A stretch of DNA of 64,000 bases, taken from positions 1 to 64,000 of the forward strand of contig JADPRS010000018.1 of NCBI GenBank assembly GCA_015686845.1, in the 5' to 3' direction. Both the position numbers and the translations under genes were made by a program. The notes beneath the pieces are model-generated. The model did no database searches. It had not been told where the DNA came from and was given only the letters and a program-made list of their open reading frames with translations. The first letter of the stretch is position 1. Each line of letters starts with the position of its first letter. Positions 1-64,000 of this stretch are shown here, piece after piece. The DNA is from Lutibacter sp. B2 (GTDB taxonomy: Bacteria; Bacillota; Clostridia; Peptostreptococcales; Thermotaleaceae).

Positions 1-31
1 AACTGCCTGGGAGAGTAGGTCGTCGCTGGTT
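1..31 (+). rRNA. 5S rRNA, 3' end only
   Basis: The window opens with the closing part of a 5S rRNA: the CTGGGAGAGTAGGTCGTCGC segment is the conserved 3' domain of Firmicutes 5S genes. The remainder of the rRNA operon lies outside the window. The exact 3' end is approximate; an intrinsic terminator follows within about 10 bases. Confidence 0.8.
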
Positions 32-39
32 TACTAAGA

Positions 40-75
40 ACTCATAACAATGAAAATTGTTGTGAGTTTTTTTGT
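40..75 (+). terminator. rRNA operon terminator
   Basis: A perfect 12-bp stem (AACTCATAACAA / TTGTTGTGAGTT) with a short loop is followed by a T run directly after the 5S sequence. It is a canonical Rho-independent terminator. Confidence 0.85.
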
Positions 76-207
76 GTAACAGAATGGTTAAAATAAGAGG
101 AAATAGGACAAAAGAACTACTAATTAGACAAAGGGAAAGAGAAATCAATAGAGAATATATATAATATAGAAAAAATAACAGAAAAAATAGTAGAAGGAAG
201 GATTCAT

Positions 208-384
208 ATGATGGTAAAAATAATCTTTCTTATTATGTTATGTATACCTGTTGGTTGTGGGTTGCTTTTTTTAATGATAGATACAGTTAAAGATATACCA
301 AAGGCTAAACAGAAGCAGAAATTAGAGAATAACTTAATTAGATCTCGTCATAGAAAAACAAGAGATTTTAAAATTGCAAAGTAA
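208..384 (+). CDS. Small single-pass membrane protein, 58 aa
   Basis: An open frame starts at tandem ATG codons (208, 211) six bases after a GGAAGG ribosome-binding site. The N-terminal ~25 residues form one hydrophobic helix containing two Cys (MLCIPVGCGLLFLMI); the rest is a basic cytoplasmic-looking tail rich in K and R. A terminator hairpin lies about 80 bases downstream. I do not recognise a family. The single Cys-containing segment could be read as a weak lipobox, but nothing else supports a lipoprotein. Confidence rests on start context, codon use and the terminator. Confidence 0.5.
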   Translation: MMVKIIFLIMLCIPVGCGLLFLMIDTVKDIPKAKQKQKLENNLIRSRHRKTRDFKIAK

Positions 385-460
385 GGTGTATAAAAAAATA
401 GTGAAATGATTGATTTGTTTTTTGAATATGCCTAAATACATTTGGATAAGAATACATAAG

Positions 461-487
461 AAAAGCATTTTAAAGTGCTTTTTTTTG
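461..487 (+). terminator. Terminator after the 58-aa ORF
   Basis: The inverted repeat AAGCATTT/AAAGTGCTT with a run of seven or more T ends the upstream unit. Confidence 0.65.
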
Positions 488-584
488 ATACGGATAAATA
501 GCAAGTTTGATTTATAAAAAATAAAATGATATGATAGTGCGTATAGAGGCATTATATTTAGATAGGAAGATAAGGAGAGAATGT

Positions 585-1082
585 ATGTATATTATTAAGC
601 AAACAATTGCACAAAAGAAACTATCTTTTTGGAAGGTAGCTGGAATGATCGTTGGTACAATTTGGATTCTTGATTTATCTATTAAATTACTTACTAAGAA
701 TAGCCCAGTCATAGGTACTATTGGAGGGTTAATTGCTTTTATAGTATCTGTTGCTTTATGTATGTTCATTATATATAAGCATATTTCTTATTATAATTAT
801 AAGCTTATAGGAGATGAGCTTATGATGGAAAGAGTGTTTGGAAGAGCTAGCCATTTGTTTTTAAATTTGAAGCTTCAAGACATAGATTTATTCGTCCCAT
901 ATAAGCAAATGGATTTTAAATCATACAAAAATACCAAAGTTAAAAGGTATAAGTTCGTGTCAGGAAAAAATATAGATGATTGGTATGTGGGAGAGTTTGT
1001 AAGGAGCGGAGAAAGATATAGATTTATTTTTGAACCAAATAAAGAAATGTTAAATGCAATTAAATCTTTTAAAACTATTTAG
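585..1082 (+). CDS. Two-TM protein with PH-like C-terminal half, 165 aa
   Basis: The ATG at 585 sits a few bases after AAGGAGAG; an upstream in-frame ATG at 531 lacks a ribosome-binding site, so 585 is preferred. Residues ~18-36 and ~42-63 are hydrophobic and make a membrane hairpin. The remaining ~100 residues are soluble, beta-rich in appearance, and end with a Phe/Tyr-rich segment (RYRFIFEPNKEML). This architecture resembles bacterial PH-domain (YdbT/bPH) membrane proteins, but I cannot assign a family firmly. It is monocistronic and ends in a strong terminator. Function unknown. Confidence 0.6.
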   Translation: MYIIKQTIAQKKLSFWKVAGMIVGTIWILDLSIKLLTKNSPVIGTIGGLIAFIVSVALCMFIIYKHISYYNYKLIGDELMMERVFGRASHLFLNLKLQDIDLFVPYKQMDFKSYKNTKVKRYKFVSGKNIDDWYVGEFVRSGERYRFIFEPNKEMLNAIKSFKTI

Positions 1083-1117
1083 TGGGTATATCTTCAGATA
1101 TATCCACTTTTTTATAT
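1081..1117 (+). terminator. Terminator
   Basis: The stem AGTGGGTATATCT / AGATATATCCACT followed by TTTTTT overlaps the stop codon of the preceding gene. Confidence 0.8.
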
Positions 1118-1219
1118 ACTAACCTTTTTATAAAAAAAGATAACGAGACATACTGATCGTGAATAAAATAATAAATATAGGGCAAGAATGAGGATAATAA
1201 TAAAAGGGTGGTGGGGTGG

Positions 1220-1420
1220 ATGACCAAAGAAGTAGTTCGGTGTAATATCTGCGAAAATGAAACTAGAAATCATATTGATATTTTAAATGGATGTATATGT
1301 GAAAAGTGTGAACAAAATATTGTTGACTTGTCATATGATGATAAAAAATATGAAGGTTATAATATTTTATTAAAAGATCTGTGGAAAAATTTTTTAATTT
1401 CTTATGAAGAAGGCCATTAA
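1220..1420 (+). CDS. csfB: Sigma-G inhibitor Gin (CsfB family), 66 aa
   Basis: This small zinc-ribbon protein has two CxxC pairs (CNIC near residue 8 and CEKC near residue 29) followed by a short helical tail, as in the Gin/CsfB anti-sigma family. Gin dimers bind forespore sigma-G (and sigma-E) and keep it inactive until engulfment is complete. The ATG at 1220 follows a G-rich GGGTGGTGGGG site; a GTG at 1208 is in frame but less likely. Gin lies just upstream of tmk, as csfB does in Bacillus subtilis, which supports the call. It is followed by its own terminator and is therefore transcribed separately. Confidence 0.8.
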   Translation: MTKEVVRCNICENETRNHIDILNGCICEKCEQNIVDLSYDDKKYEGYNILLKDLWKNFLISYEEGH

Positions 1421-1443
1421 CTCATGTTAATGGCTTTATTTTT
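1412..1443 (+). terminator. Terminator after gin
   Basis: The hairpin GCCATTAAC-tcat-GTTAATGGC is followed by TTTATTTTTA; it overlaps the last codons of gin. Confidence 0.75.
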
Positions 1444-1582
1444 ATACAGTATTAATACGACACTTCATTATGAAAGTGGAAGATTAGAAGCTTATACAGA
1501 AATAAAAAATTATGCCTATATAAAAAGGTATGTTAAAATAATTATATACACATAAAGATTAAATTTATGAGAGAGGTGCTGC

Positions 1583-2227
1583 ATGAAAGGGTTATTTATA
1601 AGTGTAGAAGGGCCAGATGGTTCTGGAAAAACCACTCAAATCCAAGAATTAGAAAAATATTTTAAGGATAAGAACTATGATGTAGTGGTTACAAGAGAAC
1701 CTGGAGGAACTCCAATTAGCGAAAAAATAAGAGAAGTTATTTTAGATATAAATAATAAAGATATGGATTTTGTAACGGAAGCTTTGTTATATGCTGCTGC
1801 TCGCGCACAACATGTTTCACAGGTAATAAAGCCTGCTATTTTAGATGGAAAGATCGTTATCTGTGATAGATTTGTTGATTCAAGTATCGTGTATCAAGGG
1901 ATAGGAAGAAATTTAGGAATGAAAACGGTAGAAAACATTAATAATATTGCTATCAATGGATATATGCCAGATATAACATTCTTTTTTAAATTATCTCCTG
2001 AAATTGGAATCTATCGCAAGACAAAACAAGGAAGCAAAGATCGCTTAGAAAGTGAAAAAATAGCTTTTCATAAAAAAGTATTTGAGGGATATGAACAGTT
2101 AGAAAAAATGCATCCACAAAGAATTATAGGGATCGATGCAAATCGTTCTATAAAAGAGATTTATAATGAAATAATTGCATATATTGAAACATATCTATCT
2201 TCTATGAATAAGACTTTAAACTGTTAA
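1583..2227 (+). CDS. tmk: Thymidylate kinase
   Basis: Phosphorylates dTMP to dTDP with ATP, an essential step of dTTP synthesis. The 214-residue protein has the P-loop EGPDGSGKTT (9-18), the nucleotide-binding TREPGGTP motif (37-44) and the DRF motif (95-97), all typical for bacterial Tmk of this length. The start follows GAGAGGTG. It heads the conserved block tmk-darA-holB-ricT-yabB. The Bacillus relatives yaaR, yabA and rsmI that share this block are absent here. Confidence 0.95.
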   Translation: MKGLFISVEGPDGSGKTTQIQELEKYFKDKNYDVVVTREPGGTPISEKIREVILDINNKDMDFVTEALLYAAARAQHVSQVIKPAILDGKIVICDRFVDSSIVYQGIGRNLGMKTVENINNIAINGYMPDITFFFKLSPEIGIYRKTKQGSKDRLESEKIAFHKKVFEGYEQLEKMHPQRIIGIDANRSIKEIYNEIIAYIETYLSSMNKTLNC

Positions 2228-2308
2228 AGTAAGAGAAGATTGAATATAAAACCGAATGTTGATCGTTATTTGGGGAATAAAAGAATATAGATAGAAAGGA
2301 TGAGTTGA

Positions 2309-2638
2309 ATGAAACTGGTTGTTGTAATTATCCATGATGAAGATGCTCAAAAGTTAGTCGATCAGCTTACGGATCAAAACTATGGAGTAACAAAATTAGC
2401 TTCTACAGGGGGATTTTTAAGTTCAGGAAATACCACTTTGCTAGTAGGTGTTGAAAAAGGAAAAGTAGATAGTGTTATAGATGTTATTAAGGAAACTTGC
2501 AAATCACGTAAAGAAATGGTGCCAACACCTGCTCCGATCATGGGTAGTGTTGGCATATTGACAGCATATCCTATAGAGGTAAATATTGGAGGAGCGACTA
2601 TATTTGTATTAGATGTAGATAGATTTGAAAAAGCATAA
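2309..2638 (+). CDS. darA: Cyclic-di-AMP receptor DarA/PstA (YaaQ family)
   Basis: This 109-residue PII-like protein carries the family signature TKLASTGGFL (28-37) followed by GNTTL, the segments that form the c-di-AMP pocket between subunits of the trimer in DarA/PstA. It binds c-di-AMP; its downstream partner is not established. Its position between tmk and holB matches the order in many Firmicutes. c-di-AMP commonly controls K+ and osmolyte uptake, and this window holds two osmolyte carriers, but no direct link is visible in the sequence. Confidence 0.92.
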   Translation: MKLVVVIIHDEDAQKLVDQLTDQNYGVTKLASTGGFLSSGNTTLLVGVEKGKVDSVIDVIKETCKSRKEMVPTPAPIMGSVGILTAYPIEVNIGGATIFVLDVDRFEKA

Positions 2639-2653
2639 TTGGGGAGGATATAA

Positions 2654-3634
2654 ATGAGCTTTAAAGACATTTTAGGACAGGAGAAATTGATTCGTCATCT
2701 AAAAAAGTCTATTGAAATGGATAAAATAGGTCATGCTTATATATTTGATGGTCCCGTAGGAATTGGAAAGAAGACGACGGCTACTGCTTTTTCGAAAGAA
2801 ATCTTCTGTAAGGAATTTGGACAAGACGTATGCGGAGTTTGTAGTTCTTGTTTAAAAATAGAAAGTAATAATCATCCTGATTTGGTATGGATAGAGCCTG
2901 ATGGAAAAAGTATAAAAAACCATCAAATTGAAGAACTACAACAAGACTTAGTAAGGAAGCCTTATGAAAGTGAAAAGAAGGTATATATTATTAAAGATGC
3001 TGATTTAATGACAGAGAGTGCTCAGAATAGATTATTAAAGACTTTAGAAGAACCGCCTAGATATGTGGTGATTATATTAATAAGTACAAATTTCAATCGT
3101 TTTTTGGCTACGATTAAATCACGTAGTCAAATTATTAAATTTAATCGTTTGCAGGATAAAATGGTTCAAGATTTTATGCATAAAAGGTATGGTATGGATG
3201 CGGATGAAACAAAAGTATTTGCAACTTTTTCAAATGGGATTATTGGTAAAGCGATAGAATTTAAGGAATCAGAAGATTTTCAAACAAAAAGAAAAGAAAC
3301 CATTGAGTTAATTGATGGGTTGCTATCCAAAGATCAATTAAAGATTTTTGATGCCATGGCATTTTTTGATAAATATAAAGATGATGTTTATGATATATTG
3401 GATTTGATGATTTTTTGGTTTAGAGATATTTTATTGTTAGGTGCAACCAACTCAGAACAATTTTTAATTAATATGGACCAAAAAGATATTTTACAAAAAC
3501 ACCTCTATCATATAGGTTATGAAAAAATGGTTCATATGATAGAAACCATAGAAAAAACAAAAAAAGATATAAAAGCAAACGTAAATTTTCAATTAGCAAC
3601 AGAAATTATGATTTTGCATATACAGGAGGTGTAA
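2654..3634 (+). CDS. holB: DNA polymerase III, delta' subunit
   Basis: This is a clamp-loader subunit of 326 residues. It shows the AAA+ P-loop GPVGIGKKT (33-41), a zinc-binding cysteine group (C52, C60, C63, C66), and the NRLLKTLEEPP motif that marks delta'/DnaX proteins. It loads the sliding clamp together with DnaX and HolA at the replication fork. GGGGAGG precedes the ATG. The next gene, ricT, begins two bases after the stop, so the two are co-transcribed and probably translationally coupled. Confidence 0.93.
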   Translation: MSFKDILGQEKLIRHLKKSIEMDKIGHAYIFDGPVGIGKKTTATAFSKEIFCKEFGQDVCGVCSSCLKIESNNHPDLVWIEPDGKSIKNHQIEELQQDLVRKPYESEKKVYIIKDADLMTESAQNRLLKTLEEPPRYVVIILISTNFNRFLATIKSRSQIIKFNRLQDKMVQDFMHKRYGMDADETKVFATFSNGIIGKAIEFKESEDFQTKRKETIELIDGLLSKDQLKIFDAMAFFDKYKDDVYDILDLMIFWFRDILLLGATNSEQFLINMDQKDILQKHLYHIGYEKMVHMIETIEKTKKDIKANVNFQLATEIMILHIQEV

Positions 3635-3635
3635 T

Positions 3636-4544
3636 ATGATAAAAGTTATAGGTGTAAGGTTTAAAAAAGCAGGTAAAATTTATTATTTTGATCCTGATGA
3701 TATAATTATAGAAAAAGGACAAAATGTTATCGTAGAGACAGCAAGAGGGGTAGAATTTGGAGAAGTAGTAGTTGGGCCAAAGGAAATTCCTGAAGAAGAT
3801 ATAGTTTCTCCTCTAAAAAAGGTTTTAAGAATAGCTATGCTGGAAGATGAAATAATAAATAGAGAGAATAAAGAAAAAGAAAAGGAAGCACTAGAATGCT
3901 GTATAGATAAAATTGATAAGCATCAATTGGATATGAAACTAATAGATGTAGAATATACATTTGATAATAATAAAATCATATTCTATTTTACTGCGGATGG
4001 TAGAGTAGATTTTAGGGAATTGGTAAAAGATTTAGCTTCTGTATTTAAAACTAGAATTGAGCTAAGGCAAATTGGTGTGAGAGATGAAGCTAAAATGTTA
4101 AATGGATTAGGTCCATGTGGAAGACAGTTATGCTGTGCTAACTGGTTAGGCGACTTTGAACCTGTATCTATTAAAATGGCAAAGGAACAGAATTTATCAT
4201 TGAATCCAACTAAAATTTCAGGAATTTGTGGAAGATTGATGTGTTGTTTAAAATATGAGCATGACATGTATCAAAAGCTCAAGAAAAATATGCCAGAAAT
4301 AGGTGAAAAAGTAATGACCCCGGAGGGAAAGGGTATTGTAGTTGAAAAAAATACATTATTAGAATCTGTTAAGGTAAAATTAATTTTACAAGAGGCAAAA
4401 GGAAATAAAGAAGAAAAATTAAGTGATGATAGTTGTGCATACCATAAAGATGATATAAAAAAAATAGGTGGTTGTTGTAAAAAATCAGAGTGTCCAAAGA
4501 AGGATGTCGTAGTAGAAGAAGCTGATCTTAGTGAACTCGAGTAG
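3636..4544 (+). CDS. ricT: PSP1-domain protein RicT (YaaT)
   Basis: The 302-residue protein has the PSP1 domain with the conserved cysteine motifs CGRQLCC (161-167) and CGRLMCC (198-204), and a further Cys-rich tail (GGCCKKSEC). In Bacillus, RicT works with RicA and RicF in an Fe-S-carrying complex that promotes mRNA processing with RNase Y and accelerates Spo0A activation. In other clostridia this gene also lies between holB and the methyltransferase. The GGAGGTGTA ribosome-binding site overlaps the end of holB. Confidence 0.9.
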   Translation: MIKVIGVRFKKAGKIYYFDPDDIIIEKGQNVIVETARGVEFGEVVVGPKEIPEEDIVSPLKKVLRIAMLEDEIINRENKEKEKEALECCIDKIDKHQLDMKLIDVEYTFDNNKIIFYFTADGRVDFRELVKDLASVFKTRIELRQIGVRDEAKMLNGLGPCGRQLCCANWLGDFEPVSIKMAKEQNLSLNPTKISGICGRLMCCLKYEHDMYQKLKKNMPEIGEKVMTPEGKGIVVEKNTLLESVKVKLILQEAKGNKEEKLSDDSCAYHKDDIKKIGGCCKKSECPKKDVVVEEADLSELE

Positions 4545-4555
4545 GAGAGATAAAC

Positions 4556-5299
4556 ATGCAACAGGATTTAATATTTCCACATGAAAGAGTAGATGATTTA
4601 CAATGTAGAGGACTAAAACTTATACAAAACCCAAATGGATTTTGTTTTGGAATAGATGCAGTATTGCTTAGTAATTTTTGTGAAATACGTAAAAATTGGC
4701 ATGTACTAGACTTAGGAACGGGTACAGGCATAGTACCTATCCTTTTAGCAGGAAAAACGCAAGCAGGGCAAATTACAGGCGTTGAAATACAGAAAGAAGT
4801 AGCAGATATGGCACAAAGAAGTGTTACATTAAATGATTTAGGAGAGCGTGTAAAAATCATAAATGAAGATTTGAAAGAAATCGTGAATAAAATGGATTCA
4901 TATTCTTTTGATGCGGTTACTTCCAATCCTCCTTATATGAATCCAGGTGGAGGATTAATAAATCCAGAAGACATGAAAGCCATATCGAGACATGAAGTAA
5001 AGTGTACATTAGAAGATGTGATTTCTACGTCCAGTAAAATGTTAAAAGATAGAGGACATTTTTATATGGTTCATAGACCCCATAGATTAGTAGATATTAT
5101 TTATTTATGTAGAAAATATAAATTAGAACCTAAAAAGATCAGATTTGTACATCCTAATAAAAATAAAAAGCCTAATATTTTATTAATTCAGTGTGTTAAA
5201 TTTGGGAAACCTGAATTAAAGTTTCTAGACCCATTATATGTGTATAATGAAGATGGTGGATATACAAAGGAAATAGATGAGATATATGGAAGAAATTAA
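4556..5299 (+). CDS. yabB: tRNA1(Val) adenine-37 N6-methyltransferase family protein
   Basis: This is a class I SAM-dependent methyltransferase of 247 residues with the SAM motif DLGTGTG (52-58) and the N6-adenine active-site motif SNPPY (123-127). It belongs to the TrmN6/YabB group that methylates A37 of a tRNA, although the substrate is inferred from family and synteny only. It is the last gene of the tmk block and ends at a bidirectional terminator shared with abrB. Confidence 0.85.
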   Translation: MQQDLIFPHERVDDLQCRGLKLIQNPNGFCFGIDAVLLSNFCEIRKNWHVLDLGTGTGIVPILLAGKTQAGQITGVEIQKEVADMAQRSVTLNDLGERVKIINEDLKEIVNKMDSYSFDAVTSNPPYMNPGGGLINPEDMKAISRHEVKCTLEDVISTSSKMLKDRGHFYMVHRPHRLVDIIYLCRKYKLEPKKIRFVHPNKNKKPNILLIQCVKFGKPELKFLDPLYVYNEDGGYTKEIDEIYGRN

Positions 5300-5302
5300 A
5301 TA

Positions 5303-5338
5303 AAAAAAATACTTATGATATCATAAGTATTTTTTTTT
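5303..5338. terminator. Bidirectional terminator between yabB and abrB
   Basis: The perfect palindrome AATACTTATG/CATAAGTATT is flanked by an A run on one side and a T run on the other, so it can end transcription from both convergent genes. Confidence 0.85.
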
Positions 5339-5339
5339 A

Positions 5340-5576
5340 CTATTTCATTTCTTGGATACAATCAGGACAAATATTTTTTCCTTTGAATACTGTTATATCT
5401 TTTGCTTGACCACAAAAAATACAAGCAGGCTCATATTTTTTTAAGATTATTTGATCACTAGTAACATAGATTTCTAGTGCATCCTTTTCCTTAATTCCTA
5501 AAGTTCTTCTTAATTCAATTGGAATAACAACTCTTCCTAATTCATCAACTTTTCTTACGATACCTGTAGCTTTCAT
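5340..5576 (-). CDS. abrB: AbrB-family transition-state regulator
   Basis: The 78-residue protein has the AbrB/SpoVT swapped-hairpin DNA-binding domain (MKATGIVRKVDELGRVVIPI, residues 1-20, plus the following strand). Its C-terminus carries two CxxC pairs (C52/C55, C70/C73), forming the small zinc-ribbon-like tail typical of clostridial AbrB and absent in Bacillus AbrB. It is a DNA-binding repressor of transition-phase and sporulation genes. AGGGAGG precedes the start. Confidence 0.92.
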   Translation of the reverse strand: MKATGIVRKVDELGRVVIPIELRRTLGIKEKDALEIYVTSDQIILKKYEPACIFCGQAKDITVFKGKNICPDCIQEMK

Positions 5577-5625
5577 ATAAATCCTCCCTAAACAAAATTC
5601 GACAAAATTCTTACCTCATGCTAAA

Positions 5626-5654
5626 ATAGTAACAGAACTGTAAAAAAAAGTCAA
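5626..5654 (-). promoter_or_regulatory. Promoter of abrB
   Basis: On the minus strand, TTGACT and TACTAT are separated by exactly 17 bases, about 50 bases upstream of the abrB start. Confidence 0.7.
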
Positions 5655-5753
5655 CCTAAAAATAGGAAATAACGCAATTTTTTTTAAAAAGTTACAAATT
5701 ATTTTAAAATTCTACAATGAAAATTAGGGAATAATAAAAAGTAAAATAAATAT

Positions 5754-5782
5754 TTGACACTTACGGATAGAAAATTTAATAT
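5754..5782 (+). promoter_or_regulatory. Promoter of the HD-domain gene
   Basis: TTGACA and TAATAT are separated by 17 bases, ending about 40 bases before the HD gene start. Confidence 0.75.
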
Positions 5783-5822
5783 ATAAGTATAAGTATTTAG
5801 CTCGTATATGGGGGTGAACAGA

Positions 5823-6731
5823 GTGGAATATAGAGGAAAAATAATAAAATTAATTGAAGATGAAGGAATCACTAAATGTTTATTCGACATTTTAGAGCAA
5901 TCTGATAGCCATAAGTATATTAGAGAATTAGATGAATCATTTGATATATTGGAAAAAATTTTTCCAGAGAGTATACCCATGAAGCAGGTTGGAAGATGTG
6001 ATTATCATGTAGTGGATACATGGACACATTCTGTAAATGCATTAGAAGAACTTGAAAAAATAATGTCTAATGATCAATATTTTGAAATCCATTTAAAGGA
6101 TGCTTATAAAGTGCATATGAATGAAAAAATTGAAGGTCATCATACAAGAATGCAACTACTAAAACTTGCCGTATTATTCCATGATGTAGGAAAACCTGAA
6201 TCGAGATGGATCGATGAACATGGAAAAGTTAGATTTAGAGGGCATGAAATCGTAGGCGCAGCCATGGCAGAAAAAATTGCAGAAAGATTGGAATTAAAAA
6301 ATAAAGAAAAAGAATATTTTATAAAAATGGTAAGAGAACATATGTGGCCGTTAGGACTTTATAAAAAGAATGATGTAAGCGGAAAAACTTTGTTTGATTT
6401 ATTTAAAAGATTAAAAGAAGATACATTGGATTTATTTCTTTTAGGATTAGCAGATATAATCGCCACTAGAATATTATTAAATCCAGATGAAGAGATGAGA
6501 ATGTATAAAATTCATATAGAATATATAGTGAATAATTATTTAACTAGATTTAAAGAGTCAGCAGATTTAGTAGAGGCTATTGATAAGAGAGATATTAAAA
6601 ATAGATTTAATATAAGAAAAAAGCAATTGAATAAAATAATTGAAAATGCTAAAGAAGCTATATTTGAAGGAATGATTCCACCACAAGAAGAAGCAGTTAT
6701 TAGATATATAGAGTTAAATAGAAGATTATAA
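5823..6731 (+). CDS. HD-domain protein related to tRNA nucleotidyltransferase HD region
   Basis: This phosphohydrolase-type protein has about 302 residues. The metal-binding HD doublet lies in LFHDVGKPESR (H120, D121), with upstream His (H69) and downstream HEIVGA (H141), and a further His in REHMWP. The fold resembles the HD domain of bacterial CCA-adding enzymes/poly(A) polymerases, but the nucleotidyltransferase head is absent. The substrate is unknown. A GTG start at 5823 fits the GGGGGTG site better; ATG 5808 is the in-frame alternative but has no ribosome-binding site. It has its own promoter and shares a long convergent terminator with the next gene. Confidence 0.75.
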   Translation: MEYRGKIIKLIEDEGITKCLFDILEQSDSHKYIRELDESFDILEKIFPESIPMKQVGRCDYHVVDTWTHSVNALEELEKIMSNDQYFEIHLKDAYKVHMNEKIEGHHTRMQLLKLAVLFHDVGKPESRWIDEHGKVRFRGHEIVGAAMAEKIAERLELKNKEKEYFIKMVREHMWPLGLYKKNDVSGKTLFDLFKRLKEDTLDLFLLGLADIIATRILLNPDEEMRMYKIHIEYIVNNYLTRFKESADLVEAIDKRDIKNRFNIRKKQLNKIIENAKEAIFEGMIPPQEEAVIRYIELNRRL

Positions 6732-6757
6732 TCTTCTATTTAACTCTCTTTTTTTTA
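6710..6757. terminator. Long convergent terminator
   Basis: The inverted repeat AGAGTTAAATAGAAGATT / AATCTTCTATTTAACTCT has about 18 bp per arm and is followed by CTTTTTTTT on the plus strand. It overlaps the ends of both convergent genes. Confidence 0.8.
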
Positions 6758-7137
6758 TGTAAGAAAGGTTTATTAATAAACTCCTTGATTTTACTAATAA
6801 TTTGGACAAAGCCAAGAATATTACTAAAATATTCTTGTGTATTGGATAAACTTGCTGTTGCCATCTCCGTTGTAGTAATAATATGTCCAATCGTCGATTG
6901 TACAGCTTTAACATTGGTAGAAAGATCAGAACTAATGCTGTCTATATTGGCTGTGATAGATGGGGCTTGGTTTAGAATTTCATCAATGTTTTTTTGATTT
7001 TTTGAAACCGTGGTTTTGATAACTTTCATAGTTTCGTTTAAATTTTTAAGTATAAATATGACATAGGTGATTAGAACTGTCAAAAGAATGAATAATATAA
7101 AAATTCCTAAGTCAGCTAAATTAATTTGGATATTCAT
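6736..7137 (-). CDS. DUF948-like membrane protein
   Basis: The 133-residue protein has one N-terminal membrane helix (about residues 9-29) and a long amphipathic, coiled-coil-like region rich in N, T, S and I, then a basic tail (HKKKRVK). This is the layout of DUF948/YtxG-type general-stress membrane proteins. A clear AGGAGGTGATC precedes the start. Function unknown. Confidence 0.65.
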   Translation of the reverse strand: MNIQINLADLGIFILFILLTVLITYVIFILKNLNETMKVIKTTVSKNQKNIDEILNQAPSITANIDSISSDLSTNVKAVQSTIGHIITTTEMATASLSNTQEYFSNILGFVQIISKIKEFINKPFLHKKKRVK

Positions 7138-7269
7138 GAATGATCACCTCCTATTTTTTTAGGTATATATTTCTAATTATATAGTAAATCTACTAAAAAT
7201 AAAGCTGTATATATCTAATTTTTTAATTAGTTATAAAACAATGAATAAAACAGGATTAAAAGTTAATTT

Positions 7270-7298
7270 TTGACAGAAAGACAAGTTTGTGTTAAACT
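7270..7298 (+). promoter_or_regulatory. Promoter of the betaine ABC operon leader
   Basis: A consensus TTGACA (7270-7275) lies 17 bases from TAAACT (7293-7298). The predicted RNA begins near 7305 and meets a terminator-like hairpin about 65 bases later, before the operon. Confidence 0.75.
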
Positions 7299-7367
7299 AA
7301 TAGAGTCAGATCATATTATTTATACTTTTCTTTGCAAAACACTTACATTCAAATCACTTATCTAAAG

Positions 7368-7393
7368 ACATTCTTTATAAAGAATGCTTTTTT
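7368..7393 (+). terminator. Intrinsic terminator inside the operon leader
   Basis: The hairpin CATTCTTT/AAAGAATG followed by CTTTTTTA lies between the promoter at 7270 and the substrate-binding protein gene at 7483. It would either stop most transcripts, giving an RNA of about 90 nt, or act as an attenuator. The remaining leader (7394-7482) is AT-rich and shows no further clear structure. Confidence 0.65.
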
Positions 7394-7482
7394 ATAATCT
7401 ATAACAAATATCTATTATAAACATTCAGAAATTCATCATTATTTTTTAAAAGTCAATAGTATTTAAAAGGGGGAATTTTAAC

Positions 7483-8508
7483 ATGAAAATTTTCAGAAAA
7501 ATTAAAATGATACATGCATTTTTAATATTCACATTACTTGTATCTGTAGTAGGGCTTACTGCTTGTGGAAGTGAAAAGGCAAAGGCAAATTCAGAAAAGC
7601 CTAAAATTATTTTTGCAGATGCTGGCTGGGATAGTTTTACATTCCATAATGAAGTAGCAAGAGCAATTATTGAAAAAGGATATGGATATCCTACAGATGT
7701 AACCATGGGCTCATCTACATTGACTTTTACAGGTCTTATACAAGGAGATATAGATGTTAATATGGAAACATGGATAGAAAATATTTTGGATGCATATACA
7801 GAGGGCGTTGCTAATGGTGATATTGTAAGACTCTCATCTACTTTTCCAGATAGTGCACAAGGAATTTATGTCCCTACTTATGTAATAAAGGGAGATGAAA
7901 AAAGAGGAATTAAACCTATCGCTCCAGATTTAAAATCAGTAAAAGATTTACCAAAGTATTGGGAAACTTTTAAAGATGAAGAAGAACCTACAAAGGGACG
8001 TCTTTATGGTGCTATTCCAGGATGGATGGCAGATCAAGATTTAAGAAAAAAGGTAGAAACTTATGGATTAGACAAAACATATAATTACTTTAGTCCTGGT
8101 TCAGATGCAGGATTATCTTCCTCTATTGTAGGAGCATATGAAAAAGGAGAACCTTGGGTAGGGTATTATTGGGAGCCAACATGGATTATGGGAAAATATG
8201 ATATGACACTACTTGAAGAGGAGCCATATAGTAAAGAAAAATGGGAAAATGGTCGAGATTGTGCATGGACACCTGTAGATGTTGCAGTAGTTGTTCATAA
8301 AGACCTTTTACAAAAAGCACCTGAGGTAGTAGCGTTTTTGAAAAAGTATCATACAACTAGTAAATTAACTAGTGATGCACTTTCTTATATGGAGAAAAAT
8401 AATGTAGATGCAAAAGAAGCTGCAAAATGGTTTTTAAAAGAGCATGAAGATATATGGACAAAATGGGTACCATCAGAAGTAGCAGAAAAGGTAAAAACAG
8501 AAATTTAA
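7483..8508 (+). CDS. opuAC: Glycine betaine-type ABC transporter, substrate-binding lipoprotein
   Basis: The 341-residue lipoprotein has a signal peptide and a lipobox ending LTAC (Cys28). Its body matches the OpuAC/ProX family of quaternary-amine binding proteins, with many Trp residues in binding-site segments (DAGWDS, ETWIEN, GYYWEPTW, DCAWTP) that form the aromatic cage. It captures betaine-like osmoprotectants outside the membrane. The gene is first in an operon with permease and ATPase; GGGGGAA precedes the start. The exact ligand cannot be told from sequence alone. Confidence 0.88.
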   Translation: MKIFRKIKMIHAFLIFTLLVSVVGLTACGSEKAKANSEKPKIIFADAGWDSFTFHNEVARAIIEKGYGYPTDVTMGSSTLTFTGLIQGDIDVNMETWIENILDAYTEGVANGDIVRLSSTFPDSAQGIYVPTYVIKGDEKRGIKPIAPDLKSVKDLPKYWETFKDEEEPTKGRLYGAIPGWMADQDLRKKVETYGLDKTYNYFSPGSDAGLSSSIVGAYEKGEPWVGYYWEPTWIMGKYDMTLLEEEPYSKEKWENGRDCAWTPVDVAVVVHKDLLQKAPEVVAFLKKYHTTSKLTSDALSYMEKNNVDAKEAAKWFLKEHEDIWTKWVPSEVAEKVKTEI

Positions 8509-8543
8509 TAAATATATAGACGCAAACGAGGTGAGGATATAAT

Positions 8544-9395
8544 ATGAATACATTTCCAGATATTTTAAAAATAGAAATAGGAAAATATGTAGATGTTTTT
8601 GTGAAATATCTTGTTCGTAATTTTAGTGATTTTTTTGACGCATTAAAGCAGGGAATATTATGGGTTGTACAAAACATAGAATTGATTTTACAATGGTTAC
8701 CTTGGTGGCTTGTAATTATTGGCGTATTTTTACTTGGATGGAGAATTAACAAGTTATCATCAGGGATTATTTATTCTGCAATGTTACTTTGTATAGGTAG
8801 CTTTGGCTTATGGTCGCTGATGATGTCTACGCTAGCCATCGTTGTAACATCGGTAGTCATTTCATTACTAATAGGAATACCTATAGGAATTTTGATGGCA
8901 TATAGTGATAAGGCAGAGATGATGATGAAGCCGATTCTAGATGGAATGCAGACTATGCCAAGCTTTGTATATCTGATTCCAGCAGTTATTATTTTTAGAA
9001 TGGGAAAAGTTCCAGGGGTATTTGCTACTACTATATATGCTATAGCTCCAGCAATAAGATTAACCAATTTAGCTATTCGTGGAGTATCTAAAGAAATGGT
9101 AGAAGCTGCAAACTCATTTGGCGCTTCACGTTGGCAAATATTACTAAGAGTTGAACTTCCTCAAGCACTTCCAACAATCATGACAGGGATTAACCAAACA
9201 ACAATGATGGCAATGGCAATGGTGGTTATTGCTTCTATGATTGGTGCAAAAGGATTAGGTTCAGAAGTATTAATTGCAATTAATCGTATAGATATTGCCA
9301 AAGGAACAGAAGCAGGACTTGCCATTGTATTTATAGCCATTATTATGGATCGATTGACACAAGGAATAGCAGAACGATTTAAGATACCTAAATAA
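8544..9395 (+). CDS. opuAB: Glycine betaine-type ABC transporter permease
   Basis: This 283-residue membrane protein has an N-terminal extension, several hydrophobic segments, and the permease EAA loop (EMVEAANSFGASRWQILLRV) that contacts the ATPase, as in OpuAB/ProW. It forms the channel for the substrate delivered by the lipoprotein encoded just upstream. GAGGTGAGG precedes the start. Confidence 0.9.
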   Translation: MNTFPDILKIEIGKYVDVFVKYLVRNFSDFFDALKQGILWVVQNIELILQWLPWWLVIIGVFLLGWRINKLSSGIIYSAMLLCIGSFGLWSLMMSTLAIVVTSVVISLLIGIPIGILMAYSDKAEMMMKPILDGMQTMPSFVYLIPAVIIFRMGKVPGVFATTIYAIAPAIRLTNLAIRGVSKEMVEAANSFGASRWQILLRVELPQALPTIMTGINQTTMMAMAMVVIASMIGAKGLGSEVLIAINRIDIAKGTEAGLAIVFIAIIMDRLTQGIAERFKIPK

Positions 9396-9423
9396 GTAGG
9401 ATATAGAAAGTAGGTGTTAAACT

Positions 9424-10596
9424 ATGACGGAGAAGATTAGAGTAGAAAATCTAGTGAAAGTTTTTGGGAGAAATTCAAAAGCTGTTTTGAAGAAACTAGA
9501 AAAAGGAATTACGAAAGAAGAAATTCTAAAAAAAACGGGGAATGCGGTAGGCGTAAATAATGTGTCCTTTGAAGTGAATGAAGGAGAAATATTTGTTATT
9601 ATGGGTTTATCAGGAAGTGGAAAATCTACACTTATTCGATGTTTGAATCTACTTAACAAGCCTACTGCTGGAAAAATATTTTTCGAAGGTGAAGATATAG
9701 TAAAATATAATAAAAAACAGTTAAGAGAATTTAGACAAAATAAAATGGCAATGGTATTTCAACACTTTGGATTATTTAGTCATAGAACAGTAGAAGATAA
9801 TGCAGCATATGGACTTGAAGTAAAAGGTGCCCCGAAAGAAGAAAGACTAAGAATAGCTAGAGAAACATTAGAAACAGTAGGACTTGGTGGATGGGGAGAT
9901 AAAATGCCCCATCAGTTAAGTGGAGGAATGCAGCAAAGGGTTGGTCTTGCACGTGCACTTGCAAATGATCCAGACGTACTTTTAATGGATGAGCCATTTA
10001 GCGCATTAGACCCTTTAATAAGAAGAGATATGCAGTTAGAGCTTTTAGATATACAAGATAAGGTTCAAAAAACCATTGTATTTATTACCCATGATGTAAA
10101 TGAAGCATTTAAAATTGGGGATAGAGTAGCTGTAATGAAAAATGGGAAAATTGTTCAAGTAGGAACACCAGAAGAAATTCTTTCTAATCCTGCAAATGAA
10201 TATATTGAAGACTTTATAAAAGATATAGATCGTTCGAAAATAATGCAAGCAAAAAATGTTATGTTTAAACCATCTCCCCTTCTTTTTAATAAAGATGGAT
10301 TAAAGGTAGCTATAAAAGAAATGGAGACAAATGGTATTTCTAGCCTTTTTGTTGTAGATAAGGGAAGAAAATTACAAGGGCTTATTACCATTGATGATAC
10401 GATTAATGCAATTAAAGAAGGAAAGACATTAAACGATATTATTCAACGAGATTACTTTACTACAGACCCAGAAACTTATGTCCAAGAGTTACTTCCAATA
10501 GCGAGTGAAACGAAATTTCCAATTGCTGTTGTAGATCAGAGCAATAAATTAGAGGGAATCATTGTTCGTGCATCTGTTTTAGCAGGGCTAGTATAA
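9424..10596 (+). CDS. opuAA: Glycine betaine-type ABC transporter ATPase with tandem CBS domains
   Basis: The 390-residue ATPase has Walker A GLSGSGKSTL (61-70), the signature LSGGMQQRVGLARA (from about 165), Walker B VLLMDEPF, and two C-terminal CBS repeats (about 270-385). In OpuA these CBS domains sense ionic strength and, in some species, bind c-di-AMP. It powers uptake and closes the three-gene operon, which ends in a strong terminator. Together with darA in this window, c-di-AMP control is conceivable but inferred. Confidence 0.92.
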   Translation: MTEKIRVENLVKVFGRNSKAVLKKLEKGITKEEILKKTGNAVGVNNVSFEVNEGEIFVIMGLSGSGKSTLIRCLNLLNKPTAGKIFFEGEDIVKYNKKQLREFRQNKMAMVFQHFGLFSHRTVEDNAAYGLEVKGAPKEERLRIARETLETVGLGGWGDKMPHQLSGGMQQRVGLARALANDPDVLLMDEPFSALDPLIRRDMQLELLDIQDKVQKTIVFITHDVNEAFKIGDRVAVMKNGKIVQVGTPEEILSNPANEYIEDFIKDIDRSKIMQAKNVMFKPSPLLFNKDGLKVAIKEMETNGISSLFVVDKGRKLQGLITIDDTINAIKEGKTLNDIIQRDYFTTDPETYVQELLPIASETKFPIAVVDQSNKLEGIIVRASVLAGLV

Positions 10597-10609
10597 GGCC
10601 TATTTGAAA

Positions 10610-10656
10610 AATAAGTTGGTATAAAGAAAGATTTTTCTTTATATCAACTTATTTTT
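10610..10656 (+). terminator. Terminator of the betaine ABC operon
   Basis: A long stem (AATAAGTTG-TATAAAGAAA paired with TTCTTTATA-CAACTTATT) is followed by TTTTTA. Confidence 0.8.
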
Positions 10657-10707
10657 ATTGGTTTCATTTCATATACTTTCGTATAAAGATAATAAGGTTG
10701 TGATGAT

Positions 10708-11283
10708 ATGATGAATTTTATTTGGGTAGGTATGGTGATTATAGGCATCGGGGTTGCTGTCTTTACACAAAACACACAGATTATTAATAATGTAGTTATT
10801 CACAATACACAAGAAGCAGTTACATTTGCAATAGGGCTTACTGGGATTATGGCAGTCTGGTTAGGGCTTATGAATGTGGCTAAAAAATCAGGGTTAATTA
10901 AAAGCATATCAAAAATAATGAGTCCTATTATTCGATTATTGTTTCCAGAAATCCCTAAAAACCATCCAGCGATTAGTGCCATTGTAATGAATATGGTTGC
11001 GAATATGTTTGGCGCAGGAAATTCTGCAACGGCACTAGGGTTAAAAGCTATGGAAGAGATGCAAAGTTTAAATCACAAAAAGAATACATCAACCAATGCT
11101 ATGTCCATGTTTTTAGTTATAAATATGTCTTCCGTTCAATTAATTCCCTTGTCAGTACTTAAAATAAGAGCAGATGCAGGCAGCTTAAATCCTACAGAAA
11201 TTATTGCTACATGTCTAATAGCCACTATGATTTCCACCATTGTAGGAATTATTGCTTGTAAATTATTAGAAAGGATGTATTAA
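10708..11283 (+). CDS. spmA: Spore maturation protein A
   Basis: This 191-residue polytopic membrane protein of the nucleoside-transporter-gate (SpmA/SpmB) family contains the conserved AISAIVMNMVANMFGAGNSA segment. In Bacillus, spmA and spmB are needed for spore-core dehydration and heat resistance. The TGTGATGATATG start context is modest. spmB follows after a single base, so the pair is translated together. Confidence 0.92.
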   Translation: MMNFIWVGMVIIGIGVAVFTQNTQIINNVVIHNTQEAVTFAIGLTGIMAVWLGLMNVAKKSGLIKSISKIMSPIIRLLFPEIPKNHPAISAIVMNMVANMFGAGNSATALGLKAMEEMQSLNHKKNTSTNAMSMFLVINMSSVQLIPLSVLKIRADAGSLNPTEIIATCLIATMISTIVGIIACKLLERMY

Positions 11284-11284
11284 T

Positions 11285-11815
11285 ATGATCAATATATTGA
11301 ATTTTGTATCTATTAGTATGATTCCAGCTATGATTACTTTGATCTTTATTCATGCGCTTGTAAAGAAAGTAAATATATATGAGGCCTTTGTAGAGGGGGC
11401 AGGAGAAGGATTTAAAACGGCTATTAGGATCATGCCCTATCTTATAGCCATTTTCTTGGCTATAGGACTTTTTAAGGATTCTGGAGCATTAGGATTATTT
11501 ACAAAAATATTATCTCCTATTACTAATTTTTTTCATATTCCATCAGAGATAGTTCCCCTTGCTATTATGCGTCCTGTATCCGGAAGTGGCGCTCTTGGAA
11601 TTGTAAAGGATTTGCTTTATACCTATGGAGCAGATTCATTTATTGGAAAAGTTGCATCTACTATGATGGGATCTGCAGAGACTATTTTTTATACGATGGC
11701 GGTATACTTTGGAGCAATAGGAATTAAAAATAGCAGACATACCTTACTAGCGGCTTTAATTTCTCATGTGGCGGCTGTTTTTGCTTCTATATGGGTATGT
11801 AGTTGGCTGTTTTAA
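11285..11815 (+). CDS. spmB: Spore maturation protein B
   Basis: The 176-residue membrane partner of SpmA contains the conserved MRPVSGSGALG and MGSAETIFYT motifs of the family. It probably forms a membrane complex with SpmA during sporulation. The gene sits immediately behind spmA and upstream of an orphan histidine kinase. Confidence 0.92.
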   Translation: MINILNFVSISMIPAMITLIFIHALVKKVNIYEAFVEGAGEGFKTAIRIMPYLIAIFLAIGLFKDSGALGLFTKILSPITNFFHIPSEIVPLAIMRPVSGSGALGIVKDLLYTYGADSFIGKVASTMMGSAETIFYTMAVYFGAIGIKNSRHTLLAALISHVAAVFASIWVCSWLF

Positions 11816-11900
11816 AAGCATAATTTTATGTAGAAAAATATCTGAATTTGGAGGAATATGATATTTTGTAACGAATTATGCTTATAAGGGGTGGGAACCA

Positions 11901-13733
11901 ATGATAAACAAAGATTTAGAATATGATAAAATAGTAAAAAAAATTCTTGTTTTTACAGTGCTAACTTGTACTGTGTTGACGGCTACACTTATATATTTTT
12001 CTAATATAACATCTAAGAAAATCATGTTTGAATTGATGGAGGATAGTGTTCGTAATGATTTTCAACTTTATGCTGAAGCAGTGGATGGATATCTTAATAC
12101 AAAAATTAATGTATTGAAAAATTATGCAAAGAGTCCAATTATAAAAAATGAAAATTGGGAAAAAATAGAACCTTATTTGAACGATAGAATAGGCCTAAAA
12201 ACATGTGAGGGTTTATTAAAAGAGGAATGTGAAAGATATGAAGTTTTGTTCATAGTAGATCAACAAGGAAATATGTATAGTACGGATGGTAAGAAGGACT
12301 ATGTTGGAGACGAAAAATATTTTAAGTTGGGAATGGAAGGGAAAGAAACAATATCTAATTTATTTATTTCAAAAGATAATGGAGCGTTAAAAGCGATCAT
12401 TACGGTACCAATAGAAAATAATGAAAAAAAAATAGTTGGTTTGTTAGGTGGGGTTACAAACTTAGAGACATTAAATAGCATGATGAGTAAATATAAAATA
12501 AATCATAAAGATGCGTATACATATATTGTTGATAAAAATGGTTTTGTTGTAAGTCATCCAAATAAAGAGTTTATTATGAAAGAAAATATCACAATAATTT
12601 CAAAAAATGTAAGTAAAAGTGTAGCGAAAAGTGGCATTGAGATTTTAAGTAAAGACAATGGAATTGTTCAATATAGTACAAATGGTATTTCTGTTAGTGC
12701 ATACTTTTATAGTATACCTAATACGGACCATTGGAAAATCGTAATCAAAGTGCCTAAATCATATTTATATAAACCGATTAAAGAAAAAACAAATGAATTA
12801 TTAATCATTGGAGTCATTGGAATAATGATTATTGGCGTAGTTTCATTAATTGTGGGACAGCTGATAGCTACACCTATGCTGAAATTAAAAAAAGATGTGG
12901 AAGAAAATAAGAAATTGCTTAAAGAAAGAATTGAATATGATAAGTTAAAAACAGAATTCTTTTCTAATATATCACATGAATTAAAAACACCATTGAATAT
13001 TATATTTGCAACAACCCAATTATTAAAATTATATACTCAAGATCATAAACAAAATCATAATTGTGAAAAAGTAAATAAGTATATGGATGTTATGAAACAA
13101 AATGGTAATCGATTAATAAGATTAATAGATAATTTAATAGATATAACAAAAATAGATACAGGATTTATGAATTTAAATCTACAGAACAGAAATATAGTAG
13201 AAGTAGTTGAAGATATTACTTTATCTACTGTAGAATATGTTGAAAGTAAATCAAAGAACATTATATTTGATACAGAAATTGAGGAAAAAGTGATGGCATT
13301 TGATCCAGATAAAATTGAAAGAATTATATTAAATCTTATTTCAAATGCCATTAAGTTTACAGATGAAGGAGATCAAATAGAAGTAAACATTTATGATCGA
13401 GAAGAAAAGATTCTTATTTCTGTAAAAGATACTGGGATAGGGATTCCAAAAGACAAACAAGATTTGATTTTTGAAAGGTTTAGACAAGTAGACCCTATTT
13501 TAACGAGACAAGCAGAGGGAAGTGGCATTGGTTTATCCTTAGTAAAATCATTTGTAGAGATGCACGAAGGAAATATTTCTTTACAAAGTGAGTGCAATAA
13601 AGGAACAGAGATTATTATTGAATTGCCAGTTAAGATTGCGTCAGAAGAATATAAGGAACCAAAGGGAAATAATATTTTAAAAAAAGATAATATAGAGAAA
13701 ATAGACATTGAGTTTTCAGATATATATTCTTAG
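11901..13733 (+). CDS. Orphan sensor histidine kinase with extracellular Cache domain
   Basis: The 610-residue kinase has TM1 (about 15-38), a dCache-type sensor (about 40-290, with the VDKNGFVVSHP motif), TM2 (about 297-320), a HisKA domain with the phosphoacceptor in SNISHELKTPLN (His359), and a HATPase_c domain with N-box NLISNAIKF, G1 DTGIGIP and G2 SGIGLSL. No response regulator is adjacent. The gene follows spmAB at 85 bases and has its own GGGGTGGG site. Clostridial Spo0A is fed by orphan kinases of this build, so a role in sporulation initiation is a reasonable but unproven reading. Confidence 0.88.
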   Translation: MINKDLEYDKIVKKILVFTVLTCTVLTATLIYFSNITSKKIMFELMEDSVRNDFQLYAEAVDGYLNTKINVLKNYAKSPIIKNENWEKIEPYLNDRIGLKTCEGLLKEECERYEVLFIVDQQGNMYSTDGKKDYVGDEKYFKLGMEGKETISNLFISKDNGALKAIITVPIENNEKKIVGLLGGVTNLETLNSMMSKYKINHKDAYTYIVDKNGFVVSHPNKEFIMKENITIISKNVSKSVAKSGIEILSKDNGIVQYSTNGISVSAYFYSIPNTDHWKIVIKVPKSYLYKPIKEKTNELLIIGVIGIMIIGVVSLIVGQLIATPMLKLKKDVEENKKLLKERIEYDKLKTEFFSNISHELKTPLNIIFATTQLLKLYTQDHKQNHNCEKVNKYMDVMKQNGNRLIRLIDNLIDITKIDTGFMNLNLQNRNIVEVVEDITLSTVEYVESKSKNIIFDTEIEEKVMAFDPDKIERIILNLISNAIKFTDEGDQIEVNIYDREEKILISVKDTGIGIPKDKQDLIFERFRQVDPILTRQAEGSGIGLSLVKSFVEMHEGNISLQSECNKGTEIIIELPVKIASEEYKEPKGNNILKKDNIEKIDIEFSDIYS

Positions 13734-13750
13734 GAATTTAGGAGACCATC

Positions 13751-13795
13751 AAAAAAACATGGTTCTCATTAGGATGAACCATGTTTTTTTTTGTT
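13751..13795 (+). terminator. Terminator after the orphan kinase
   Basis: AAAACATGGTTC and GAACCATGTTTT form a 12-bp stem with a 10-base loop and a long T run; the A run on the other arm may also serve the convergent DUF3892 gene. Confidence 0.8.
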
Positions 13796-13810
13796 AATCA
13801 ATGTGTATCA

Positions 13811-14041
13811 CTAAAATGTTTGTAAAGTGTCTAAATTATCGGATAGTTCACCATTAGGATTGCTCCTTAAAAATTCTCTTCCGTTTTTAGCTCTACCTAC
13901 ATTAACGCCTTCAATAGCACCTTCTTTAGCCATTGAAATAGCATTGTTAATAGGACAAACCGTTCCATTAGATAACATTACATCAGTGATATCACCATCT
14001 GAATTTTTTCTGACTTTCGTAATTTTTGATTTATCATTCAT
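13811..14041 (-). CDS. DUF3892 domain protein
   Basis: The 76-residue protein has the DUF3892 pattern: ITKVRKNSDGDITDVMLSNG, then a short helix and the GRAKNGREFLRSNPNG segment. Family members are small Firmicutes proteins of unknown function. An excellent AGGAGG site precedes the start. It is convergent with the kinase gene and uses its own upstream region. Confidence 0.8.
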   Translation of the reverse strand: MNDKSKITKVRKNSDGDITDVMLSNGTVCPINNAISMAKEGAIEGVNVGRAKNGREFLRSNPNGELSDNLDTLQTF

Positions 14042-14108
14042 ATATATACCTCCTTGTTTTTAGTAGTGTTTGAAATAGTATAAATAATATACATAAAAAT
14101 ATTTACCA

Positions 14109-14144
14109 TTGATTTGGGATTAATTGGTATAATAGGACTATACC
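14109..14144 (+). promoter_or_regulatory. Extended -10 promoter with overlapping inverted repeat
   Basis: TGGTATAAT (14125-14133) is an extended -10 element. It overlaps the inverted repeat GGTATA-N7-TATACC (14126-14144), a possible operator, just before the transglutaminase-like gene. Confidence 0.45.
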
Positions 14145-14160
14145 ATAAGGGGGAGATTTT

Positions 14161-15285
14161 ATGAAAACAAAGTATATAAGGTTAATAGGCGTATTGTTAA
14201 CATTGTTAATACTAGTTTCAATGCCTGTGTATGCAGAAGAAAATATGAAAGAAGTTGAAATAAATCATTTTAAAGAAAAGAAATTAGCCATAAACAGCAA
14301 TGTATATTTAGAGGAAAGTGGCTATGATAAAGAAAGTTATGACTATATTTATAGTATAATAGTGAAAGGGATTAAAGAGTTAAAACAATCCGTAGAGGTA
14401 GATGAATTTGTTAAATATGATAAAGGAATAGATTCTATCATTAAGCATGCATTTAATGCGTATCCAGAAACAAACTATATAGACGGTGTTAAGTACATAT
14501 ATCAATCTAGTAATAATCGTTTGAAAAAATTGGAATTTGATTATAAGTATGATTTAAAGACGATTAAAAATCGATTAGAAGAAACGGATAAAAAAGCAAA
14601 TGAAATAATAGAAAGTCTAATAAAAGAAGATATGACTGATTTTGAAAAGGAATTAGCCATACACGATTACATTATAAAAAATACTCAATATGATTATGAA
14701 AATTATAATAAAAATAAAATCCCTTATATAGACCACACAGCTTATGGCGTATTGGTCAAAGGGGTTGGCGTTTGTGATGGATATTCGAAAGCTATGAAGT
14801 TGCTTTTAAATAAGGCAGGAATTGAATGTATAATCGTGTATAATTCAGATCATGCATGGAACATGGTTAAAATTGATAATGAAATTTATCATGTGGATGC
14901 ATCGTATAATGATCCAGTAAGCAAAGAGGATGTAGATCTTTTAATGTATAGTTATTTTAACATACCAGATGAAGAAATATCTTTTGACCATGAGTGGAAT
15001 AGAGATAAGTATTCGAAAAGCAGTATTGTTAATGATGCATATTATAAAAATGGAAAAGGAATTGTTCGCGAGGTTAGTAGTTATTATGATTTTTATAAAC
15101 TTATACAAAAATCAGCAGAAGAAAAACAAGAATATTTGTTTGTGAAATTTCCAATTGAAGAGGAATATAACTTAGAAAAAATCGCAAAGAATGTCATAGA
15201 AAATTCAAAGAAGAATTTAGGAATTAGTTATAGTGTCAGAGGATACAAGGGAGCAATGATGATCGCATTTAGATATAATCTATAA
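14161..15285 (+). CDS. Secreted transglutaminase-like protein
   Basis: The 374-residue protein has a signal peptide ending VYAEE (about residue 25), then a helical region, then a transglutaminase-like core with the Cys-His-Asp triad visible: GVGVCDGYSK, DHAWNMV and YHVDASYNDP. These proteins act as cysteine peptidases or peptide-crosslinking enzymes at the cell surface; the substrate is unknown. GGGGGAG precedes the start. It is monocistronic and ends in a strong terminator. Confidence 0.85.
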   Translation: MKTKYIRLIGVLLTLLILVSMPVYAEENMKEVEINHFKEKKLAINSNVYLEESGYDKESYDYIYSIIVKGIKELKQSVEVDEFVKYDKGIDSIIKHAFNAYPETNYIDGVKYIYQSSNNRLKKLEFDYKYDLKTIKNRLEETDKKANEIIESLIKEDMTDFEKELAIHDYIIKNTQYDYENYNKNKIPYIDHTAYGVLVKGVGVCDGYSKAMKLLLNKAGIECIIVYNSDHAWNMVKIDNEIYHVDASYNDPVSKEDVDLLMYSYFNIPDEEISFDHEWNRDKYSKSSIVNDAYYKNGKGIVREVSSYYDFYKLIQKSAEEKQEYLFVKFPIEEEYNLEKIAKNVIENSKKNLGISYSVRGYKGAMMIAFRYNL

Positions 15286-15332
15286 AATAAAAATGAACGA
15301 TTTTATATCTATAAAATCGTTCATTTTTATTT
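15286..15332 (+). terminator. Terminator
   Basis: A stem of about 18 bp (AAAAATGAACGATTTTAT / ATAAAATCGTTCATTTTT) lies directly after the transglutaminase-like gene. Confidence 0.85.
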
Positions 15333-15406
15333 TAAAAAAACATGGAACTTTTTATAATAATGGGCGTCTTATATATATAGACAAAAAATAAGAGGAGAGA
15401 TTTATA

Positions 15407-16474
15407 ATGAAATCAAAAAAAATAATGGGACTAATAGTAATTGGAGCGACCTTGGTAGCAAGTATATGTCCAGCATTTGCAGAATACAATCCAAATAAAG
15501 TGATAACAGGTGATGTACATACCTTATATGAAGAAGAGGCTGTACCTACTTTATATCCATCAGTACCATTAGATTCTGTTGATGGACTACATTTAAATAT
15601 TGTAGTAAATGGGAAAGGATTAGATTTTCAAGAAACGAAAGCATACATAAAAGATAATGATGCGACTATGATTCCACTAAAATTAGTGAGTGAAGCTTTA
15701 GGATATGAAGTGAAATGGAATGGAGAAACGAGAGCCGTTGAATTAAAAAAAGGTGCCCATTGGACTATGGTGAAAATTGGAGAGGATAGATATACTTTTG
15801 CAAAAATGGCACCCATATCATTAGGAACAGCACCAGAAATAAAAGATGGAACAACTTATGTACCACTAAACTTTGTAACAGATATATTAAAAGCAGATGT
15901 AATGAGAGATGAAACAGGCACGATCAGTATAGGTCATGAAAAAATTTCTGCGTTAAGCATAGAAGGAAACATTATTGAAGTTCAGAAAACAGATAAAAAT
16001 ACTAGAATTCACATTAAGTCAGTGGCAATGAATAAAGGCGCTTATGATGAAATCATATTGAATATAAGCGAAAATACGAAAATGGAGAACCCTTTGGATC
16101 ATACAGAGATTTCCATAGAAGATTTAAAAGAAGGAGATACAGTGAGAGCCGTTTATGGCCCAATGGTAACAAGAAGTTTACCACCAATTGGAAATGCTGA
16201 AAAAATTGAGATTCTTCAAGGGGTAACCGTAAGAGAAGGAACAATAACAGATGTTAAAATTGACGATAAACATTCTAGTATATTAATTGGAAGCATGGAA
16301 GATGGCGTAATATTAATGATTAATGAGGATACAAAAATTGTTACAGAAGACAATAAAGAAATAGAGCTAAAAGATTTGAAAAAGGGTATGAACATTACAG
16401 CTTATCATAGTTTAATTATGACATTGAGTCTTCCAGGTATGACAGAAGCAAAAAAAATAGTGGTAAATAAATAA
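15407..16474 (+). CDS. Secreted stalk-domain protein (copper amine oxidase N-terminal-like)
   Basis: The 355-residue exported protein has a signal peptide ending PAFAEY. Residues about 65-180 match the copper amine oxidase N-terminal-like (stalk) domain: paired segments IPLKLVSEALGYEVKWNGE and TYVPLNFVTDILKADV. The remaining ~170 residues contain two similar beta-rich repeats ending ITEDLK-like (IEDLKEGDTVRAVYG and ELKDLKKGMNITAYH). Such proteins bind the cell wall in anaerobic Firmicutes; no enzymatic role is expected. AGGAGAG precedes the start. Confidence 0.8.
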   Translation: MKSKKIMGLIVIGATLVASICPAFAEYNPNKVITGDVHTLYEEEAVPTLYPSVPLDSVDGLHLNIVVNGKGLDFQETKAYIKDNDATMIPLKLVSEALGYEVKWNGETRAVELKKGAHWTMVKIGEDRYTFAKMAPISLGTAPEIKDGTTYVPLNFVTDILKADVMRDETGTISIGHEKISALSIEGNIIEVQKTDKNTRIHIKSVAMNKGAYDEIILNISENTKMENPLDHTEISIEDLKEGDTVRAVYGPMVTRSLPPIGNAEKIEILQGVTVREGTITDVKIDDKHSSILIGSMEDGVILMINEDTKIVTEDNKEIELKDLKKGMNITAYHSLIMTLSLPGMTEAKKIVVNK

Positions 16475-16480
16475 GAAAAG

Positions 16481-16525
16481 GGACTATAAGATGGATATAA
16501 ATCCGAGCTTATAGTCTTTTTTTTG
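16481..16525 (+). terminator. Terminator
   Basis: GACTATAAG and CTTATAGTC flank a loop and are followed by TTTTTTTT after the stalk-domain gene. Confidence 0.8.
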
Positions 16526-16529
16526 TTAC

Positions 16530-16583
16530 TTGACGAGATATACTTTATGAACTATAATGAATTCAAGTTCATTTAATATGAAC
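16530..16583 (+). promoter_or_regulatory. Promoter and candidate autoregulatory operator of tetR-MATE operon
   Basis: TTGACG (16530-16535) and TATAAT (16553-16558) lie 17 bases apart. Immediately downstream, over the predicted start site, is the palindrome GTTCAT-TTAAT-ATGAAC (16567-16583). A TetR-family gene begins 30 bases later, so this is the natural candidate for its operator. Confidence 0.65.
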
Positions 16584-16612
16584 AAATATTCATAAAAGAA
16601 AGAGGTGCACAA

Positions 16613-17185
16613 ATGCCGAAGATTATAAAAGATATAGAAGAGAATATATTTAATACAGCAATTGAATTGTTTGGAGAATATGGATATAAACAAGTGGATA
16701 TGAAGATGATTTCCAAAGCGGTAGGAATTGCTGTTGGGACACTATATAACTATTATCCAAATAAAAAACAACTGTTTTTAAGTGTGTTTGAAAAAAGTTG
16801 GAAAAATACTTTTTTAAAGCTTGATCCTGTAATTAAAGAAGAAATTTCTCCTAAGGAAAAAATAAGAAAATTTATCAAGATATTATATGATGAAATATCA
16901 GCAAGAAAAGGGATCGGACGAGATTTATTTAAAGAAAATGTATTTGATCAAGAAAATCTAGATAAAATTTTATCTGTAAGAGAAAAGTTTCTAGATGAAA
17001 TGGAAAAATTAGTAAAAAACGTAAAAAAACAAGAAGAATTTATACTTGAAGAGGGAATGGAGAGACGATTAGCAGAAACCGTCTTTATTCTTATCGTAGA
17101 AATGAGAACACAACATCCCAATGAAAGAGAAAAAAATATTCAATTTATCAATCAACTGATCGGGTGTACTTATGGAAATTCATAA
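16613..17185 (+). CDS. TetR/AcrR-family transcriptional regulator
   Basis: The 190-residue repressor has an N-terminal TetR helix-turn-helix (DMKMISKAVGIAVGTLYNYY, about 27-46) and a variable ligand-binding half. GAGGTG precedes the start. It is followed after 19 bases by a MATE exporter, so it probably controls that pump by binding the palindrome at 16567. The ligand is unknown. Confidence 0.88.
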   Translation: MPKIIKDIEENIFNTAIELFGEYGYKQVDMKMISKAVGIAVGTLYNYYPNKKQLFLSVFEKSWKNTFLKLDPVIKEEISPKEKIRKFIKILYDEISARKGIGRDLFKENVFDQENLDKILSVREKFLDEMEKLVKNVKKQEEFILEEGMERRLAETVFILIVEMRTQHPNEREKNIQFINQLIGCTYGNS

Positions 17186-17204
17186 ATGAGAAGGAGGATT
17201 TTAA

Positions 17205-18584
17205 GTGGAGAAAATAGCTAAAATGATGGGGGAAGAGAAAATACCAAAAATTCTTATAAAACTTGCACTGCCTGGAATTGTGGCTATGCTTGTAAATGCA
17301 GTTTATAATGTTGTAGATACTATGTTTGTTGGAATGTTAAACAATACAAGTGCAATTGCAGCTGTTAGTGTAGCATTTCCAATGTTTATAATGATTGCTG
17401 CATTTGGACAGATGTTTGGGGTCGGTGCAGGATCTTATATATCAAGATTATTAGGAGAAAAGAATAAAATAGTAGCAGATCAAACTGCATCAACTACATT
17501 TTTTACAAGTCTCGTTTGTGGGATTGGATTTGTTCTATTTGGAAGCATTTTTCTTGAGCCTTTGCTTAGCGTATTTGGGGCAACAGATACCATTATGCCC
17601 TTTGCAAAGGATTATTCTAGAATATTAGTTTATGGTGCTGTTTTTACAGTACTTAATATGACTTTGAATAATATGATTCGTGCAGAAGGGAATGCAAAAT
17701 TTAGTATGTTTGCAATAAGCTTAGGTGCGGGATTAAATATTATATTAGACCCTATTTTTATGTTTACCTTTGATATGGGGATAAAAGGTGCAGCTTTGGC
17801 TACCGTATTAGCTCAAATAATATCTTTTATATTCTTGATTCGTTATTTTATTTCTGGTAAAAGTTATATAAAGATATCAACAAAGTATTTCGTTTTTTCA
17901 AAGAAAATATATAGTGAAATTATGAAAATAGGGATTGCGACTTTTGCGAGACAGGGTCTTTCAAGTTTATCTTTAGGACTCATAAATTTAGCAGCAAAAC
18001 CTTATGGAGATGCAGCAGTTGCATCTATGGGTATTACTTTAAGAGTCCTTTCGTTAGGTGTATTTATAGTATTTGGATACAATCAAGGATTTCAACCTAT
18101 AGCAGGATATAATTATGGGGCAAAACAATTTGGACGATTAAAAGAAGCAATAAAAGTATCGCTTAAATGGACAACGGTTTTTTGTGTAATGGTTACAGTG
18201 GTCTTTATGAGTTTTGCTGAAGTGATCATTTCAGCATTTAGTAATGACCCTCAAGTAATTACGATAGGAGCAAAAACCCTTAGGGCCATCATTTTATTAT
18301 TCCCGCTGTTTGGATTTCAACAGGTTTATGCTGTATTATTTCAAGCACTTGGAAGAGGGAAGGAAGCCCTTATTTTATCCCTTGCAAGGCAAGGTATATT
18401 CCTTATACCAGCCATTTTAATCCTACCTAAGTTTTTTGGATTAGAGGGTGTAATCTTCAGTCAAACGGTAGCAGACTTTTTCTCAATTATTATTACGGTT
18501 ATACTTGCTGTTAGGATGAATAAAGGGTTAAAAAAAGAAATAAAGAGCATAGAAAATGTAAAAAAAAATGTAGAAGTTGCATGA
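17205..18584 (+). CDS. MATE-family efflux transporter
   Basis: The 459-residue protein has about 12 hydrophobic segments and two homologous halves (KLALPGIVAMLVNAVYNVVDTMFVG and KIGIATFARQG starts), as in Na+- or H+-coupled MATE multidrug exporters. It is the second gene of the tetR operon; AAGGAGG precedes a GTG start. Substrates are not predictable from sequence. Confidence 0.9.
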   Translation: MEKIAKMMGEEKIPKILIKLALPGIVAMLVNAVYNVVDTMFVGMLNNTSAIAAVSVAFPMFIMIAAFGQMFGVGAGSYISRLLGEKNKIVADQTASTTFFTSLVCGIGFVLFGSIFLEPLLSVFGATDTIMPFAKDYSRILVYGAVFTVLNMTLNNMIRAEGNAKFSMFAISLGAGLNIILDPIFMFTFDMGIKGAALATVLAQIISFIFLIRYFISGKSYIKISTKYFVFSKKIYSEIMKIGIATFARQGLSSLSLGLINLAAKPYGDAAVASMGITLRVLSLGVFIVFGYNQGFQPIAGYNYGAKQFGRLKEAIKVSLKWTTVFCVMVTVVFMSFAEVIISAFSNDPQVITIGAKTLRAIILLFPLFGFQQVYAVLFQALGRGKEALILSLARQGIFLIPAILILPKFFGLEGVIFSQTVADFFSIIITVILAVRMNKGLKKEIKSIENVKKNVEVA

Positions 18585-18613
18585 TATATTTTACCCATTG
18601 TAATGAATAAGAA

Positions 18614-18645
18614 GGGCTGATTTTCAATAAAAAAATCAGCTATAT
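18614..18645 (+). terminator. Weak terminator after the MATE gene
   Basis: The hairpin GCTGATTTT / AAAATCAGC is present, but the following tract is TATATATTATTTTT rather than a clean T run. Confidence 0.5.
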
Positions 18646-18708
18646 ATTATTTTTAGAATCATATATATTGAGGGATAAGAAAAAAATATATTAAATTTAA
18701 AATTTGTG

Positions 18709-18737
18709 TTGACATAGGATCAAAACCCGTATATAAT
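18709..18737 (+). promoter_or_regulatory. Promoter of the T-box leader
   Basis: Consensus TTGACA and TATAAT are separated by exactly 17 bases, directly before the T-box RNA. Confidence 0.85.
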
Positions 18738-18744
18738 ACGTATT

Positions 18745-19080
18745 AAGTTAAATTAAATATTTCCAAAGTGAAGACAGAGAGAAAAATACTATTTCTTTAA
18801 CTACAGAGAGCCAACGGTTGGTGCAAGTTGGTGTTAAAATTAGTATATAATGATCACTCTAGAGCTGCCAAGTCGAAAAAACAGGATGAGTAGACGAGGA
18901 TGGTTGCCACCAATATATGGCTAGGGTTCAAATAAATGTATGAAATACAAATACAGTTTATTTCGACTTGAAAAATGAGGCAATAGTTACTATTGCAAAC
19001 TAGGGTGGTACCACGAAAATATAATCTTTCGTCCCTATAAATATTTATAAAATATTTATAGGGATGGAAGATTTTTTATT
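18745..19080 (+). promoter_or_regulatory. T-box riboswitch, probably methionine-specific
   Basis: Hallmarks are the distal stem I with GAGAGCC and GGTTGGTGCAA, the T-box core AGGGTGGTACCACG (19002-19015), and a terminator stem CCCTATAAATATT/AATATTTATAGGG with a T run. Stem I pairs ATACTA (18786-18791) with TAGTAT (18841-18846), TTTAAC with GTTAAA, and AGAGAGA with TCACTCT with one mismatch. The seven bases left on the 3' side, ATAATGA, place AUG (18850-18852) where the Trp T-box at 43 kb has UGG. The antiterminator UGGU fits a discriminator A, as in elongator tRNA-Met. The flank is ATA instead of the usual GAA, so the codon call is probable rather than certain. Confidence 0.85.
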
Positions 19081-19179
19081 TTATCTAAATTTTATTTTAT
19101 TCAAACACGGAATGCGCATTCTGTACAACTTTAGTTTATTGAAAATTTAAAAAATTATGAAAAAGAGAGGAAGATGAAA

Positions 19180-20643
19180 ATGAAAAGAGATGGTTTTAGT
19201 TCAAAATTTGGAATGTTAGCAGCAGCAGCAGGATCTGCTATAGGACTAGGAAACATATGGAAATTCCCTTATATAACAGGGCAAAATGGAGGAGCAGCAT
19301 TTATTCTAGTGTATTTATGTTGTATTGCATTAATAGGTCTTCCGATCATGATGTCTGAATTTGTACTAGGTAGAAAAACACAAGCAAATGCAGCAGGTTC
19401 ATTTAAAAAAATAGAATCAGAAAAGCCGTGGTTTTTAACAGGACATTTAGCAGTAGCAACAGCATTTATCATATTATCTTTTTATGCAATGATTGCAGGA
19501 TGGGTATTCTCTTATATAGCTAGATCAGCAAGCGGAAAATTAATTGCTGTAGCACCAGATCAGTTGGGTTCTTATTTTGGAAATATTATCAGTAGTGGTG
19601 CAGAACCTATGTTTTGGACATTTGCAGTATTAGCTGTAACAGCGTTGATCGTTATATCTGGCGTAAAAAATGGAGTAGAAAAATATAGCAAAATATTAAT
19701 GCCTCTTTTAGTAGGAATATTGGTATTATTAATGGTTAGATCGGTAACATTAGAGGGCGCTTCAAAGGGATTAGAATTCTTATTTAAACCTGATTTTTCA
19801 AAGTTAACAACAAAAGGTGTATTAGAAGCATTAGGGCATGCATTCTATTCTCTTAGTTTAGGAATGGGGATCATACTTACGTATGGTAGCTATGTAGGAA
19901 GCAAAGAAAATATCTTTAAATTAGCACTTCAAGTAACAATCGCAGATACTGTAATCGCACTTATGGCAGGTGTAGTAATATTCCCAGCAGTTTTTGCTTA
20001 CGGATTAGAGCCAGCGGCAGGACCATCTTTGATATTTATTACATTACCAGCAGTTTTTGCAGAAATGCCGTTTGGTGCAGTATTTGAAACTTTATTCTTC
20101 TTGCTTATAGGAATTGCAGCTGTAACATCTACTATTTCACTAATGGAAGTAGTTGTAGCATTTGTAACAGAAGAATTTAAGATGACAAGAAAGAAAGCAA
20201 CCGTATTAATCGCATCAGCACTTTTCCTATTATCTATACCAAGTACATTATCATTTGGTGTATGGAGTGGCGTAACAGTATTCGGAAAAAATTTCTTTGA
20301 CTTATTTGACTTTATTGCATCAAATATATTCTTACCATTAGGCGGACTATTCGTATGTATCTTCGTAGGATGGGTATGGGGTACAAAAAATGCAGTGGAC
20401 GAAATCACAAGTGGAGGATTATATAAATTTAATTATGAGAGAGTATATAGTGTGATCATTAAATTTGTAGCTCCTGCTGCCATCGTAGTAATCTTCTTGA
20501 ATTCTATGGGATGGTTAACTAAAATTGTAGAATCAATCAAATCAGTATCTCCAATGTTTCTTGGATCAGCAGTCGTTATGTTTGTTGTTTTAGTTACTTG
20601 GGCTGTTAGTTTTAAAAACAGAATGAAGAGAGTCAATGGATAG
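19180..20643 (+). CDS. NSS-family sodium-dependent amino acid transporter
   Basis: This neurotransmitter:sodium symporter family carrier has about 487 residues, with the Na+/substrate-site motif GSAIGLGNIWKFPY in TM1 and about 12 membrane segments. Such bacterial carriers import amino acids with Na+. The start at 19180 has a good GAGAGG spacing; ATG 19174 is too close to it. It is controlled by the T-box just upstream; if that T-box reads Met, this would be a methionine importer comparable to MetP of Corynebacterium. It is followed by a terminator and is monocistronic. Confidence 0.9.
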   Translation: MKRDGFSSKFGMLAAAAGSAIGLGNIWKFPYITGQNGGAAFILVYLCCIALIGLPIMMSEFVLGRKTQANAAGSFKKIESEKPWFLTGHLAVATAFIILSFYAMIAGWVFSYIARSASGKLIAVAPDQLGSYFGNIISSGAEPMFWTFAVLAVTALIVISGVKNGVEKYSKILMPLLVGILVLLMVRSVTLEGASKGLEFLFKPDFSKLTTKGVLEALGHAFYSLSLGMGIILTYGSYVGSKENIFKLALQVTIADTVIALMAGVVIFPAVFAYGLEPAAGPSLIFITLPAVFAEMPFGAVFETLFFLLIGIAAVTSTISLMEVVVAFVTEEFKMTRKKATVLIASALFLLSIPSTLSFGVWSGVTVFGKNFFDLFDFIASNIFLPLGGLFVCIFVGWVWGTKNAVDEITSGGLYKFNYERVYSVIIKFVAPAAIVVIFLNSMGWLTKIVESIKSVSPMFLGSAVVMFVVLVTWAVSFKNRMKRVNG

Positions 20644-20676
20644 ATTTTAAAATTTTAAAATAAAGTAAATCAATAG

Positions 20677-20718
20677 ATTAAGGACAGTTAATAAAATTTT
20701 AACTGTCCTTAATTTTTG
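20677..20718 (+). terminator. Terminator of the NSS transporter gene
   Basis: ATTAAGGACAGTTA and TTAACTGTCCTTAAT form a long stem followed by TTTTTG. Confidence 0.85.
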
Positions 20719-20886
20719 TTTGAATAGGCTTTAAAACTATAGATATACAAATACTAACTTTGTAATAGAGTCATTTTTAATAAATATGATTTTTCTAATA
20801 GGGGGCTGAAATATTTTTTGCAGTATTTGCTACAATAGAACTATACTATAAGAGGAGAAATTCATATAGGAAGGATGATGAATGTA

Positions 20887-21582
20887 ATGGAAGAAAAAAT
20901 ATTAGTAGTAGATGATGAAAGAAGTATTGCGGATCTAATTGCATATGCTTTTAAAAGAGAAGGTTATAGTGTTGAAACTGCTTATAACGGAGAAGAAGCA
21001 TTAAATAAAATACAAAACTTTAACCCAAATATACTGATTATAGATGTGATGATGCCCAAAATGAGTGGATTTGACGTATGTAGAAAATTAGATAACAGAG
21101 AAAATTTAGGGATTGTCATGCTCACTGCAAAAAATGATATTGTAGACAAAGTAATAGGGTTAGAGTTAGGGGCAGATGATTATATAACAAAGCCATTTGA
21201 TATAAGAGAAATAATGGCAAGAGTTAAATCACTGATTAGAAGACTAACTAAAAATTCCAATGAATCTGAAGGAACAGATATACAAATTAAAGATTTGAAA
21301 GTGATTTTAAAACAAAGAAAAGTCCTTATAAAAGAAGAAGCATTGGAATTGACGCCTAAAGAATTTGATTTGCTCTTTCTTTTAGTATCACATTTAGATC
21401 GAGTATATACAAGAGATGAACTTTTAGATTTAATTTGGGGGATGGAGTATATTGGGGGAACCCGCACAGTAGATATTCACATTCAAAGGCTTAGAAAAAA
21501 ATTACGGAAACCCTATGAAAATATAATACAAACAGTATATAGAGTAGGATATAAAGCCATAGGTGAAATCTATGAAGGTTAG
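20887..21582 (+). CDS. OmpR-family response regulator
   Basis: The ~231-residue protein has a receiver domain with acidic pair D9-D10, phosphoacceptor D53 (IIDVMMP), conserved T and K (MLTAKND, TKPFD), and a C-terminal winged helix with GGTRTVDIHIQRLRKKL. Three in-frame ATGs (20875, 20878, 20887) follow AGGAAGG; 20887 gives the usual MEEKILVVDDE start but its spacing is long. It overlaps the downstream kinase gene and forms one operon with it. Confidence 0.9.
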   Translation: MEEKILVVDDERSIADLIAYAFKREGYSVETAYNGEEALNKIQNFNPNILIIDVMMPKMSGFDVCRKLDNRENLGIVMLTAKNDIVDKVIGLELGADDYITKPFDIREIMARVKSLIRRLTKNSNESEGTDIQIKDLKVILKQRKVLIKEEALELTPKEFDLLFLLVSHLDRVYTRDELLDLIWGMEYIGGTRTVDIHIQRLRKKLRKPYENIIQTVYRVGYKAIGEIYEG

Positions 21583-23023
21583 TATAAAGATAAAATCTAG
21601 TGTATTTTTAGCAATTCTTTTACTTTTGACGGTGAGTATACTTAGCACACTTGTGCTGAGCGGAATACGAAACAATCAGCAGAAAGAGTACGAAATGTAT
21701 TTAGCACAACAAACTAAAATTGCAAACACCTATATTAAGCAAATGTATCTTACTGAATCAATAAAAGAAGGAAATGAATTTTCACAAGAAAGGGCACAAG
21801 AAATTGTATTACAGTTAAATTCAATAAACGGAATGCATATTGTAATTTATGATATGAATGGAAAAGAACTAGTCAATTCTATGTCGTATGATACAGGAAT
21901 ACATGTTAAGGATATACTTTCGTACGCCCTAAAGGATCAAATAGCATATGAAACTGTAGGAAATCATGTGGAATACTGTGCACCTCTTTATAATGAGCAT
22001 CAGATAGGGGTTATTAAATTTTATTATCCTCTTAAAAAAAGTATTGATTTTTATAATAATATAAAATCCCTTTTTATTAAAATAGGAACTGTTGTATTTA
22101 TAGTTACGTTTAGTGGCGCATATTTTTATTTTAATACATTCTCTAAAAGTATTTTTAAACTTAAAAAAGATACGCTAGATATTAAGAGGGGCTTATATAA
22201 TCATATTATTCCTCTTAAAAGAAATGATGAACTTGGAGAATTGAGCGAAGATATTTATTATATGAGCAATCAAATTGAAAGAAACATTAAAGGAATGGAA
22301 GAAGAACAACAAAAGTTGAAACTGGCAGTACAAAAATTAAAAGCATTAGAAAAGCAGCAGAGAACTTTCATTGGAAATATAACCCATGAATTCAAAACAC
22401 CTCTTACGGTGATAAAAACATATATAGATCTATTGAATATCTATTCAGACGATCCTAATTTGCTACAAGATGCTAAAGTGAACATTTTAAAAGAAACGCA
22501 AAGATTGTATAAGATGGTGGAGAAGATTTTACACTTATCTTCATTGCAAAAATATGAGTTTGAATTTCAATGTGAAAAAATAGATGTAAAAGAGGTACTT
22601 GAAGAAATTTGTAGCCGAATGAAAGGAAAAGCGCAGAAGTTTAATATTAGCATAAAAACAAACTTGCAATCCGCTTTTATTATAGGAGATAAAGAAAATT
22701 TAATGCATATTTTTATTAACTTAATAGACAATGCTATAAAATATAATAGGGATCAAGGAAAAATATTTATTAATAGCTATGCCAAGGATAAAAAAGTATT
22801 TATAGAAGTATCAGATACGGGAATTGGAATCCCAAAAGAAGCAAGGTATAAGATATTTGAACCTTTTTATACAGTTCAAAAAGATCGTTCCATAGATCAT
22901 GGTGGAACAGGGTTAGGTCTTTCTCTTGTAAAAGAATTAATAGAGAAACAAAAAGGGACTATTTTATTATTAGATACAGAAGAAAAAGGAACTACATTTT
23001 TGATTTCTTTTCCAGTATTATAA
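21572..23023 (+). CDS. Sensor histidine kinase, partner of the upstream regulator
   Basis: The 483-residue kinase has TM1 (about 9-30), an extracellular segment (about 31-165), TM2 (about 170-190), HAMP, HisKA with ITHEFKTPLT (His272), and HATPase_c with NLIDNAIKY and DTGIGIP. The ATG at 21572 lies inside the end of the regulator gene, with AGGTG upstream, which indicates translational coupling. The signal is unknown; the lipoprotein gene that follows could belong to the same response. Confidence 0.9.
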   Translation: MKVSIKIKSSVFLAILLLLTVSILSTLVLSGIRNNQQKEYEMYLAQQTKIANTYIKQMYLTESIKEGNEFSQERAQEIVLQLNSINGMHIVIYDMNGKELVNSMSYDTGIHVKDILSYALKDQIAYETVGNHVEYCAPLYNEHQIGVIKFYYPLKKSIDFYNNIKSLFIKIGTVVFIVTFSGAYFYFNTFSKSIFKLKKDTLDIKRGLYNHIIPLKRNDELGELSEDIYYMSNQIERNIKGMEEEQQKLKLAVQKLKALEKQQRTFIGNITHEFKTPLTVIKTYIDLLNIYSDDPNLLQDAKVNILKETQRLYKMVEKILHLSSLQKYEFEFQCEKIDVKEVLEEICSRMKGKAQKFNISIKTNLQSAFIIGDKENLMHIFINLIDNAIKYNRDQGKIFINSYAKDKKVFIEVSDTGIGIPKEARYKIFEPFYTVQKDRSIDHGGTGLGLSLVKELIEKQKGTILLLDTEEKGTTFLISFPVL

Positions 23024-23108
23024 AGTTTACAGTTTAGAAACAATTAGATATACTTCTGAAAAATGAATCCTGTATAGTATGGTTATAGAACATAAGGAGG
23101 AATTTAAA

Positions 23109-24272
23109 ATGATAAGAAAAAAATTATTAATAGGTACTTTAGTAATGAGTGCTTTAGTAGGAACTATTGGATGTGCACAATACAACGCAGAAGGACAAGA
23201 AGAGAATAAAGCAGTAACTGTTATAAAGGAAACAAAAGATATTTTAGCAACGGAGGTTGTTGCATCTAAAATTGATACGTATGAAGGTGTAATAGGATAT
23301 GATTGGTTGGATGAAAATAAAGTAGTGATTACAAAAGAAAACAAAGCATTAAAACCGATAAAAATTGATAATGCTAAACTTAAAGCAGATTTTGAAATAA
23401 AAAATATGTATTCATATAATCTAGATTCTAAAGAAGAAAAAAGCATTGGTGATCAATCAAAATTCCAAGATGGAGCAATTTTTTCACCTAATCATAAGCA
23501 TATGTTTTATAGAAATGAATATGAAAAACAATCTACAGGATATATTGTAAATTCACAAAATGATACAGAAGTTAAGATTTCAGATCCTTCTATAGATGAG
23601 TATGATTTAAGTGAAGCTCAATGGATTAATAATGAAGAATTAATTATGCCTTGTAACAGTATTAAAGGTTTTGCTATTGTAAATATTGATGGAACCATAA
23701 CAAAAATAAAAGATGTAGAAAGTGGCGTAATGGGAACCAAAGATCCATTAAATGGACTTAGCATAACAAATCCAATGAAAGTTGGAGATAAAATATATTA
23801 TGTAACAATACATCGTGGAGCAGATGATGATGATAAAATAAAAGTTTATGACATGAATAAAAAAGAAAAGAAAGAATTGATGAAAGATGAGGTTCAAGGG
23901 CTTAGTCTATCTCCTAATAAAGAACAACTTCTTATTCTTACATCAAATCTTGAAAAAAATGTAAATGAATTGATCGTGACAGATTTAGAAGGAAAAGAAA
24001 GAGAAGTTTTAGCTGAAGGATATATATTTGGTGCAACTTGGTCTCATGATGGAACAAAGGTAGCTTATATATCAAATGAAGAAGGGCATGAAGGGGTTTC
24101 AGTAGTAGATTTAAAAACAAAGAAAGAATCATTGATTTCTATAGGCGAATATTATATACCTATTGCATGGAGTCCATCTGATAAAAAAATAATGGTACAT
24201 GGTACAAAGTCAAAAAATAATGGCAGACCATTTGATGAAATAGATGTTACGAATGTGATTACCTTAAAGTAA
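23109..24272 (+). CDS. TolB/beta-propeller-like lipoprotein
   Basis: The 387-residue lipoprotein has a signal peptide and lipobox ending TIGC (Cys22). The body contains repeated blades with WLDENKVVI, SPNHKHMFYR, LSPNKEQLLIL and WSHDGTKVAYIS, the spacing seen in TolB/DPP-IV-like beta-propellers. It is anchored outside the membrane; binding partner unknown. AAGGAGG fixes the start; in-frame codons upstream are not used. It follows a two-component system by 86 bases and ends at a strong terminator. Confidence 0.75.
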   Translation: MIRKKLLIGTLVMSALVGTIGCAQYNAEGQEENKAVTVIKETKDILATEVVASKIDTYEGVIGYDWLDENKVVITKENKALKPIKIDNAKLKADFEIKNMYSYNLDSKEEKSIGDQSKFQDGAIFSPNHKHMFYRNEYEKQSTGYIVNSQNDTEVKISDPSIDEYDLSEAQWINNEELIMPCNSIKGFAIVNIDGTITKIKDVESGVMGTKDPLNGLSITNPMKVGDKIYYVTIHRGADDDDKIKVYDMNKKEKKELMKDEVQGLSLSPNKEQLLILTSNLEKNVNELIVTDLEGKEREVLAEGYIFGATWSHDGTKVAYISNEEGHEGVSVVDLKTKKESLISIGEYYIPIAWSPSDKKIMVHGTKSKNNGRPFDEIDVTNVITLK

Positions 24273-24315
24273 GTATATTCTTTAGTTAATATTAATATAT
24301 TAAGGGATGTTGTAG

Positions 24316-24362
24316 AAATAACCTATTGATTTCACTAGTGAAATCAGTAGGTTATTTTCTTT
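24316..24362 (+). terminator. Terminator after the lipoprotein gene
   Basis: A long stem (AATAACCTATTGATTTCACT / AGTGAAATCAGTAGGTTATT) is followed by TTCTTT. Confidence 0.8.
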
Positions 24363-24415
24363 ATATAAAAAAAGTTTACAATATATGGTATAATCATGGT
24401 GAAGAGGGGGATAAT

Positions 24416-26059
24416 ATGGGGAAAATAAATAAAGACTGGCGAAAGAAACTCACATGTTTGTTGGGACTGATTGTAGCTAGTGTAGTGAATATGTTGGTTG
24501 AAGGCAATACTTTGTTATATTATGGAATAACATTAGGTGTATGGATATTGGGTGCTAATATTAAAGATGACGGTAAGTTTGAAGTAAGGTTATGGTATGG
24601 GGCATGGATCATAGATATAATACTAAAGCTTAAATATAATTATGATATTACATATATGATATTAGGTATTTATTTCATTATATGTATTATTGCTTATATA
24701 ATTAAAGATTCATCAAAATACAAATGGCAACAAATAGTAGGGACAATACTAATATTTACTTTGGTTTTTTCGATGGATTTTTATATGACTAAAGACGATC
24801 TAATAAAAGATAAACAGTTAGAACGTGTGATTAAAAATAAAATAGGTGTACAGGATAGAGCTTTAACTGTAAGTGATTTAGAAAAAGTAAAGAATTTAGA
24901 TACAGATTATAAAAGAATACACAATTTAGAGGGAATCGAGTATTTGAAAAATTTAGAGGTGTTAGATATATACTGTGGTGATATAAGAAATTTAGAAGTA
25001 TTAAGTTCTTTAGGATCATTAAAGAAATTATATTTAAGTGGAGTAGAAGATATAAGTAAACTTAATAAGTTTAATCATGTAGAAAAATTATATGTAAGAC
25101 TATATTCAGATAATATAGAGGGGATAGAAAAAGTAACCAATTTAAAAGGATTGGAAATAAGACATGTTGATGATGTGAATTTAAAGTTGTTAGAAAGTAT
25201 GAAAAATCTAGAGAAACTAAGCATTAGTTATTCTGATATAGAAGATACATCATTTGTAAAAAATCTTACCAATCTCAAAGAACTGGAGTTAGATGAAAAT
25301 AAAATCAAAGATATAACTGCACTTAAGAATTTAAAGAATCTAGAAAAATTAGACATAGGATACAACGACATAGAAGATATATCGCCTATAAAAAATCTTG
25401 TTTCTCTAGAAGAACTAAGATTATCTGGAAATAAATTTAAAGACTTAAGTCCATTAGAAAATCTTAAAAAACTTCAAATCTTATCAATTAGTAGCAATGA
25501 AATGTTGATTCAAGGTTTAGAAGAATTTAAACTTGAAAATATAGATGCGTTAAATTCTTTAGTATATTTAAAAGAGTTAAATGCTAGTAAATCAGGGATA
25601 CAAGATTTATCTGATATTAAAAATTTAAAGTCATTAGAAGTATTAGATTTAGGTTCTAATTATATTGAAAACATAGAGTATATAGAACAATTGACTAACT
25701 TAAAAAAATTATATCTATCTAAAAACAATATACTGGACTTAAAATACATAGAAGGAATGACTAAATTAGAAGAATTATATTTGAATGAAAATAATATAAA
25801 GGATATAAGTTATATTAAGAATTTGACGAATCTTAAAGAGCTAGGATTAGAACATAATCATATAGAGGATATAAGTGGATTGAAAAAATTGAGTAATTTA
25901 AAGGATGTAGATCTTTCTTATAATGATGTAGTCAATATAGAACCAATCAAGAATTTGAAAAAGATAAAATCTCTACGAATAGGAAAAAACAGGATTAAAG
26001 ATTTTACGCCTATAGAGGACTGGGTAGATGTAAGGGAATTTAAATATATACAGAAATAA
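24416..26059 (+). CDS. Membrane protein with C-terminal leucine-rich repeats (LRR-1)
   Basis: The 547-residue protein starts at ATG 24416 behind AGAGGGGG, and a TGGTATAAT promoter element lies about 20 bases before it. Residues 1-130 contain about five hydrophobic helices. An internalin-like cap follows (LERVIKNKIG...TVSDLEKVKNLD), then more than a dozen 22-residue repeats of the type LKNLEKLDIGYNDIEDISPI. Such repeats bind proteins, but here they are attached to a multi-pass membrane domain rather than an exported wall anchor. A paralogue with the same layout lies at 52.7 kb. Function unknown. Confidence 0.8.
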   Translation: MGKINKDWRKKLTCLLGLIVASVVNMLVEGNTLLYYGITLGVWILGANIKDDGKFEVRLWYGAWIIDIILKLKYNYDITYMILGIYFIICIIAYIIKDSSKYKWQQIVGTILIFTLVFSMDFYMTKDDLIKDKQLERVIKNKIGVQDRALTVSDLEKVKNLDTDYKRIHNLEGIEYLKNLEVLDIYCGDIRNLEVLSSLGSLKKLYLSGVEDISKLNKFNHVEKLYVRLYSDNIEGIEKVTNLKGLEIRHVDDVNLKLLESMKNLEKLSISYSDIEDTSFVKNLTNLKELELDENKIKDITALKNLKNLEKLDIGYNDIEDISPIKNLVSLEELRLSGNKFKDLSPLENLKKLQILSISSNEMLIQGLEEFKLENIDALNSLVYLKELNASKSGIQDLSDIKNLKSLEVLDLGSNYIENIEYIEQLTNLKKLYLSKNNILDLKYIEGMTKLEELYLNENNIKDISYIKNLTNLKELGLEHNHIEDISGLKKLSNLKDVDLSYNDVVNIEPIKNLKKIKSLRIGKNRIKDFTPIEDWVDVREFKYIQK

Positions 26060-26107
26060 TAAATAAAAAAGAATTATTTATATTAATATAGTTTTTAAAA
26101 CGGTACC

Positions 26108-26136
26108 TTGCAATAAACAGTACTGAATGTTATACT
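26108..26136 (+). promoter_or_regulatory. Promoter of the PadR operon
   Basis: TTGCAA and TATACT are separated by 17 bases, about 55 bases before the PadR start. Confidence 0.6.
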
Positions 26137-26189
26137 ATAAATGTAAAAATATGAGAATTAATTACAATTTAAAAAGAAAGGTGAATAGA

Positions 26190-26516
26190 ATGAATATACA
26201 GTTTAAAAAAGGCGTATTAGAACTATGTGTTTTGGTATTGCTAGATAAAAAAGATTGTTATGGATATGAGTTAGTAGAGACCATATCAAAATATATAAAT
26301 ATTTCAGAAGGAACAATATACCCACTTTTAAGAAGACTACAAAAAGAAGGATATTTTACAAGCTATCTTAAAGAATCTAGCGAAGGACCCCCTAGGAAAT
26401 ATTACAAAATAACTGATGTAGGGAAAAGGGTTAAAAATGAATTAATAGATGAATGGGGGAAATTTATAAAAGGGGTAGATGAACTTATAAATAGGGAGGA
26501 AGGTAAAGATGAATAG
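26190..26516 (+). CDS. PadR-family transcriptional regulator
   Basis: The 108-residue winged-helix protein has the PadR pattern [23 protein letters not shown] and [27 protein letters not shown] precedes ATG 26190. It overlaps the DUF1700 gene by eight bases. PadR-DUF1700-DUF4097 is a common Firmicutes set in which PadR usually represses its own operon and a linked transport system; here an RND pump follows. Confidence 0.9.
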
Positions 26517-27078
26517 GAAGGAATTTTCGAGCATTTTAAGAAATGAATTAAGGGATTTGCCCAAAAATGAAATTGAAGAAATTGTATACGATTTCGAAGA
26601 ACATTTTACAATAGGTTTGGAAAGTGGAAAGAGTGAAGAGGAGATTTCGAAAGAATTAGGAGATCCTAAAAAGATCGCTAAATCTTATAAGGTTTCTGCT
26701 TTTATTAAAGAAGCTAAAAATAATCCTAGTACTACTAATATTGTTAAAGCAGTACTAGCGACAATGGCTATTGGGTTTTTTAATTTAGTTTTTATTTTAG
26801 GGCCGTTCGTGGGACTTATTGGAATTATAATAGGTTTATTTGGTGCATCAATGGGTGTATTTATAGGTGGAATTGCAATGATTTTAGGACCTATAATGAA
26901 TACATTTATTGAGATAGTAAGTATTCCTTCTATAAATCCTATTGCTTGTATGTTTTTTGGTATAAGCATGTCTTGTTTCGGCATATTGTTTACTATTCTT
27001 AATGTTTACATTTCAAAACTTCTATATGAGGGGACCGTTAGATATCTAAAATGGAATGTTGATATTATAAAAAAATAA
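26509..27078 (+). CDS. DUF1700 (HAAS-domain) membrane protein
   Basis: The 189-residue protein has an N-terminal HAAS helical domain ([14 protein letters not shown]...[16 protein letters not shown]) and three or four membrane helices rich in Gly and Ile. These proteins accompany PadR regulators and are thought to transmit a membrane signal to them. The gene overlaps padR and precedes the DUF4097 gene by 14 bases. Confidence 0.88.
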
Positions 27079-27092
27079 GGAGGCGGTATTGT

Positions 27093-27995
27093 ATGGAGAT
27101 AAAAAAATATATAAAAGCATTAGTGGTAATAATGGTTGTTTGTTTTGGGATTGGAAGTGCCATCTTATATTTTACAGGGGGTTTTATCGTTACAAGTACA
27201 AGTAAAGAAACTTATAATGTAAATGATGAAAAGATAGAAACAATGGATGGAATAAATAATATTTGTGTAAAGGGTAGTAGTGAGAATTTTACTATTATTC
27301 CTGAAGACAGAAAGGATATGAAAGTTCATTTGTATGGTAAATTTAGTGGAATGAATAAGTCACCGAAGTTAGTTGTAAACAAATCTAAGGGAGTACTTGA
27401 AATAGAACTGAAATATGATAAAAATATAGTCAAGATATCTAGTTCAGATTTAACATTAGATATTTCTGTTCCTAAAAATTATAAAGGTGATTTTGAAGTA
27501 GATATGACCTCAGGAGAATTCAAAATGGAAAAAGAATTAAATTTAAATGATCTTTCAATAGAGTTGAGTTCAGGAGATGTATCTTTAAAAAATTTAAAAC
27601 TAAACAATCTTGAAATAGATATGTCTTCAGGAGAATTGGTAGGGGATACCATTAATACAAATAATACAAGTATAGAATTATCATCAGGAGAGGTGGAATT
27701 GAATAACTTTACAGGGGATATAAAATGTGAAACTACATCAGGGGATGTATCGATAAATTATTCTAAATTTGATAATGATATTGATTTAGAGTTAACGTCA
27801 GGAAATGTAAACTTAGATTTACCAGATGATGCCCAATTTTACTTAGACGCTGAGTATACTAGTGGGGATATAGAATGTGACTTTCCTATAACGATGAAAG
27901 GAAAATATGAAAATGATAGCATAAAGGGAATGGTGGGAAATGATAAGAACAAAATAAAGCTAAGAATAACATCAGGGGATGTAAATATAAAATAA
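27093..27995 (+). CDS. DUF4097 beta-helix adhesin-like protein
   Basis: The 300-residue protein has one N-terminal membrane helix (about 8-28) and a right-handed beta-solenoid-like region in which the motif SSGD/TSGD/SSGE recurs at regular intervals (MTSGEF, LSSGDV, MSSGEL, LSSGEV, TTSGDV, LTSGNV, ITSGDV), as in DUF4097 proteins. It projects outside the membrane and is probably a partner of the DUF1700 protein. AAGGAGGCGG precedes the start. Confidence 0.88.
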   Translation: MEIKKYIKALVVIMVVCFGIGSAILYFTGGFIVTSTSKETYNVNDEKIETMDGINNICVKGSSENFTIIPEDRKDMKVHLYGKFSGMNKSPKLVVNKSKGVLEIELKYDKNIVKISSSDLTLDISVPKNYKGDFEVDMTSGEFKMEKELNLNDLSIELSSGDVSLKNLKLNNLEIDMSSGELVGDTINTNNTSIELSSGEVELNNFTGDIKCETTSGDVSINYSKFDNDIDLELTSGNVNLDLPDDAQFYLDAEYTSGDIECDFPITMKGKYENDSIKGMVGNDKNKIKLRITSGDVNIK

Positions 27996-28039
27996 TAATT
28001 TGTAAGGAATTTAAGATATAAATTAGAAAGGGGAAAGAT

Positions 28040-31000
28040 ATGAAAAATCAAAAGGAGCATGATGGTTACATACCAGAACTTCATGATGAAAAAAATATCC
28101 TTGGTAAATGGGCTTGTTTGTTTGTAGATAGACCAAGAATTATGATTTTGCTAATCATTCTTGTGGTTTATTTAGGATGGCTTTCTTTTTCTCAAATGCC
28201 AAAAGAAATAAATCCAGAGATAAGACTTCCTTATATTAATGTAACTACAACATATACAGGAGCATCTCCAGAGGAAATAGAGACTTTAGTTACAGATGAA
28301 TTAGAAAATAAAATCAGTGAAATCGAAGGTATAAAAAGTTTAAAATCAACATCAGCATTAGGGTATTCAAATATTGATATAAGCTTTGATATAAGTGCAG
28401 ATATGGAAAAGATGAAAAATGAAATAAAGGATAAGGTGTCAGAAGCAAAAGCTATGTTACCTGATGATGCAGATGACTCGTATGTAAGTGAGATGGAGAC
28501 AGGGAATGAATATGTACTTATACTTAATTTAACAGGTATAGATGATTATGTGGAGCTTAAAAATTCTGCTGATACAATAAAAGATGAGATAAAAAAAATT
28601 AAGGATGTATCTGATGTAGATGTATATGGAGGATTAGAAAGAGAGATCAAGGTAATCGTAGATCCTCATAAGCTAGCAGCATATAATATGACACTAGATC
28701 AGATTGGAAATGCACTTAAGACTAGTAACACAACTGTACCAGGAGGAAATATATATCTAGATAATAAAAAATACAACGTAAGAACAATGGGTAAATTTCA
28801 GTGTGTAGAAGATATGGAAAATGTAGTTGTTTCCTACATAGGAAGTGGACCTTTATATATAAAGGACATAGGGGTAGTCGTAGATGGATATAAAGAAATA
28901 CAGTCTGATGCTAGGATGTCCGTTGGAATAGGAACAGACCATCCTACTGTAAAAAAATCAGTAACCATAGTTGTAAAGAGAAAAAAAGGATCTGATGCTG
29001 TAAAGATAGGGCAAGAAGTACGAAGGATATTAAAGGATGGTAAAGGCAGTATTTATCCAAATGAGATGGAGACACATATAACAATGGATTTAGCAGAAGA
29101 AATAGAAAATCAGCTTGGAGATGTATTTGATAATGCTAAATCAGGATTGTTTCTAGTTATAATCGTTTTATATATATTTATAGGATTATCAGAATCATTA
29201 GTAGTTTCTGTAGTTATTCCATTAGCACTTTTAGCATCTACAATTGTACTTAAAAATTTTGGTGCTTCAATAAATACGATGGTACTTTTTTCTATGATAT
29301 TAGCTGTAGGAATGCTTGTTGATAATGGTATTGTGGTTATGGAAAATATAGATAGACTTAGGATGAAGGGGATAAATGCTAAGGATGCAGCAAAGGCTGC
29401 TACAAACCAAGTAGCACCAGCAATACTTTCGGCAACGCTTACCACATTAGCTGCATTTTTACCTATGGCAATAACATCAGGGCTTTATGGTTATTGGCTT
29501 AAATGGATTCCTATAACCGTGATATCAGCCTTAGGGGCATCATTTTTTATTGCTATTACCGTAACACCAGCTTTAAGTTCTGTATTTTTAAAAGACCATA
29601 TAAAAGAAGGTAGAAAAAGCAAGCATGGTATAGATATAGCCATAAAAGTAATATCTATTATTTCTGTATTTGTTCTTTCCATGCTTTCGTTTAAAGATAA
29701 GCATGAGGGAATCATAAATACGAATATACTTGCTTGGAGCTTTGCTATTATCTTTACAGGAGCAATTTCTTATAAATTAATTAAAGGCAAGGGGAATGCC
29801 CTTGATAATTCATTTATAAAAAAGTACGGAAATATGCTACATTCTATAATCATAAGCAAAAAGAAAAAATGCTTAGTATTGGGAATGGTTGTAGCACTAT
29901 TGGCAGGAAGTATAATGCTACCTGTATCAGGAATATTAAAGATGACTGTATTTGGAGATATGGATGCAGAAGAATTTAATGTAAATATAAAAACGCCTGT
30001 TGGTTTAGAGTTAGAAACTACATCAAATATAGCATCACAAGTTGAAAAGATGTTATTTAATTATCCTGAAATAGAAAGCTTTACAACAAGCATTACAAGC
30101 TCTGAAAATGCAAGAATAAAGGTTAAATTAGTTGAAAAGGATAAACGAAAAAAAACGAGTATGGAAATAGCAGATGATTGTAGAAAACAGGTTAGAGATA
30201 TTCCGGGGGCTGAAATAACTGTAGGAGAAATGAAAGGTGGAATAGATTTTGGTAGTAAGGATATAGAAATCATGATTTATGGAAAGAACTTTGAAACATT
30301 AAAAGATATAGCTGGTGATTTTACTCATATGCTAAAGGATATAGAGGGTACCTTTGAAGTAGGAAATAACTTTGAAAATGGTCTTAATGAAATTCAGATC
30401 ATAATAAATAAAGAAAAGGCAGCATCATTAGGACTAGATAATAGAAGTATATCTATGAGTATAAGAAATGCAGTACATGGTCTAAAGGCAACTACATTTA
30501 AAATCAACCAAGATGAGATTGATGTAATGATCCATACAAGGTCAGAAAAACTAAAACATAAAGAAGATTTTAACAATCTATATTTTTATGGTAGGAATAA
30601 TCAACCTATACCATTTTCATACGTAGCTACTGTAAAAGAGGAAGAAGGTTGTTCAGCAATATTTCATCACAGTGAAAAAAGATATGCAAAAGTTGGAGCA
30701 AATGTAAAGAATCAAGAAGAAAAGATGGCTATACAAGAAAAATTCATGAAAAAAGTTGAGGCATATAATATGCCAACAGGTTACTCTATAGGCTTTGATA
30801 GAGAACAAGAAGAGGTTAATGATTATTTTATGAATATGGCAAAGAATATGATTATGGCTATGATTTTAGTATATTTAGTACTATCAATACAATTTAATTC
30901 TCTATCGCAACCATTTGTCATATTATTTTCAGTACCATTAGCCATAATTGGTGTATTTATTGGACTTACATTAGTGGGAAGCTATTTAGGATTGACATCC

Positions 31001-31414
31001 TTAATAGGTATGGTGTCTTTGGTTGGTATAGCAGTAAATGATGCCATCGTATTAGTTGATTATATAAATTATTTGAGAAAAAATGGATATGAGATGAATG
31101 AGGCTATAAAAGAAACTGCCATGACTCGGTTTATACCAGTTATGTCAACGACGATAACCACTGTAGGAGGGATTCTTCCTCTTACGTTAAAAAATGATTT
31201 TTACGCACCTATGGGATATGCAATAATATTTGGACTAAGCTTTGCAACTTTATTGACCCTAGTGATTGTACCTATACTATACTCTTTGGTAGAGAGCATG
31301 AAGGAATATTTTAAGAATAGAAAATTAAGAAAAACTTCAAAAAAAGAAATAGAAAGGGGAAAAAGCATTGAAGAAGCTATTAGTTATACTAGCATGGATA
31401 TTAGTAGTAAATAG
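28040..31414 (+). CDS. RND-superfamily efflux permease
   Basis: The 1124-residue transporter has the twofold RND plan: TM1, large extracytoplasmic loop, TM2-6, repeated. Conserved segments include AVGMLVDNGIVVMENIDRL in TM4 (with Asp for proton relay) and VSLVGIAVNDAIVLVDYINYL in TM10. An unusual linker between the halves (about residues 530-582) adds two extra hydrophobic stretches, so the protein is longer than the usual 1020-1060. It pumps lipophilic substrates with its adaptor, encoded next; there is no outer-membrane channel, as expected in a Gram-positive. Confidence 0.92.
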   Translation: MKNQKEHDGYIPELHDEKNILGKWACLFVDRPRIMILLIILVVYLGWLSFSQMPKEINPEIRLPYINVTTTYTGASPEEIETLVTDELENKISEIEGIKSLKSTSALGYSNIDISFDISADMEKMKNEIKDKVSEAKAMLPDDADDSYVSEMETGNEYVLILNLTGIDDYVELKNSADTIKDEIKKIKDVSDVDVYGGLEREIKVIVDPHKLAAYNMTLDQIGNALKTSNTTVPGGNIYLDNKKYNVRTMGKFQCVEDMENVVVSYIGSGPLYIKDIGVVVDGYKEIQSDARMSVGIGTDHPTVKKSVTIVVKRKKGSDAVKIGQEVRRILKDGKGSIYPNEMETHITMDLAEEIENQLGDVFDNAKSGLFLVIIVLYIFIGLSESLVVSVVIPLALLASTIVLKNFGASINTMVLFSMILAVGMLVDNGIVVMENIDRLRMKGINAKDAAKAATNQVAPAILSATLTTLAAFLPMAITSGLYGYWLKWIPITVISALGASFFIAITVTPALSSVFLKDHIKEGRKSKHGIDIAIKVISIISVFVLSMLSFKDKHEGIINTNILAWSFAIIFTGAISYKLIKGKGNALDNSFIKKYGNMLHSIIISKKKKCLVLGMVVALLAGSIMLPVSGILKMTVFGDMDAEEFNVNIKTPVGLELETTSNIASQVEKMLFNYPEIESFTTSITSSENARIKVKLVEKDKRKKTSMEIADDCRKQVRDIPGAEITVGEMKGGIDFGSKDIEIMIYGKNFETLKDIAGDFTHMLKDIEGTFEVGNNFENGLNEIQIIINKEKAASLGLDNRSISMSIRNAVHGLKATTFKINQDEIDVMIHTRSEKLKHKEDFNNLYFYGRNNQPIPFSYVATVKEEEGCSAIFHHSEKRYAKVGANVKNQEEKMAIQEKFMKKVEAYNMPTGYSIGFDREQEEVNDYFMNMAKNMIMAMILVYLVLSIQFNSLSQPFVILFSVPLAIIGVFIGLTLVGSYLGLTSLIGMVSLVGIAVNDAIVLVDYINYLRKNGYEMNEAIKETAMTRFIPVMSTTITTVGGILPLTLKNDFYAPMGYAIIFGLSFATLLTLVIVPILYSLVESMKEYFKNRKLRKTSKKEIERGKSIEEAISYTSMDISSK

Positions 31415-32465
31415 TTTTTTACTTTCAGGCTGTGATAAAAATAATGCAAAAGGAACAGCTGGAAAAAATATAGAAATACAAAAAAAAGAAGAGGTTATAT
31501 ATGTAAAAACGGAGCCAGTTACTACTATGAATTTTACAAATAAATTATCTTTACCTGGAAACTTAAAGCCTAAGGAAGAAGCTATTGTTACAGCAGAAGT
31601 AAACGGAAAAGTAGAAGGAATTTATGCAGATTTAGGAAGTCATATAAGTAAAGGGGATGCTCTTTGTAAATTAGATGATACGAATTATACATTAGAATGT
31701 GAAAATAAAAGTAAAAATCTTGCAATCGCCAATATTGAGTATAAGAATTTAACGAATGACTATGAACGAACAAAGACTCTTTATGAAAATAACGTAAAAT
31801 CCAAGGCAGCGTTTGAAGAAACGCAAAAAGAATATGAAAAACAAAAAGAAGGATTGGCTATCAATGAAAATGATTTATTATTGGCAAAGAAAAATATAGA
31901 AGATACAAATATAAAAGCACCTATTTCAGGAATTGTAAGTAATAAAAAAGTTTTAATGGGTCAAATGGTATCTCCAGGACTTGAATTATTTAAGGTTGTA
32001 AATATAGATAATATGTATGTAGAAGTAGGGGTTGCCGAAAAAGATATGCCTTTTATAAAAAACGGTCAAGAATGTATTGTGAAGGTAGATGTATTTTCCA
32101 ATATATTCAAGGGGAAAATAACAAACATCGGACCAGAGCCTAATGATCAAACTAAGACGTATCCAGCAAAGATTTTGATTAATAATTCAGAAGGAAAATT
32201 AAAATCTGGAATGTATGCAATCGTAGAGGTTATAGTAGACAATCACAAAGATGCGTTAGCAGTACCTAAAAAAGCGGTTATAAAAGAGAATGAACAATAT
32301 TATGTTTTCTTAGAGGTTGATAAAAAGGCAGTAAAAAAAGAAGTGAAGCTAGGATTTTCAAGTGATGAATACTATGAAATATTAGAAGGAGTTAAAAAAG
32401 ATGAGAAGGTTATCGTTGTTGGCAATGATAAATTAGAAGATGGAAAATTAGTTGAGGTAAAATAG
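31368..32465 (+). CDS. RND efflux adaptor lipoprotein (HlyD/MFP family)
   Basis: The 365-residue membrane-fusion-type protein starts at TTG 31368 behind AGAAAGGGGA, inside the end of the RND gene (47-base overlap). It has a lipobox LLSGC (Cys22), lipoyl half-motifs around VTAEVNGKVEGIYADLGSHISKGD and IKAPISGIVSNKK, a coiled-coil hairpin between them, and a C-terminal beta-barrel. It bridges substrate to the pump at the membrane surface. The gene ends the padR operon. Confidence 0.92.
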   Translation: MKKLLVILAWILVVNSFLLSGCDKNNAKGTAGKNIEIQKKEEVIYVKTEPVTTMNFTNKLSLPGNLKPKEEAIVTAEVNGKVEGIYADLGSHISKGDALCKLDDTNYTLECENKSKNLAIANIEYKNLTNDYERTKTLYENNVKSKAAFEETQKEYEKQKEGLAINENDLLLAKKNIEDTNIKAPISGIVSNKKVLMGQMVSPGLELFKVVNIDNMYVEVGVAEKDMPFIKNGQECIVKVDVFSNIFKGKITNIGPEPNDQTKTYPAKILINNSEGKLKSGMYAIVEVIVDNHKDALAVPKKAVIKENEQYYVFLEVDKKAVKKEVKLGFSSDEYYEILEGVKKDEKVIVVGNDKLEDGKLVEVK

Positions 32466-32486
32466 GGACAGATTCGTCCCTTTCTA
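32463..32486. terminator. Short terminator between convergent genes
   Basis: AGGGAC-agattc-GTCCCT is followed by TTCT. The tract is weak but lies at a convergent junction. Confidence 0.5.
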
Positions 32487-33131
32487 ATCATATAGCATTT
32501 TGTAAAGTGGACTATCATCGCGGATAATATCCTGTATTTCGTATACTGAGATAGGGAAACAAGGAAAGCCTCGTACATATGCAGTGAAGTCTAATAATTG
32601 AAAATATATTACTAAAGCTTTGTCAGCTATATAGTAGTCTTGATCACTGGTTTTAATACCTGTAAATTCATTAACCAGATAAATATCCCGTTCTTTTATT
32701 TGTTCAGAAACAATGTTGGATAGTATTTCCATATAGTTGCTTTCTGGTTTAAACAAATCATATAATTGATATATTGTCCCTGTTTGTATATCAAATGTTA
32801 ATGACTTAATAAAAGTAAAACCGTGAGCAGAAGGCTGGGCCATGGTGTAATTGCCTAGTGATAAACTCAATACACCCCTTTCATTTGTTTTAATTTCATA
32901 CCACCCGCTAACGTCCATTTTTGGTATTTGAGGATATCCCTGAACAAAAACCAGTTGATTGACCTGATCGACATACAGCTTGTTGACAAGAAAAAGTATT
33001 GCATCATTTATTTTCTTTTGAACAGCTTGATTTGTCATACAAATAACCATTGGGTACTCTATATTTATATTGTAGCTTGGGTTAATCAATCTTTTTGGCA
33101 TAATTTGAACAGATTCTTGTATATCGTTCAT
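32484..33131 (-). CDS. DUF4163/DUF3298 (RsiV-like ectodomain) protein
   Basis: The 215-residue protein matches the DUF4163-DUF3298 pair found in RsiV-type anti-sigma factors and PdaC-type proteins: NIEYPMVICMTNQAVQKKIND near the start, then SLGNYTMAQPSAHGFTFIKSLTFDIQTGTIYQLYDLF, and a C-terminal DYYIADKALVIYFQLLDFT. There is no signal peptide or membrane helix, so it appears cytoplasmic, unlike most relatives. AAGGAGGTG precedes the start. Its promoter region is shared with the divergent cyclase gene. Confidence 0.8.
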   Translation of the reverse strand: MNDIQESVQIMPKRLINPSYNINIEYPMVICMTNQAVQKKINDAILFLVNKLYVDQVNQLVFVQGYPQIPKMDVSGWYEIKTNERGVLSLSLGNYTMAQPSAHGFTFIKSLTFDIQTGTIYQLYDLFKPESNYMEILSNIVSEQIKERDIYLVNEFTGIKTSDQDYYIADKALVIYFQLLDFTAYVRGFPCFPISVYEIQDIIRDDSPLYKMLYD

Positions 33132-33295
33132 ATATTATACACCTCCTTATTCGACACAATAATGTTATAATATATAATATTCAAAGGTGCATAATGTGGT
33201 TAATATTTTTTGTAAAATTTTTGATATTTTTATTATATTATCATATAATGAAGAAGATAAAAAAGTATATAAGGGTTTTGGGTGGTGATTATGGA

Positions 33296-35845
33296 TTGAA
33301 ATATAGAGTGAGATTTTGGAGTATAAAAACAAAACTAACTGCTGCAATACTGTTTTTCATGTTAATACCCATAGTGATTATTAGTTATCATGTAAATGTG
33401 GAATTTAAGAATGTGTTAAAGGAAAACTTTATCAAATCCACAACAAAAGAAATAATCCAGGTAGATCATTCAATAAACATATATTTTGATTCTATTAAAA
33501 AGGATACAGAATGGCTGTCTAACATGAAAGAAGTAATAAATGCAGATGAAACCATTACTTCATATATGGAGACAGAAGGAGATGCAAATGGATATATAAA
33601 AATGTCATCTTCAAAAAGTGGTAGGATAGAAGAAGAGATATACAATAAATATTTAGATTTTGCAAAGGTTCATAACCAATTGGCATATGTGTATATGGGG
33701 ACGGAAAATGGAGGATATATACAATATCCTAAGGGGAGAATAAATGTTGGTTATGATCCAAGGACAAGATCATGGTATAAGGTTGCTGTTGAAAAGGATG
33801 GAGAAACAGCCATAACGAGCCCTTATTATTATGACGGTGGTAATATTTCTATAATAAGTGTTGTAAAGATGGTAAAAGATGAAAATGGAAGGAATATAGG
33901 GGTTCAGGGTGTAGACGTAAGTCTAAAGGGACTTACAGATATTATAAAAAATATAAAGATTGGCAATAACGGATATATCATATTATGTGATAAAAATGGG
34001 ACAATCATAGCCCATCCCAAGAGACCAGAACTGAATTTTAAAAGTATAAATAGTTTGAGAGTTGAAGAATTAAATGATTTGGATAAAATAAAACATGATA
34101 ATTTTGAGATAGAGTTTGATGGAAATAAGCACTTGGTTAATATTTATACTTCACCTAAAACAGGATGGAAGTTTATTGCAGTCATAGAGAAGTCGGAATT
34201 GATGAAATGTGCAGAGAAAATAAGAAATTATATTTTACTTTTAGTACTGGCATTTATTTTTGTGGCAATGATGGTAGCCATTACATTTTCAAATCAATTC
34301 TTAAATCCCATATTGATTATAGAAAGACAACTTGAGTATATAAGTGATGGTGATTTTTCAAAAAAATTACCTAAGGATATTTTTAAAAGGGCAGATGAAA
34401 TAGGGAATCTTTCAGTTGTTCTTCATAAAATGCAAAACCATTTGGAGGATTTGATTAAGGAAATAAAAGAAAATCATAATTTTCTTCAAATCCTTATAGA
34501 GACAATTCCAAATCCAATATTCTACAAGGATGAAAATGGAATGTACAAGCACTGCAATGAAAAATTTATAAATTATTTAGGGCTTAAGAGAGATGATGTT
34601 ATTGACCATAGTGTTTACGATGTTGTCCAAAAAGAACTTGCAGCTGTTTATTACAAGGCAGATACTGAATTAATGAAAAGTAGGGGTACGAAGGCATATG
34701 AAGCAAAGGTTCAATATGCGGATGGTTCCTATCATGATGTGATTTTTAATAAGGCTTCATATATAGATGAAGACAACAATATAAAAGGCGTTGTAGGTGT
34801 AATGGTAGATATTACAGAGCAGAAGCTATACCATGAAAAAATGGTTAAGCTGTCAAAGCTTAAGGAAGCAATGCTCGAAGTTAGTCATTCTATTACTAGT
34901 ATAAATGATATCGATATGTTGTTTGAATTGATTTTGGAAAAGACCATTGGATCCATTGAGGATGCAGATATTGGGGCAGTACTCATCGTAGATGAGTATG
35001 AGAATTTGAAAATTACTGCATCTAGAGGTTTTGGTTTAAAGCATGTTAAGGAATTTAGCATTGAACTAAAAAAGTCTTTTGCATGGCTTCATACAAATGG
35101 AAACATAGATAAAACAATTATAATCAATGATATTAATAAATTATATGACTTGAATATGCTAAAGACAGAAGATGGGCATGAAATAAAATCAACCATAAGT
35201 GCACCTATTATTATTGACGGAAGCTTGCATGGTTTTGTAAATCTTGATAGTAGATACAATTATGCTTTTGATGAAATCGATTTTGAATTGATGGAATATA
35301 TGAGAACTCAAGTGTCAATTGCCGTAAGTAAGCACAGGCTTTATGAAAAAAATATCTATCTTTCAAGGTATGATAAGCTGACGAATTTGTACAATAGAAG
35401 ATATTTTGAAGAGTTATTTAAGGTTAAAATTGAAAAGGGCATAATAGATAAGGAAAAGTTTTGTGTAGTTATGTTTGATTTGAATGGTTTAAAAGTTGTA
35501 AATGATACCTATGGACATTTAGCAGGAGATGAATATATCAAAACCTTTGCAAAAGGTGCAAAAAATTGTATGAATCAAGGAGATATTTTAGCAAGAATTG
35601 GTGGAGATGAGTTTGTAGCAGTTGTTTCAGAATATGACTTAAAAAAGTTGATGAGAAAGATGGATTGTTTAATAGAGGAATTTAAGGAAAATATAATAGA
35701 ATTTGAAGGGAATAAGATTGTGTGCGGTTTTAGCTATGGAATTGCTGAGTTTCCATTGGATGGAAAAAACAGTGATGATATTATAAAGATTGCCGATGAG
35801 AGAATGTATAGATACAAACAGAAAATAAAAAGAAAGAACGGTTAA
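33296..35845 (+). CDS. Membrane diguanylate cyclase, Cache-HAMP-PAS-GAF-GGDEF (copy 1)
   Basis: The 849-residue protein uses a TTG start at 33296 behind GGGTGGTGATT; this matches the start of the downstream paralogue residue for residue. Domains in order: TM1 (about 14-32), dCache sensor with DKNGTIIAHPKRPE, TM2 (about 308-330), HAMP, PAS with IPNPIFYKDENGMYKHCNEKF, GAF, and GGDEF with intact RIGGDEF (GGDEF 769-773). It makes c-di-GMP from GTP in response to an external ligand and an internal one. The position of the usual RxxD inhibitory site reads NQGD, so feedback inhibition is probably absent. Confidence 0.92.
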   Translation: MKYRVRFWSIKTKLTAAILFFMLIPIVIISYHVNVEFKNVLKENFIKSTTKEIIQVDHSINIYFDSIKKDTEWLSNMKEVINADETITSYMETEGDANGYIKMSSSKSGRIEEEIYNKYLDFAKVHNQLAYVYMGTENGGYIQYPKGRINVGYDPRTRSWYKVAVEKDGETAITSPYYYDGGNISIISVVKMVKDENGRNIGVQGVDVSLKGLTDIIKNIKIGNNGYIILCDKNGTIIAHPKRPELNFKSINSLRVEELNDLDKIKHDNFEIEFDGNKHLVNIYTSPKTGWKFIAVIEKSELMKCAEKIRNYILLLVLAFIFVAMMVAITFSNQFLNPILIIERQLEYISDGDFSKKLPKDIFKRADEIGNLSVVLHKMQNHLEDLIKEIKENHNFLQILIETIPNPIFYKDENGMYKHCNEKFINYLGLKRDDVIDHSVYDVVQKELAAVYYKADTELMKSRGTKAYEAKVQYADGSYHDVIFNKASYIDEDNNIKGVVGVMVDITEQKLYHEKMVKLSKLKEAMLEVSHSITSINDIDMLFELILEKTIGSIEDADIGAVLIVDEYENLKITASRGFGLKHVKEFSIELKKSFAWLHTNGNIDKTIIINDINKLYDLNMLKTEDGHEIKSTISAPIIIDGSLHGFVNLDSRYNYAFDEIDFELMEYMRTQVSIAVSKHRLYEKNIYLSRYDKLTNLYNRRYFEELFKVKIEKGIIDKEKFCVVMFDLNGLKVVNDTYGHLAGDEYIKTFAKGAKNCMNQGDILARIGGDEFVAVVSEYDLKKLMRKMDCLIEEFKENIIEFEGNKIVCGFSYGIAEFPLDGKNSDDIIKIADERMYRYKQKIKRKNG

Positions 35846-35898
35846 AAAACAATACAAAAATAGGGAAGAATTCGTCCCTGTTTTTGTATTGTTTTTTG
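35846..35898 (+). terminator. Terminator between the two cyclase genes
   Basis: ACAATACAAAAATAGGGA and TCCCTGTTTTTGTATTGT form a long stem ending in a T run. Confidence 0.85.
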
Positions 35899-36031
35899 AT
35901 ATCTTCACTATATTATTATATAATTAAGAATATAATAATGAGATTTTTGTAATACATTAGTGCTTTTTGATGAAAAATGTGATATTGATATATAAAAATA
36001 GTATATAAGGGATTTTGGGGGTGATTATGTA

Positions 36032-38581
36032 TTGAAATATAGAATGAAATTGTGGAGTATAAAAACAAAACTAACTGCAGCAATACTGTTTTTCATGTTA
36101 ATCCCCATAGTGATTATTAGTGATCGTGTAAATGTGGAGTTTAAGCATGTGTTAAAGGAAAACTTCATCAAATCCACAACAAAAGAAATAATTCAGGTAG
36201 ATCATGCAATAGATATATACTTTGATTCAATAAAAAAGGATATAGAATGGTTGTCTACTGGTAAAGAGATAGTCAATGCAGATAAAACCATTACTTCATA
36301 CATGGAGGCAAAAGGAGATGAAAATGGATATGTAAAAATGATTTCTTCAAAAATTGGTGGGATAGAAGAGCAGATATATAATAAATATTTAGATTTTGGA
36401 AAAGTACATTCCAACTTGGCATATGTATTTATGGGAACAGAAAATGGAGGATTTATACAATGGCCGGAAGGCAAAATTTGGGCAGGATATGATCCACGGA
36501 AAAGACCGTGGTATAAGGCTGCTGTTGAAAAGGATGGAGAAACCATTATAACCAGTCCTTATTATTATCCTGGTGGGAACATTACAATACTAAGTATAGC
36601 AAAGACCATAAAAGATACCAATGGAAAAACAATAGGTGTACAGAGTGTAGATGTAAGTCTTGAGGAATTTACAGATACGATAAAAAAAATAAAAATTGGT
36701 GATAATGGATATTTGATTTTGTGTGATAAAAATGGAACGATCATAGCCCACTCAAAGAGACCGGAACTAAATTTTAAAAACATAAATAGATTGAGTATTC
36801 ATAAACAAAATAATTTTAATAAAATGAAACATGGTAATTTAGAGATGGATTTTGATGGAGAGGAACATTTAGTCAACGTATATACTTCACCTAAAACAGG
36901 CTGGAAATTTATTGCAGTTATAGAAAAGTCAGAACTAATGAAAAGTGCAGAGAAAATAAGAAAATATATTGTATTTTTAGTAATGGCGTTTATGCTTTTT
37001 GCAATAATAGCATCCATTATGTTTTCAAATAGATTCTTAAATCCAATATTGATTATAGAAAGGCATCTTAAGTATATAAGTAATGGTGATTTTTCAAAGA
37101 AATTGCCTGATGATATTTTTAAAAGAAGAGATGAAGTAGGTAGTCTGTCAGTTGTTATTGATAAAATGCAAAATCGTTTGGAGGCTTTGATTAAGGAGAT
37201 AAAAGAAAATTATAATTTTCTTCAAACACTGATTGAGACCATCCCAAATCCAATATTTTATAAGGATGAAAATGGAATATACAAGCACTGCAATGAAAAA
37301 TTTATAAATTATTTGGGGTTTAAGAAAGATGAGATTATTAATCATAGTGCCTATGATATTGCTCCAAAAGAGCTTGCAGATATCTATTATAAGGCAGATA
37401 CTGAATTGATGAAACATAAGGGAACTCAGGCATATGAAGCCAATGTTCAATATAATGATGGATCCTATCATGATGTGATTTTCAATAAGGCGTCATATGT
37501 AGATGAAGACAATAATATAAAAGGCTTAGTAGGTGTAATGATTGATGTTACAGAGCAGAAGATATACCAGAAAAAATTGTTTAAGCTGTCAAAGATGAAG
37601 GAAGCAATGCTTGAGGTCAGCCACTCCATTACTGGGATCATTGATATCAACAATTTGTTTCATTTAATCCTTGAAAAGACCATTGCGTCTATTGATGGTG
37701 CAGATATTGGTGCAGTACTCGTCTTAGATGAGTATGATCATTTGAAAATTACTGCATCTAGAGGTTTTAACTTGGAGGTAGTCAAAGGATTTACCCTTGA
37801 ACTAAAACGATCCTTTGAATGGATTTATACAAATGGAAATATAGATAAAACAATGATCATAAATGACATGGATAAAATGGATAGCTTGAATATATTGGAT
37901 ACAGAAGATGGGCATAAAGTAAAATCAGCTATAAGTGCACCCATTATTATTGATGGGAACTTGTATGGTTTTGTAAATCTTGATAGTAGATACAATCATG
38001 CTTTTGATGAAATTGATTTTGAATTGATGGAATATATGAGAACCCAGGTTGCAATAGCCATAAGTAAGCACAGGCTTTATGAAAAAACTATCTATCTTTC
38101 AAGATATGATAAGTTGACGAATTTGTACAATAGAAGATATTTTGAAGAGTTATTTCAGGTTAAAATTGAAAAGACCATAATAACGAAGGAACAGTTTTGT
38201 GTAGTTATGTTTGATTTGAATGGTTTAAAATTTGTAAATGATACCTATGGACATTTAGCAGGAGATGAATACATTAAAACCTTTGCTAAAGGTGCAAAAA
38301 ACTGTATGAATCAAGGAGATCTTTTAGCAAGAATTGGTGGAGATGAATTCGTAGCAGTTGTCTTAGAAAATGATCCCAAAAAGTTGATGAAAAAAATGGA
38401 TTGTTTAATAAGAGATTTTGAGAAAGATATAATAGATTTTGAAGGGAATCGTATAGTGTGTAGTTTCGCCTATGGAATTGCTGAGTTTCCATGGGAGGGA
38501 AAAAACAGTGATGATATTATAAAGATTGCTGATGAGCGGATGTATAAGCACAAACAGAAAATAAAAAGAAAGAACGGTTAA
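36032..38581 (+). CDS. Membrane diguanylate cyclase, Cache-HAMP-PAS-GAF-GGDEF (copy 2)
   Basis: The tandem paralogue of the previous gene has the same 849-residue length, the same domain order and a TTG start in the same context (GGGGGTGATTATGTATTG). GGDEF is intact (769-773) and the inhibitory site again reads NQGD. Most differences fall in the Cache and GAF parts (for example SWYKVAVEKDGETAITSPYYY versus PWYKAAVEKDGETIITSPYYY), while PAS and GGDEF are nearly unchanged. This suggests duplication with divergence of the sensed ligand. A conserved GTATATAAGGG leader precedes both genes. Confidence 0.92.
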   Translation: MKYRMKLWSIKTKLTAAILFFMLIPIVIISDRVNVEFKHVLKENFIKSTTKEIIQVDHAIDIYFDSIKKDIEWLSTGKEIVNADKTITSYMEAKGDENGYVKMISSKIGGIEEQIYNKYLDFGKVHSNLAYVFMGTENGGFIQWPEGKIWAGYDPRKRPWYKAAVEKDGETIITSPYYYPGGNITILSIAKTIKDTNGKTIGVQSVDVSLEEFTDTIKKIKIGDNGYLILCDKNGTIIAHSKRPELNFKNINRLSIHKQNNFNKMKHGNLEMDFDGEEHLVNVYTSPKTGWKFIAVIEKSELMKSAEKIRKYIVFLVMAFMLFAIIASIMFSNRFLNPILIIERHLKYISNGDFSKKLPDDIFKRRDEVGSLSVVIDKMQNRLEALIKEIKENYNFLQTLIETIPNPIFYKDENGIYKHCNEKFINYLGFKKDEIINHSAYDIAPKELADIYYKADTELMKHKGTQAYEANVQYNDGSYHDVIFNKASYVDEDNNIKGLVGVMIDVTEQKIYQKKLFKLSKMKEAMLEVSHSITGIIDINNLFHLILEKTIASIDGADIGAVLVLDEYDHLKITASRGFNLEVVKGFTLELKRSFEWIYTNGNIDKTMIINDMDKMDSLNILDTEDGHKVKSAISAPIIIDGNLYGFVNLDSRYNHAFDEIDFELMEYMRTQVAIAISKHRLYEKTIYLSRYDKLTNLYNRRYFEELFQVKIEKTIITKEQFCVVMFDLNGLKFVNDTYGHLAGDEYIKTFAKGAKNCMNQGDLLARIGGDEFVAVVLENDPKKLMKKMDCLIRDFEKDIIDFEGNRIVCSFAYGIAEFPWEGKNSDDIIKIADERMYKHKQKIKRKNG

Positions 38582-38592
38582 TAAAAAAATAT

Positions 38593-38736
38593 TATAGATA
38601 AACAACTTAGATATTAAATATATAGCAAGGGTGTAATTATATAAACGTCGTTCCGGCAAGTATGAAGATTGCAAGTCACTCCTTATTATATAATTACACC
38701 CTTTTTAAAATTAAAGGATGAAGTTGTTTATCTATA
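38593..38736. repeat. Nested-palindrome element, copy 1 (144 bp)
   Basis: Perfect 16-bp terminal inverted repeats TATAGATAAACAACTT (38593-38608) and AAGTTGTTTATCTATA (38721-38736) enclose a second inverted repeat (GGGTGTAATTATATA / TATATAATTACACCC), which in turn encloses a 38-base core containing CGTCGTTCCGGCAAGTATG. A second copy lies at 49771-49907 with an identical core. GATAAAC...GTTTATC is flanked by TA in both copies, as expected for a TA target duplication. There is no ORF of transposase size. After the inner repeat this copy has CCCTTTTT, so it can also terminate transcription between the convergent cyclase and hydF genes. Confidence 0.8.
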
Positions 38737-39934
38737 ACCCTTCTTTAAGAAATATTTCTATACTTCTAGGTAAAATGCCAGTCGAATAGGCTAAAACCAT
38801 ACCATAGTTCGTAATGTTAGTGCCAGATTCTTCACATAGACTTATGCGAGTTTTCATGGTTTTAGGGGTTAGCATACAGGAACCACAATGAATAATTAAA
38901 TCATATTTTGAAAGATCTTCGGATGGAAAATCATGGCCCATTTTAAAATCAAATTTCAAATCCTTTCCTGTATGATTTCTTAACATACGAGGAATTTTAA
39001 CCCTTCCAATGTCCTCGTGAGAATGATTGTGTGTACAGCTTTCAGATATTAATATTTTCGAATGTTCATCTAGATGTTCTATAGCAGAGATACCATCTAG
39101 AAATACATTCAAATCACCCTTGTATCTAGCAAATAATATAGAAAAACTAGTAAGGGGAATACTTACTGGTACAATCTTACTTACTTCTTTAAATGCCTGA
39201 GAGTCAGTAATGACTAAATCAACCTTTGACAATTCATGAAGTGCATCTTCAAGTTCTGTATCTCTTACTACATATGTTTTTATACCATGATCTAAACAAT
39301 CTCTGATTACTTGAACTTGAGGAAGTATAATTCTTCCCTTTGGTGCTTCCGAATCAATAGGTACAACTAAAATCACATTGCCTCCATAGGGGATTAAATC
39401 TCCTAGTATTGGTTTTTCTTCTTCCTGTTTTTGAAGCTTTTCTAGTAGTAGATCCTTTAGCATCAAAATACTATTAGAATCTTTTACAGATACAAATACT
39501 GAATTTGGAATAGATTTAATCAATGATTCTCTTTGAGTATCATTGATTAAGTCTTTTTTATTACATACGACCATATGAGGAATATTATGTTTTTTAAAAG
39601 TCAAAGCCATCTTCTTATATTCATCCAAATCAGGATTGCTACTATCAATGATATAAAGTGCAAAGTCTGTACGATTTACTATTTGAAGTGTTTTTTCCAT
39701 TCTAAGCTTGCCAAGTTCTCCTGTATCCTTAAGTCCAGCTGTATCAAGCCATACAACTGGACCAAAGGGAAGAAATTCCATGGCTTTTGAAACAGGGTCT
39801 GTAGTAGTCCCCTTTACAGAAGATACAATGGATAGATCTTGACCTATTATTGTATTAAATAAAGATGATTTTCCTGCATTTGTTTTTCCGAATATTGAGA
39901 TGTGTAATCTGTTTGCATTAGGGGTTGTATTCAT
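38732..39934 (-). CDS. hydF: [FeFe]-hydrogenase maturation GTPase HydF
   Basis: The 400-residue protein has a GTPase domain with P-loop GKTNAGKSS (16-24), a dimerisation domain, and a C-terminal cluster domain with CTHNH and HCGSC, the ligands of the [4Fe-4S] on which the H-cluster precursor is assembled. HydF takes the 2Fe unit built by HydE and HydG and hands it to apo-hydrogenase. GGAGG precedes the start; an earlier in-frame ATG is unlikely. The stop codon TAG is formed inside the terminal repeat of the palindromic element. No hydrogenase structural gene is in the window. Confidence 0.95.
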   Translation of the reverse strand: MNTTPNANRLHISIFGKTNAGKSSLFNTIIGQDLSIVSSVKGTTTDPVSKAMEFLPFGPVVWLDTAGLKDTGELGKLRMEKTLQIVNRTDFALYIIDSSNPDLDEYKKMALTFKKHNIPHMVVCNKKDLINDTQRESLIKSIPNSVFVSVKDSNSILMLKDLLLEKLQKQEEEKPILGDLIPYGGNVILVVPIDSEAPKGRIILPQVQVIRDCLDHGIKTYVVRDTELEDALHELSKVDLVITDSQAFKEVSKIVPVSIPLTSFSILFARYKGDLNVFLDGISAIEHLDEHSKILISESCTHNHSHEDIGRVKIPRMLRNHTGKDLKFDFKMGHDFPSEDLSKYDLIIHCGSCMLTPKTMKTRISLCEESGTNITNYGMVLAYSTGILPRSIEIFLKEGL

Positions 39935-39944
39935 AGTTTCCTCC

Positions 39945-41321
39945 TTAGACGAATAAATCACGTTCTCCTTGCTTTAATCTTTCTATATTATTTTCAAGAA
40001 GTTCTTTAACAGAAGGCTTAGAGATTTTTGATAATTCCTTTTCAATTAAGGCTGTGCCTTTTTCGTAAAGTTCAGAATCACCATAATCTAAGATGAATTC
40101 CATTAAAGTCATAAGTGCATTAGGGGTACAGACGTTGTGAATTTGACCAGATTTAGCAAGTCTCATAAAGCGATCTCCAGTACGTCCTTGTCTATAACAT
40201 GCTGTACAATAACTAGGAATATAGTGATCATCAATAAGCCATTTTATAATTTCAAGAGGACTTCGATGATCAGATAAATCAAATTGAGATATATCATTTC
40301 CTTCTTCATGTTCTTTATATCCGCCAACACCAGTACAAGAGCCTGCACTTACTTGGGATACACCATATTTTAATACTTCTTTTCTAATTTCTGCAGATTC
40401 ACGAGTAGATATGATGATGCCAGTAAAGGGTACTGCCAATCGTATGATTGCAACTATTTTTTTAAACATATTATCGTCTACTAGATGTGGGAATTTAGAC
40501 AAATCCATTCCCTCAGCTTTTTTAATTCTTGGAACAGAGATAGTATGAAAACCAACACCGAATGTATTTTCTAAATGTTCATTGTGAAGCATAAGTGCTA
40601 ATACTTCAAATTTTGAATCTGAAAGACCGAATAAAACGCCACCACCAACATCATCTATATGCGCTTCCATAGCACGGTCAAAAGCAGTTAGATGATATTC
40701 GTAATCTCCTTTTATTGATTTTGGATGAACTTTATCATAAGTAGGTTTATGGTATGTTTCTTGGAATAATATATAGGTTCCTATGTTTGCATCTTTTAAT
40801 TTTTTATAGTTTTCTACGGTAGTAGCAGCTATATTTACATTAATTCTTCTGATAGCACCATTATCATTTTCAGTTTTATAGATTGCGTCTATTGAATCTA
40901 AGACATAATCAATATCGCAATTTACAGGGTCTTCTCCTGCTTCTAGTGCAAGTCTTTTATGGCCCATTTTTTCTAGGAGCTTTACTTCTTCTTGTATTTC
41001 TTCTCTCGTTAATCTTCGTCTAGGAAATGAATTGTCTCTTCTATAACCACAGTAGGTACAATTATTAACACAATAATCACTGATATATAGAGGCGCAAAT
41101 ACGACTACTCGATTTCCATATATATCTTGTTTGATTTGTCCTGCAATATGAAATAATTCAGCAAGCTGAGATGGATCCTCTGTTTGAAGTAAACAGGCAA
41201 TTTCTTTATGAGATAAACCTTTTTTAGATGCTGCTTTATTTAATATTGCTTGAATATCTTCTTGTGTAGTATGTTTTGTTTCTTTCAGTAAATTTTCAAT
41301 ATAATCATGATTAATAAACAT
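39945..41321 (-). CDS. hydG: [FeFe]-hydrogenase maturation radical SAM enzyme HydG
   Basis: The 458-residue enzyme cleaves tyrosine to give the CO and CN- ligands of the H-cluster. It shows the radical-SAM motif CVNNCTYC (84-91) and the C-terminal second-cluster cysteines in CTACYRQGRTGDRFM plus a later Cys, which distinguish HydG from ThiH. It lies between hydE and hydF; the start follows GGAGG at the end of hydE, and one base separates the genes. Confidence 0.95.
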   Translation of the reverse strand: MFINHDYIENLLKETKHTTQEDIQAILNKAASKKGLSHKEIACLLQTEDPSQLAELFHIAGQIKQDIYGNRVVVFAPLYISDYCVNNCTYCGYRRDNSFPRRRLTREEIQEEVKLLEKMGHKRLALEAGEDPVNCDIDYVLDSIDAIYKTENDNGAIRRINVNIAATTVENYKKLKDANIGTYILFQETYHKPTYDKVHPKSIKGDYEYHLTAFDRAMEAHIDDVGGGVLFGLSDSKFEVLALMLHNEHLENTFGVGFHTISVPRIKKAEGMDLSKFPHLVDDNMFKKIVAIIRLAVPFTGIIISTRESAEIRKEVLKYGVSQVSAGSCTGVGGYKEHEEGNDISQFDLSDHRSPLEIIKWLIDDHYIPSYCTACYRQGRTGDRFMRLAKSGQIHNVCTPNALMTLMEFILDYGDSELYEKGTALIEKELSKISKPSVKELLENNIERLKQGERDLFV

Positions 41322-42368
41322 TTATATTCTCCTCCAATTGCAGTGGTCTCCTCTTGAAAAATCTAGAGAAAATCCTGCTTTATTAATTCTACCTTCGATA
41401 CATTTTCTGCAATGAGCTGATTCATCACCTGTACAAATTTTTCCGTCATAGAGCATATATTTCTCACGTACATAAAGAGGAGATAAATTTGGCATTACTA
41501 CATTTGCTCCTGCTTTTAGCCCCTGCTCACGTCCTAAAGGATCAATAGATCCTAATGCAGTCGTAGCAGGTAGTAATGCATTAGGAAGTAATAGTCTTAT
41601 GATTGCAAGTAAAAGAATGGTCTTATCTAAAGTTCCGCTTGTTTTACCAGATAAAGCTGTATCTTTGTGTGGAATAAATGGGCCAATTCCTATCATATGA
41701 GGTTCAAGCTCTTTTAAGAACATTAAATCATTTACAAAATCTTCATTTGTTTGATTTGGAAGACCAACCATAAAGCCAGCACCAATTTGATACCCAATAT
41801 CTTTTAAATCTTGAAGACATTGATGACGATTTTCAAAGCTCATAGTAGGATGAAGTGATTCATATAAATCTTTAGAAGCGGTTTCATGTCTCAAAAGATA
41901 TCGATCTGCTCCAGCATCATAATATTTTTTATAGGATTGCTTAGATTTTTCTCCTATAGATAGAGTAATGGCACAGTCTGGATACTTTGATTTTATAGAT
42001 GAAATGATTTCTACTATTTTATCATCTGTAAAAAATGGGTCTTCTCCACCTTGAAGTACAAATGTCCGATATCCTAGATGATATCCATCAGCACAGGCTG
42101 ATAATATTTCTTCTAAGGATAGTCTATATCTACTGGCATTTTTGTTAGAGGCTCTAATGCCACAATAGATACAATCATTTTTACAGTAGTTTGTAAATTC
42201 TAATAAGCCTCGTAAGAATACTTTATCCCCATAGGCTTTCATTCGTACTTCATGGGCTTTATCAATTAGATAATTTTGATCTTCCTTCGTAATATGCTCA
42301 AGTAAATAGAGCAATTCTTTTTCTGACAATGAATGGGTACAAGTCAATTTGTCTATAAGATGCTTCAT
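41322..42368 (-). CDS. hydE: [FeFe]-hydrogenase maturation radical SAM enzyme HydE
   Basis: The 348-residue radical-SAM enzyme has CKNDCIYC (62-69) for the catalytic [4Fe-4S] and a second cysteine group near the C-terminus (CTGDESAHCRKC), as in HydE proteins that build part of the H-cluster dithiolate. Its start overlaps the stop of the upstream TM1266-like gene (ATGA), so the two are translationally coupled. Confidence 0.94.
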   Translation of the reverse strand: MKHLIDKLTCTHSLSEKELLYLLEHITKEDQNYLIDKAHEVRMKAYGDKVFLRGLLEFTNYCKNDCIYCGIRASNKNASRYRLSLEEILSACADGYHLGYRTFVLQGGEDPFFTDDKIVEIISSIKSKYPDCAITLSIGEKSKQSYKKYYDAGADRYLLRHETASKDLYESLHPTMSFENRHQCLQDLKDIGYQIGAGFMVGLPNQTNEDFVNDLMFLKELEPHMIGIGPFIPHKDTALSGKTSGTLDKTILLLAIIRLLLPNALLPATTALGSIDPLGREQGLKAGANVVMPNLSPLYVREKYMLYDGKICTGDESAHCRKCIEGRINKAGFSLDFSRGDHCNWRRI

Positions 42369-42622
42369 ATAGATATTTCCTTTTTCGATATAGAAGTTTT
42401 AACTGAAACATTTGGTAGATTGCCCAATTTTCCAGTAAGGCTGTTGATTTCATCTAAATCACCTACCACAGTAATACATATGGCTGAAATTTGGGCTTCT
42501 TCAAATGGGAGGCCCATCCTTCCACGGATGATTCCTTTAAAGCTTGATATGATTTCATTAAATTTTTGTTGCGTCTGTGCAGGATTATCTAATATGGCAC
42601 TAATTACAGCGATTCTTTTCAT
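42365..42622 (-). CDS. TM1266-family iron-only hydrogenase system regulator
   Basis: The 85-residue protein KRIAVISAILDNPAQTQQKF...GRMGLPFEEAQISAICITVVGD is an ACT/NikR-C-like fold of the TM1266 family, which sits at the head of clostridial hyd maturation operons. It has no DNA-binding domain. AAAGGAG precedes ATG 42622. It is the first gene behind the attenuator-like leader at 42661-42761; a ligand or RNA-binding role in controlling that leader is my speculation. Confidence 0.85.
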   Translation of the reverse strand: MKRIAVISAILDNPAQTQQKFNEIISSFKGIIRGRMGLPFEEAQISAICITVVGDLDEINSLTGKLGNLPNVSVKTSISKKEISI

Positions 42623-42846
42623 GTGTAGGAACTCCTTTCTTGTAAAGAAAAAACAGTATAAAAAAAACTTTCCCAAAGGAAAGTTAGAATATGCAAAAGT
42701 AATACACTAAAATACAAGGATAGTGTATATTACTTAAAATCTCATATTTCTAATTTCCTTTCAGTTTAGAATGACTCTTTACTGTTAGGGAATTATATGT
42801 GGATAACCAAATAATAAAAGAAAAAATCTCTTAACATTTGGATTAC
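42622..42846 (-). promoter_or_regulatory. Hydrogenase maturation operon leader with terminator/antiterminator
   Basis: Reading the minus strand, an intrinsic terminator (AACTTTCC-ttt-GGAAAGTT plus eight T, plus-strand 42660-42685) lies about 40 bases before the first gene. Upstream, AAAGGAAATTAGAAATATG (42761-42743) is complementary to CATATTCTAACTTTCCTTT (42693-42675), which contains the left arm of the terminator. Between them is a further hairpin (42697-42735). The two folds are mutually exclusive, so the leader has the layout of a transcriptional switch. It does not resemble any riboswitch class I know. Confidence 0.75.
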
Positions 42847-42852
42847 AATTTT

Positions 42853-42881
42853 AATATATAAAATCTTAAGAGATATGTCAA
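42853..42881 (-). promoter_or_regulatory. Promoter of the hydrogenase maturation operon
   Basis: On the minus strand TTGACA (42881-42876) and TATATT (42858-42853) are 17 bases apart. The dyad TCTCTTAA/TTAAGAGA overlaps the spacer and the initial transcribed region (42827-42875) and may bind a regulator. Confidence 0.75.
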
Positions 42882-42935
42882 CTTATAATATATACATATT
42901 TTCAATGAATATTCAAAAAGATAATAAAAAAGTGA

Positions 42936-42964
42936 TTGACTTTAATATGTTTTCAGAATATAAT
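42936..42964 (+). promoter_or_regulatory. Promoter of the Trp T-box leader
   Basis: TTGACT and TATAAT are separated by 17 bases, directly before the T-box RNA; it is divergent from the hyd promoter. Confidence 0.8.
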
Positions 42965-42970
42965 TAATTT

Positions 42971-43248
42971 TAATAAATATAAAGCAATGATTGAGAAGAG
43001 TAAATTTGTAGAGGAATTACAGAGAGTTAGCAGTTGGTGGGATGCTAATATTCTAAAACAGATTGAATGGGCTCATGAGTGGGAGCTGAAATTTTAGTAG
43101 GCGACACGGGTTCTCCCGTTATAGAGATCAGATATCGGATATTCCTGTATCTTAAAAGAGATAATTACAATTTTTTTGTAATTAACACGAGGTGGTACCG
43201 CGATAAATTCGTCCTCTATATGCATCATGCATATAGGGGATTTTTTAT
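42971..43248 (+). promoter_or_regulatory. T-box riboswitch, tryptophan-specific
   Basis: Stem I has AGTA (5') and GAA-UGG-G (3', codon 43068-43070), the classic specifier-loop arrangement. The distal part is GAGAGTTAGCA with GTTGGTGGGA, the core is GAGGTGGTACCGCG, and the terminator is CTCTATATGCAT/ATGCATATAGGG with TTTTTT. UGG reads tRNA-Trp, consistent with the downstream TrpP gene. The antiterminator base after UGG is U, whereas bacterial tRNA-Trp usually ends in discriminator G; a G-U pair would be needed. Confidence 0.9.
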
Positions 43249-43345
43249 TTGTAATTTAAGGAGGTGATCAGTATGTTGTGAAATACAGAGGAAGTAGATT
43301 GGGTGTATATGAAAAATAAATTTAAATTAAAAGGAGAGATTTTCT

Positions 43346-43867
43346 ATGGAATTAAGAAAAAATATTATAACAGCATTACTGATTGCTGTTGGATTTATAC
43401 TAAGTCAAATTATTCCAGGAATAATTGTAGGTATGAAATTTGATTTGATGTTATCTGTAATGTTTGTATGTCTTCTCATTAATAAAGAGTTTAAGAATGT
43501 TTTGGTTACAGCGTTTTTAGGAGGAGTGATTACTGCTATGACAACTACTTTTCCAGGAGGACAATTACCGAATCTTATTGATAAATTTATAACCTGCATG
43601 ATGGTATATTTTATAATTAGAATAATGGGAAAATTTAGAAAAAATTTATTGGGAATAGGAATGGTTGCATTTATAGGAACATTGATCAGTGGAAGTGTAT
43701 TCTTGACTTCTGCAAGTATGATTGTAGGACTTCCAGCTAAATTTAAATTACTTTTTATGGGCATTGTACTACCTACAGCTTTTGCCAATGTACTTGTAAC
43801 AATATTGGTATATAAAGCTGTAAATGTAGCTATGAAGATTTCAAAGATAAAATTTATAAATGAATAA
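43346..43867 (+). CDS. trpP: Tryptophan transporter TrpP
   Basis: The 173-residue membrane protein has about five helices and the TrpP family segments GMKFDLMLSVMFV and TTTFPGGQLPNLIDKF. It takes up tryptophan. AAAGGAGAG precedes the start. It is governed by the Trp T-box at 42971; between them lies a perfect AAGGAGGTGATCAGT site followed by only ATG-TTG-TGA. It is monocistronic, with no obvious terminator directly after it. Confidence 0.9.
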   Translation: MELRKNIITALLIAVGFILSQIIPGIIVGMKFDLMLSVMFVCLLINKEFKNVLVTAFLGGVITAMTTTFPGGQLPNLIDKFITCMMVYFIIRIMGKFRKNLLGIGMVAFIGTLISGSVFLTSASMIVGLPAKFKLLFMGIVLPTAFANVLVTILVYKAVNVAMKISKIKFINE

Positions 43868-43979
43868 TACAAATCTAAAGAAATGTTTGAATAAAAAATA
43901 GGGGCTGTTTCAGTTCAATTTATCGATAAAGCTTCAAGGTTTTGAATTTTAAAATAAAAGACATATATAAAGAGTACTC

Positions 43980-44281
43980 TTGACAAATGCATTTTTATAT
44001 GATAGGCTGATCAAAGAATAATATTTGAAATGAATTGTGAAGTAGATATTAGTAGTAGCTGGGTTTGTGAGCTTAAATATGTTAATGAATAGACAGATTT
44101 AAGTAAACTAACCAAAACATTGCGAGATTAATATTGAAAAATAATATTCATAGAACTGGGGTCTGCTTAGGTTCATATGGGTCTAAGCTATACTACTATT
44201 AGTGGTATAAAGTGAGTCAATACTGGCGAAACTTAGGCACTCTAACTCTATACATTGTATAGAGTTAGAGTGCTTTTTTTA
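43980..44281 (+). promoter_or_regulatory. Long structured leader with terminator upstream of the BCCT gene
   Basis: TTGACA (43980-43985) and TAGGCT (44003-44008), 17 bases apart, would start an RNA near 44015. It contains hairpins CTTAAAT/ATTTAAG (44072-44103), GCTTAG/CTAAGC (44165-44188) and ATACTACT/AGTGGTAT (44190-44208), and ends with a perfect 17-bp terminator stem (44237-44273) plus TTTTTTT, 33 bases before the BCCT start. GTCTAAG (44181-44187) can alternatively pair with CTTAGGC (44232-44238), breaking the GCTTAG hairpin and the terminator base. 43868-43979 holds nothing recognisable. No known riboswitch consensus was seen. Confidence 0.6.
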
Positions 44282-44313
44282 TTATAAAAAACAATTTAGA
44301 AAGGTGGAATATT

Positions 44314-45969
44314 ATGGATAAAAATAAAAATTTGAATGTACGTATTGAAGAAAAATTATATAGTAGAAACTTCAAAAAATTCGGTCTAGATCTGAATCCA
44401 GTTGTATCTATTGCAGCAGGTGTGTTTTTTTTGATTTTTGCAGGTTTTGCATTGTTAAACCTAGAAAAAACACAAACCATATTTGAAACCATTAAAACCT
44501 CTATTTTATCAAAAGGAGGTTGGGTGTTTATAGTATCAAGTAATTTTTTTATTCTGGTATGCTTATTATTAGCTTTCTCGAAGTACGGTACAATTAAACT
44601 CGGTGGCGTTAATGCAAAAACTGACTTTTCAAATTTTGCTTGGTACTCTATGTTAATATCTGCGGGTATGGGTATTGGATTAATGTTTTATGGTGTTGGG
44701 GAACCACTATATCATAATAACACTACGCCACCAATATTTAAAAGTTCTAATTTGGTCAATTCTGCATTGGCTACAACTTTTTTTCATTGGGGAATACATG
44801 CATGGTCTATTTATGCAATCGTTGCATTAGCGTTAGCTTTTTTTGCCTATAATAAAAAACTACCACTGTCAATGCGTTCAGTGTTTTATCCAATATTAAA
44901 AGATAAAGTCTTTGGTATTGCGGGTGATATTATTGATATTTTAGCTGTAATTGCATGTTTATTTGGATTAGCAGCATCTCTAGGTGTTGGGGTGCAACAA
45001 ATCAATAGTGGACTGAATTATCTTACTGGTATTCCTTATAGTGTAACTGTTCAAGTTATTCTAATTATCGTTGTAACGGGAATTGCTACACTCTCAGTAG
45101 TGTCTGGTTTAGATAAGGGTGTTAAAATTTTATCTAAATTAAATATAAAAATGGCTTTTATTTTCATGGTTTGTGTTTTTCTATTAGGGCCTACTACCTA
45201 TATCATTAAAACTTTCCTTAATTCTTTTGGATTGTATATTAATGATTTGATTCAATCTTCTTTCTTTATTTCCTATAAGGATACAAGCTGGCAAGTTAGC
45301 TGGTCTGTGTTCTACTTAGCGTGGTGGATGTCATGGTCGCCATTTGTTGGTATGTTTATTGCCAGAATTTCAAAGGGGAGAACCATTAAGGAATTTATAT
45401 TAGCTGTTATGATTATTCCTTCATTATTATCTTTTGTATGGTTTTCTGTTTTCGGAGGAAGTGCTATATTTATTAATGAAGGTGTTGGTGGTAAACTATT
45501 TGAAGTTGTACAAAATAATTTACCTGTTGCATTATTTGAAATGATTAATTATTTAGAAATACCTGCTTTTACGGGGATCATTCAAACTGTATTATCAATA
45601 CTAGCAACGCTTTTGATTATTTCATTCTTTGTTACTTCTAGTGATTCTGGGTCACTGGTTATTGATAATATTACTTCTGGAGGTAAATTAGATAGTCCAG
45701 TACCACAAAGAATTTTCTGGGCATGTATGGAAGGGTTAATAGCAGCTGTCCTTTTACTTATTGGAGGGGAGGAAATTCTTTCCATATTGCAAACGGCCAT
45801 CATTACTACGGGGCTACCATTGGCAATAGTGATAGTTATAATGGCTATTACTTTAGTTGGTAGTGTGAAAGAAGAATATGAAAAGCAGGAAAAAATAAAG
45901 ACCGTACGATCACATAAAAAAGTTCGTTCAATTATTCGTGAGGAAGAGAATCGGAATGAATTTGCATAA
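44314..45969 (+). CDS. BCCT-family betaine/carnitine/choline transporter
   Basis: The 551-residue transporter has 12 hydrophobic segments and the BCCT signatures TFFHWGIHAWSIYAI and WWMSWSPFVGMFIARISKGR, with the Trp residues that line the quaternary-amine pocket. It imports betaine-type solutes with Na+ or exchanges them. GAAAGGTGG precedes the start. The N- and C-terminal tails are charged, as in osmosensing relatives. It is the second osmolyte carrier in the window after the ABC importer at 7.5 kb. Confidence 0.92.
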   Translation: MDKNKNLNVRIEEKLYSRNFKKFGLDLNPVVSIAAGVFFLIFAGFALLNLEKTQTIFETIKTSILSKGGWVFIVSSNFFILVCLLLAFSKYGTIKLGGVNAKTDFSNFAWYSMLISAGMGIGLMFYGVGEPLYHNNTTPPIFKSSNLVNSALATTFFHWGIHAWSIYAIVALALAFFAYNKKLPLSMRSVFYPILKDKVFGIAGDIIDILAVIACLFGLAASLGVGVQQINSGLNYLTGIPYSVTVQVILIIVVTGIATLSVVSGLDKGVKILSKLNIKMAFIFMVCVFLLGPTTYIIKTFLNSFGLYINDLIQSSFFISYKDTSWQVSWSVFYLAWWMSWSPFVGMFIARISKGRTIKEFILAVMIIPSLLSFVWFSVFGGSAIFINEGVGGKLFEVVQNNLPVALFEMINYLEIPAFTGIIQTVLSILATLLIISFFVTSSDSGSLVIDNITSGGKLDSPVPQRIFWACMEGLIAAVLLLIGGEEILSILQTAIITTGLPLAIVIVIMAITLVGSVKEEYEKQEKIKTVRSHKKVRSIIREEENRNEFA

Positions 45970-45995
45970 AAAGCAACTAAATAGATGTTTGAAGT

Positions 45996-46029
45996 AAAAA
46001 TAGAGAATGATTAAATCATTCTCTATTTT
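45996..46029. terminator. Bidirectional terminator
   Basis: AAAATAGAGAATGAT and ATCATTCTCTATTTT form a palindrome between the BCCT gene and the convergent SASP gene. Confidence 0.8.
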
Positions 46030-46236
46030 CTATTTTCTGGCAATTTGATCTTCCGTGCATTGAATTAAGTCAGCCATTAACTTACCACCAACATAGTCTC
46101 CTTGATTTTGTCTATAGGTAAGGTCACCTTTTTCTATTCTATCTAAAGCAGATGCAGGTGATTCATCAGCAAATTCAGATTTTAATTTTTCAAAAGCATT
46201 CTTCGCTTTCTCAACTACAGACTTATCTTCAGACAT
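46030..46236 (-). CDS. Divergent alpha/beta-type small acid-soluble spore protein
   Basis: The 68-residue protein ends in TYRQNQGDYVGGKLMADLIQ, which matches the SASP helix pair (TSRQNGSVGGEMTKRLVQM-like), and EFADE lies where the germination protease site (E-I/F-A-S-E) is expected. It is more acidic and has an insertion (PASALDRIEKGDL) compared with major SASPs, so it resembles minor or SspF-like forms. Such proteins coat spore DNA. AAAGGAG precedes the start. A CATATTA -10-like element lies about 75 bases upstream, but no good -35 for sigma-G was found. Confidence 0.75.
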   Translation of the reverse strand: MSEDKSVVEKAKNAFEKLKSEFADESPASALDRIEKGDLTYRQNQGDYVGGKLMADLIQCTEDQIARK

Positions 46237-46411
46237 GAAATCAACTCCTTTAATTGTAGTACGATATTAGTATTTCCAAGTTAGCAGAATAAATTTATTG
46301 TATAATATGGTTATTTTTTAATACAAATTGATTTGAACTATTAGTGGAATTATTTGGTATAATGAAAGTGGGATGATTATAAAAAATTTACTTGGGAAAA
46401 GGGGAATAGGG

Positions 46412-47317
46412 ATGAAAATGAGTAAAAAATCATTATATGCTGATTTGTCACTTTTGATGGTTGCACTAGCTTGGGGATCAACCTTTGTTGTAATTAAAGA
46501 TACATTATCTCATGCAAAGCCACTTGGATTAATGGCCACAAGATTTGTAATTGCTACAATTGTTTTATCCGTTATTTTTTATAAGAAGTTAAAACACGTT
46601 AAAAAAGATGCGTTTTTTGCGGGTGCTATTATAGGTGTGTTTTTATATCTAGCGCTTATGACACAAACCATAGGACTCGTATATACCACTGCATCAAAGC
46701 AAGCATTTTTAACAGCTGCCAACGTAGTAGTTGTTCCATTTTTAGCATGGATGGTACATAAGCATAGACCAGATACGTATGCTATTATAGGTGCATTTTT
46801 AGCAATCATAGGAATTGCTTTCTTAACCGTAGATGGATCATTTTCATTCAATACATTCAATAAAGGAGATGTACTTACTTTAATATGTGCCGTGTTTTTT
46901 GCAGCACACATTACGTCTATCGGTTATTTTGCAAAGGATTTTGAGCCGATTGTACTTAGTGTTGTACAATTTGGAGTGGCTAGTATTTTATTTATAATAT
47001 CAGCAGTCATATTTGAACCAATTACTGGGAATTTTCAAATGGATACACTAAAGTCAGCAATATATCTTGCGTTAGTAGGTACAGTATTTGCTTATACTTT
47101 ACAAAATGTAGCTCAAAAGTACACATCATCCTCTCATGCAGCAATCATATTATGCTTAGAATCTGTGTTTGGAAGCTTGCTTGCAGTAATTTTATTAGGA
47201 GAGGTAATGACCCTTCAGATGGTGATCGGATGTGTAATAATATTTGCAGCCATTATAGTTACAGAAACAAAGTTAGAATTTTTAAAGGGAAAAAAAGAAA
47301 AAAGTGTGAATTCATAA
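46412..47317 (+). CDS. DMT-superfamily (EamA) transporter
   Basis: The 301-residue protein has ten hydrophobic helices in two EamA repeats; the first begins LLMVALAWGSTFVVIK, and the second ends with ESVFGSLLAVILLGEVMT. It probably exports or imports a small metabolite; substrate unknown. ATG 46412 follows AAAAGGGGAATAGGG; upstream in-frame codons lack a site. A TGGTATAAT element lies at about 46353. Confidence 0.85.
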   Translation: MKMSKKSLYADLSLLMVALAWGSTFVVIKDTLSHAKPLGLMATRFVIATIVLSVIFYKKLKHVKKDAFFAGAIIGVFLYLALMTQTIGLVYTTASKQAFLTAANVVVVPFLAWMVHKHRPDTYAIIGAFLAIIGIAFLTVDGSFSFNTFNKGDVLTLICAVFFAAHITSIGYFAKDFEPIVLSVVQFGVASILFIISAVIFEPITGNFQMDTLKSAIYLALVGTVFAYTLQNVAQKYTSSSHAAIILCLESVFGSLLAVILLGEVMTLQMVIGCVIIFAAIIVTETKLEFLKGKKEKSVNS

Positions 47318-47368
47318 GATGTGATTCTTTTATTAAAAAGTTAAAATCATTGAAAGAGGTGGATATTC

Positions 47369-47812
47369 ATGAATGAAATATTTGATATTTCTTATGATGA
47401 GATTGAAGTTATCGAGAACCTTTGGGAAAAGAACAGACAGTATCATGAGAATAGTTCAGAATACTTTAAGGAAGCATATCGTTCTATTCGATTTGATGAG
47501 AGAATCAAAGCTTTCAGTGTGTTTAATAAGGATACAATGAAAATAACTGTTGTCAAAAGCAATAATGAATATATTGGATATTGTATATCAACGATTATTG
47601 ATGGGAAGGGAGAGCTTGAATCACTGCATGTGGATGAAGTATATAGAGGGAATGGAATTGGGAAGAAACTTGTAGACAAACATATAGAATGGATGAATAA
47701 AAAGAATTGTAAAGTGATAGGGGTAACCGTATCCCAAGAGAATGAATCTACCATAGGGTTTTATAAGAAAATTGGATTTTATCCAAATACCTTATATATG
47801 CAACAACGTTAA
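47369..47812 (+). CDS. GNAT-family N-acetyltransferase
   Basis: The 147-residue acetyltransferase has the acetyl-CoA-binding region LESLHVDEVYRGNGIGKKLVDKHI (motif A, with RGNGIG) and the C-terminal NESTIGFYKKIGFYPNTLYM. It transfers acetyl from acetyl-CoA to an unknown amine. AAAGAGGTGG precedes the start, 51 bases after the DMT gene, so the two may share an operon. Confidence 0.88.
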   Translation: MNEIFDISYDEIEVIENLWEKNRQYHENSSEYFKEAYRSIRFDERIKAFSVFNKDTMKITVVKSNNEYIGYCISTIIDGKGELESLHVDEVYRGNGIGKKLVDKHIEWMNKKNCKVIGVTVSQENESTIGFYKKIGFYPNTLYMQQR

Positions 47813-47823
47813 TATACAAGGAA

Positions 47824-47860
47824 AGAAGGTGGTTTTTATAATCGCCTTTTTATTTTTCCT
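47824..47860 (+). terminator. Terminator after the acetyltransferase
   Basis: AAGGTGG and CGCCTTTTT form a short stem around an AT-rich loop, with TTTTTATTTTT following. Confidence 0.6.
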
Positions 47861-47935
47861 TATTTTGATTGTTTAGTGATTTAGAAAAAAAAAGCTGGGT
47901 ATGAATAAAAAAAGGGGGAGATTAAGAGAAAACTA

Positions 47936-48088
47936 ATGGAGATAAATCTTAAAATACAAAAGCTAAGAAATGAGATGCATAAACTTATAGCTGAAAAAAA
48001 AAATAATCTAGATCCTGAAGTTATTAAAGCAAGTCAAATGCTTGACCAAGTATTAAATCAATATTATGAAGAACAACCACGAAATTAA
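47936..48088 (+). CDS. Spo0E-like sporulation regulatory peptide, 50 aa
   Basis: The frame encodes a 50-residue helical protein with an amphipathic first helix (LKIQKLRNEMHKLIAEKK) and the family signature SQMLDQVLNQYY (residues 33-44), as in Spo0E/YisI/YnzD aspartyl-phosphatases that remove phosphate from Spo0A. GGGGGAG lies rather far upstream of ATG 47936. The length and motif are typical. It is a likely negative regulator of sporulation here and was easy to overlook because of its size. Confidence 0.8.
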   Translation: MEINLKIQKLRNEMHKLIAEKKNNLDPEVIKASQMLDQVLNQYYEEQPRN

Positions 48089-48137
48089 AAAAATCAGAGG
48101 AGTGATGAAAAATAAGATTACAACAGACATACAACGA

Positions 48138-48172
48138 AGAAAGTGGGGATGATTAACATGCCCACTTTTTTA
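48138..48172. terminator. Terminator at the fabF end
   Basis: AAAGTGGG and CCCACTTT form a stem followed by TTTTAA on the plus strand; it overlaps the 3' end of the minus-strand fabF gene. Confidence 0.65.
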
Positions 48173-49391
48173 ATACAATTGAAGCATTGTGGCCACCGAA
48201 GCCAAATGAATTTGATAAAATATAATTTAAATCAATGCGTCTACCTACATTAATCGTATAGTCAAGATCGCACTTTTCATCTTTTACTTTATATCCTATG
48301 GTAGGATGGATATAATTTTCTTCTAACGATTTTACACATGCAATTGCTTCTACTCCTCCTGATGCACCTAATAAATGCCCAATCATAGACTTTGTTGAGC
48401 TGATAGGGATTTTATAAGCATGTTCTTTAAATATAGCTTTTATTGCTTCTGTTTCCGATTGATCATTAGAGGGCGTAGATGTTCCATGGGCATTGATATA
48501 GGATATATCTTCAGGAGAAATACGTGCATTTTTCATAGCAAGTTTCATTGCTCTCGCACCACCTTCACCTTTAGGTGCTGGAGATATTAAGTGATAAGCA
48601 TCGCATGAAGACCCATAACCTACTACTTCCCCATATATTTTAGCATTTCTTTTTAGTGCATGAGTAAGCTCTTCCAATATTAAAATCCCTGCTCCTTCGC
48701 CCATGACAAATCCATCTCTTTCATTGTCAAAGGGAATAGATGCTCTTTTAGGTTCATTTGTTAGAGATAATGCATTAAGATTTGTAAATCCTGCCAGCAT
48801 GAGAGGTGTTATACAGGCTTCGCTTCCGCCAGATATAATGATATCTGCATCGCCATATTGAAGTATTCTAAAGGCTTCCCCTATCGCACTCGTTCCTGCT
48901 GCACATGCAGTTATTATTGTATTTGACATTCCCTTCGCATTTAAAGCGATAGATATATTTCCAGCTAATATATTAGGAATAGATTTAGGAACGAATAAAG
49001 GGGATACCATATTCATTCCGCCGTTCATTAGCTTTGTAGTTTCTTCTATTGTAGTTAGTATTCCGCCTACCCCAGTTCCAATAACCACACCTAATCTTTC
49101 TCTGTCTATTTCTGCATTGTTAAGACCTGCATCATGGTAGGCTTCCTTTGCTGCAATTATTCCTAAATGAGAAAAACGATCTAGTCTTCTAACTTCTTTT
49201 CTATCAAAGAAATCTTTTGCATCAAAGTTTTTTAATTCTGCGGCTACTTTTGCTTTTGAATTTTCAGTATCAAAAGATTTTATATAGTCAATGCCACACA
49301 AACCTTCTTTTGCATTCTTCCAAAAATCCGCTACATTGTTTCCTATAGGGGTAAGTGCCCCTAGTCCAGTAATTACTACTCTTTTTTTCAT
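48153..49391 (-). CDS. fabF: Beta-ketoacyl-ACP synthase II
   Basis: The 412-residue condensing enzyme has catalytic Cys in ITACAAGTSAIG (about 163) and both His residues in NAHGTSTPSND and STKSMIGHLLGASG, typical for FabF. It elongates acyl-ACP with malonyl-ACP. The start at 49391 has GGAG six bases before it; ATG 49403 overlaps the acp stop and is less likely. It is paired with an ACP gene and faces away from a biotin cluster, so it may serve pimeloyl-ACP synthesis as well as or instead of bulk fatty acids (inference). Confidence 0.93.
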   Translation of the reverse strand: MKKRVVITGLGALTPIGNNVADFWKNAKEGLCGIDYIKSFDTENSKAKVAAELKNFDAKDFFDRKEVRRLDRFSHLGIIAAKEAYHDAGLNNAEIDRERLGVVIGTGVGGILTTIEETTKLMNGGMNMVSPLFVPKSIPNILAGNISIALNAKGMSNTIITACAAGTSAIGEAFRILQYGDADIIISGGSEACITPLMLAGFTNLNALSLTNEPKRASIPFDNERDGFVMGEGAGILILEELTHALKRNAKIYGEVVGYGSSCDAYHLISPAPKGEGGARAMKLAMKNARISPEDISYINAHGTSTPSNDQSETEAIKAIFKEHAYKIPISSTKSMIGHLLGASGGVEAIACVKSLEENYIHPTIGYKVKDEKCDLDYTINVGRRIDLNYILSNSFGFGGHNASIVLKKWAC

Positions 49392-49402
49392 GGCAAACTC
49401 CA

Positions 49403-49624
49403 TTATTTTTGTATATAATCTACGATATCTTTAACCGTTTCAAAGCTTGAAAAGTCATCATCATTTATATCTATTTTGTACTCATTTTCTAGTTCAAGGA
49501 TTATTTGAGACATATCTAGTGAATCTGCATCTAGCTCATCGAAAAGATGGCTTTCTAAAAGTATTTCATTTTCTGGGATTCCCATAATTTCTATGATTAC
49601 ATTTTTTACTTTTTCAAATACCAT
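49403..49624 (-). CDS. acpP: Acyl carrier protein
   Basis: The 73-residue acidic protein has the phosphopantetheine site DADSLDMSQ (Ser35) and four-helix layout of ACP. It carries growing acyl chains as thioesters. A strong GGAGG precedes the start. Its stop overlaps the region of the fabF start, so the two genes form one minus-strand operon. Confidence 0.92.
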   Translation of the reverse strand: MVFEKVKNVIIEIMGIPENEILLESHLFDELDADSLDMSQIILELENEYKIDINDDDFSSFETVKDIVDYIQK

Positions 49625-49770
49625 TATATAAAAACCTCCTCATTGTTGGTTATAATTAAGTCTCCCACATACAATAAGAATTATATATGATTATTTATTT
49701 AATGTAAACTTATATTTTTGAAATGGTTGACAATGAGAAAAGATTCATATATTTTAAAATAAAGGGATAG

Positions 49771-49907
49771 TATAGATAAACAACTTAGATATTATAGCAA
49801 GGGTGTAATTATATAAACGTCGTTCCGGCAAGTATGAAGATTGCAAGTCACTCCTTATCATATAATTACACCCTTTGAAAATTAAAAGATAAAGTTGTTT
49901 ATCTATG
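49771..49907. repeat. Nested-palindrome element, copy 2 (137 bp)
   Basis: The same element as at 38593: terminal repeats TATAGATAAACAACTT (49771-49786) and AAGTTGTTTATCTATG (49892-49907, one mismatch), inner inverted repeat, and a core identical to copy 1. It lacks seven bases (AAATATA) present near the left end of copy 1, and the T run after the inner repeat is replaced (CCCTTTGA). It sits in the bioF 5' region, 20 bases before the start codon and downstream of a TTGACA element (49727). Confidence 0.8.
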
Positions 49908-49927
49908 ATGAGAATAGGAGAAAAATA

Positions 49928-51097
49928 ATGGAATATATAATAAAAAAACTATCAGAAATAAAAGAAGAAGGATTATATCGTGAATGTAAATATATAAGCT
50001 CAGCGCAAGGATCTAAGGTGAATATTGAAGGGAGAGAAATCATTTTACTAGGATCAAATAATTACTTAGGTCTTTGCAATGATCCTCGTTTAAAAGAAGT
50101 AGCGATAGATGCAATAAATAAATATGGAGTAGGTTCAGGAGGCTCGAGATTAACCACAGGCTCCTATGATTTGAATAAGAAACTAGAAGAAAGAATAGCT
50201 ACGTTCAAGGGAACAGAATCCAGCTTAGTATTTAATGCTGGGTATATGGCAAATGTAGGGATAATATCTGCCTTATGTGATAGAAAATGGACTATATTCT
50301 GTGATAAATATAATCATGCAAGTATAATAGACGGTTGTATTTTAAGTGGGGCAAAGATTGTAAGATATAAGCATTGTGATATGGATGACTTGGAAAGAAA
50401 AATAGAAATATACAAAGGAAAGAAAAATTTAATTGTAACAGATGGGGTTTTTAGTATGGATGGAAATGTAGCACCCCTTAATGATATTGTAAAACTAGCA
50501 AAGAAATATAATATGCGTACCATGGTAGATGATGCCCATGGAGTTGGGGTTTTAGGAGAAACTGGTTCAGGAACCGTATCCCATTTTAATTTAAAGGAAG
50601 AGATAGACATACAAATGGGTACATTAAGTAAGTCAATCGCTTCCGTTGGTGGATATGTAGCAGGTAAGAAATATATAATTGACTACTTAAAAAATACCTC
50701 TAGAAGCTTTATATTCTCAACTGCATTACCTCCTTCAGATATTGCAGTATCTTTAAAAGCAATAGATCTTATTGAAAAGGATATAGAAAGAAGACAAAAG
50801 GTAATAGAATTATCTAATTGGTTTAAGGCTCAGCTTAAAGAAGCCGGATTTACTATTACCAATACGGTTACACCCATCATACCAATAATCATAGGAGATG
50901 CTAAAAAAACAGTAGAACTTAGTGAACGTTTATTAGAAGAGGGAATCTATGCACCAGCCATAAGACCTCCTACTGTTCCAAAGAAAACGAGCAGACTGAG
51001 AATTTCATTAATGGCAACTCATACCTATGATGATTTAGAATATGTTATTCAAAAAATGATCGTTCATGGAAAAAAGCTAGGAATTATTCATGGGTAA
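49928..51097 (+). CDS. bioF: 8-amino-7-oxononanoate synthase
   Basis: The 389-residue PLP enzyme condenses pimeloyl-ACP with L-alanine in biotin synthesis. It has the PLP lysine in TLSKSIASVGGYVAG (Lys235), the aspartate motif VDDAHGVGVLG, and the FSTALPPS segment typical for BioF/KBL-type alpha-oxoamine synthases. BioF rather than KBL is favoured by the following bioH and bioC genes. AGGAG precedes ATG 49928. It overlaps the next gene by eight bases. Confidence 0.9.
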   Translation: MEYIIKKLSEIKEEGLYRECKYISSAQGSKVNIEGREIILLGSNNYLGLCNDPRLKEVAIDAINKYGVGSGGSRLTTGSYDLNKKLEERIATFKGTESSLVFNAGYMANVGIISALCDRKWTIFCDKYNHASIIDGCILSGAKIVRYKHCDMDDLERKIEIYKGKKNLIVTDGVFSMDGNVAPLNDIVKLAKKYNMRTMVDDAHGVGVLGETGSGTVSHFNLKEEIDIQMGTLSKSIASVGGYVAGKKYIIDYLKNTSRSFIFSTALPPSDIAVSLKAIDLIEKDIERRQKVIELSNWFKAQLKEAGFTITNTVTPIIPIIIGDAKKTVELSERLLEEGIYAPAIRPPTVPKKTSRLRISLMATHTYDDLEYVIQKMIVHGKKLGIIHG

Positions 51098-51845
51098 GTT
51101 AGTGAAAAAACATTTAATCATAGTATCAGGGTGGGCAGTAGATGAATTTGTATGGGAACCTATTTGTAATTTGTTATCAAATGAATTTGAAATAGGGATT
51201 GTTACTTGGAATAAGGTTCAATCATTAGATGATTTTAAAAATAGTGTAATCCAGTTAATAAATGAAAAGAAAATAGAAAAATTCTCTATAATAGGGTGGT
51301 CACTAGGATCATTAATAGCATTTGATATAGGAAATGATTATTCCACAAGAATTGAAAATATGATTATATTTAGTGGGACAAGTAAATTTATAAAGGATCA
51401 ATCAACAGACTATGAGGTAGGGTGGGACAAAAAAATAGTAAATAGAATGATTCTGAGGTTAAATAAAAATGCAGAAAAGACAGTAGAAGAATTTAATAGA
51501 AATCTTTTTAGTGATAGAGAAGTGAAAAATGGATATTATACTAGTTTTGCTGATAAAACAAAAATAAATGCTTCTATAGAATTACTATCACTAGGGCTAG
51601 AATATCTAATGACGAAAGATATGAGAGAAAAAATTAAAAATATAAATAATAGAGTATTGCTAATCCATGGAGAAAAAGATTTGATTTGTCCTGTTGAAAG
51701 TGGCGCGTATTTAGTGGAGACGATTAAAAATGCCCAATTAATGAATTTAAAAGAAACGGGACATATTCCGTTTTACACGAAAACCAATGAATGCTATGAT
51801 ATTATAAAAAAATATATAAATCAAAAGGAAGATCACAATGATTAA
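51090..51845 (+). CDS. bioH: Pimeloyl-ACP methyl ester carboxylesterase-like hydrolase
   Basis: The 251-residue alpha/beta hydrolase has nucleophile motif GWSLGS (about 69-74), acid HGEKD (about 195) and His in ETGHIPF. In biotin pathways BioH (or BioG/BioK) removes the methyl group that BioC added, releasing pimeloyl-ACP. Its place between bioF and bioC, overlapping both, makes this role very likely, although the BioH/BioG/BioK class cannot be told from motif alone. Confidence 0.82.
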   Translation: MGKLVKKHLIIVSGWAVDEFVWEPICNLLSNEFEIGIVTWNKVQSLDDFKNSVIQLINEKKIEKFSIIGWSLGSLIAFDIGNDYSTRIENMIIFSGTSKFIKDQSTDYEVGWDKKIVNRMILRLNKNAEKTVEEFNRNLFSDREVKNGYYTSFADKTKINASIELLSLGLEYLMTKDMREKIKNINNRVLLIHGEKDLICPVESGAYLVETIKNAQLMNLKETGHIPFYTKTNECYDIIKKYINQKEDHND

Positions 51846-52632
51846 TAAGGATAAAGTAAAAAGAAGATTTAGCAGAAATGCAAAGCAATATGATAACTAT
51901 GCAATGGTGCAAAAGAGTATGGGTGATATATTGATTGAAAATATCAAAGGAAATCATTTTAAAAATATATTAGAAATTGGTTGCGGCACAGGGTATGTAA
52001 CCAGAGCCTTAATGGAAAACTTTGAAGATGCTAAAATTACTGCTGTAGATATAGCAGCTGGAATGATTGAGCAGACAAAATCTACAATTAAGAGTGAACA
52101 GGTAGAATTTATATGTGGAGATATAGAAGAGATTACTTTGAATGATACCTATGATTTGATTATATCTAATGCTACTTTCCAATGGTTTAATCATTTGGAT
52201 GCTACGATTTACAAATTAAGGAAGATGATTAATAAAGATGGGATTTTATGTTTTTCAATCTTTGGAAAAGATACCTTTAGAGAGCTTCATGAAGCCTTCC
52301 GTAAAGCGAAAGATCTTTTTAATATAAAAGAAGATATTTCTGCCAGTCAGTCCTTTTATTCTCTAGACCAATTAAAAGATCGAGTAAATAATATAGGTGA
52401 GAACATGAATGTGAATTTATCAGAAGAATATGAGACAGAGTATTTTCAAAGCTGCAAAGATTTTTTGTATGCCGTTAAAAAGATTGGTGCAAACCATAGT
52501 GGGCGCAATAGAAACAAAACAAATCCAGACTTTATACAAAAGGTTATGGACATTTATGATTATGAACACTTAGAAAACAATAAAGTAAGAGCAACCTATC
52601 ATAATATATTTGTATATATGAAACAGGAATGA
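51838..52632 (+). CDS. bioC: Malonyl-ACP O-methyltransferase
   Basis: The 264-residue SAM-dependent methyltransferase has SAM motif NILEIGCGTGYVTRAL and the BioC-type segment SNATFQWFNHLD. It methylates malonyl-ACP so that the fatty-acid machinery can elongate it to pimeloyl-ACP methyl ester. It closes the bioF-bioH-bioC operon and is followed by a terminator. Later biotin genes (bioA, bioD, bioB) are not in the window. Confidence 0.92.
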   Translation: MINKDKVKRRFSRNAKQYDNYAMVQKSMGDILIENIKGNHFKNILEIGCGTGYVTRALMENFEDAKITAVDIAAGMIEQTKSTIKSEQVEFICGDIEEITLNDTYDLIISNATFQWFNHLDATIYKLRKMINKDGILCFSIFGKDTFRELHEAFRKAKDLFNIKEDISASQSFYSLDQLKDRVNNIGENMNVNLSEEYETEYFQSCKDFLYAVKKIGANHSGRNRNKTNPDFIQKVMDIYDYEHLENNKVRATYHNIFVYMKQE

Positions 52633-52657
52633 AAAATTTACAAAGCTCATACGAATA

Positions 52658-52698
52658 AGAAGTATTCCATATTTTGTATATAGGGATACTTTTTTATT
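52658..52698 (+). terminator. Terminator of the biotin operon
   Basis: AAGTATTCC and GGATACTT form the stem, followed by TTTTTATTT. Confidence 0.65.
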
Positions 52699-52733
52699 TA
52701 GCTATTTGGTATAATGTGGTAGAGGTGAGGTGG

Positions 52734-53807
52734 ATGCAAGATCGGGTAAAAAATATATTAAAAAAAGAAAAAGTATTGTGTTTTATGGCTATGTTGGTAA
52801 TGCTTATAGTATGTTTAGGTGAAATTGAACTATATGGTCAAGGACTTATGGCATATTGGGGAGCATTTTTTTATGTGAACTATTTATTTAAGGATCATCA
52901 TCAGTGGAAGTTAGGTTTATTAGTTGGAGTTACTATAGTGAAATTAGTGTTAGATATATACTGCACAGGGATAGATACAAGTGTTTTGCTGGTTTTATAT
53001 TTTTGTATATTGGGTGTGTATTATATATTAAAAGATGAAACCAAATATAAGCATTTACAAATAGTGTCCTTAATATTGGTAGGGGTATTAGGGATCAGTG
53101 GTAGTTTTTATATAATCCAAAATAAATTGATTAAGGATAGAGGATTAGAGAAGCGTATTAAAATTGAACTTGGGAAAAAGGGATATTTCGAAAAACTTAC
53201 AGCATCAGATTTAGAAAAGGTAAGGACAATATTGATACATAAGAGTGATAATGTAAGAAACATTGAAGGAATAAGTCAATTGAAAAATTTGGATATGATA
53301 TTTGGTATGGATGGAAAGTTTGAAAATATAGATGAATTAGCTAAATTATCTAAGTTAAAATACATATCTATACATGATATAAAAACTGAGGATTTATCAT
53401 TTATTAAAGAACTAAAAAACTTAGAGTGGTTATGTCTTGGGTGTTATGGAATTGATAACACATTTGTTATAGAAGATTTACCTAAATTAGAGATGATACA
53501 AATGACAGAGATGGATTTAGAGGACTTATCATTTTTTAATAATTTAAAAGGTGTAAAAGAGTTGTACTTCTCTGATGGTAATATTAAAAGTTTAAAAGGC
53601 ATAGAAAATTTAACAAGTTTAGAAAATATAAAATTTAATGATATGAAGGTAGATGATATTTCTGATATTAGAAAGCTAAAGCAGTTAGAAATAATAGAGA
53701 TCGAAAAAAGTGAGATTCATAATGTAGAGTCATTAAAAAAGTTGCCTAATTTAAAAGCATTATATATAGACAACAAGAGTATAGATGGTCTATTCAATAT
53801 GTATTAA
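52734..53807 (+). CDS. Membrane protein with C-terminal leucine-rich repeats (LRR-2)
   Basis: The 357-residue paralogue of the protein at 24.4 kb has about five membrane helices (1-130), an internalin-like cap (LEKRIKIELGKKG...TASDLEKVRTI), then about eight shorter, more degenerate repeats. It starts at ATG 52734 behind GAGGTGAGGTGG, with TGGTATAAT about 30 bases upstream. Two copies with the same membrane-plus-LRR plan suggest a lineage-specific family. Function unknown. Confidence 0.75.
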   Translation: MQDRVKNILKKEKVLCFMAMLVMLIVCLGEIELYGQGLMAYWGAFFYVNYLFKDHHQWKLGLLVGVTIVKLVLDIYCTGIDTSVLLVLYFCILGVYYILKDETKYKHLQIVSLILVGVLGISGSFYIIQNKLIKDRGLEKRIKIELGKKGYFEKLTASDLEKVRTILIHKSDNVRNIEGISQLKNLDMIFGMDGKFENIDELAKLSKLKYISIHDIKTEDLSFIKELKNLEWLCLGCYGIDNTFVIEDLPKLEMIQMTEMDLEDLSFFNNLKGVKELYFSDGNIKSLKGIENLTSLENIKFNDMKVDDISDIRKLKQLEIIEIEKSEIHNVESLKKLPNLKALYIDNKSIDGLFNMY

Positions 53808-53812
53808 AATAG

Positions 53813-53840
53813 TTACAAGGATTCTACTGTATGGTATAAT
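53813..53840 (+). promoter_or_regulatory. Promoter of lepB
   Basis: TTACAA and extended TGGTATAAT are 16 bases apart, about 36 bases before the lepB start. Confidence 0.65.
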
Positions 53841-53876
53841 GTGAAAAAAACAGGAACAATTATGAAGGAGGACACA

Positions 53877-54425
53877 ATGGCTAAAGAAATATTTGAATGG
53901 TTAAAAACAATAGTAGCATCTATTGTTATGGTTCTTATTATTACGACTTTTGTAACACCGTTGGTAGTTGATGGTGCATCTATGAATCCAACTTTGGAGG
54001 ATCATGATTATCTGATTTTAGAAAACACCCATAAAATTCAACGTGGAGATATAATTTCTTTTAAATCAAATATAAAGTTTTCACAAGAAGAACTTGAAAG
54101 CTTTAATTTAATAAAAAGAATAAAGTTAGGAAAAGTAAAAAACTTAGTAAAAAGAGTTATTGCTGTTGAAGGGGATCAACTATTGATTAAAGATGGAATC
54201 GTATATGTAAATGAAGAAGAAATAAAAGAAGACTATATTAATGGAGACTATACTTTTGGTGATATTGATATTAAGAAAATACCTAAAAATAAAATTTTTG
54301 TTATGGGTGATAATAGAGAAAATAGTCTAGATAGTAGAAAAATAGGACTTGTAGATGTTGAAACTGTGAAAGGAAAATTACTAATAAGAGTTTTACCAGT
54401 TTCTGAATTTGGAAATGTTAAATAA
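53877..54425 (+). CDS. lepB: Signal peptidase I
   Basis: The 182-residue membrane protease has one N-terminal membrane helix (about 9-30), the catalytic Ser in DGASMNPTL (Ser35), catalytic Lys in LVKRVIAVEGD (Lys92) and the MGDNRENSLDSR box. It cleaves signal peptides of exported proteins. AAGGAGG fixes ATG 53877. The size is typical for Gram-positive SipS-type enzymes. Confidence 0.94.
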   Translation: MAKEIFEWLKTIVASIVMVLIITTFVTPLVVDGASMNPTLEDHDYLILENTHKIQRGDIISFKSNIKFSQEELESFNLIKRIKLGKVKNLVKRVIAVEGDQLLIKDGIVYVNEEEIKEDYINGDYTFGDIDIKKIPKNKIFVMGDNRENSLDSRKIGLVDVETVKGKLLIRVLPVSEFGNVK

Positions 54426-54439
54426 TAGTTTGTAAGGAA

Positions 54440-54471
54440 GGGACGATTCTTTTGATAGAATCGTCTTTTTA
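54440..54471 (+). terminator. Terminator of lepB
   Basis: GACGATTC and GAATCGTC surround a short loop and are followed by TTTTTA. Confidence 0.8.
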
Positions 54472-54568
54472 TATAGGAAAAATCAAATTGTATCGATAGA
54501 TATATAAAATTTACTAAGGGACAACCGTACAATATGAAAAAAATCCATACAATTTTTCAAAAAAAGCA

Positions 54569-54632
54569 TTGATAAAGCGATACGAATATGTAATAATGTA
54601 TGTAAAGAGAGCGATACAATACATATTGTATC
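54569..54632 (+). promoter_or_regulatory. Promoter and candidate operator of pdxST
   Basis: TTGATA (54569) and TAATAA (54591) make a weak promoter. Just downstream is GATACAATACATATTGTATC (54613-54632), an inverted repeat with two 9-bp arms. GCGATACGAATATGTA and GTACAATATG upstream carry related sequence. Such a site fits a MocR/PdxR-type regulator, but no such gene is nearby. Confidence 0.5.
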
Positions 54633-54661
54633 AATACGATAAAAAATAGGGGGAAATTGTA

Positions 54662-55540
54662 ATGGAGAATAGATATGGATTGAATAAGAGTCTTGCTCAA
54701 ATGCTAAAGGGTGGAGTAATTATGGATGTAACAACACCTGAAGAAGCAAAAATTGCTGAAGAAGCTGGTGCTTGTGCTGTTATGGCCCTTGAAAGAGTGC
54801 CTGCGGATATAAGAAAAGATGGTGGCGTTGCGAGAGCTTCAGACCCAGAAATGATTAAAGGTATTCAAGATGCTGTTTCTATTCCAGTTATGGCGAAAGT
54901 AAGAATCGGACATTTCGTTGAAGCCCAAATTTTAGAAGCACTTAACGTAGATTATATAGATGAAAGTGAAGTTTTAACACCTGCTGATCCAACTTTACAT
55001 ATTGACAAAAAAGATTTCAAAGTTCCCTTTGTTTGTGGAGCGAAAAATCTAGGGGAAGCTTTAAGAAGAATTGGAGAAGGGGCTTCAATGATTAGAACAA
55101 AAGGGGAGCCTGGAACAGGTGATGTTATCGAAGCTGTTAAACATATGAGAATGATGAATTCTGAAATGAGAAGAATAAAAGGTTTATCAAAAGAAGAATT
55201 AATGAATGCGGCAAAAGAATTACAAGCACCTATTCATTTGGTTGAATATATTCATGAGCATGGAAAGCTTCCTGTTGTAAACTTTGCTGCTGGTGGGGTT
55301 GCTACGCCTGCTGATGCGGCAATGATGATGCAACTTGGTTGCGATGGCGTATTTGTTGGTTCTGGAATATTCAAATCTGGAGATCCAAGAAAAAGAGCGA
55401 GTGCTATTGTTAAAGCGGTTACAAACTTTAATGATCCAAAGATATTAGCAGAAGTATCAGAAAATCTTGGAGAAGCAATGGTTGGAATCAATGTATACTC
55501 AATAGACCAAGAAGAAAGAATGGCAAACAGAGGGTACTAA
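54662..55540 (+). CDS. pdxS: Pyridoxal 5'-phosphate synthase lyase subunit
   Basis: The 292-residue TIM-barrel enzyme makes PLP from ribose 5-phosphate, glyceraldehyde 3-phosphate and ammonia. Conserved features are the N-terminal MDVTTPEEA (Asp22) and MAKVRIGHF (Lys79, Schiff-base lysine), and RTKGEPGTG. It forms a dodecamer decorated with PdxT, encoded one base downstream. GGGGGAAA precedes the start. Confidence 0.96.
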
Positions 55541-55541
55541 G

Positions 55542-56120
55542 ATGAAGAATATTGGTGTTTTAGCACTCCAAGGTGCATTTAAAGAGCATATAGATATGAT
55601 TAAATCACTAGGCCATAATGGGATTGAGATAAGAAAAGCGGAACAACTCAATCATCTGGATGGAATGATCTTACCTGGTGGCGAAAGTACAGCAATGGGA
55701 AAATTACTCAAGGATTTCGGAATAAAGGAAGTATTGAAAGATAAAATTAAAAATGGTCTACCTGTATGGGGAACCTGTGCAGGAATGATTCTTCTTGCTA
55801 AAAAATTAGATGGTGACGAAGATGCTCACCTGAAAGTTATGGATATTGAAGTAAGACGAAATGCATATGGGACCCAACTAGATAGCTTTGCCACAAAAGA
55901 AACCATTGAAGGGGTATCTGAAAAGGAAATTCCTATGGTGTTTATCAGAGCTCCATACATTGTTGGTATGGATGAAAAGGTGGAATTACTTCATAAGGTA
56001 GATGGAAATATTGTAGCTGTACGTCAGAACAACATGATTGCTACTTCTTTTCACCCAGAGCTAACAGATGATGCTACTTTCCATGAATACTTTATAAATA
56101 TGATAAAAGAATATAAATAG
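55542..56120 (+). CDS. pdxT: Pyridoxal 5'-phosphate synthase glutaminase subunit
   Basis: The 192-residue class I glutaminase supplies ammonia to PdxS. It shows GGESTAMGK (about 47-55), nucleophile WGTCAGM (Cys79) and the His-Glu pair in SFHPEL. It is directly linked to pdxS in one operon and followed by a terminator. Confidence 0.95.
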   Translation: MKNIGVLALQGAFKEHIDMIKSLGHNGIEIRKAEQLNHLDGMILPGGESTAMGKLLKDFGIKEVLKDKIKNGLPVWGTCAGMILLAKKLDGDEDAHLKVMDIEVRRNAYGTQLDSFATKETIEGVSEKEIPMVFIRAPYIVGMDEKVELLHKVDGNIVAVRQNNMIATSFHPELTDDATFHEYFINMIKEYK

Positions 56121-56215
56121 AATAATAAAGAATGCAATCTTTTGGTATGGGTTAATAGATATTGTATCAAATTATTGCCATAAGTATATATGTATTTAAT
56201 CTAATATTATTTAAA

Positions 56216-56263
56216 AAAGAAGTTGTACAGTAGAAATTTTTACTATATAACTTCTTTTTTTGT
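56216..56263 (+). terminator. Terminator of pdxST
   Basis: AGAAGTT and AACTTCT arms, with an inner AGT/ACT pairing, are followed by TTTTTTT. Confidence 0.7.
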
Positions 56264-56265
56264 AA

Positions 56266-56316
56266 GGTTTAATTAAGGTTTAGTTCATGAAGGTGTAAGT
56301 TTAGGATTGTATAATA
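56266..56316 (+). promoter_or_regulatory. Promoter with phased direct repeats upstream of the ABC operon
   Basis: GTTTA occurs at 56267, 56278 and 56299, spaced 11 and 21 bases, i.e. one and two helical turns, with GGTGTA in between (56292); TATAAT lies at 56310-56315. This is the layout of OmpR-family regulator sites, and the operon is followed by such a regulator at 60.3 kb. Confidence 0.55.
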
Positions 56317-56350
56317 AATGTATAGCAAACAACAAGGAGGGATGAACTCA

Positions 56351-57370
56351 ATGATTCTTTGGGAATTGAAAAAGATATTTAAGTGTAAGACAGGATTAAT
56401 TGTATTCGCATTATTTATTTTCATTTGTGGTGTTATGAGTTTTTTAAAACCTACATTGGAAACAGAAAATCCATATAGAAATGATCAGTATGAATTAGTA
56501 GAGGACACTAGACCTAAAAAAGAAATTGCAGATGAGAAATTCAATGAAAAGATAAAACAAATAGAACAGATGGCAAATACCTATGTAAATGACAACTCTA
56601 TAAACAAAATCATAGTTATATCACGAGATCATTTAAGATTTATGAAATGTAAAGAGTATAAGGATGTTGATTTTTATAAGGCAATGGATCATAGAGTAGA
56701 TCATCCTTTTATGTCTATCCTTATGGTAATTATTTTCGTTTTAATATTTTCAAACATATATACAGATGAAAGGGTTTCAGGTGTAGATAATATTATTCTT
56801 TCATCTAAAAATAAGTTGAAGGCTTTATATTCAAAACTAGCATTGGCGATTATTTTACCGATTGTGATCTATGGATTATATTTAGCAATGGCATTTTTAG
56901 TCACTGTCCTTCAGTATGGAATGCCAGTAAATGGAGGACTGGAAGCATTTAGAATAGTGGATGCTGGAATTTTCCTTAAGCACGCTTTTACGATTAATGG
57001 GTATTTACTCCTTAAAATTGGAACGATGACACTCGTATTTATGAGTATAGCTGTGTTCTCAAGTTTCTTCTCATTTATTTCAACCAATTCATTGGCATCT
57101 ATAAGTGCAACTTTAATATTCATAGGGTTTGGTAAAGTTTGTACACTCATTAAATTTTTACCTAATTCATTGTTAAACATAGTAACCAAAGGAAATTATG
57201 TGGATCTACTATTTTATCCAGATCGGTTTGTAGGAATGTATGCTGGAGATGTTTTGATTTTGGGAAAAAGTTTAGATCTTATAAACTTATGCAATGGTAT
57301 TTTAATAGGAATGATATTTATTGGAGTAGGAATTTCTATATTTACATTTAAAAAGATTTTAACTAAATAA
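56351..57370 (+). CDS. ABC-2-type permease-like protein
   Basis: The 339-residue membrane protein has one N-terminal helix (about 13-30), an extracellular segment, and about five further helices, as in ABC-2 type exporter permeases. AAGGAGG precedes ATG 56351. It is followed by an ATPase and a second permease, so all three probably form one exporter. The linked two-component system and lipoprotein suggest a self-protection or cell-envelope stress module. Confidence 0.75.
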   Translation: MILWELKKIFKCKTGLIVFALFIFICGVMSFLKPTLETENPYRNDQYELVEDTRPKKEIADEKFNEKIKQIEQMANTYVNDNSINKIIVISRDHLRFMKCKEYKDVDFYKAMDHRVDHPFMSILMVIIFVLIFSNIYTDERVSGVDNIILSSKNKLKALYSKLALAIILPIVIYGLYLAMAFLVTVLQYGMPVNGGLEAFRIVDAGIFLKHAFTINGYLLLKIGTMTLVFMSIAVFSSFFSFISTNSLASISATLIFIGFGKVCTLIKFLPNSLLNIVTKGNYVDLLFYPDRFVGMYAGDVLILGKSLDLINLCNGILIGMIFIGVGISIFTFKKILTK

Positions 57371-57389
57371 TTTTAGGAGGAATGATTTT

Positions 57390-58277
57390 ATGAATAAACT
57401 TGAAATAAAAAATTTAACAAAAACTTATGGTAGAAAAAAAGCAAATGATCATATAACAGTTACTCTTGAAAATGGTGTGTATGGACTTTTAGGACCCAAT
57501 GGTGCAGGAAAGACCACACTTATGAAGCAAATAACAACCTTAATCACACCAACAAGTGGAGAAATCATTTACAATGATAAAAATATAAAAGGTTTAGATG
57601 AGAAGTATAGAGCCTTAATAGGATATCTTCCGCAGGATTTTGGTGCATATAAAAACTTTTCAGCAAAACAATTTCTACAATATGTAGCAGCTTTAAAAGG
57701 ATTGAGTGGAAAAGCTGCTACAAAAAAAATAGAAGAGCTTTTAAATCTTGTGGGATTATATGAAGTGAGAAATAAAGCAGTTGGCAAATTTTCAGGGGGA
57801 ATGAAGAGAAGAGTTGGCATTGCACAAGTATTGTTAAACGATCCTAAGATTTTAGTGTTAGATGAACCGACAGCAGGCCTTGATCCTCAAGAAAGAGCAA
57901 GATTTAGAAATCTTATTTCACGAATTTCTAAGGATAAGATCATCATACTTTCTACCCATATCATTTCAGATATAGAATCTATAGCAAAGGAAACCATTAT
58001 GATAAAAGATGGAGCCATACTGATGAAGGGAACTCATCAAGATATTCTTCAAGGTATGGAAGGTAAGGTTTATAGCATAAAGACCACTAGTGAAGATGAA
58101 GTTTATGAAATACAGAATAAATATAAAACAGTAAATATTCAACGTGGGGTTAATGATGTAGAGCTGAGAATTATAAGTAATAAGATGCCTCCATATAAAG
58201 AAACAAAAGATGTGGAGCCAAAGTTTGAGGATGTTTATATGTTCTACTTTGATTTAGAAAATACTAGGGAGGTGTAA
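57390..58277 (+). CDS. ABC transporter ATP-binding protein
   Basis: The 295-residue ATPase has Walker A GPNGAGKTTL (about 35-44), signature FSGGMKRRVGIAQ, Walker B ILVLDEPTAGLDP and the switch His in STHII. The C-terminal ~80 residues are a tail typical of exporter ATPases of the CcmA class. AGGAGGAATG precedes the start. It powers the permeases on both sides. Confidence 0.92.
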   Translation: MNKLEIKNLTKTYGRKKANDHITVTLENGVYGLLGPNGAGKTTLMKQITTLITPTSGEIIYNDKNIKGLDEKYRALIGYLPQDFGAYKNFSAKQFLQYVAALKGLSGKAATKKIEELLNLVGLYEVRNKAVGKFSGGMKRRVGIAQVLLNDPKILVLDEPTAGLDPQERARFRNLISRISKDKIIILSTHIISDIESIAKETIMIKDGAILMKGTHQDILQGMEGKVYSIKTTSEDEVYEIQNKYKTVNIQRGVNDVELRIISNKMPPYKETKDVEPKFEDVYMFYFDLENTREV

Positions 58278-58280
58278 TAG

Positions 58281-59048
58281 ATGGGAACGCTTATAAAATT
58301 AGAAATTAGAAAAATGCTGTTTAGAAAAAGAATGTTCATCGTGTGGGCAGGCGTATTGTTTTTAAGCTTTATTGCAATAACAGATATTTCAATACAAGAA
58401 ACTTATGCAGATATGTTTAATAAAGCATATGGAATAGTTCCTTTAATGGGACTTATGATGTTTATGATGTTTTCAGGTGCTTATACACTAGAATATAGTT
58501 CAAATATGGCAGGATTAATGAAAACAACAAAAAACGGGAAAAGAGAAATTGTGTTAGCTAAATCAGTAGCTGCTGGAGTTTCTGCTTCTATCATAAATCT
58601 TTCAATTTTTTTAACTATGTGTTTCTCTGGTTTGAGCAAATTTCATTTTGGTGGATTAGATTTACCTTTGAAAAGTCTTTGGTATTTTGGAAAAAGTGGA
58701 TCAGATATGACTGTACTTCAAATGATTTTAATAATGGTTGTAACCATCATAATAGGATCTTTTTTCTTTGCACAGGTAGGATTGTTTCTATCATCTATAA
58801 GTAAGTCAGCAGCAGTACCTTTTGTATTTGGTGGATTGATTATGGGACTACCGTATATAGTAGATGACTTTTTACAACATGGATTAGTAAAATATCTAGG
58901 CGTTACACCACTTTGGGGCATGATGAGCTGTCAGTTGGCAAGGTATAAAGTGTCAGCAATAACACTACTGATTCTTATAGCAATATATACAGCAGGATTC
59001 ATATTACTACCTAAATTTACTTTAAAGGCTTTTATAAAGGAACAGTAA
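58281..59048 (+). CDS. ABC transporter permease
   Basis: The 255-residue protein has about six membrane helices of the ABC-2 type and the sequence MKTTKNGKREIVLAKSVAAG in the cytoplasmic loop before TM3. The gene starts three bases after the ATPase gene behind GGGAGGTG, and is the third subunit of the exporter. Confidence 0.8.
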   Translation: MGTLIKLEIRKMLFRKRMFIVWAGVLFLSFIAITDISIQETYADMFNKAYGIVPLMGLMMFMMFSGAYTLEYSSNMAGLMKTTKNGKREIVLAKSVAAGVSASIINLSIFLTMCFSGLSKFHFGGLDLPLKSLWYFGKSGSDMTVLQMILIMVVTIIIGSFFFAQVGLFLSSISKSAAVPFVFGGLIMGLPYIVDDFLQHGLVKYLGVTPLWGMMSCQLARYKVSAITLLILIAIYTAGFILLPKFTLKAFIKEQ

Positions 59049-59078
59049 AAAACAATTAATTTCTTGGGAGGAATGGAT

Positions 59079-60224
59079 ATGAAAATCTTTTTTTTAGCAA
59101 TACTTATGGCAGTAGCAATTTGTACATCAATAGTAGGATGCGGCAAATCAGCAGATAATACCGCCAATAACCAGGCAAAAAATGAAATACAGCAAACAGA
59201 AAGCAAGGATGAAGCCGCAAAAGGTGAAAGGAACAGATATAAGGAAATGGGGCTAGTATATTATATACCGAAAGAATTAGGTGCAAAACAGGATGCAATA
59301 CAAGCTGTTAGACCAGCGGTTGTATTCCCAGGAAAATATGGAGTAGCTTATGCAGTAGGACAAATTGCACATGAATTTTTCCCAACTGAATTGGGTACAA
59401 ACTTAGAGAAAAAGTTTCAAAATGCAAAAACAGAGGAAGAACAAAAAGAAATAATAGAGGAATATAAAGAGGAATATAAAAATAAAGCAATAAATTTATT
59501 TGATATTATGGTAATTGATAAAAGTAAAGAGAAGAATGGACCAAAAGAAGACATAGAAAGAAAAGAAAAAACTTTTTCAAAGTATAAAAATCATGAAAAG
59601 ATAGCAGAAAAAGATAATTTAGAATATTACCTGCTATATAATGATGAATACGATGAAAGTAAGTTATCTGAATCAGAAAAGAAAGAATTTAAAGAAATTC
59701 GTGAGGTTGCTGAGAAAGTTAGAGAGAATATAAAAAAGAGTATAAAAGTATTTACACCAGTTGACTCAAGCGAAAAAATGACTACTTACAAAAGTATAGA
59801 ATTTAAAACAAAAACCATTGATGGAAAAGAAATAGACAGTAGAATATTTAAAGAGCATAAACTTACAATGGTGAATATATGGGCAACATTCTGTGGACCT
59901 TGTATTGGAGAAATGCCTGAGATTCAAAAGCTTTATGAAGAAGTAAAAAAAGAAAATGTAAATATAATCGGTATTGTTTCTGACACACCTGATGATGAAA
60001 ATGAACCCCTTGCAAAACAAATACTTGATAAAAAAGGTGTAAAATATGATAATATCATTGCTGATGAAAAGTTAAAAGAAGGTATACTAAAAGATGTAAC
60101 TGGTGTTCCCACGACTATATTTGTTGACAGCAAAGGAAATATCGTTGGGGAGCCTATCGTAGGCAGTCGTAGCAAAGAAGAGTATAAGAAAGCAATAGAT
60201 GAAAGAGTAGAAAGTTTAAAATAA
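59079..60224 (+). CDS. TlpA-like thioredoxin lipoprotein
   Basis: The 381-residue lipoprotein has a lipobox SIVGC (Cys21), a central ~190-residue region of charged helical segments without a recognised domain, and a C-terminal TlpA/ResA-like redoxin domain with active-site WATFCGPCIGEMP (Cys272, Cys275) and the cis-Pro region GVPTTIFVD. It probably reduces or forms disulfides outside the membrane. GGGAGG precedes ATG 59079. It is transcribed behind the ABC exporter genes and ends at a terminator. Confidence 0.85.
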   Translation: MKIFFLAILMAVAICTSIVGCGKSADNTANNQAKNEIQQTESKDEAAKGERNRYKEMGLVYYIPKELGAKQDAIQAVRPAVVFPGKYGVAYAVGQIAHEFFPTELGTNLEKKFQNAKTEEEQKEIIEEYKEEYKNKAINLFDIMVIDKSKEKNGPKEDIERKEKTFSKYKNHEKIAEKDNLEYYLLYNDEYDESKLSESEKKEFKEIREVAEKVRENIKKSIKVFTPVDSSEKMTTYKSIEFKTKTIDGKEIDSRIFKEHKLTMVNIWATFCGPCIGEMPEIQKLYEEVKKENVNIIGIVSDTPDDENEPLAKQILDKKGVKYDNIIADEKLKEGILKDVTGVPTTIFVDSKGNIVGEPIVGSRSKEEYKKAIDERVESLK

Positions 60225-60244
60225 AGTATAGACGTTTACTTGCA

Positions 60245-60281
60245 TAAAAAACCTGAGGGAAAGAATATCAGGTTTTTTGTT
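60245..60281 (+). terminator. Terminator of the ABC-TlpA operon
   Basis: AAAAACCTGA and TCAGGTTTTT form the stem with TTTTTTG after it. Confidence 0.8.
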
Positions 60282-60316
60282 ATACTATTAGTAAACACTT
60301 TTTAGGAGGGTGAAGG

Positions 60317-61024
60317 ATGGAAACATTCGTAAAGGAAAAGAAAATATTAATTGTAGATGATGAAGAAGATCTATTAAAATTATTATCAACTGTGTTAATG
60401 AAGGAAGGATTTAAAAATATATATACAGCAGAAACAGGAGAGAAAGGGCTGAAGTTATTTAAATCTGTAAAGCCAGATATTATACTTTTAGATATCATGC
60501 TTCCAGATAAGGAAGGATATGAAGTTTGTAAGAAAATTAGGGAAACCTCTATGGTACCTATTTTATTTTTATCTGCAAAATCAGAGGAAATGGATAAGAT
60601 ACTTGGGTTTGCCTTAGGCGGAGATGATTATGTAACAAAACCTTTTAGCCCAAAAGAGGTATCTTATAGAGTAAAAGCCCAGCTAAGAAGAAATTCTATA
60701 AATATTAGCAAGGAGAAGAACCTATCTTTTGGTTCTTTTGAAATAAATGAGGAAAAGATGGAAGTTAAAAAGAATGGAATGATTCTTGAACTTAAGCCCA
60801 AGGAGCTTAAATTATTTTTATATATGGCAAAGCATCCAAATCAGATTATAAGCAAAGAGAGAATTTGTGATGAGGTATGGGGTGAAGATTATATAGGTTT
60901 TGATAATACAATCATGGTTCATATAAGAAGACTTAGAGAGAAAATAGAGGATAATCCTTCTAAGCCTAAGTACATTCTAAATATTAAGGGACTTGGATAT
61001 AAGCTAGTGGTAAAGGATGAGTAG
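60317..61024 (+). CDS. OmpR-family response regulator
   Basis: The 235-residue regulator has acidic pair D14-D15, phosphoacceptor D59 (ILLDIMLP), conserved S/T and K (FLSAKSE, TKPFS) and a winged-helix DNA-binding domain (GFDNTIMVHIRRLREKIED). AGGAGGGTG precedes the start. It forms an operon with the kinase three bases downstream and is the natural candidate for binding the phased repeats at 56266. Confidence 0.92.
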   Translation: METFVKEKKILIVDDEEDLLKLLSTVLMKEGFKNIYTAETGEKGLKLFKSVKPDIILLDIMLPDKEGYEVCKKIRETSMVPILFLSAKSEEMDKILGFALGGDDYVTKPFSPKEVSYRVKAQLRRNSINISKEKNLSFGSFEINEEKMEVKKNGMILELKPKELKLFLYMAKHPNQIISKERICDEVWGEDYIGFDNTIMVHIRRLREKIEDNPSKPKYILNIKGLGYKLVVKDE

Positions 61025-61027
61025 AAA

Positions 61028-62440
61028 ATGAAATGGAAACTAACATTCAGATTTGTAGCTACTATAATTTCAGTGGTGATAATAGTAATACTTATAAATA
61101 TAGTGGCTGCAACAATGGTATTTTTTATAAGAGATAACATTGCTCGTGAAAATAATAAGTTTTGGGAATTTGGTCCAGAGGTGTTTGTAAGAAAATTTCA
61201 TAATTATGTGTTAAGTAATGGAGAGAATGTATATGTAAGTGATGATGGGAAGAAAATCTTAGACGGTACAAAAACATGGATACAAGTTTTAGATGAGGAT
61301 GGAAGAGAAGTTTATCATTATAAAAGGCCAGAAAACATTCCCTTGAAATATACGCCTTTTCAGATTGTTCATGGATATAAATATCAAGGGGGAATAGGTA
61401 GTGCATCAACCATATTCATAGGAGAAAAAAATGTTGGGGATAAGCAGTACAGTTATATTATTGGATTTCCTATGAAAAAGGTTGAAAAGAAAGTTTTAAT
61501 ATATAGTGCAGATGAAATAGGAGGGTTTATAAAAAATGTTACTATGATTGTTCTTTTAATTGATTCTATAATAGCTTTGTTTTTTGGGTATTTATTTAGT
61601 AGAAGACTTACAAAACCTTTAGTAAATATTATTAATGGGGTAGAAAAATTAGGTGTGGGAGAGTATGATGTTTATTACGATCCAAAGGGAATATATAGGG
61701 ATGTTTATCATAATCTGAATACGCTTACAGATACTCTTAATAGTAATAAAATAGAACGCATGAAGATCAATCAAATGAGAGAAGAGTGGATTGCAAATAT
61801 ATCCCATGATGTAAAAACGCCTTTAGCATCTATTAAGGGGTATGCAGAGATTTTAAGTGATGATGAATATGAGTTTTCTAAGGAAGAAATCAAATCCTAC
61901 GCAGAGATTATGCATAAAAAATCCAATTATATAAATGAACTTGTGGATGATTTAAATTTAACCACAAAGCTTAAAAATAAAAATTCTATGCTCGATAAAA
62001 AAGAAACCAACTTAGTAAAATTGGTTAGGGAAACGGTTATTGATATATTAAATGATCCCAATTATAGTGAGAGAGATATTAAATTTATTTCTGAGGAAAA
62101 TGTTATTTTAAAGGAAGTAGATAATATTTTGATAAAAAGGGTAATTAATAATCTTTTATATAATGCCCTTATTCACAATAATGATAAGGTGAAAATAGAA
62201 GTTACTGTGATTAAAGATGAGAGAGTACACATATTTGTGAAAGATCATGGAAAAGGAATAAAAGCAGAAGAGCTTAAGTATATTTTTGACAGATATTATA
62301 GAGGAACCAATACGGGTAAAAGGCATAAAGGTTCTGGACTTGGAATGGCTATAGCGAAGGAAATCGTACAAGCACACGGTGGAGATATAAAAATAAATAG
62401 TATGCTAGGAGCGGGGACGGAAATAGAGGTTATATTATAG
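61028..62440 (+). CDS. Sensor histidine kinase of the ABC-linked system
   Basis: The 470-residue kinase has TM1 (about 9-35), an extracellular domain (about 36-160), TM2 (about 172-192), HAMP, HisKA with ISHDVKTPLASIKGY (His260), and HATPase_c with NLLYNALIH, G1 DHGKGI and G2 GSGLGMAI. It senses an unknown signal outside the cell and phosphorylates the upstream regulator. Confidence 0.92.
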   Translation: MKWKLTFRFVATIISVVIIVILINIVAATMVFFIRDNIARENNKFWEFGPEVFVRKFHNYVLSNGENVYVSDDGKKILDGTKTWIQVLDEDGREVYHYKRPENIPLKYTPFQIVHGYKYQGGIGSASTIFIGEKNVGDKQYSYIIGFPMKKVEKKVLIYSADEIGGFIKNVTMIVLLIDSIIALFFGYLFSRRLTKPLVNIINGVEKLGVGEYDVYYDPKGIYRDVYHNLNTLTDTLNSNKIERMKINQMREEWIANISHDVKTPLASIKGYAEILSDDEYEFSKEEIKSYAEIMHKKSNYINELVDDLNLTTKLKNKNSMLDKKETNLVKLVRETVIDILNDPNYSERDIKFISEENVILKEVDNILIKRVINNLLYNALIHNNDKVKIEVTVIKDERVHIFVKDHGKGIKAEELKYIFDRYYRGTNTGKRHKGSGLGMAIAKEIVQAHGGDIKINSMLGAGTEIEVIL

Positions 62441-62514
62441 GGGATTAAATAACAAAATAAATGGTGATACTTCAATTGTAAAGATTTATACAATACAAAA
62501 GGAGGAAGATATAT

Positions 62515-63069
62515 ATGTCAGTAAACAATGCAATGACTGCAGATTTTTTAAGATCTGCATACGGTGGAGAGAGTATGGCTCACATGAGATATCTTATTTG
62601 GGGAGATGTAGCAGAGAAAGAAGGGATGCCAAACATAGGCAGACTTTTTAGAGCCATTGCTTATGCAGAATGGGCACATGCTGATAATCATTTTAGACAA
62701 TTAGGAGAACAAAAAGGAGACCATACAGTTCCTGCTGGTGCGGTTTTTGGAATCGGTAAAACAGAAGAAAATTTACAAGGCGCGATTGATGGAGAATTAC
62801 ATGAAGTAGAACAAATGTATCCAGTTTACTTAGAAGCTGCTCGTTTTCAAAAGGAAAAAGCAGCTGAAAGAGCCTTTCACTACGCGTTAGAGGCTGAAAA
62901 AATTCATGTCACTTTATTCCAAGAAGCACAACAAGCAGCAAAGGAAGGGAAAGATCTAGACTTAGGAAGAGTCTATGTTTGCCCTGTATGTGGACATACC
63001 GTAGTAGGCAATGCACCTGACAAATGTCCTGTTTGTGGTGCTAAAAAAGAAATGTATAAAGATTTTTAA
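62515..63069 (+). CDS. rbr: Rubrerythrin
   Basis: The 184-residue protein has the diiron four-helix domain (Glu/His ligands in GGESMAHMRY, EWAHADNHF, EVEQMYP and EAEKIHVTLF) and a C-terminal rubredoxin domain with two CPVCG motifs. It reduces hydrogen peroxide in anaerobes. AAAGGAGG precedes the start. It is monocistronic. ATTGTA-N8-TACAAT lies just upstream and could be an operator but is not a clear PerR box. Confidence 0.94.
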   Translation: MSVNNAMTADFLRSAYGGESMAHMRYLIWGDVAEKEGMPNIGRLFRAIAYAEWAHADNHFRQLGEQKGDHTVPAGAVFGIGKTEENLQGAIDGELHEVEQMYPVYLEAARFQKEKAAERAFHYALEAEKIHVTLFQEAQQAAKEGKDLDLGRVYVCPVCGHTVVGNAPDKCPVCGAKKEMYKDF

Positions 63070-63070
63070 A

Positions 63071-63096
63071 ATAAGACCTTATAGGTCTTTTTTTAT
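63071..63096 (+). terminator. Terminator of rubrerythrin
   Basis: AAGACC-ttata-GGTCTT with TTTTTT. Confidence 0.8.
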
Positions 63097-63107
63097 GGAT
63101 AAATAGA

Positions 63108-63183
63108 TTTACATTATTTTCTATAAGGAGTAATATAAATGTGTATTAAGTGTACTATGTTAAACAATACACTTAATACACAT
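63108..63183 (+). promoter_or_regulatory. Promoter and large palindromic operator of the ytrA operon
   Basis: TTTACA (63108-63113) and TAATAT (63131-63136) lie 17 bases apart. Directly downstream, ATGTGTATTAAGTGTA (63139-63154) and its exact reverse complement TACACTTAATACACAT (63168-63183) form a 16-bp-arm inverted repeat around the start of transcription. A GntR/YtrA-type regulator is encoded next, so autoregulation is very likely. Confidence 0.75.
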
Positions 63184-63196
63184 AGGAGGTGAGAAT

Positions 63197-63580
63197 TTGT
63201 TTAAAATAGATCCAAGAAGTAGTACGCCTATTTATCTACAAATCGTAGAAAAAGTAAAGGAAAATATTTTAAAAGGAATATTAGAACTTGAAGAGAAGAT
63301 GCCTTCCGTAAGAGAATTGGCAAAGATGATGACCATAAATCCAAATACAATTCAAAAAGCATACGCAGAGCTTGAAAGACAAAAAGTGATAGTGAAAATA
63401 AGGGGAAAGGGTACATTTGTATCTGCTGATTATAATGGAAAGAAGGATGAGGAAAGAATGAAGGCTTTAAAAGATTTATTTAAAAAGGGAATCGTTGAAG
63501 CCCGTTATTTGGGCCTTAAAAAAGAAGAAGTAATCAATATGATAGAAAATATTTTAGAGGAGTTAAAGGGGGATAAGTAA
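63197..63580 (+). CDS. ytrA: GntR-family regulator, YtrA subfamily
   Basis: The 127-residue protein has a GntR winged helix (STPIYLQIVEKVKENILKG...MPSVRELAKMMTINPNTIQKAYAELE) and only a short helical C-terminal tail, as in YtrA. The start is TTG 63197 behind AGGAGGTGAG. It overlaps the next gene by one base. In Bacillus, YtrA represses an ABC transporter operon that responds to cell-wall antibiotics. Confidence 0.9.
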   Translation: MFKIDPRSSTPIYLQIVEKVKENILKGILELEEKMPSVRELAKMMTINPNTIQKAYAELERQKVIVKIRGKGTFVSADYNGKKDEERMKALKDLFKKGIVEARYLGLKKEEVINMIENILEELKGDK

Positions 63581-64000
63581 TGATTCGGGTAAATAATTTA
63601 GTAAAATATTTAGGAGAAGAAAAAATATTAGATGATATCAATCTTTCTGTAAAGGAAGGAAGTATATATGGTCTAATAGGACCGAATGGAGCAGGGAAAA
63701 GTACATTGATTAGAAATATGGTCGGAATATATACGCCAGATGAAGGAGAAGTTTTATTAAATGGGATGAATGTACAAAAGGAAGTACAGATAAGAGAAAA
63801 ACTTGGATATGTACCAGATTTTCAAAACTTTTAACCATCTTTTAGAGTAGAGGAGATGATAGATTTTTATAAAAATACGTATATGAGTTGGAATAAAGAA
63901 CGTTTTGATCATTTAAGCAAATTATTTAATATAAACCCTAAAAGAAAGATCAGGCAATTATCTAAAGGGCAAAAAACCCAATTATCCATTCATCTTAATT
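63580..64000 (+). pseudogene. ABC transporter ATPase (YtrB-like) with in-frame stop, running off the window
   Basis: The gene encodes Walker A GPNGAGKSTL and then GYVPDFQNF, after which TAA (63832-63834) stops the frame. The same frame continues without interruption as PSFRVEEMIDFYKNTYMSWNK and reaches the signature LSKGQKTQLSIHLN at the window edge. Relatives have Tyr here (FQNFYPSFRVEEM), so one base change, TAT/TAC to TAA, explains it. Either the gene is inactivated, or the read has an error. The 3' end is outside the window. Confidence 0.85.

Follow-up and report, generated by a model that had tools for sequence, protein, structure and literature searches.

The window analysed here, a stretch of 64,000 nucleotides from Lutibacter sp. 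B2 (contig JADPRS010000018.1), contains on its forward strand a gene for a BCCT osmolyte transporter of 551 amino acids (44314–45969), preceded by a ribosome-binding site read from the sequence, AAAGGTGG (44300–44307). The encoded protein matches TIGR00842 with 467 bits, exceeding the cut-off of 407.55, and reaches 507 bits with the glycine betaine equivalog model, under that model's cut-off of 650. Upstream of this gene, on the same strand, lies a leader RNA (~44037–44280), an intricate fold that is conserved across many bacteria and that probably decides the transcription of the downstream salt-protection genes. Elsewhere in the neighbourhood, a small ORF on the minus strand (46040–46237) has the look of a small acid-soluble spore protein of the alpha/beta type, and the host is thus probably spore-forming; the minus strand at 39945–42676 carries an FeFe hydrogenase maturation cluster that encodes HydG (confirmed with NCBIfam), a radical SAM protein resembling HydE, and one further small protein.

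An earlier sequence-only reading of this DNA had described the region as a regulated leader with a promoter, multiple hairpins and a terminator before the BCCT gene. The intrinsic terminator (44235–44280), located by a terminator scan and by folding, is indeed present: its stem (44235–44275) comprises 19 pairs counting G-U, a T-run follows (44274–44280), and it ends 33 bases 5′ of the ATG at 44314. The leader folds with −79 kcal/mol (z −6.6 against shuffled sequences) into several predicted hairpins, in agreement with that description. The putative promoter (43980–44008), read from the sequence, has a perfect −35 element, TTGACA (43980–43985), but its −10 element TAGGCT (44003–44008), at 17-base spacing and with a TG extension, is poor, and the site is absent from the promoter scan list. 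At the equivalent place relatives carry a clear TTGACA-17-TATAAT (e.g. L020).

The fold is supported by covariation. Among 85 aligned members, 96.3% of the pair cells are standard, and compensatory changes on both sides are seen in 27 of the 31 base pairs. Doubly changed cells number 552 versus 125 in shuffles, none of 500 shuffles reaching the observed value, and when partners are slid by 1–3 columns pairing falls to 28–46% and the signal is lost. Earlier, smaller alignments agree. Some helices sat in the model used for alignment, which biases these counts in their favour; P0 and P4b, which no model contained, came to light through mutual information or inspection and were counted only afterwards. 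Altogether, conservation and covariation across relatives exclude that the leader is a product of chance, and the poor conservation that would have spoken against it was not found.

The 5′ arm (44039–44141) starts with GAAGTA (44039–44044) and is closed by helix Pa (44045–44053/44128–44135), with AGTA (44054–44057) opposite GAGA (44124–44127) and GAAAAA (44136–44141) at its 3′ end. Pa is 80.7% paired in 54 sequences versus 49.7% in shuffles, with 152 versus 57 double changes; an alignment covering the arm comprised 52 sequences. The arm's two AGTA/GAA-type internal loops resemble, by sequence, bulged-G (loop E) motifs. Four members (L156, L157, L117 and L180) have a naturally short arm that keeps little beyond the AGTA/GAA loops, which suggests that its distal part is dispensable.

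The core of the leader begins with P0, in which TAGA (44151–44154) pairs with TCTA (44247–44250). This helix, found by mutual information, is 95.8% paired, and its variable pair occurs as UA in 32, GC in 21 and AU in 12 members (89% standard). Between P0 and P1 lies the near-invariant loop ACTGGG/ACTCTAAC (44155–44160 with 44239–44246), a natural candidate for a binding site. P1 (GTCT 44161–44164 with AGGC 44235–44238) is 99.1% paired and all four of its pairs are doubly changed. It encloses the P2/P2b hairpin (44165–44188; 8 of 8 pairs covary), the P3 hairpin (44189–44209; 99.1% paired, 7 of 8 pairs doubly changed) and the P4b/P4 hairpin with its internal loop TGA/GAAA (44210–44234), in which P4 covaries and P4b was derived from mutual information. 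P1, P2, P3 and P4 adjoin without linkers and form a perfect four-way junction. P1 was preferred over a helix predicted by the energy model, TGGGGT/ACTCTA, for which no covariation is seen. In a subgroup of members that precede ablB genes (L153, L154, L155 and L158), CTCTTCCTCT replaces CTCTAACTCT and GAGATGGGA replaces GAACTGGGG; such linked changes in the putative binding loop may mark another specificity.

The sequence-only reading had also pointed to an alternative pairing between GTCTAAG (44181–44187) and CTTAGGC (44232–44238) that would conflict with a stable hairpin. This complementarity is present, but it is local to the window sequence and not a conserved pairing: in relatives, AGGC 44235–44238 pairs, with covariation, with the upstream GTCT 44161–44164. 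Competing folds thus exist, yet the conserved competitors are P1 and P0. Indeed, the strand AGGCACTCTAACTCTAT (44235–44251) supplies the 3′ side of P1, of the loop and of P0, and is at the same time the 5′ arm of the terminator; hence the two folds are mutually exclusive. In every one of the 85 members it forms 10 or more pairs with the 3′ arm of the terminator (median 15), while in the control with the next 40 bases shuffled this number is reached in 24 of 85. Ordinary terminator arms are not near-invariant; here the arm CACTCTAACTCT is nearly so because the strand doubles as the 3′ strand of P0/P1. Folding of the window transcript to 44252 or 44262 yields P0 and the three junction hairpins, and to 44281 the terminator, with the register that the energy model chooses next to P1 differing from the covarying one and lacking covariation support. 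Of the features of a transcriptional riboswitch in general, the region shows a covarying structured 5′ leader, an expression platform that excludes the conserved fold throughout the alignment, and coherent downstream genes. In riboswitches with such an overlap, for example that for Na+, ligand binding leads to read-through (PMC9337991).

The leader is not confined to the window. Homologues, several of them multi-copy, were found by blastn with the window leader in the genomes of relatives, and an initial alignment of 23 sequences, in which blocks of identity alternate with stems that change in step, was the source of a first covariance model. Within the order this model matched in 35 of 394 genomes, and within the class in 16 of 391; a second one, built on 60 members, matched in 30 of 398 genomes of the phylum. 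Once overlaps are removed, the matches amount to ~76 genomes, which we assign to Bacillota from gene content and the organism names of near relatives. By blastn of plasmids the leader was also found in two Fusobacteriota, on pILYOP01 of Ilyobacter polytropus, where it lies at about 562830–563097 of NC_014633.1, and on pZRK30-3 of Fusobacteria bacterium ZRK30, and both sequences match the covariance model (E 1e-15 and 3e-19). The model is specific, since it gave nothing better than E 2.5 when run on 586 kb surrounding other BCCT genes, most of them proteobacterial. The leader was not found before named BCCT loci in genome contigs or in a phage collection. That a close BCCT homologue in Clostridium ganghwense (70% identity) lacks it counts against the main reading proposed below. 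Rfam 15, at gathering and permissive thresholds, yielded no family at the leader in the window or in 40 relatives, which upholds the earlier statement that it lacks known riboswitch cores; the leader belongs to a large family of RNAs that Rfam 15 does not contain. Open-access literature on betaine, BCCT, aminomutase and osmolyte riboswitches returned only known classes. No described RNA family appears to match the leader, and the trpB motif differs from it by description.

What the members share is the kind of gene they precede. The first downstream genes of 88 members encode 27 polar amino-acid ABC binding proteins, the commonest class, followed by 17 BCCT transporters, 14 ProV-type ATPases, 14 AblA (lysine 2,3-aminomutase), 6 AblB (beta-lysine acetyltransferase), 4 ProW-type permeases, 2 PLP enzymes and single others. 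Hence 55 of the 88 belong to recognised families of osmolyte uptake or synthesis, and 27 more are of the amino-acid ABC type. Representative BCCT, ProV, AblA and AblB proteins score over the curated NCBIfam cut-offs; two scanned representatives of the amino-acid type fall below the cut-off for all specific families, EhuB included. Independent annotation in PLSDB places a BCCT gene after the Ilyobacter polytropus leader and a betaine/proline/choline ABC gene after that of ZRK30. A few members stand before genes of other kinds (PHP, TetR, phosphoribosyltransferase), which likewise counts against the main reading. The PLP enzyme, a relative of threonine synthase, is encoded by the first gene after the leader in L151, where it has an acetyltransferase-like C-terminal end, and in L165, and by the second in L117; these genes possibly represent an undescribed osmolyte pathway. 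The claim of a regulated leader is thus strengthened by a covarying, conserved fold that stands before osmolyte genes in many genomes, and it is from this arrangement that we infer regulation.

With this in mind, we consider it probable that the leader is a riboswitch-like antitermination RNA, from an undescribed cis-regulatory family, that would turn on osmoprotection by binding a ligand and switching. In the nascent RNA, P0/P1 would fold before the terminator can. Osmotic stress would raise a signal that stabilises P0/P1, and the simplest way for it to do so would be to bind the loop ACTGGG/ACTCTAAC. The stabilised helices would block the terminator and allow transcription of the osmolyte gene, whereas the terminator would prevail if the signal were absent. 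This ON direction, in which the aptamer fold favours read-through, is read from the strand overlap. BCCT and Opu-type import and the synthesis of N-epsilon-acetyl-beta-lysine have a purpose in common, not a substrate, and as no one substrate unites BCCT, ProV-type ABC, AblA and AblB, a general cue is likelier than a single osmolyte; an ion (K+ or Na+) or a second messenger would be examples. Glycine betaine, as a feedback signal, would be expected to switch the genes off where the overlap predicts on, and c-di-AMP meets the same difficulty. Our guess is that an ion rising early in osmotic stress fits best. It is conceivable, although we would not count on it, that the family is a class of riboswitches, present in more than one phylum, in which the cell's ionic or osmotic state (e.g. 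K+ or ionic strength) is read directly and compatible solutes are both imported and synthesised in response.

Other readings of the same data have to be weighed. Osmotic stress might induce a protein antiterminator, or some other trans factor, that binds the leader RNA in place of a ligand; the lack of a common substrate in the regulon favours this reading, and the conserved loop could accommodate a protein as well as a small molecule. We regard this as unlikely, since a perfect four-way junction with a second covarying domain is more elaborate than the usual protein-binding leaders and the family spans two phyla. The many amino-acid-type ABC genes could point to an amino acid signal, which counts against our main reading. 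The leader would then sense an amino acid or a derivative, for instance lysine or beta-lysine, the substrates of AblA and AblB, and control the osmolyte genes via that common metabolism. At least 31 of the 88 downstream genes, however, belong to BCCT and ProV-type glycine betaine systems that do not use lysine, and the lysine riboswitch model of Rfam 15 is unmatched in the window and 40 relatives, which together leave this reading with a small chance.

A second architecture of the c-di-AMP riboswitch would account for a regulon of like kind, and two genes for c-di-AMP cyclases occur in the window's genome, in which no ydaO riboswitch was found. Most carriers of the leader in the window's taxonomic family also lack ydaO; across the genomes of this family (G000 to G015) the two RNAs occur mostly in different genomes and together only in G004 and G010. 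The presence of both in these two relatives speaks against such an identity, and so does the direction of control, as the overlap predicts ON with ligand and c-di-AMP normally signals that osmolytes are unneeded (PMC9337991); we hold it to be improbable. That the leader is a plain attenuator with an upstream ORF, or a small RNA of unrelated function whose 3′ end is the terminator, is very hard to reconcile with the data and has hardly any chance of being correct. A 20-codon ORF does start at 44030 in the window, but in relatives it is interrupted immediately (L170 and L213 have ATGAAGTAG), and a leader peptide was rejected as the ORF is not conserved. The alignment has the pattern of covariation rather than of coding, the leader stands consistently right before osmolyte genes, and the 5′ arm of the terminator belongs to the conserved fold, which settles the doubt, raised in the sequence-only reading, that the terminator might be that of an unrelated small RNA.

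In summary, our analysis describes a large and widespread RNA family tied to osmolyte genes that has neither an entry in Rfam nor a description in the literature searched. To our knowledge, RNA sensors of osmotic state are few, namely the c-di-AMP and Na+ riboswitches. A class that covers BCCT, ProV-type, AblA and AblB genes would make the compatible-solute signal of anaerobic Bacillota and Fusobacteriota directly testable, and the cultured Ilyobacter polytropus is an accessible case.

Among known RNA classes, the T-box (RF00230) shares with the leader a loop-E-like AGTA/GAA motif in the 5′ arm, a choice between antiterminator and terminator, and TGG in a conserved bulge, but this TGG varies among the members, several of which have TGTG. 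A T-box was rejected, as RF00230 has no match at the leader and TGGNACCGCG is missing, whereas the model gives high scores to two genuine T-boxes elsewhere in the window. One of them (42978–43219, 129 bits) lies upstream of a gene for a small membrane protein (43346–43867) that by inspection looks like a tryptophan transporter and has no NCBIfam match; the other is at 18762–19039 (114.6 bits). Another riboswitch (PMC8632094) likewise has conserved aptamer bases inside a terminator stem and is turned on by its ligand, yet these bases sit at the tip of a single terminator hairpin, its genes are others, and there is no Rfam match.

The proX motif of Spiribacter and the opuB motif of Enterobacteriaceae are riboswitch candidates before glycine betaine/proline transporter genes (PMC8632094, PMC11109978). 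Compared by description, they act on the ribosome-binding site in Proteobacteria, whereas the leader employs a transcription terminator in Bacillota and Fusobacteriota; occlusion of the Shine-Dalgarno sequence was rejected for the leader, whose fold ends in the intrinsic terminator with the ribosome-binding site outside it. Closer in range is the trpB motif (SRC-39-1), which occurs in Firmicutes and Fusobacteria, mostly before an amino-acid-type ABC transporter and with a terminator, but is described as having at least two hairpins and is simpler than the leader (PMC11109978). The genome used for its numbering seems to be Streptococcus, judging from the numbering of other motifs, and no trpB was recognised among the 88 downstream genes. 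By description, the simpler structure, this apparent origin and the lack of trpB argue against the leader being the trpB motif, although the two may still overlap.

The c-di-AMP riboswitch (ydaO-yuaA, RF00379) governs osmotic-stress genes in the same bacterial group, but its core differs from that of the leader, and its model has no match at the leader, in the leaders of 40 relatives or anywhere in the window's genome. The Na+ riboswitch (DUF1646, RF03071) has a model of only 55 positions as opposed to the ~240 nt and four-way junction of the leader, and this model finds no match at the leader, in the window's genome or in 59 relatives searched. In its logic it is nevertheless similar, for it governs osmolyte genes, including ablA in some bacteria, and is an ON switch in which an aptamer competes with a terminator (PMC9337991).
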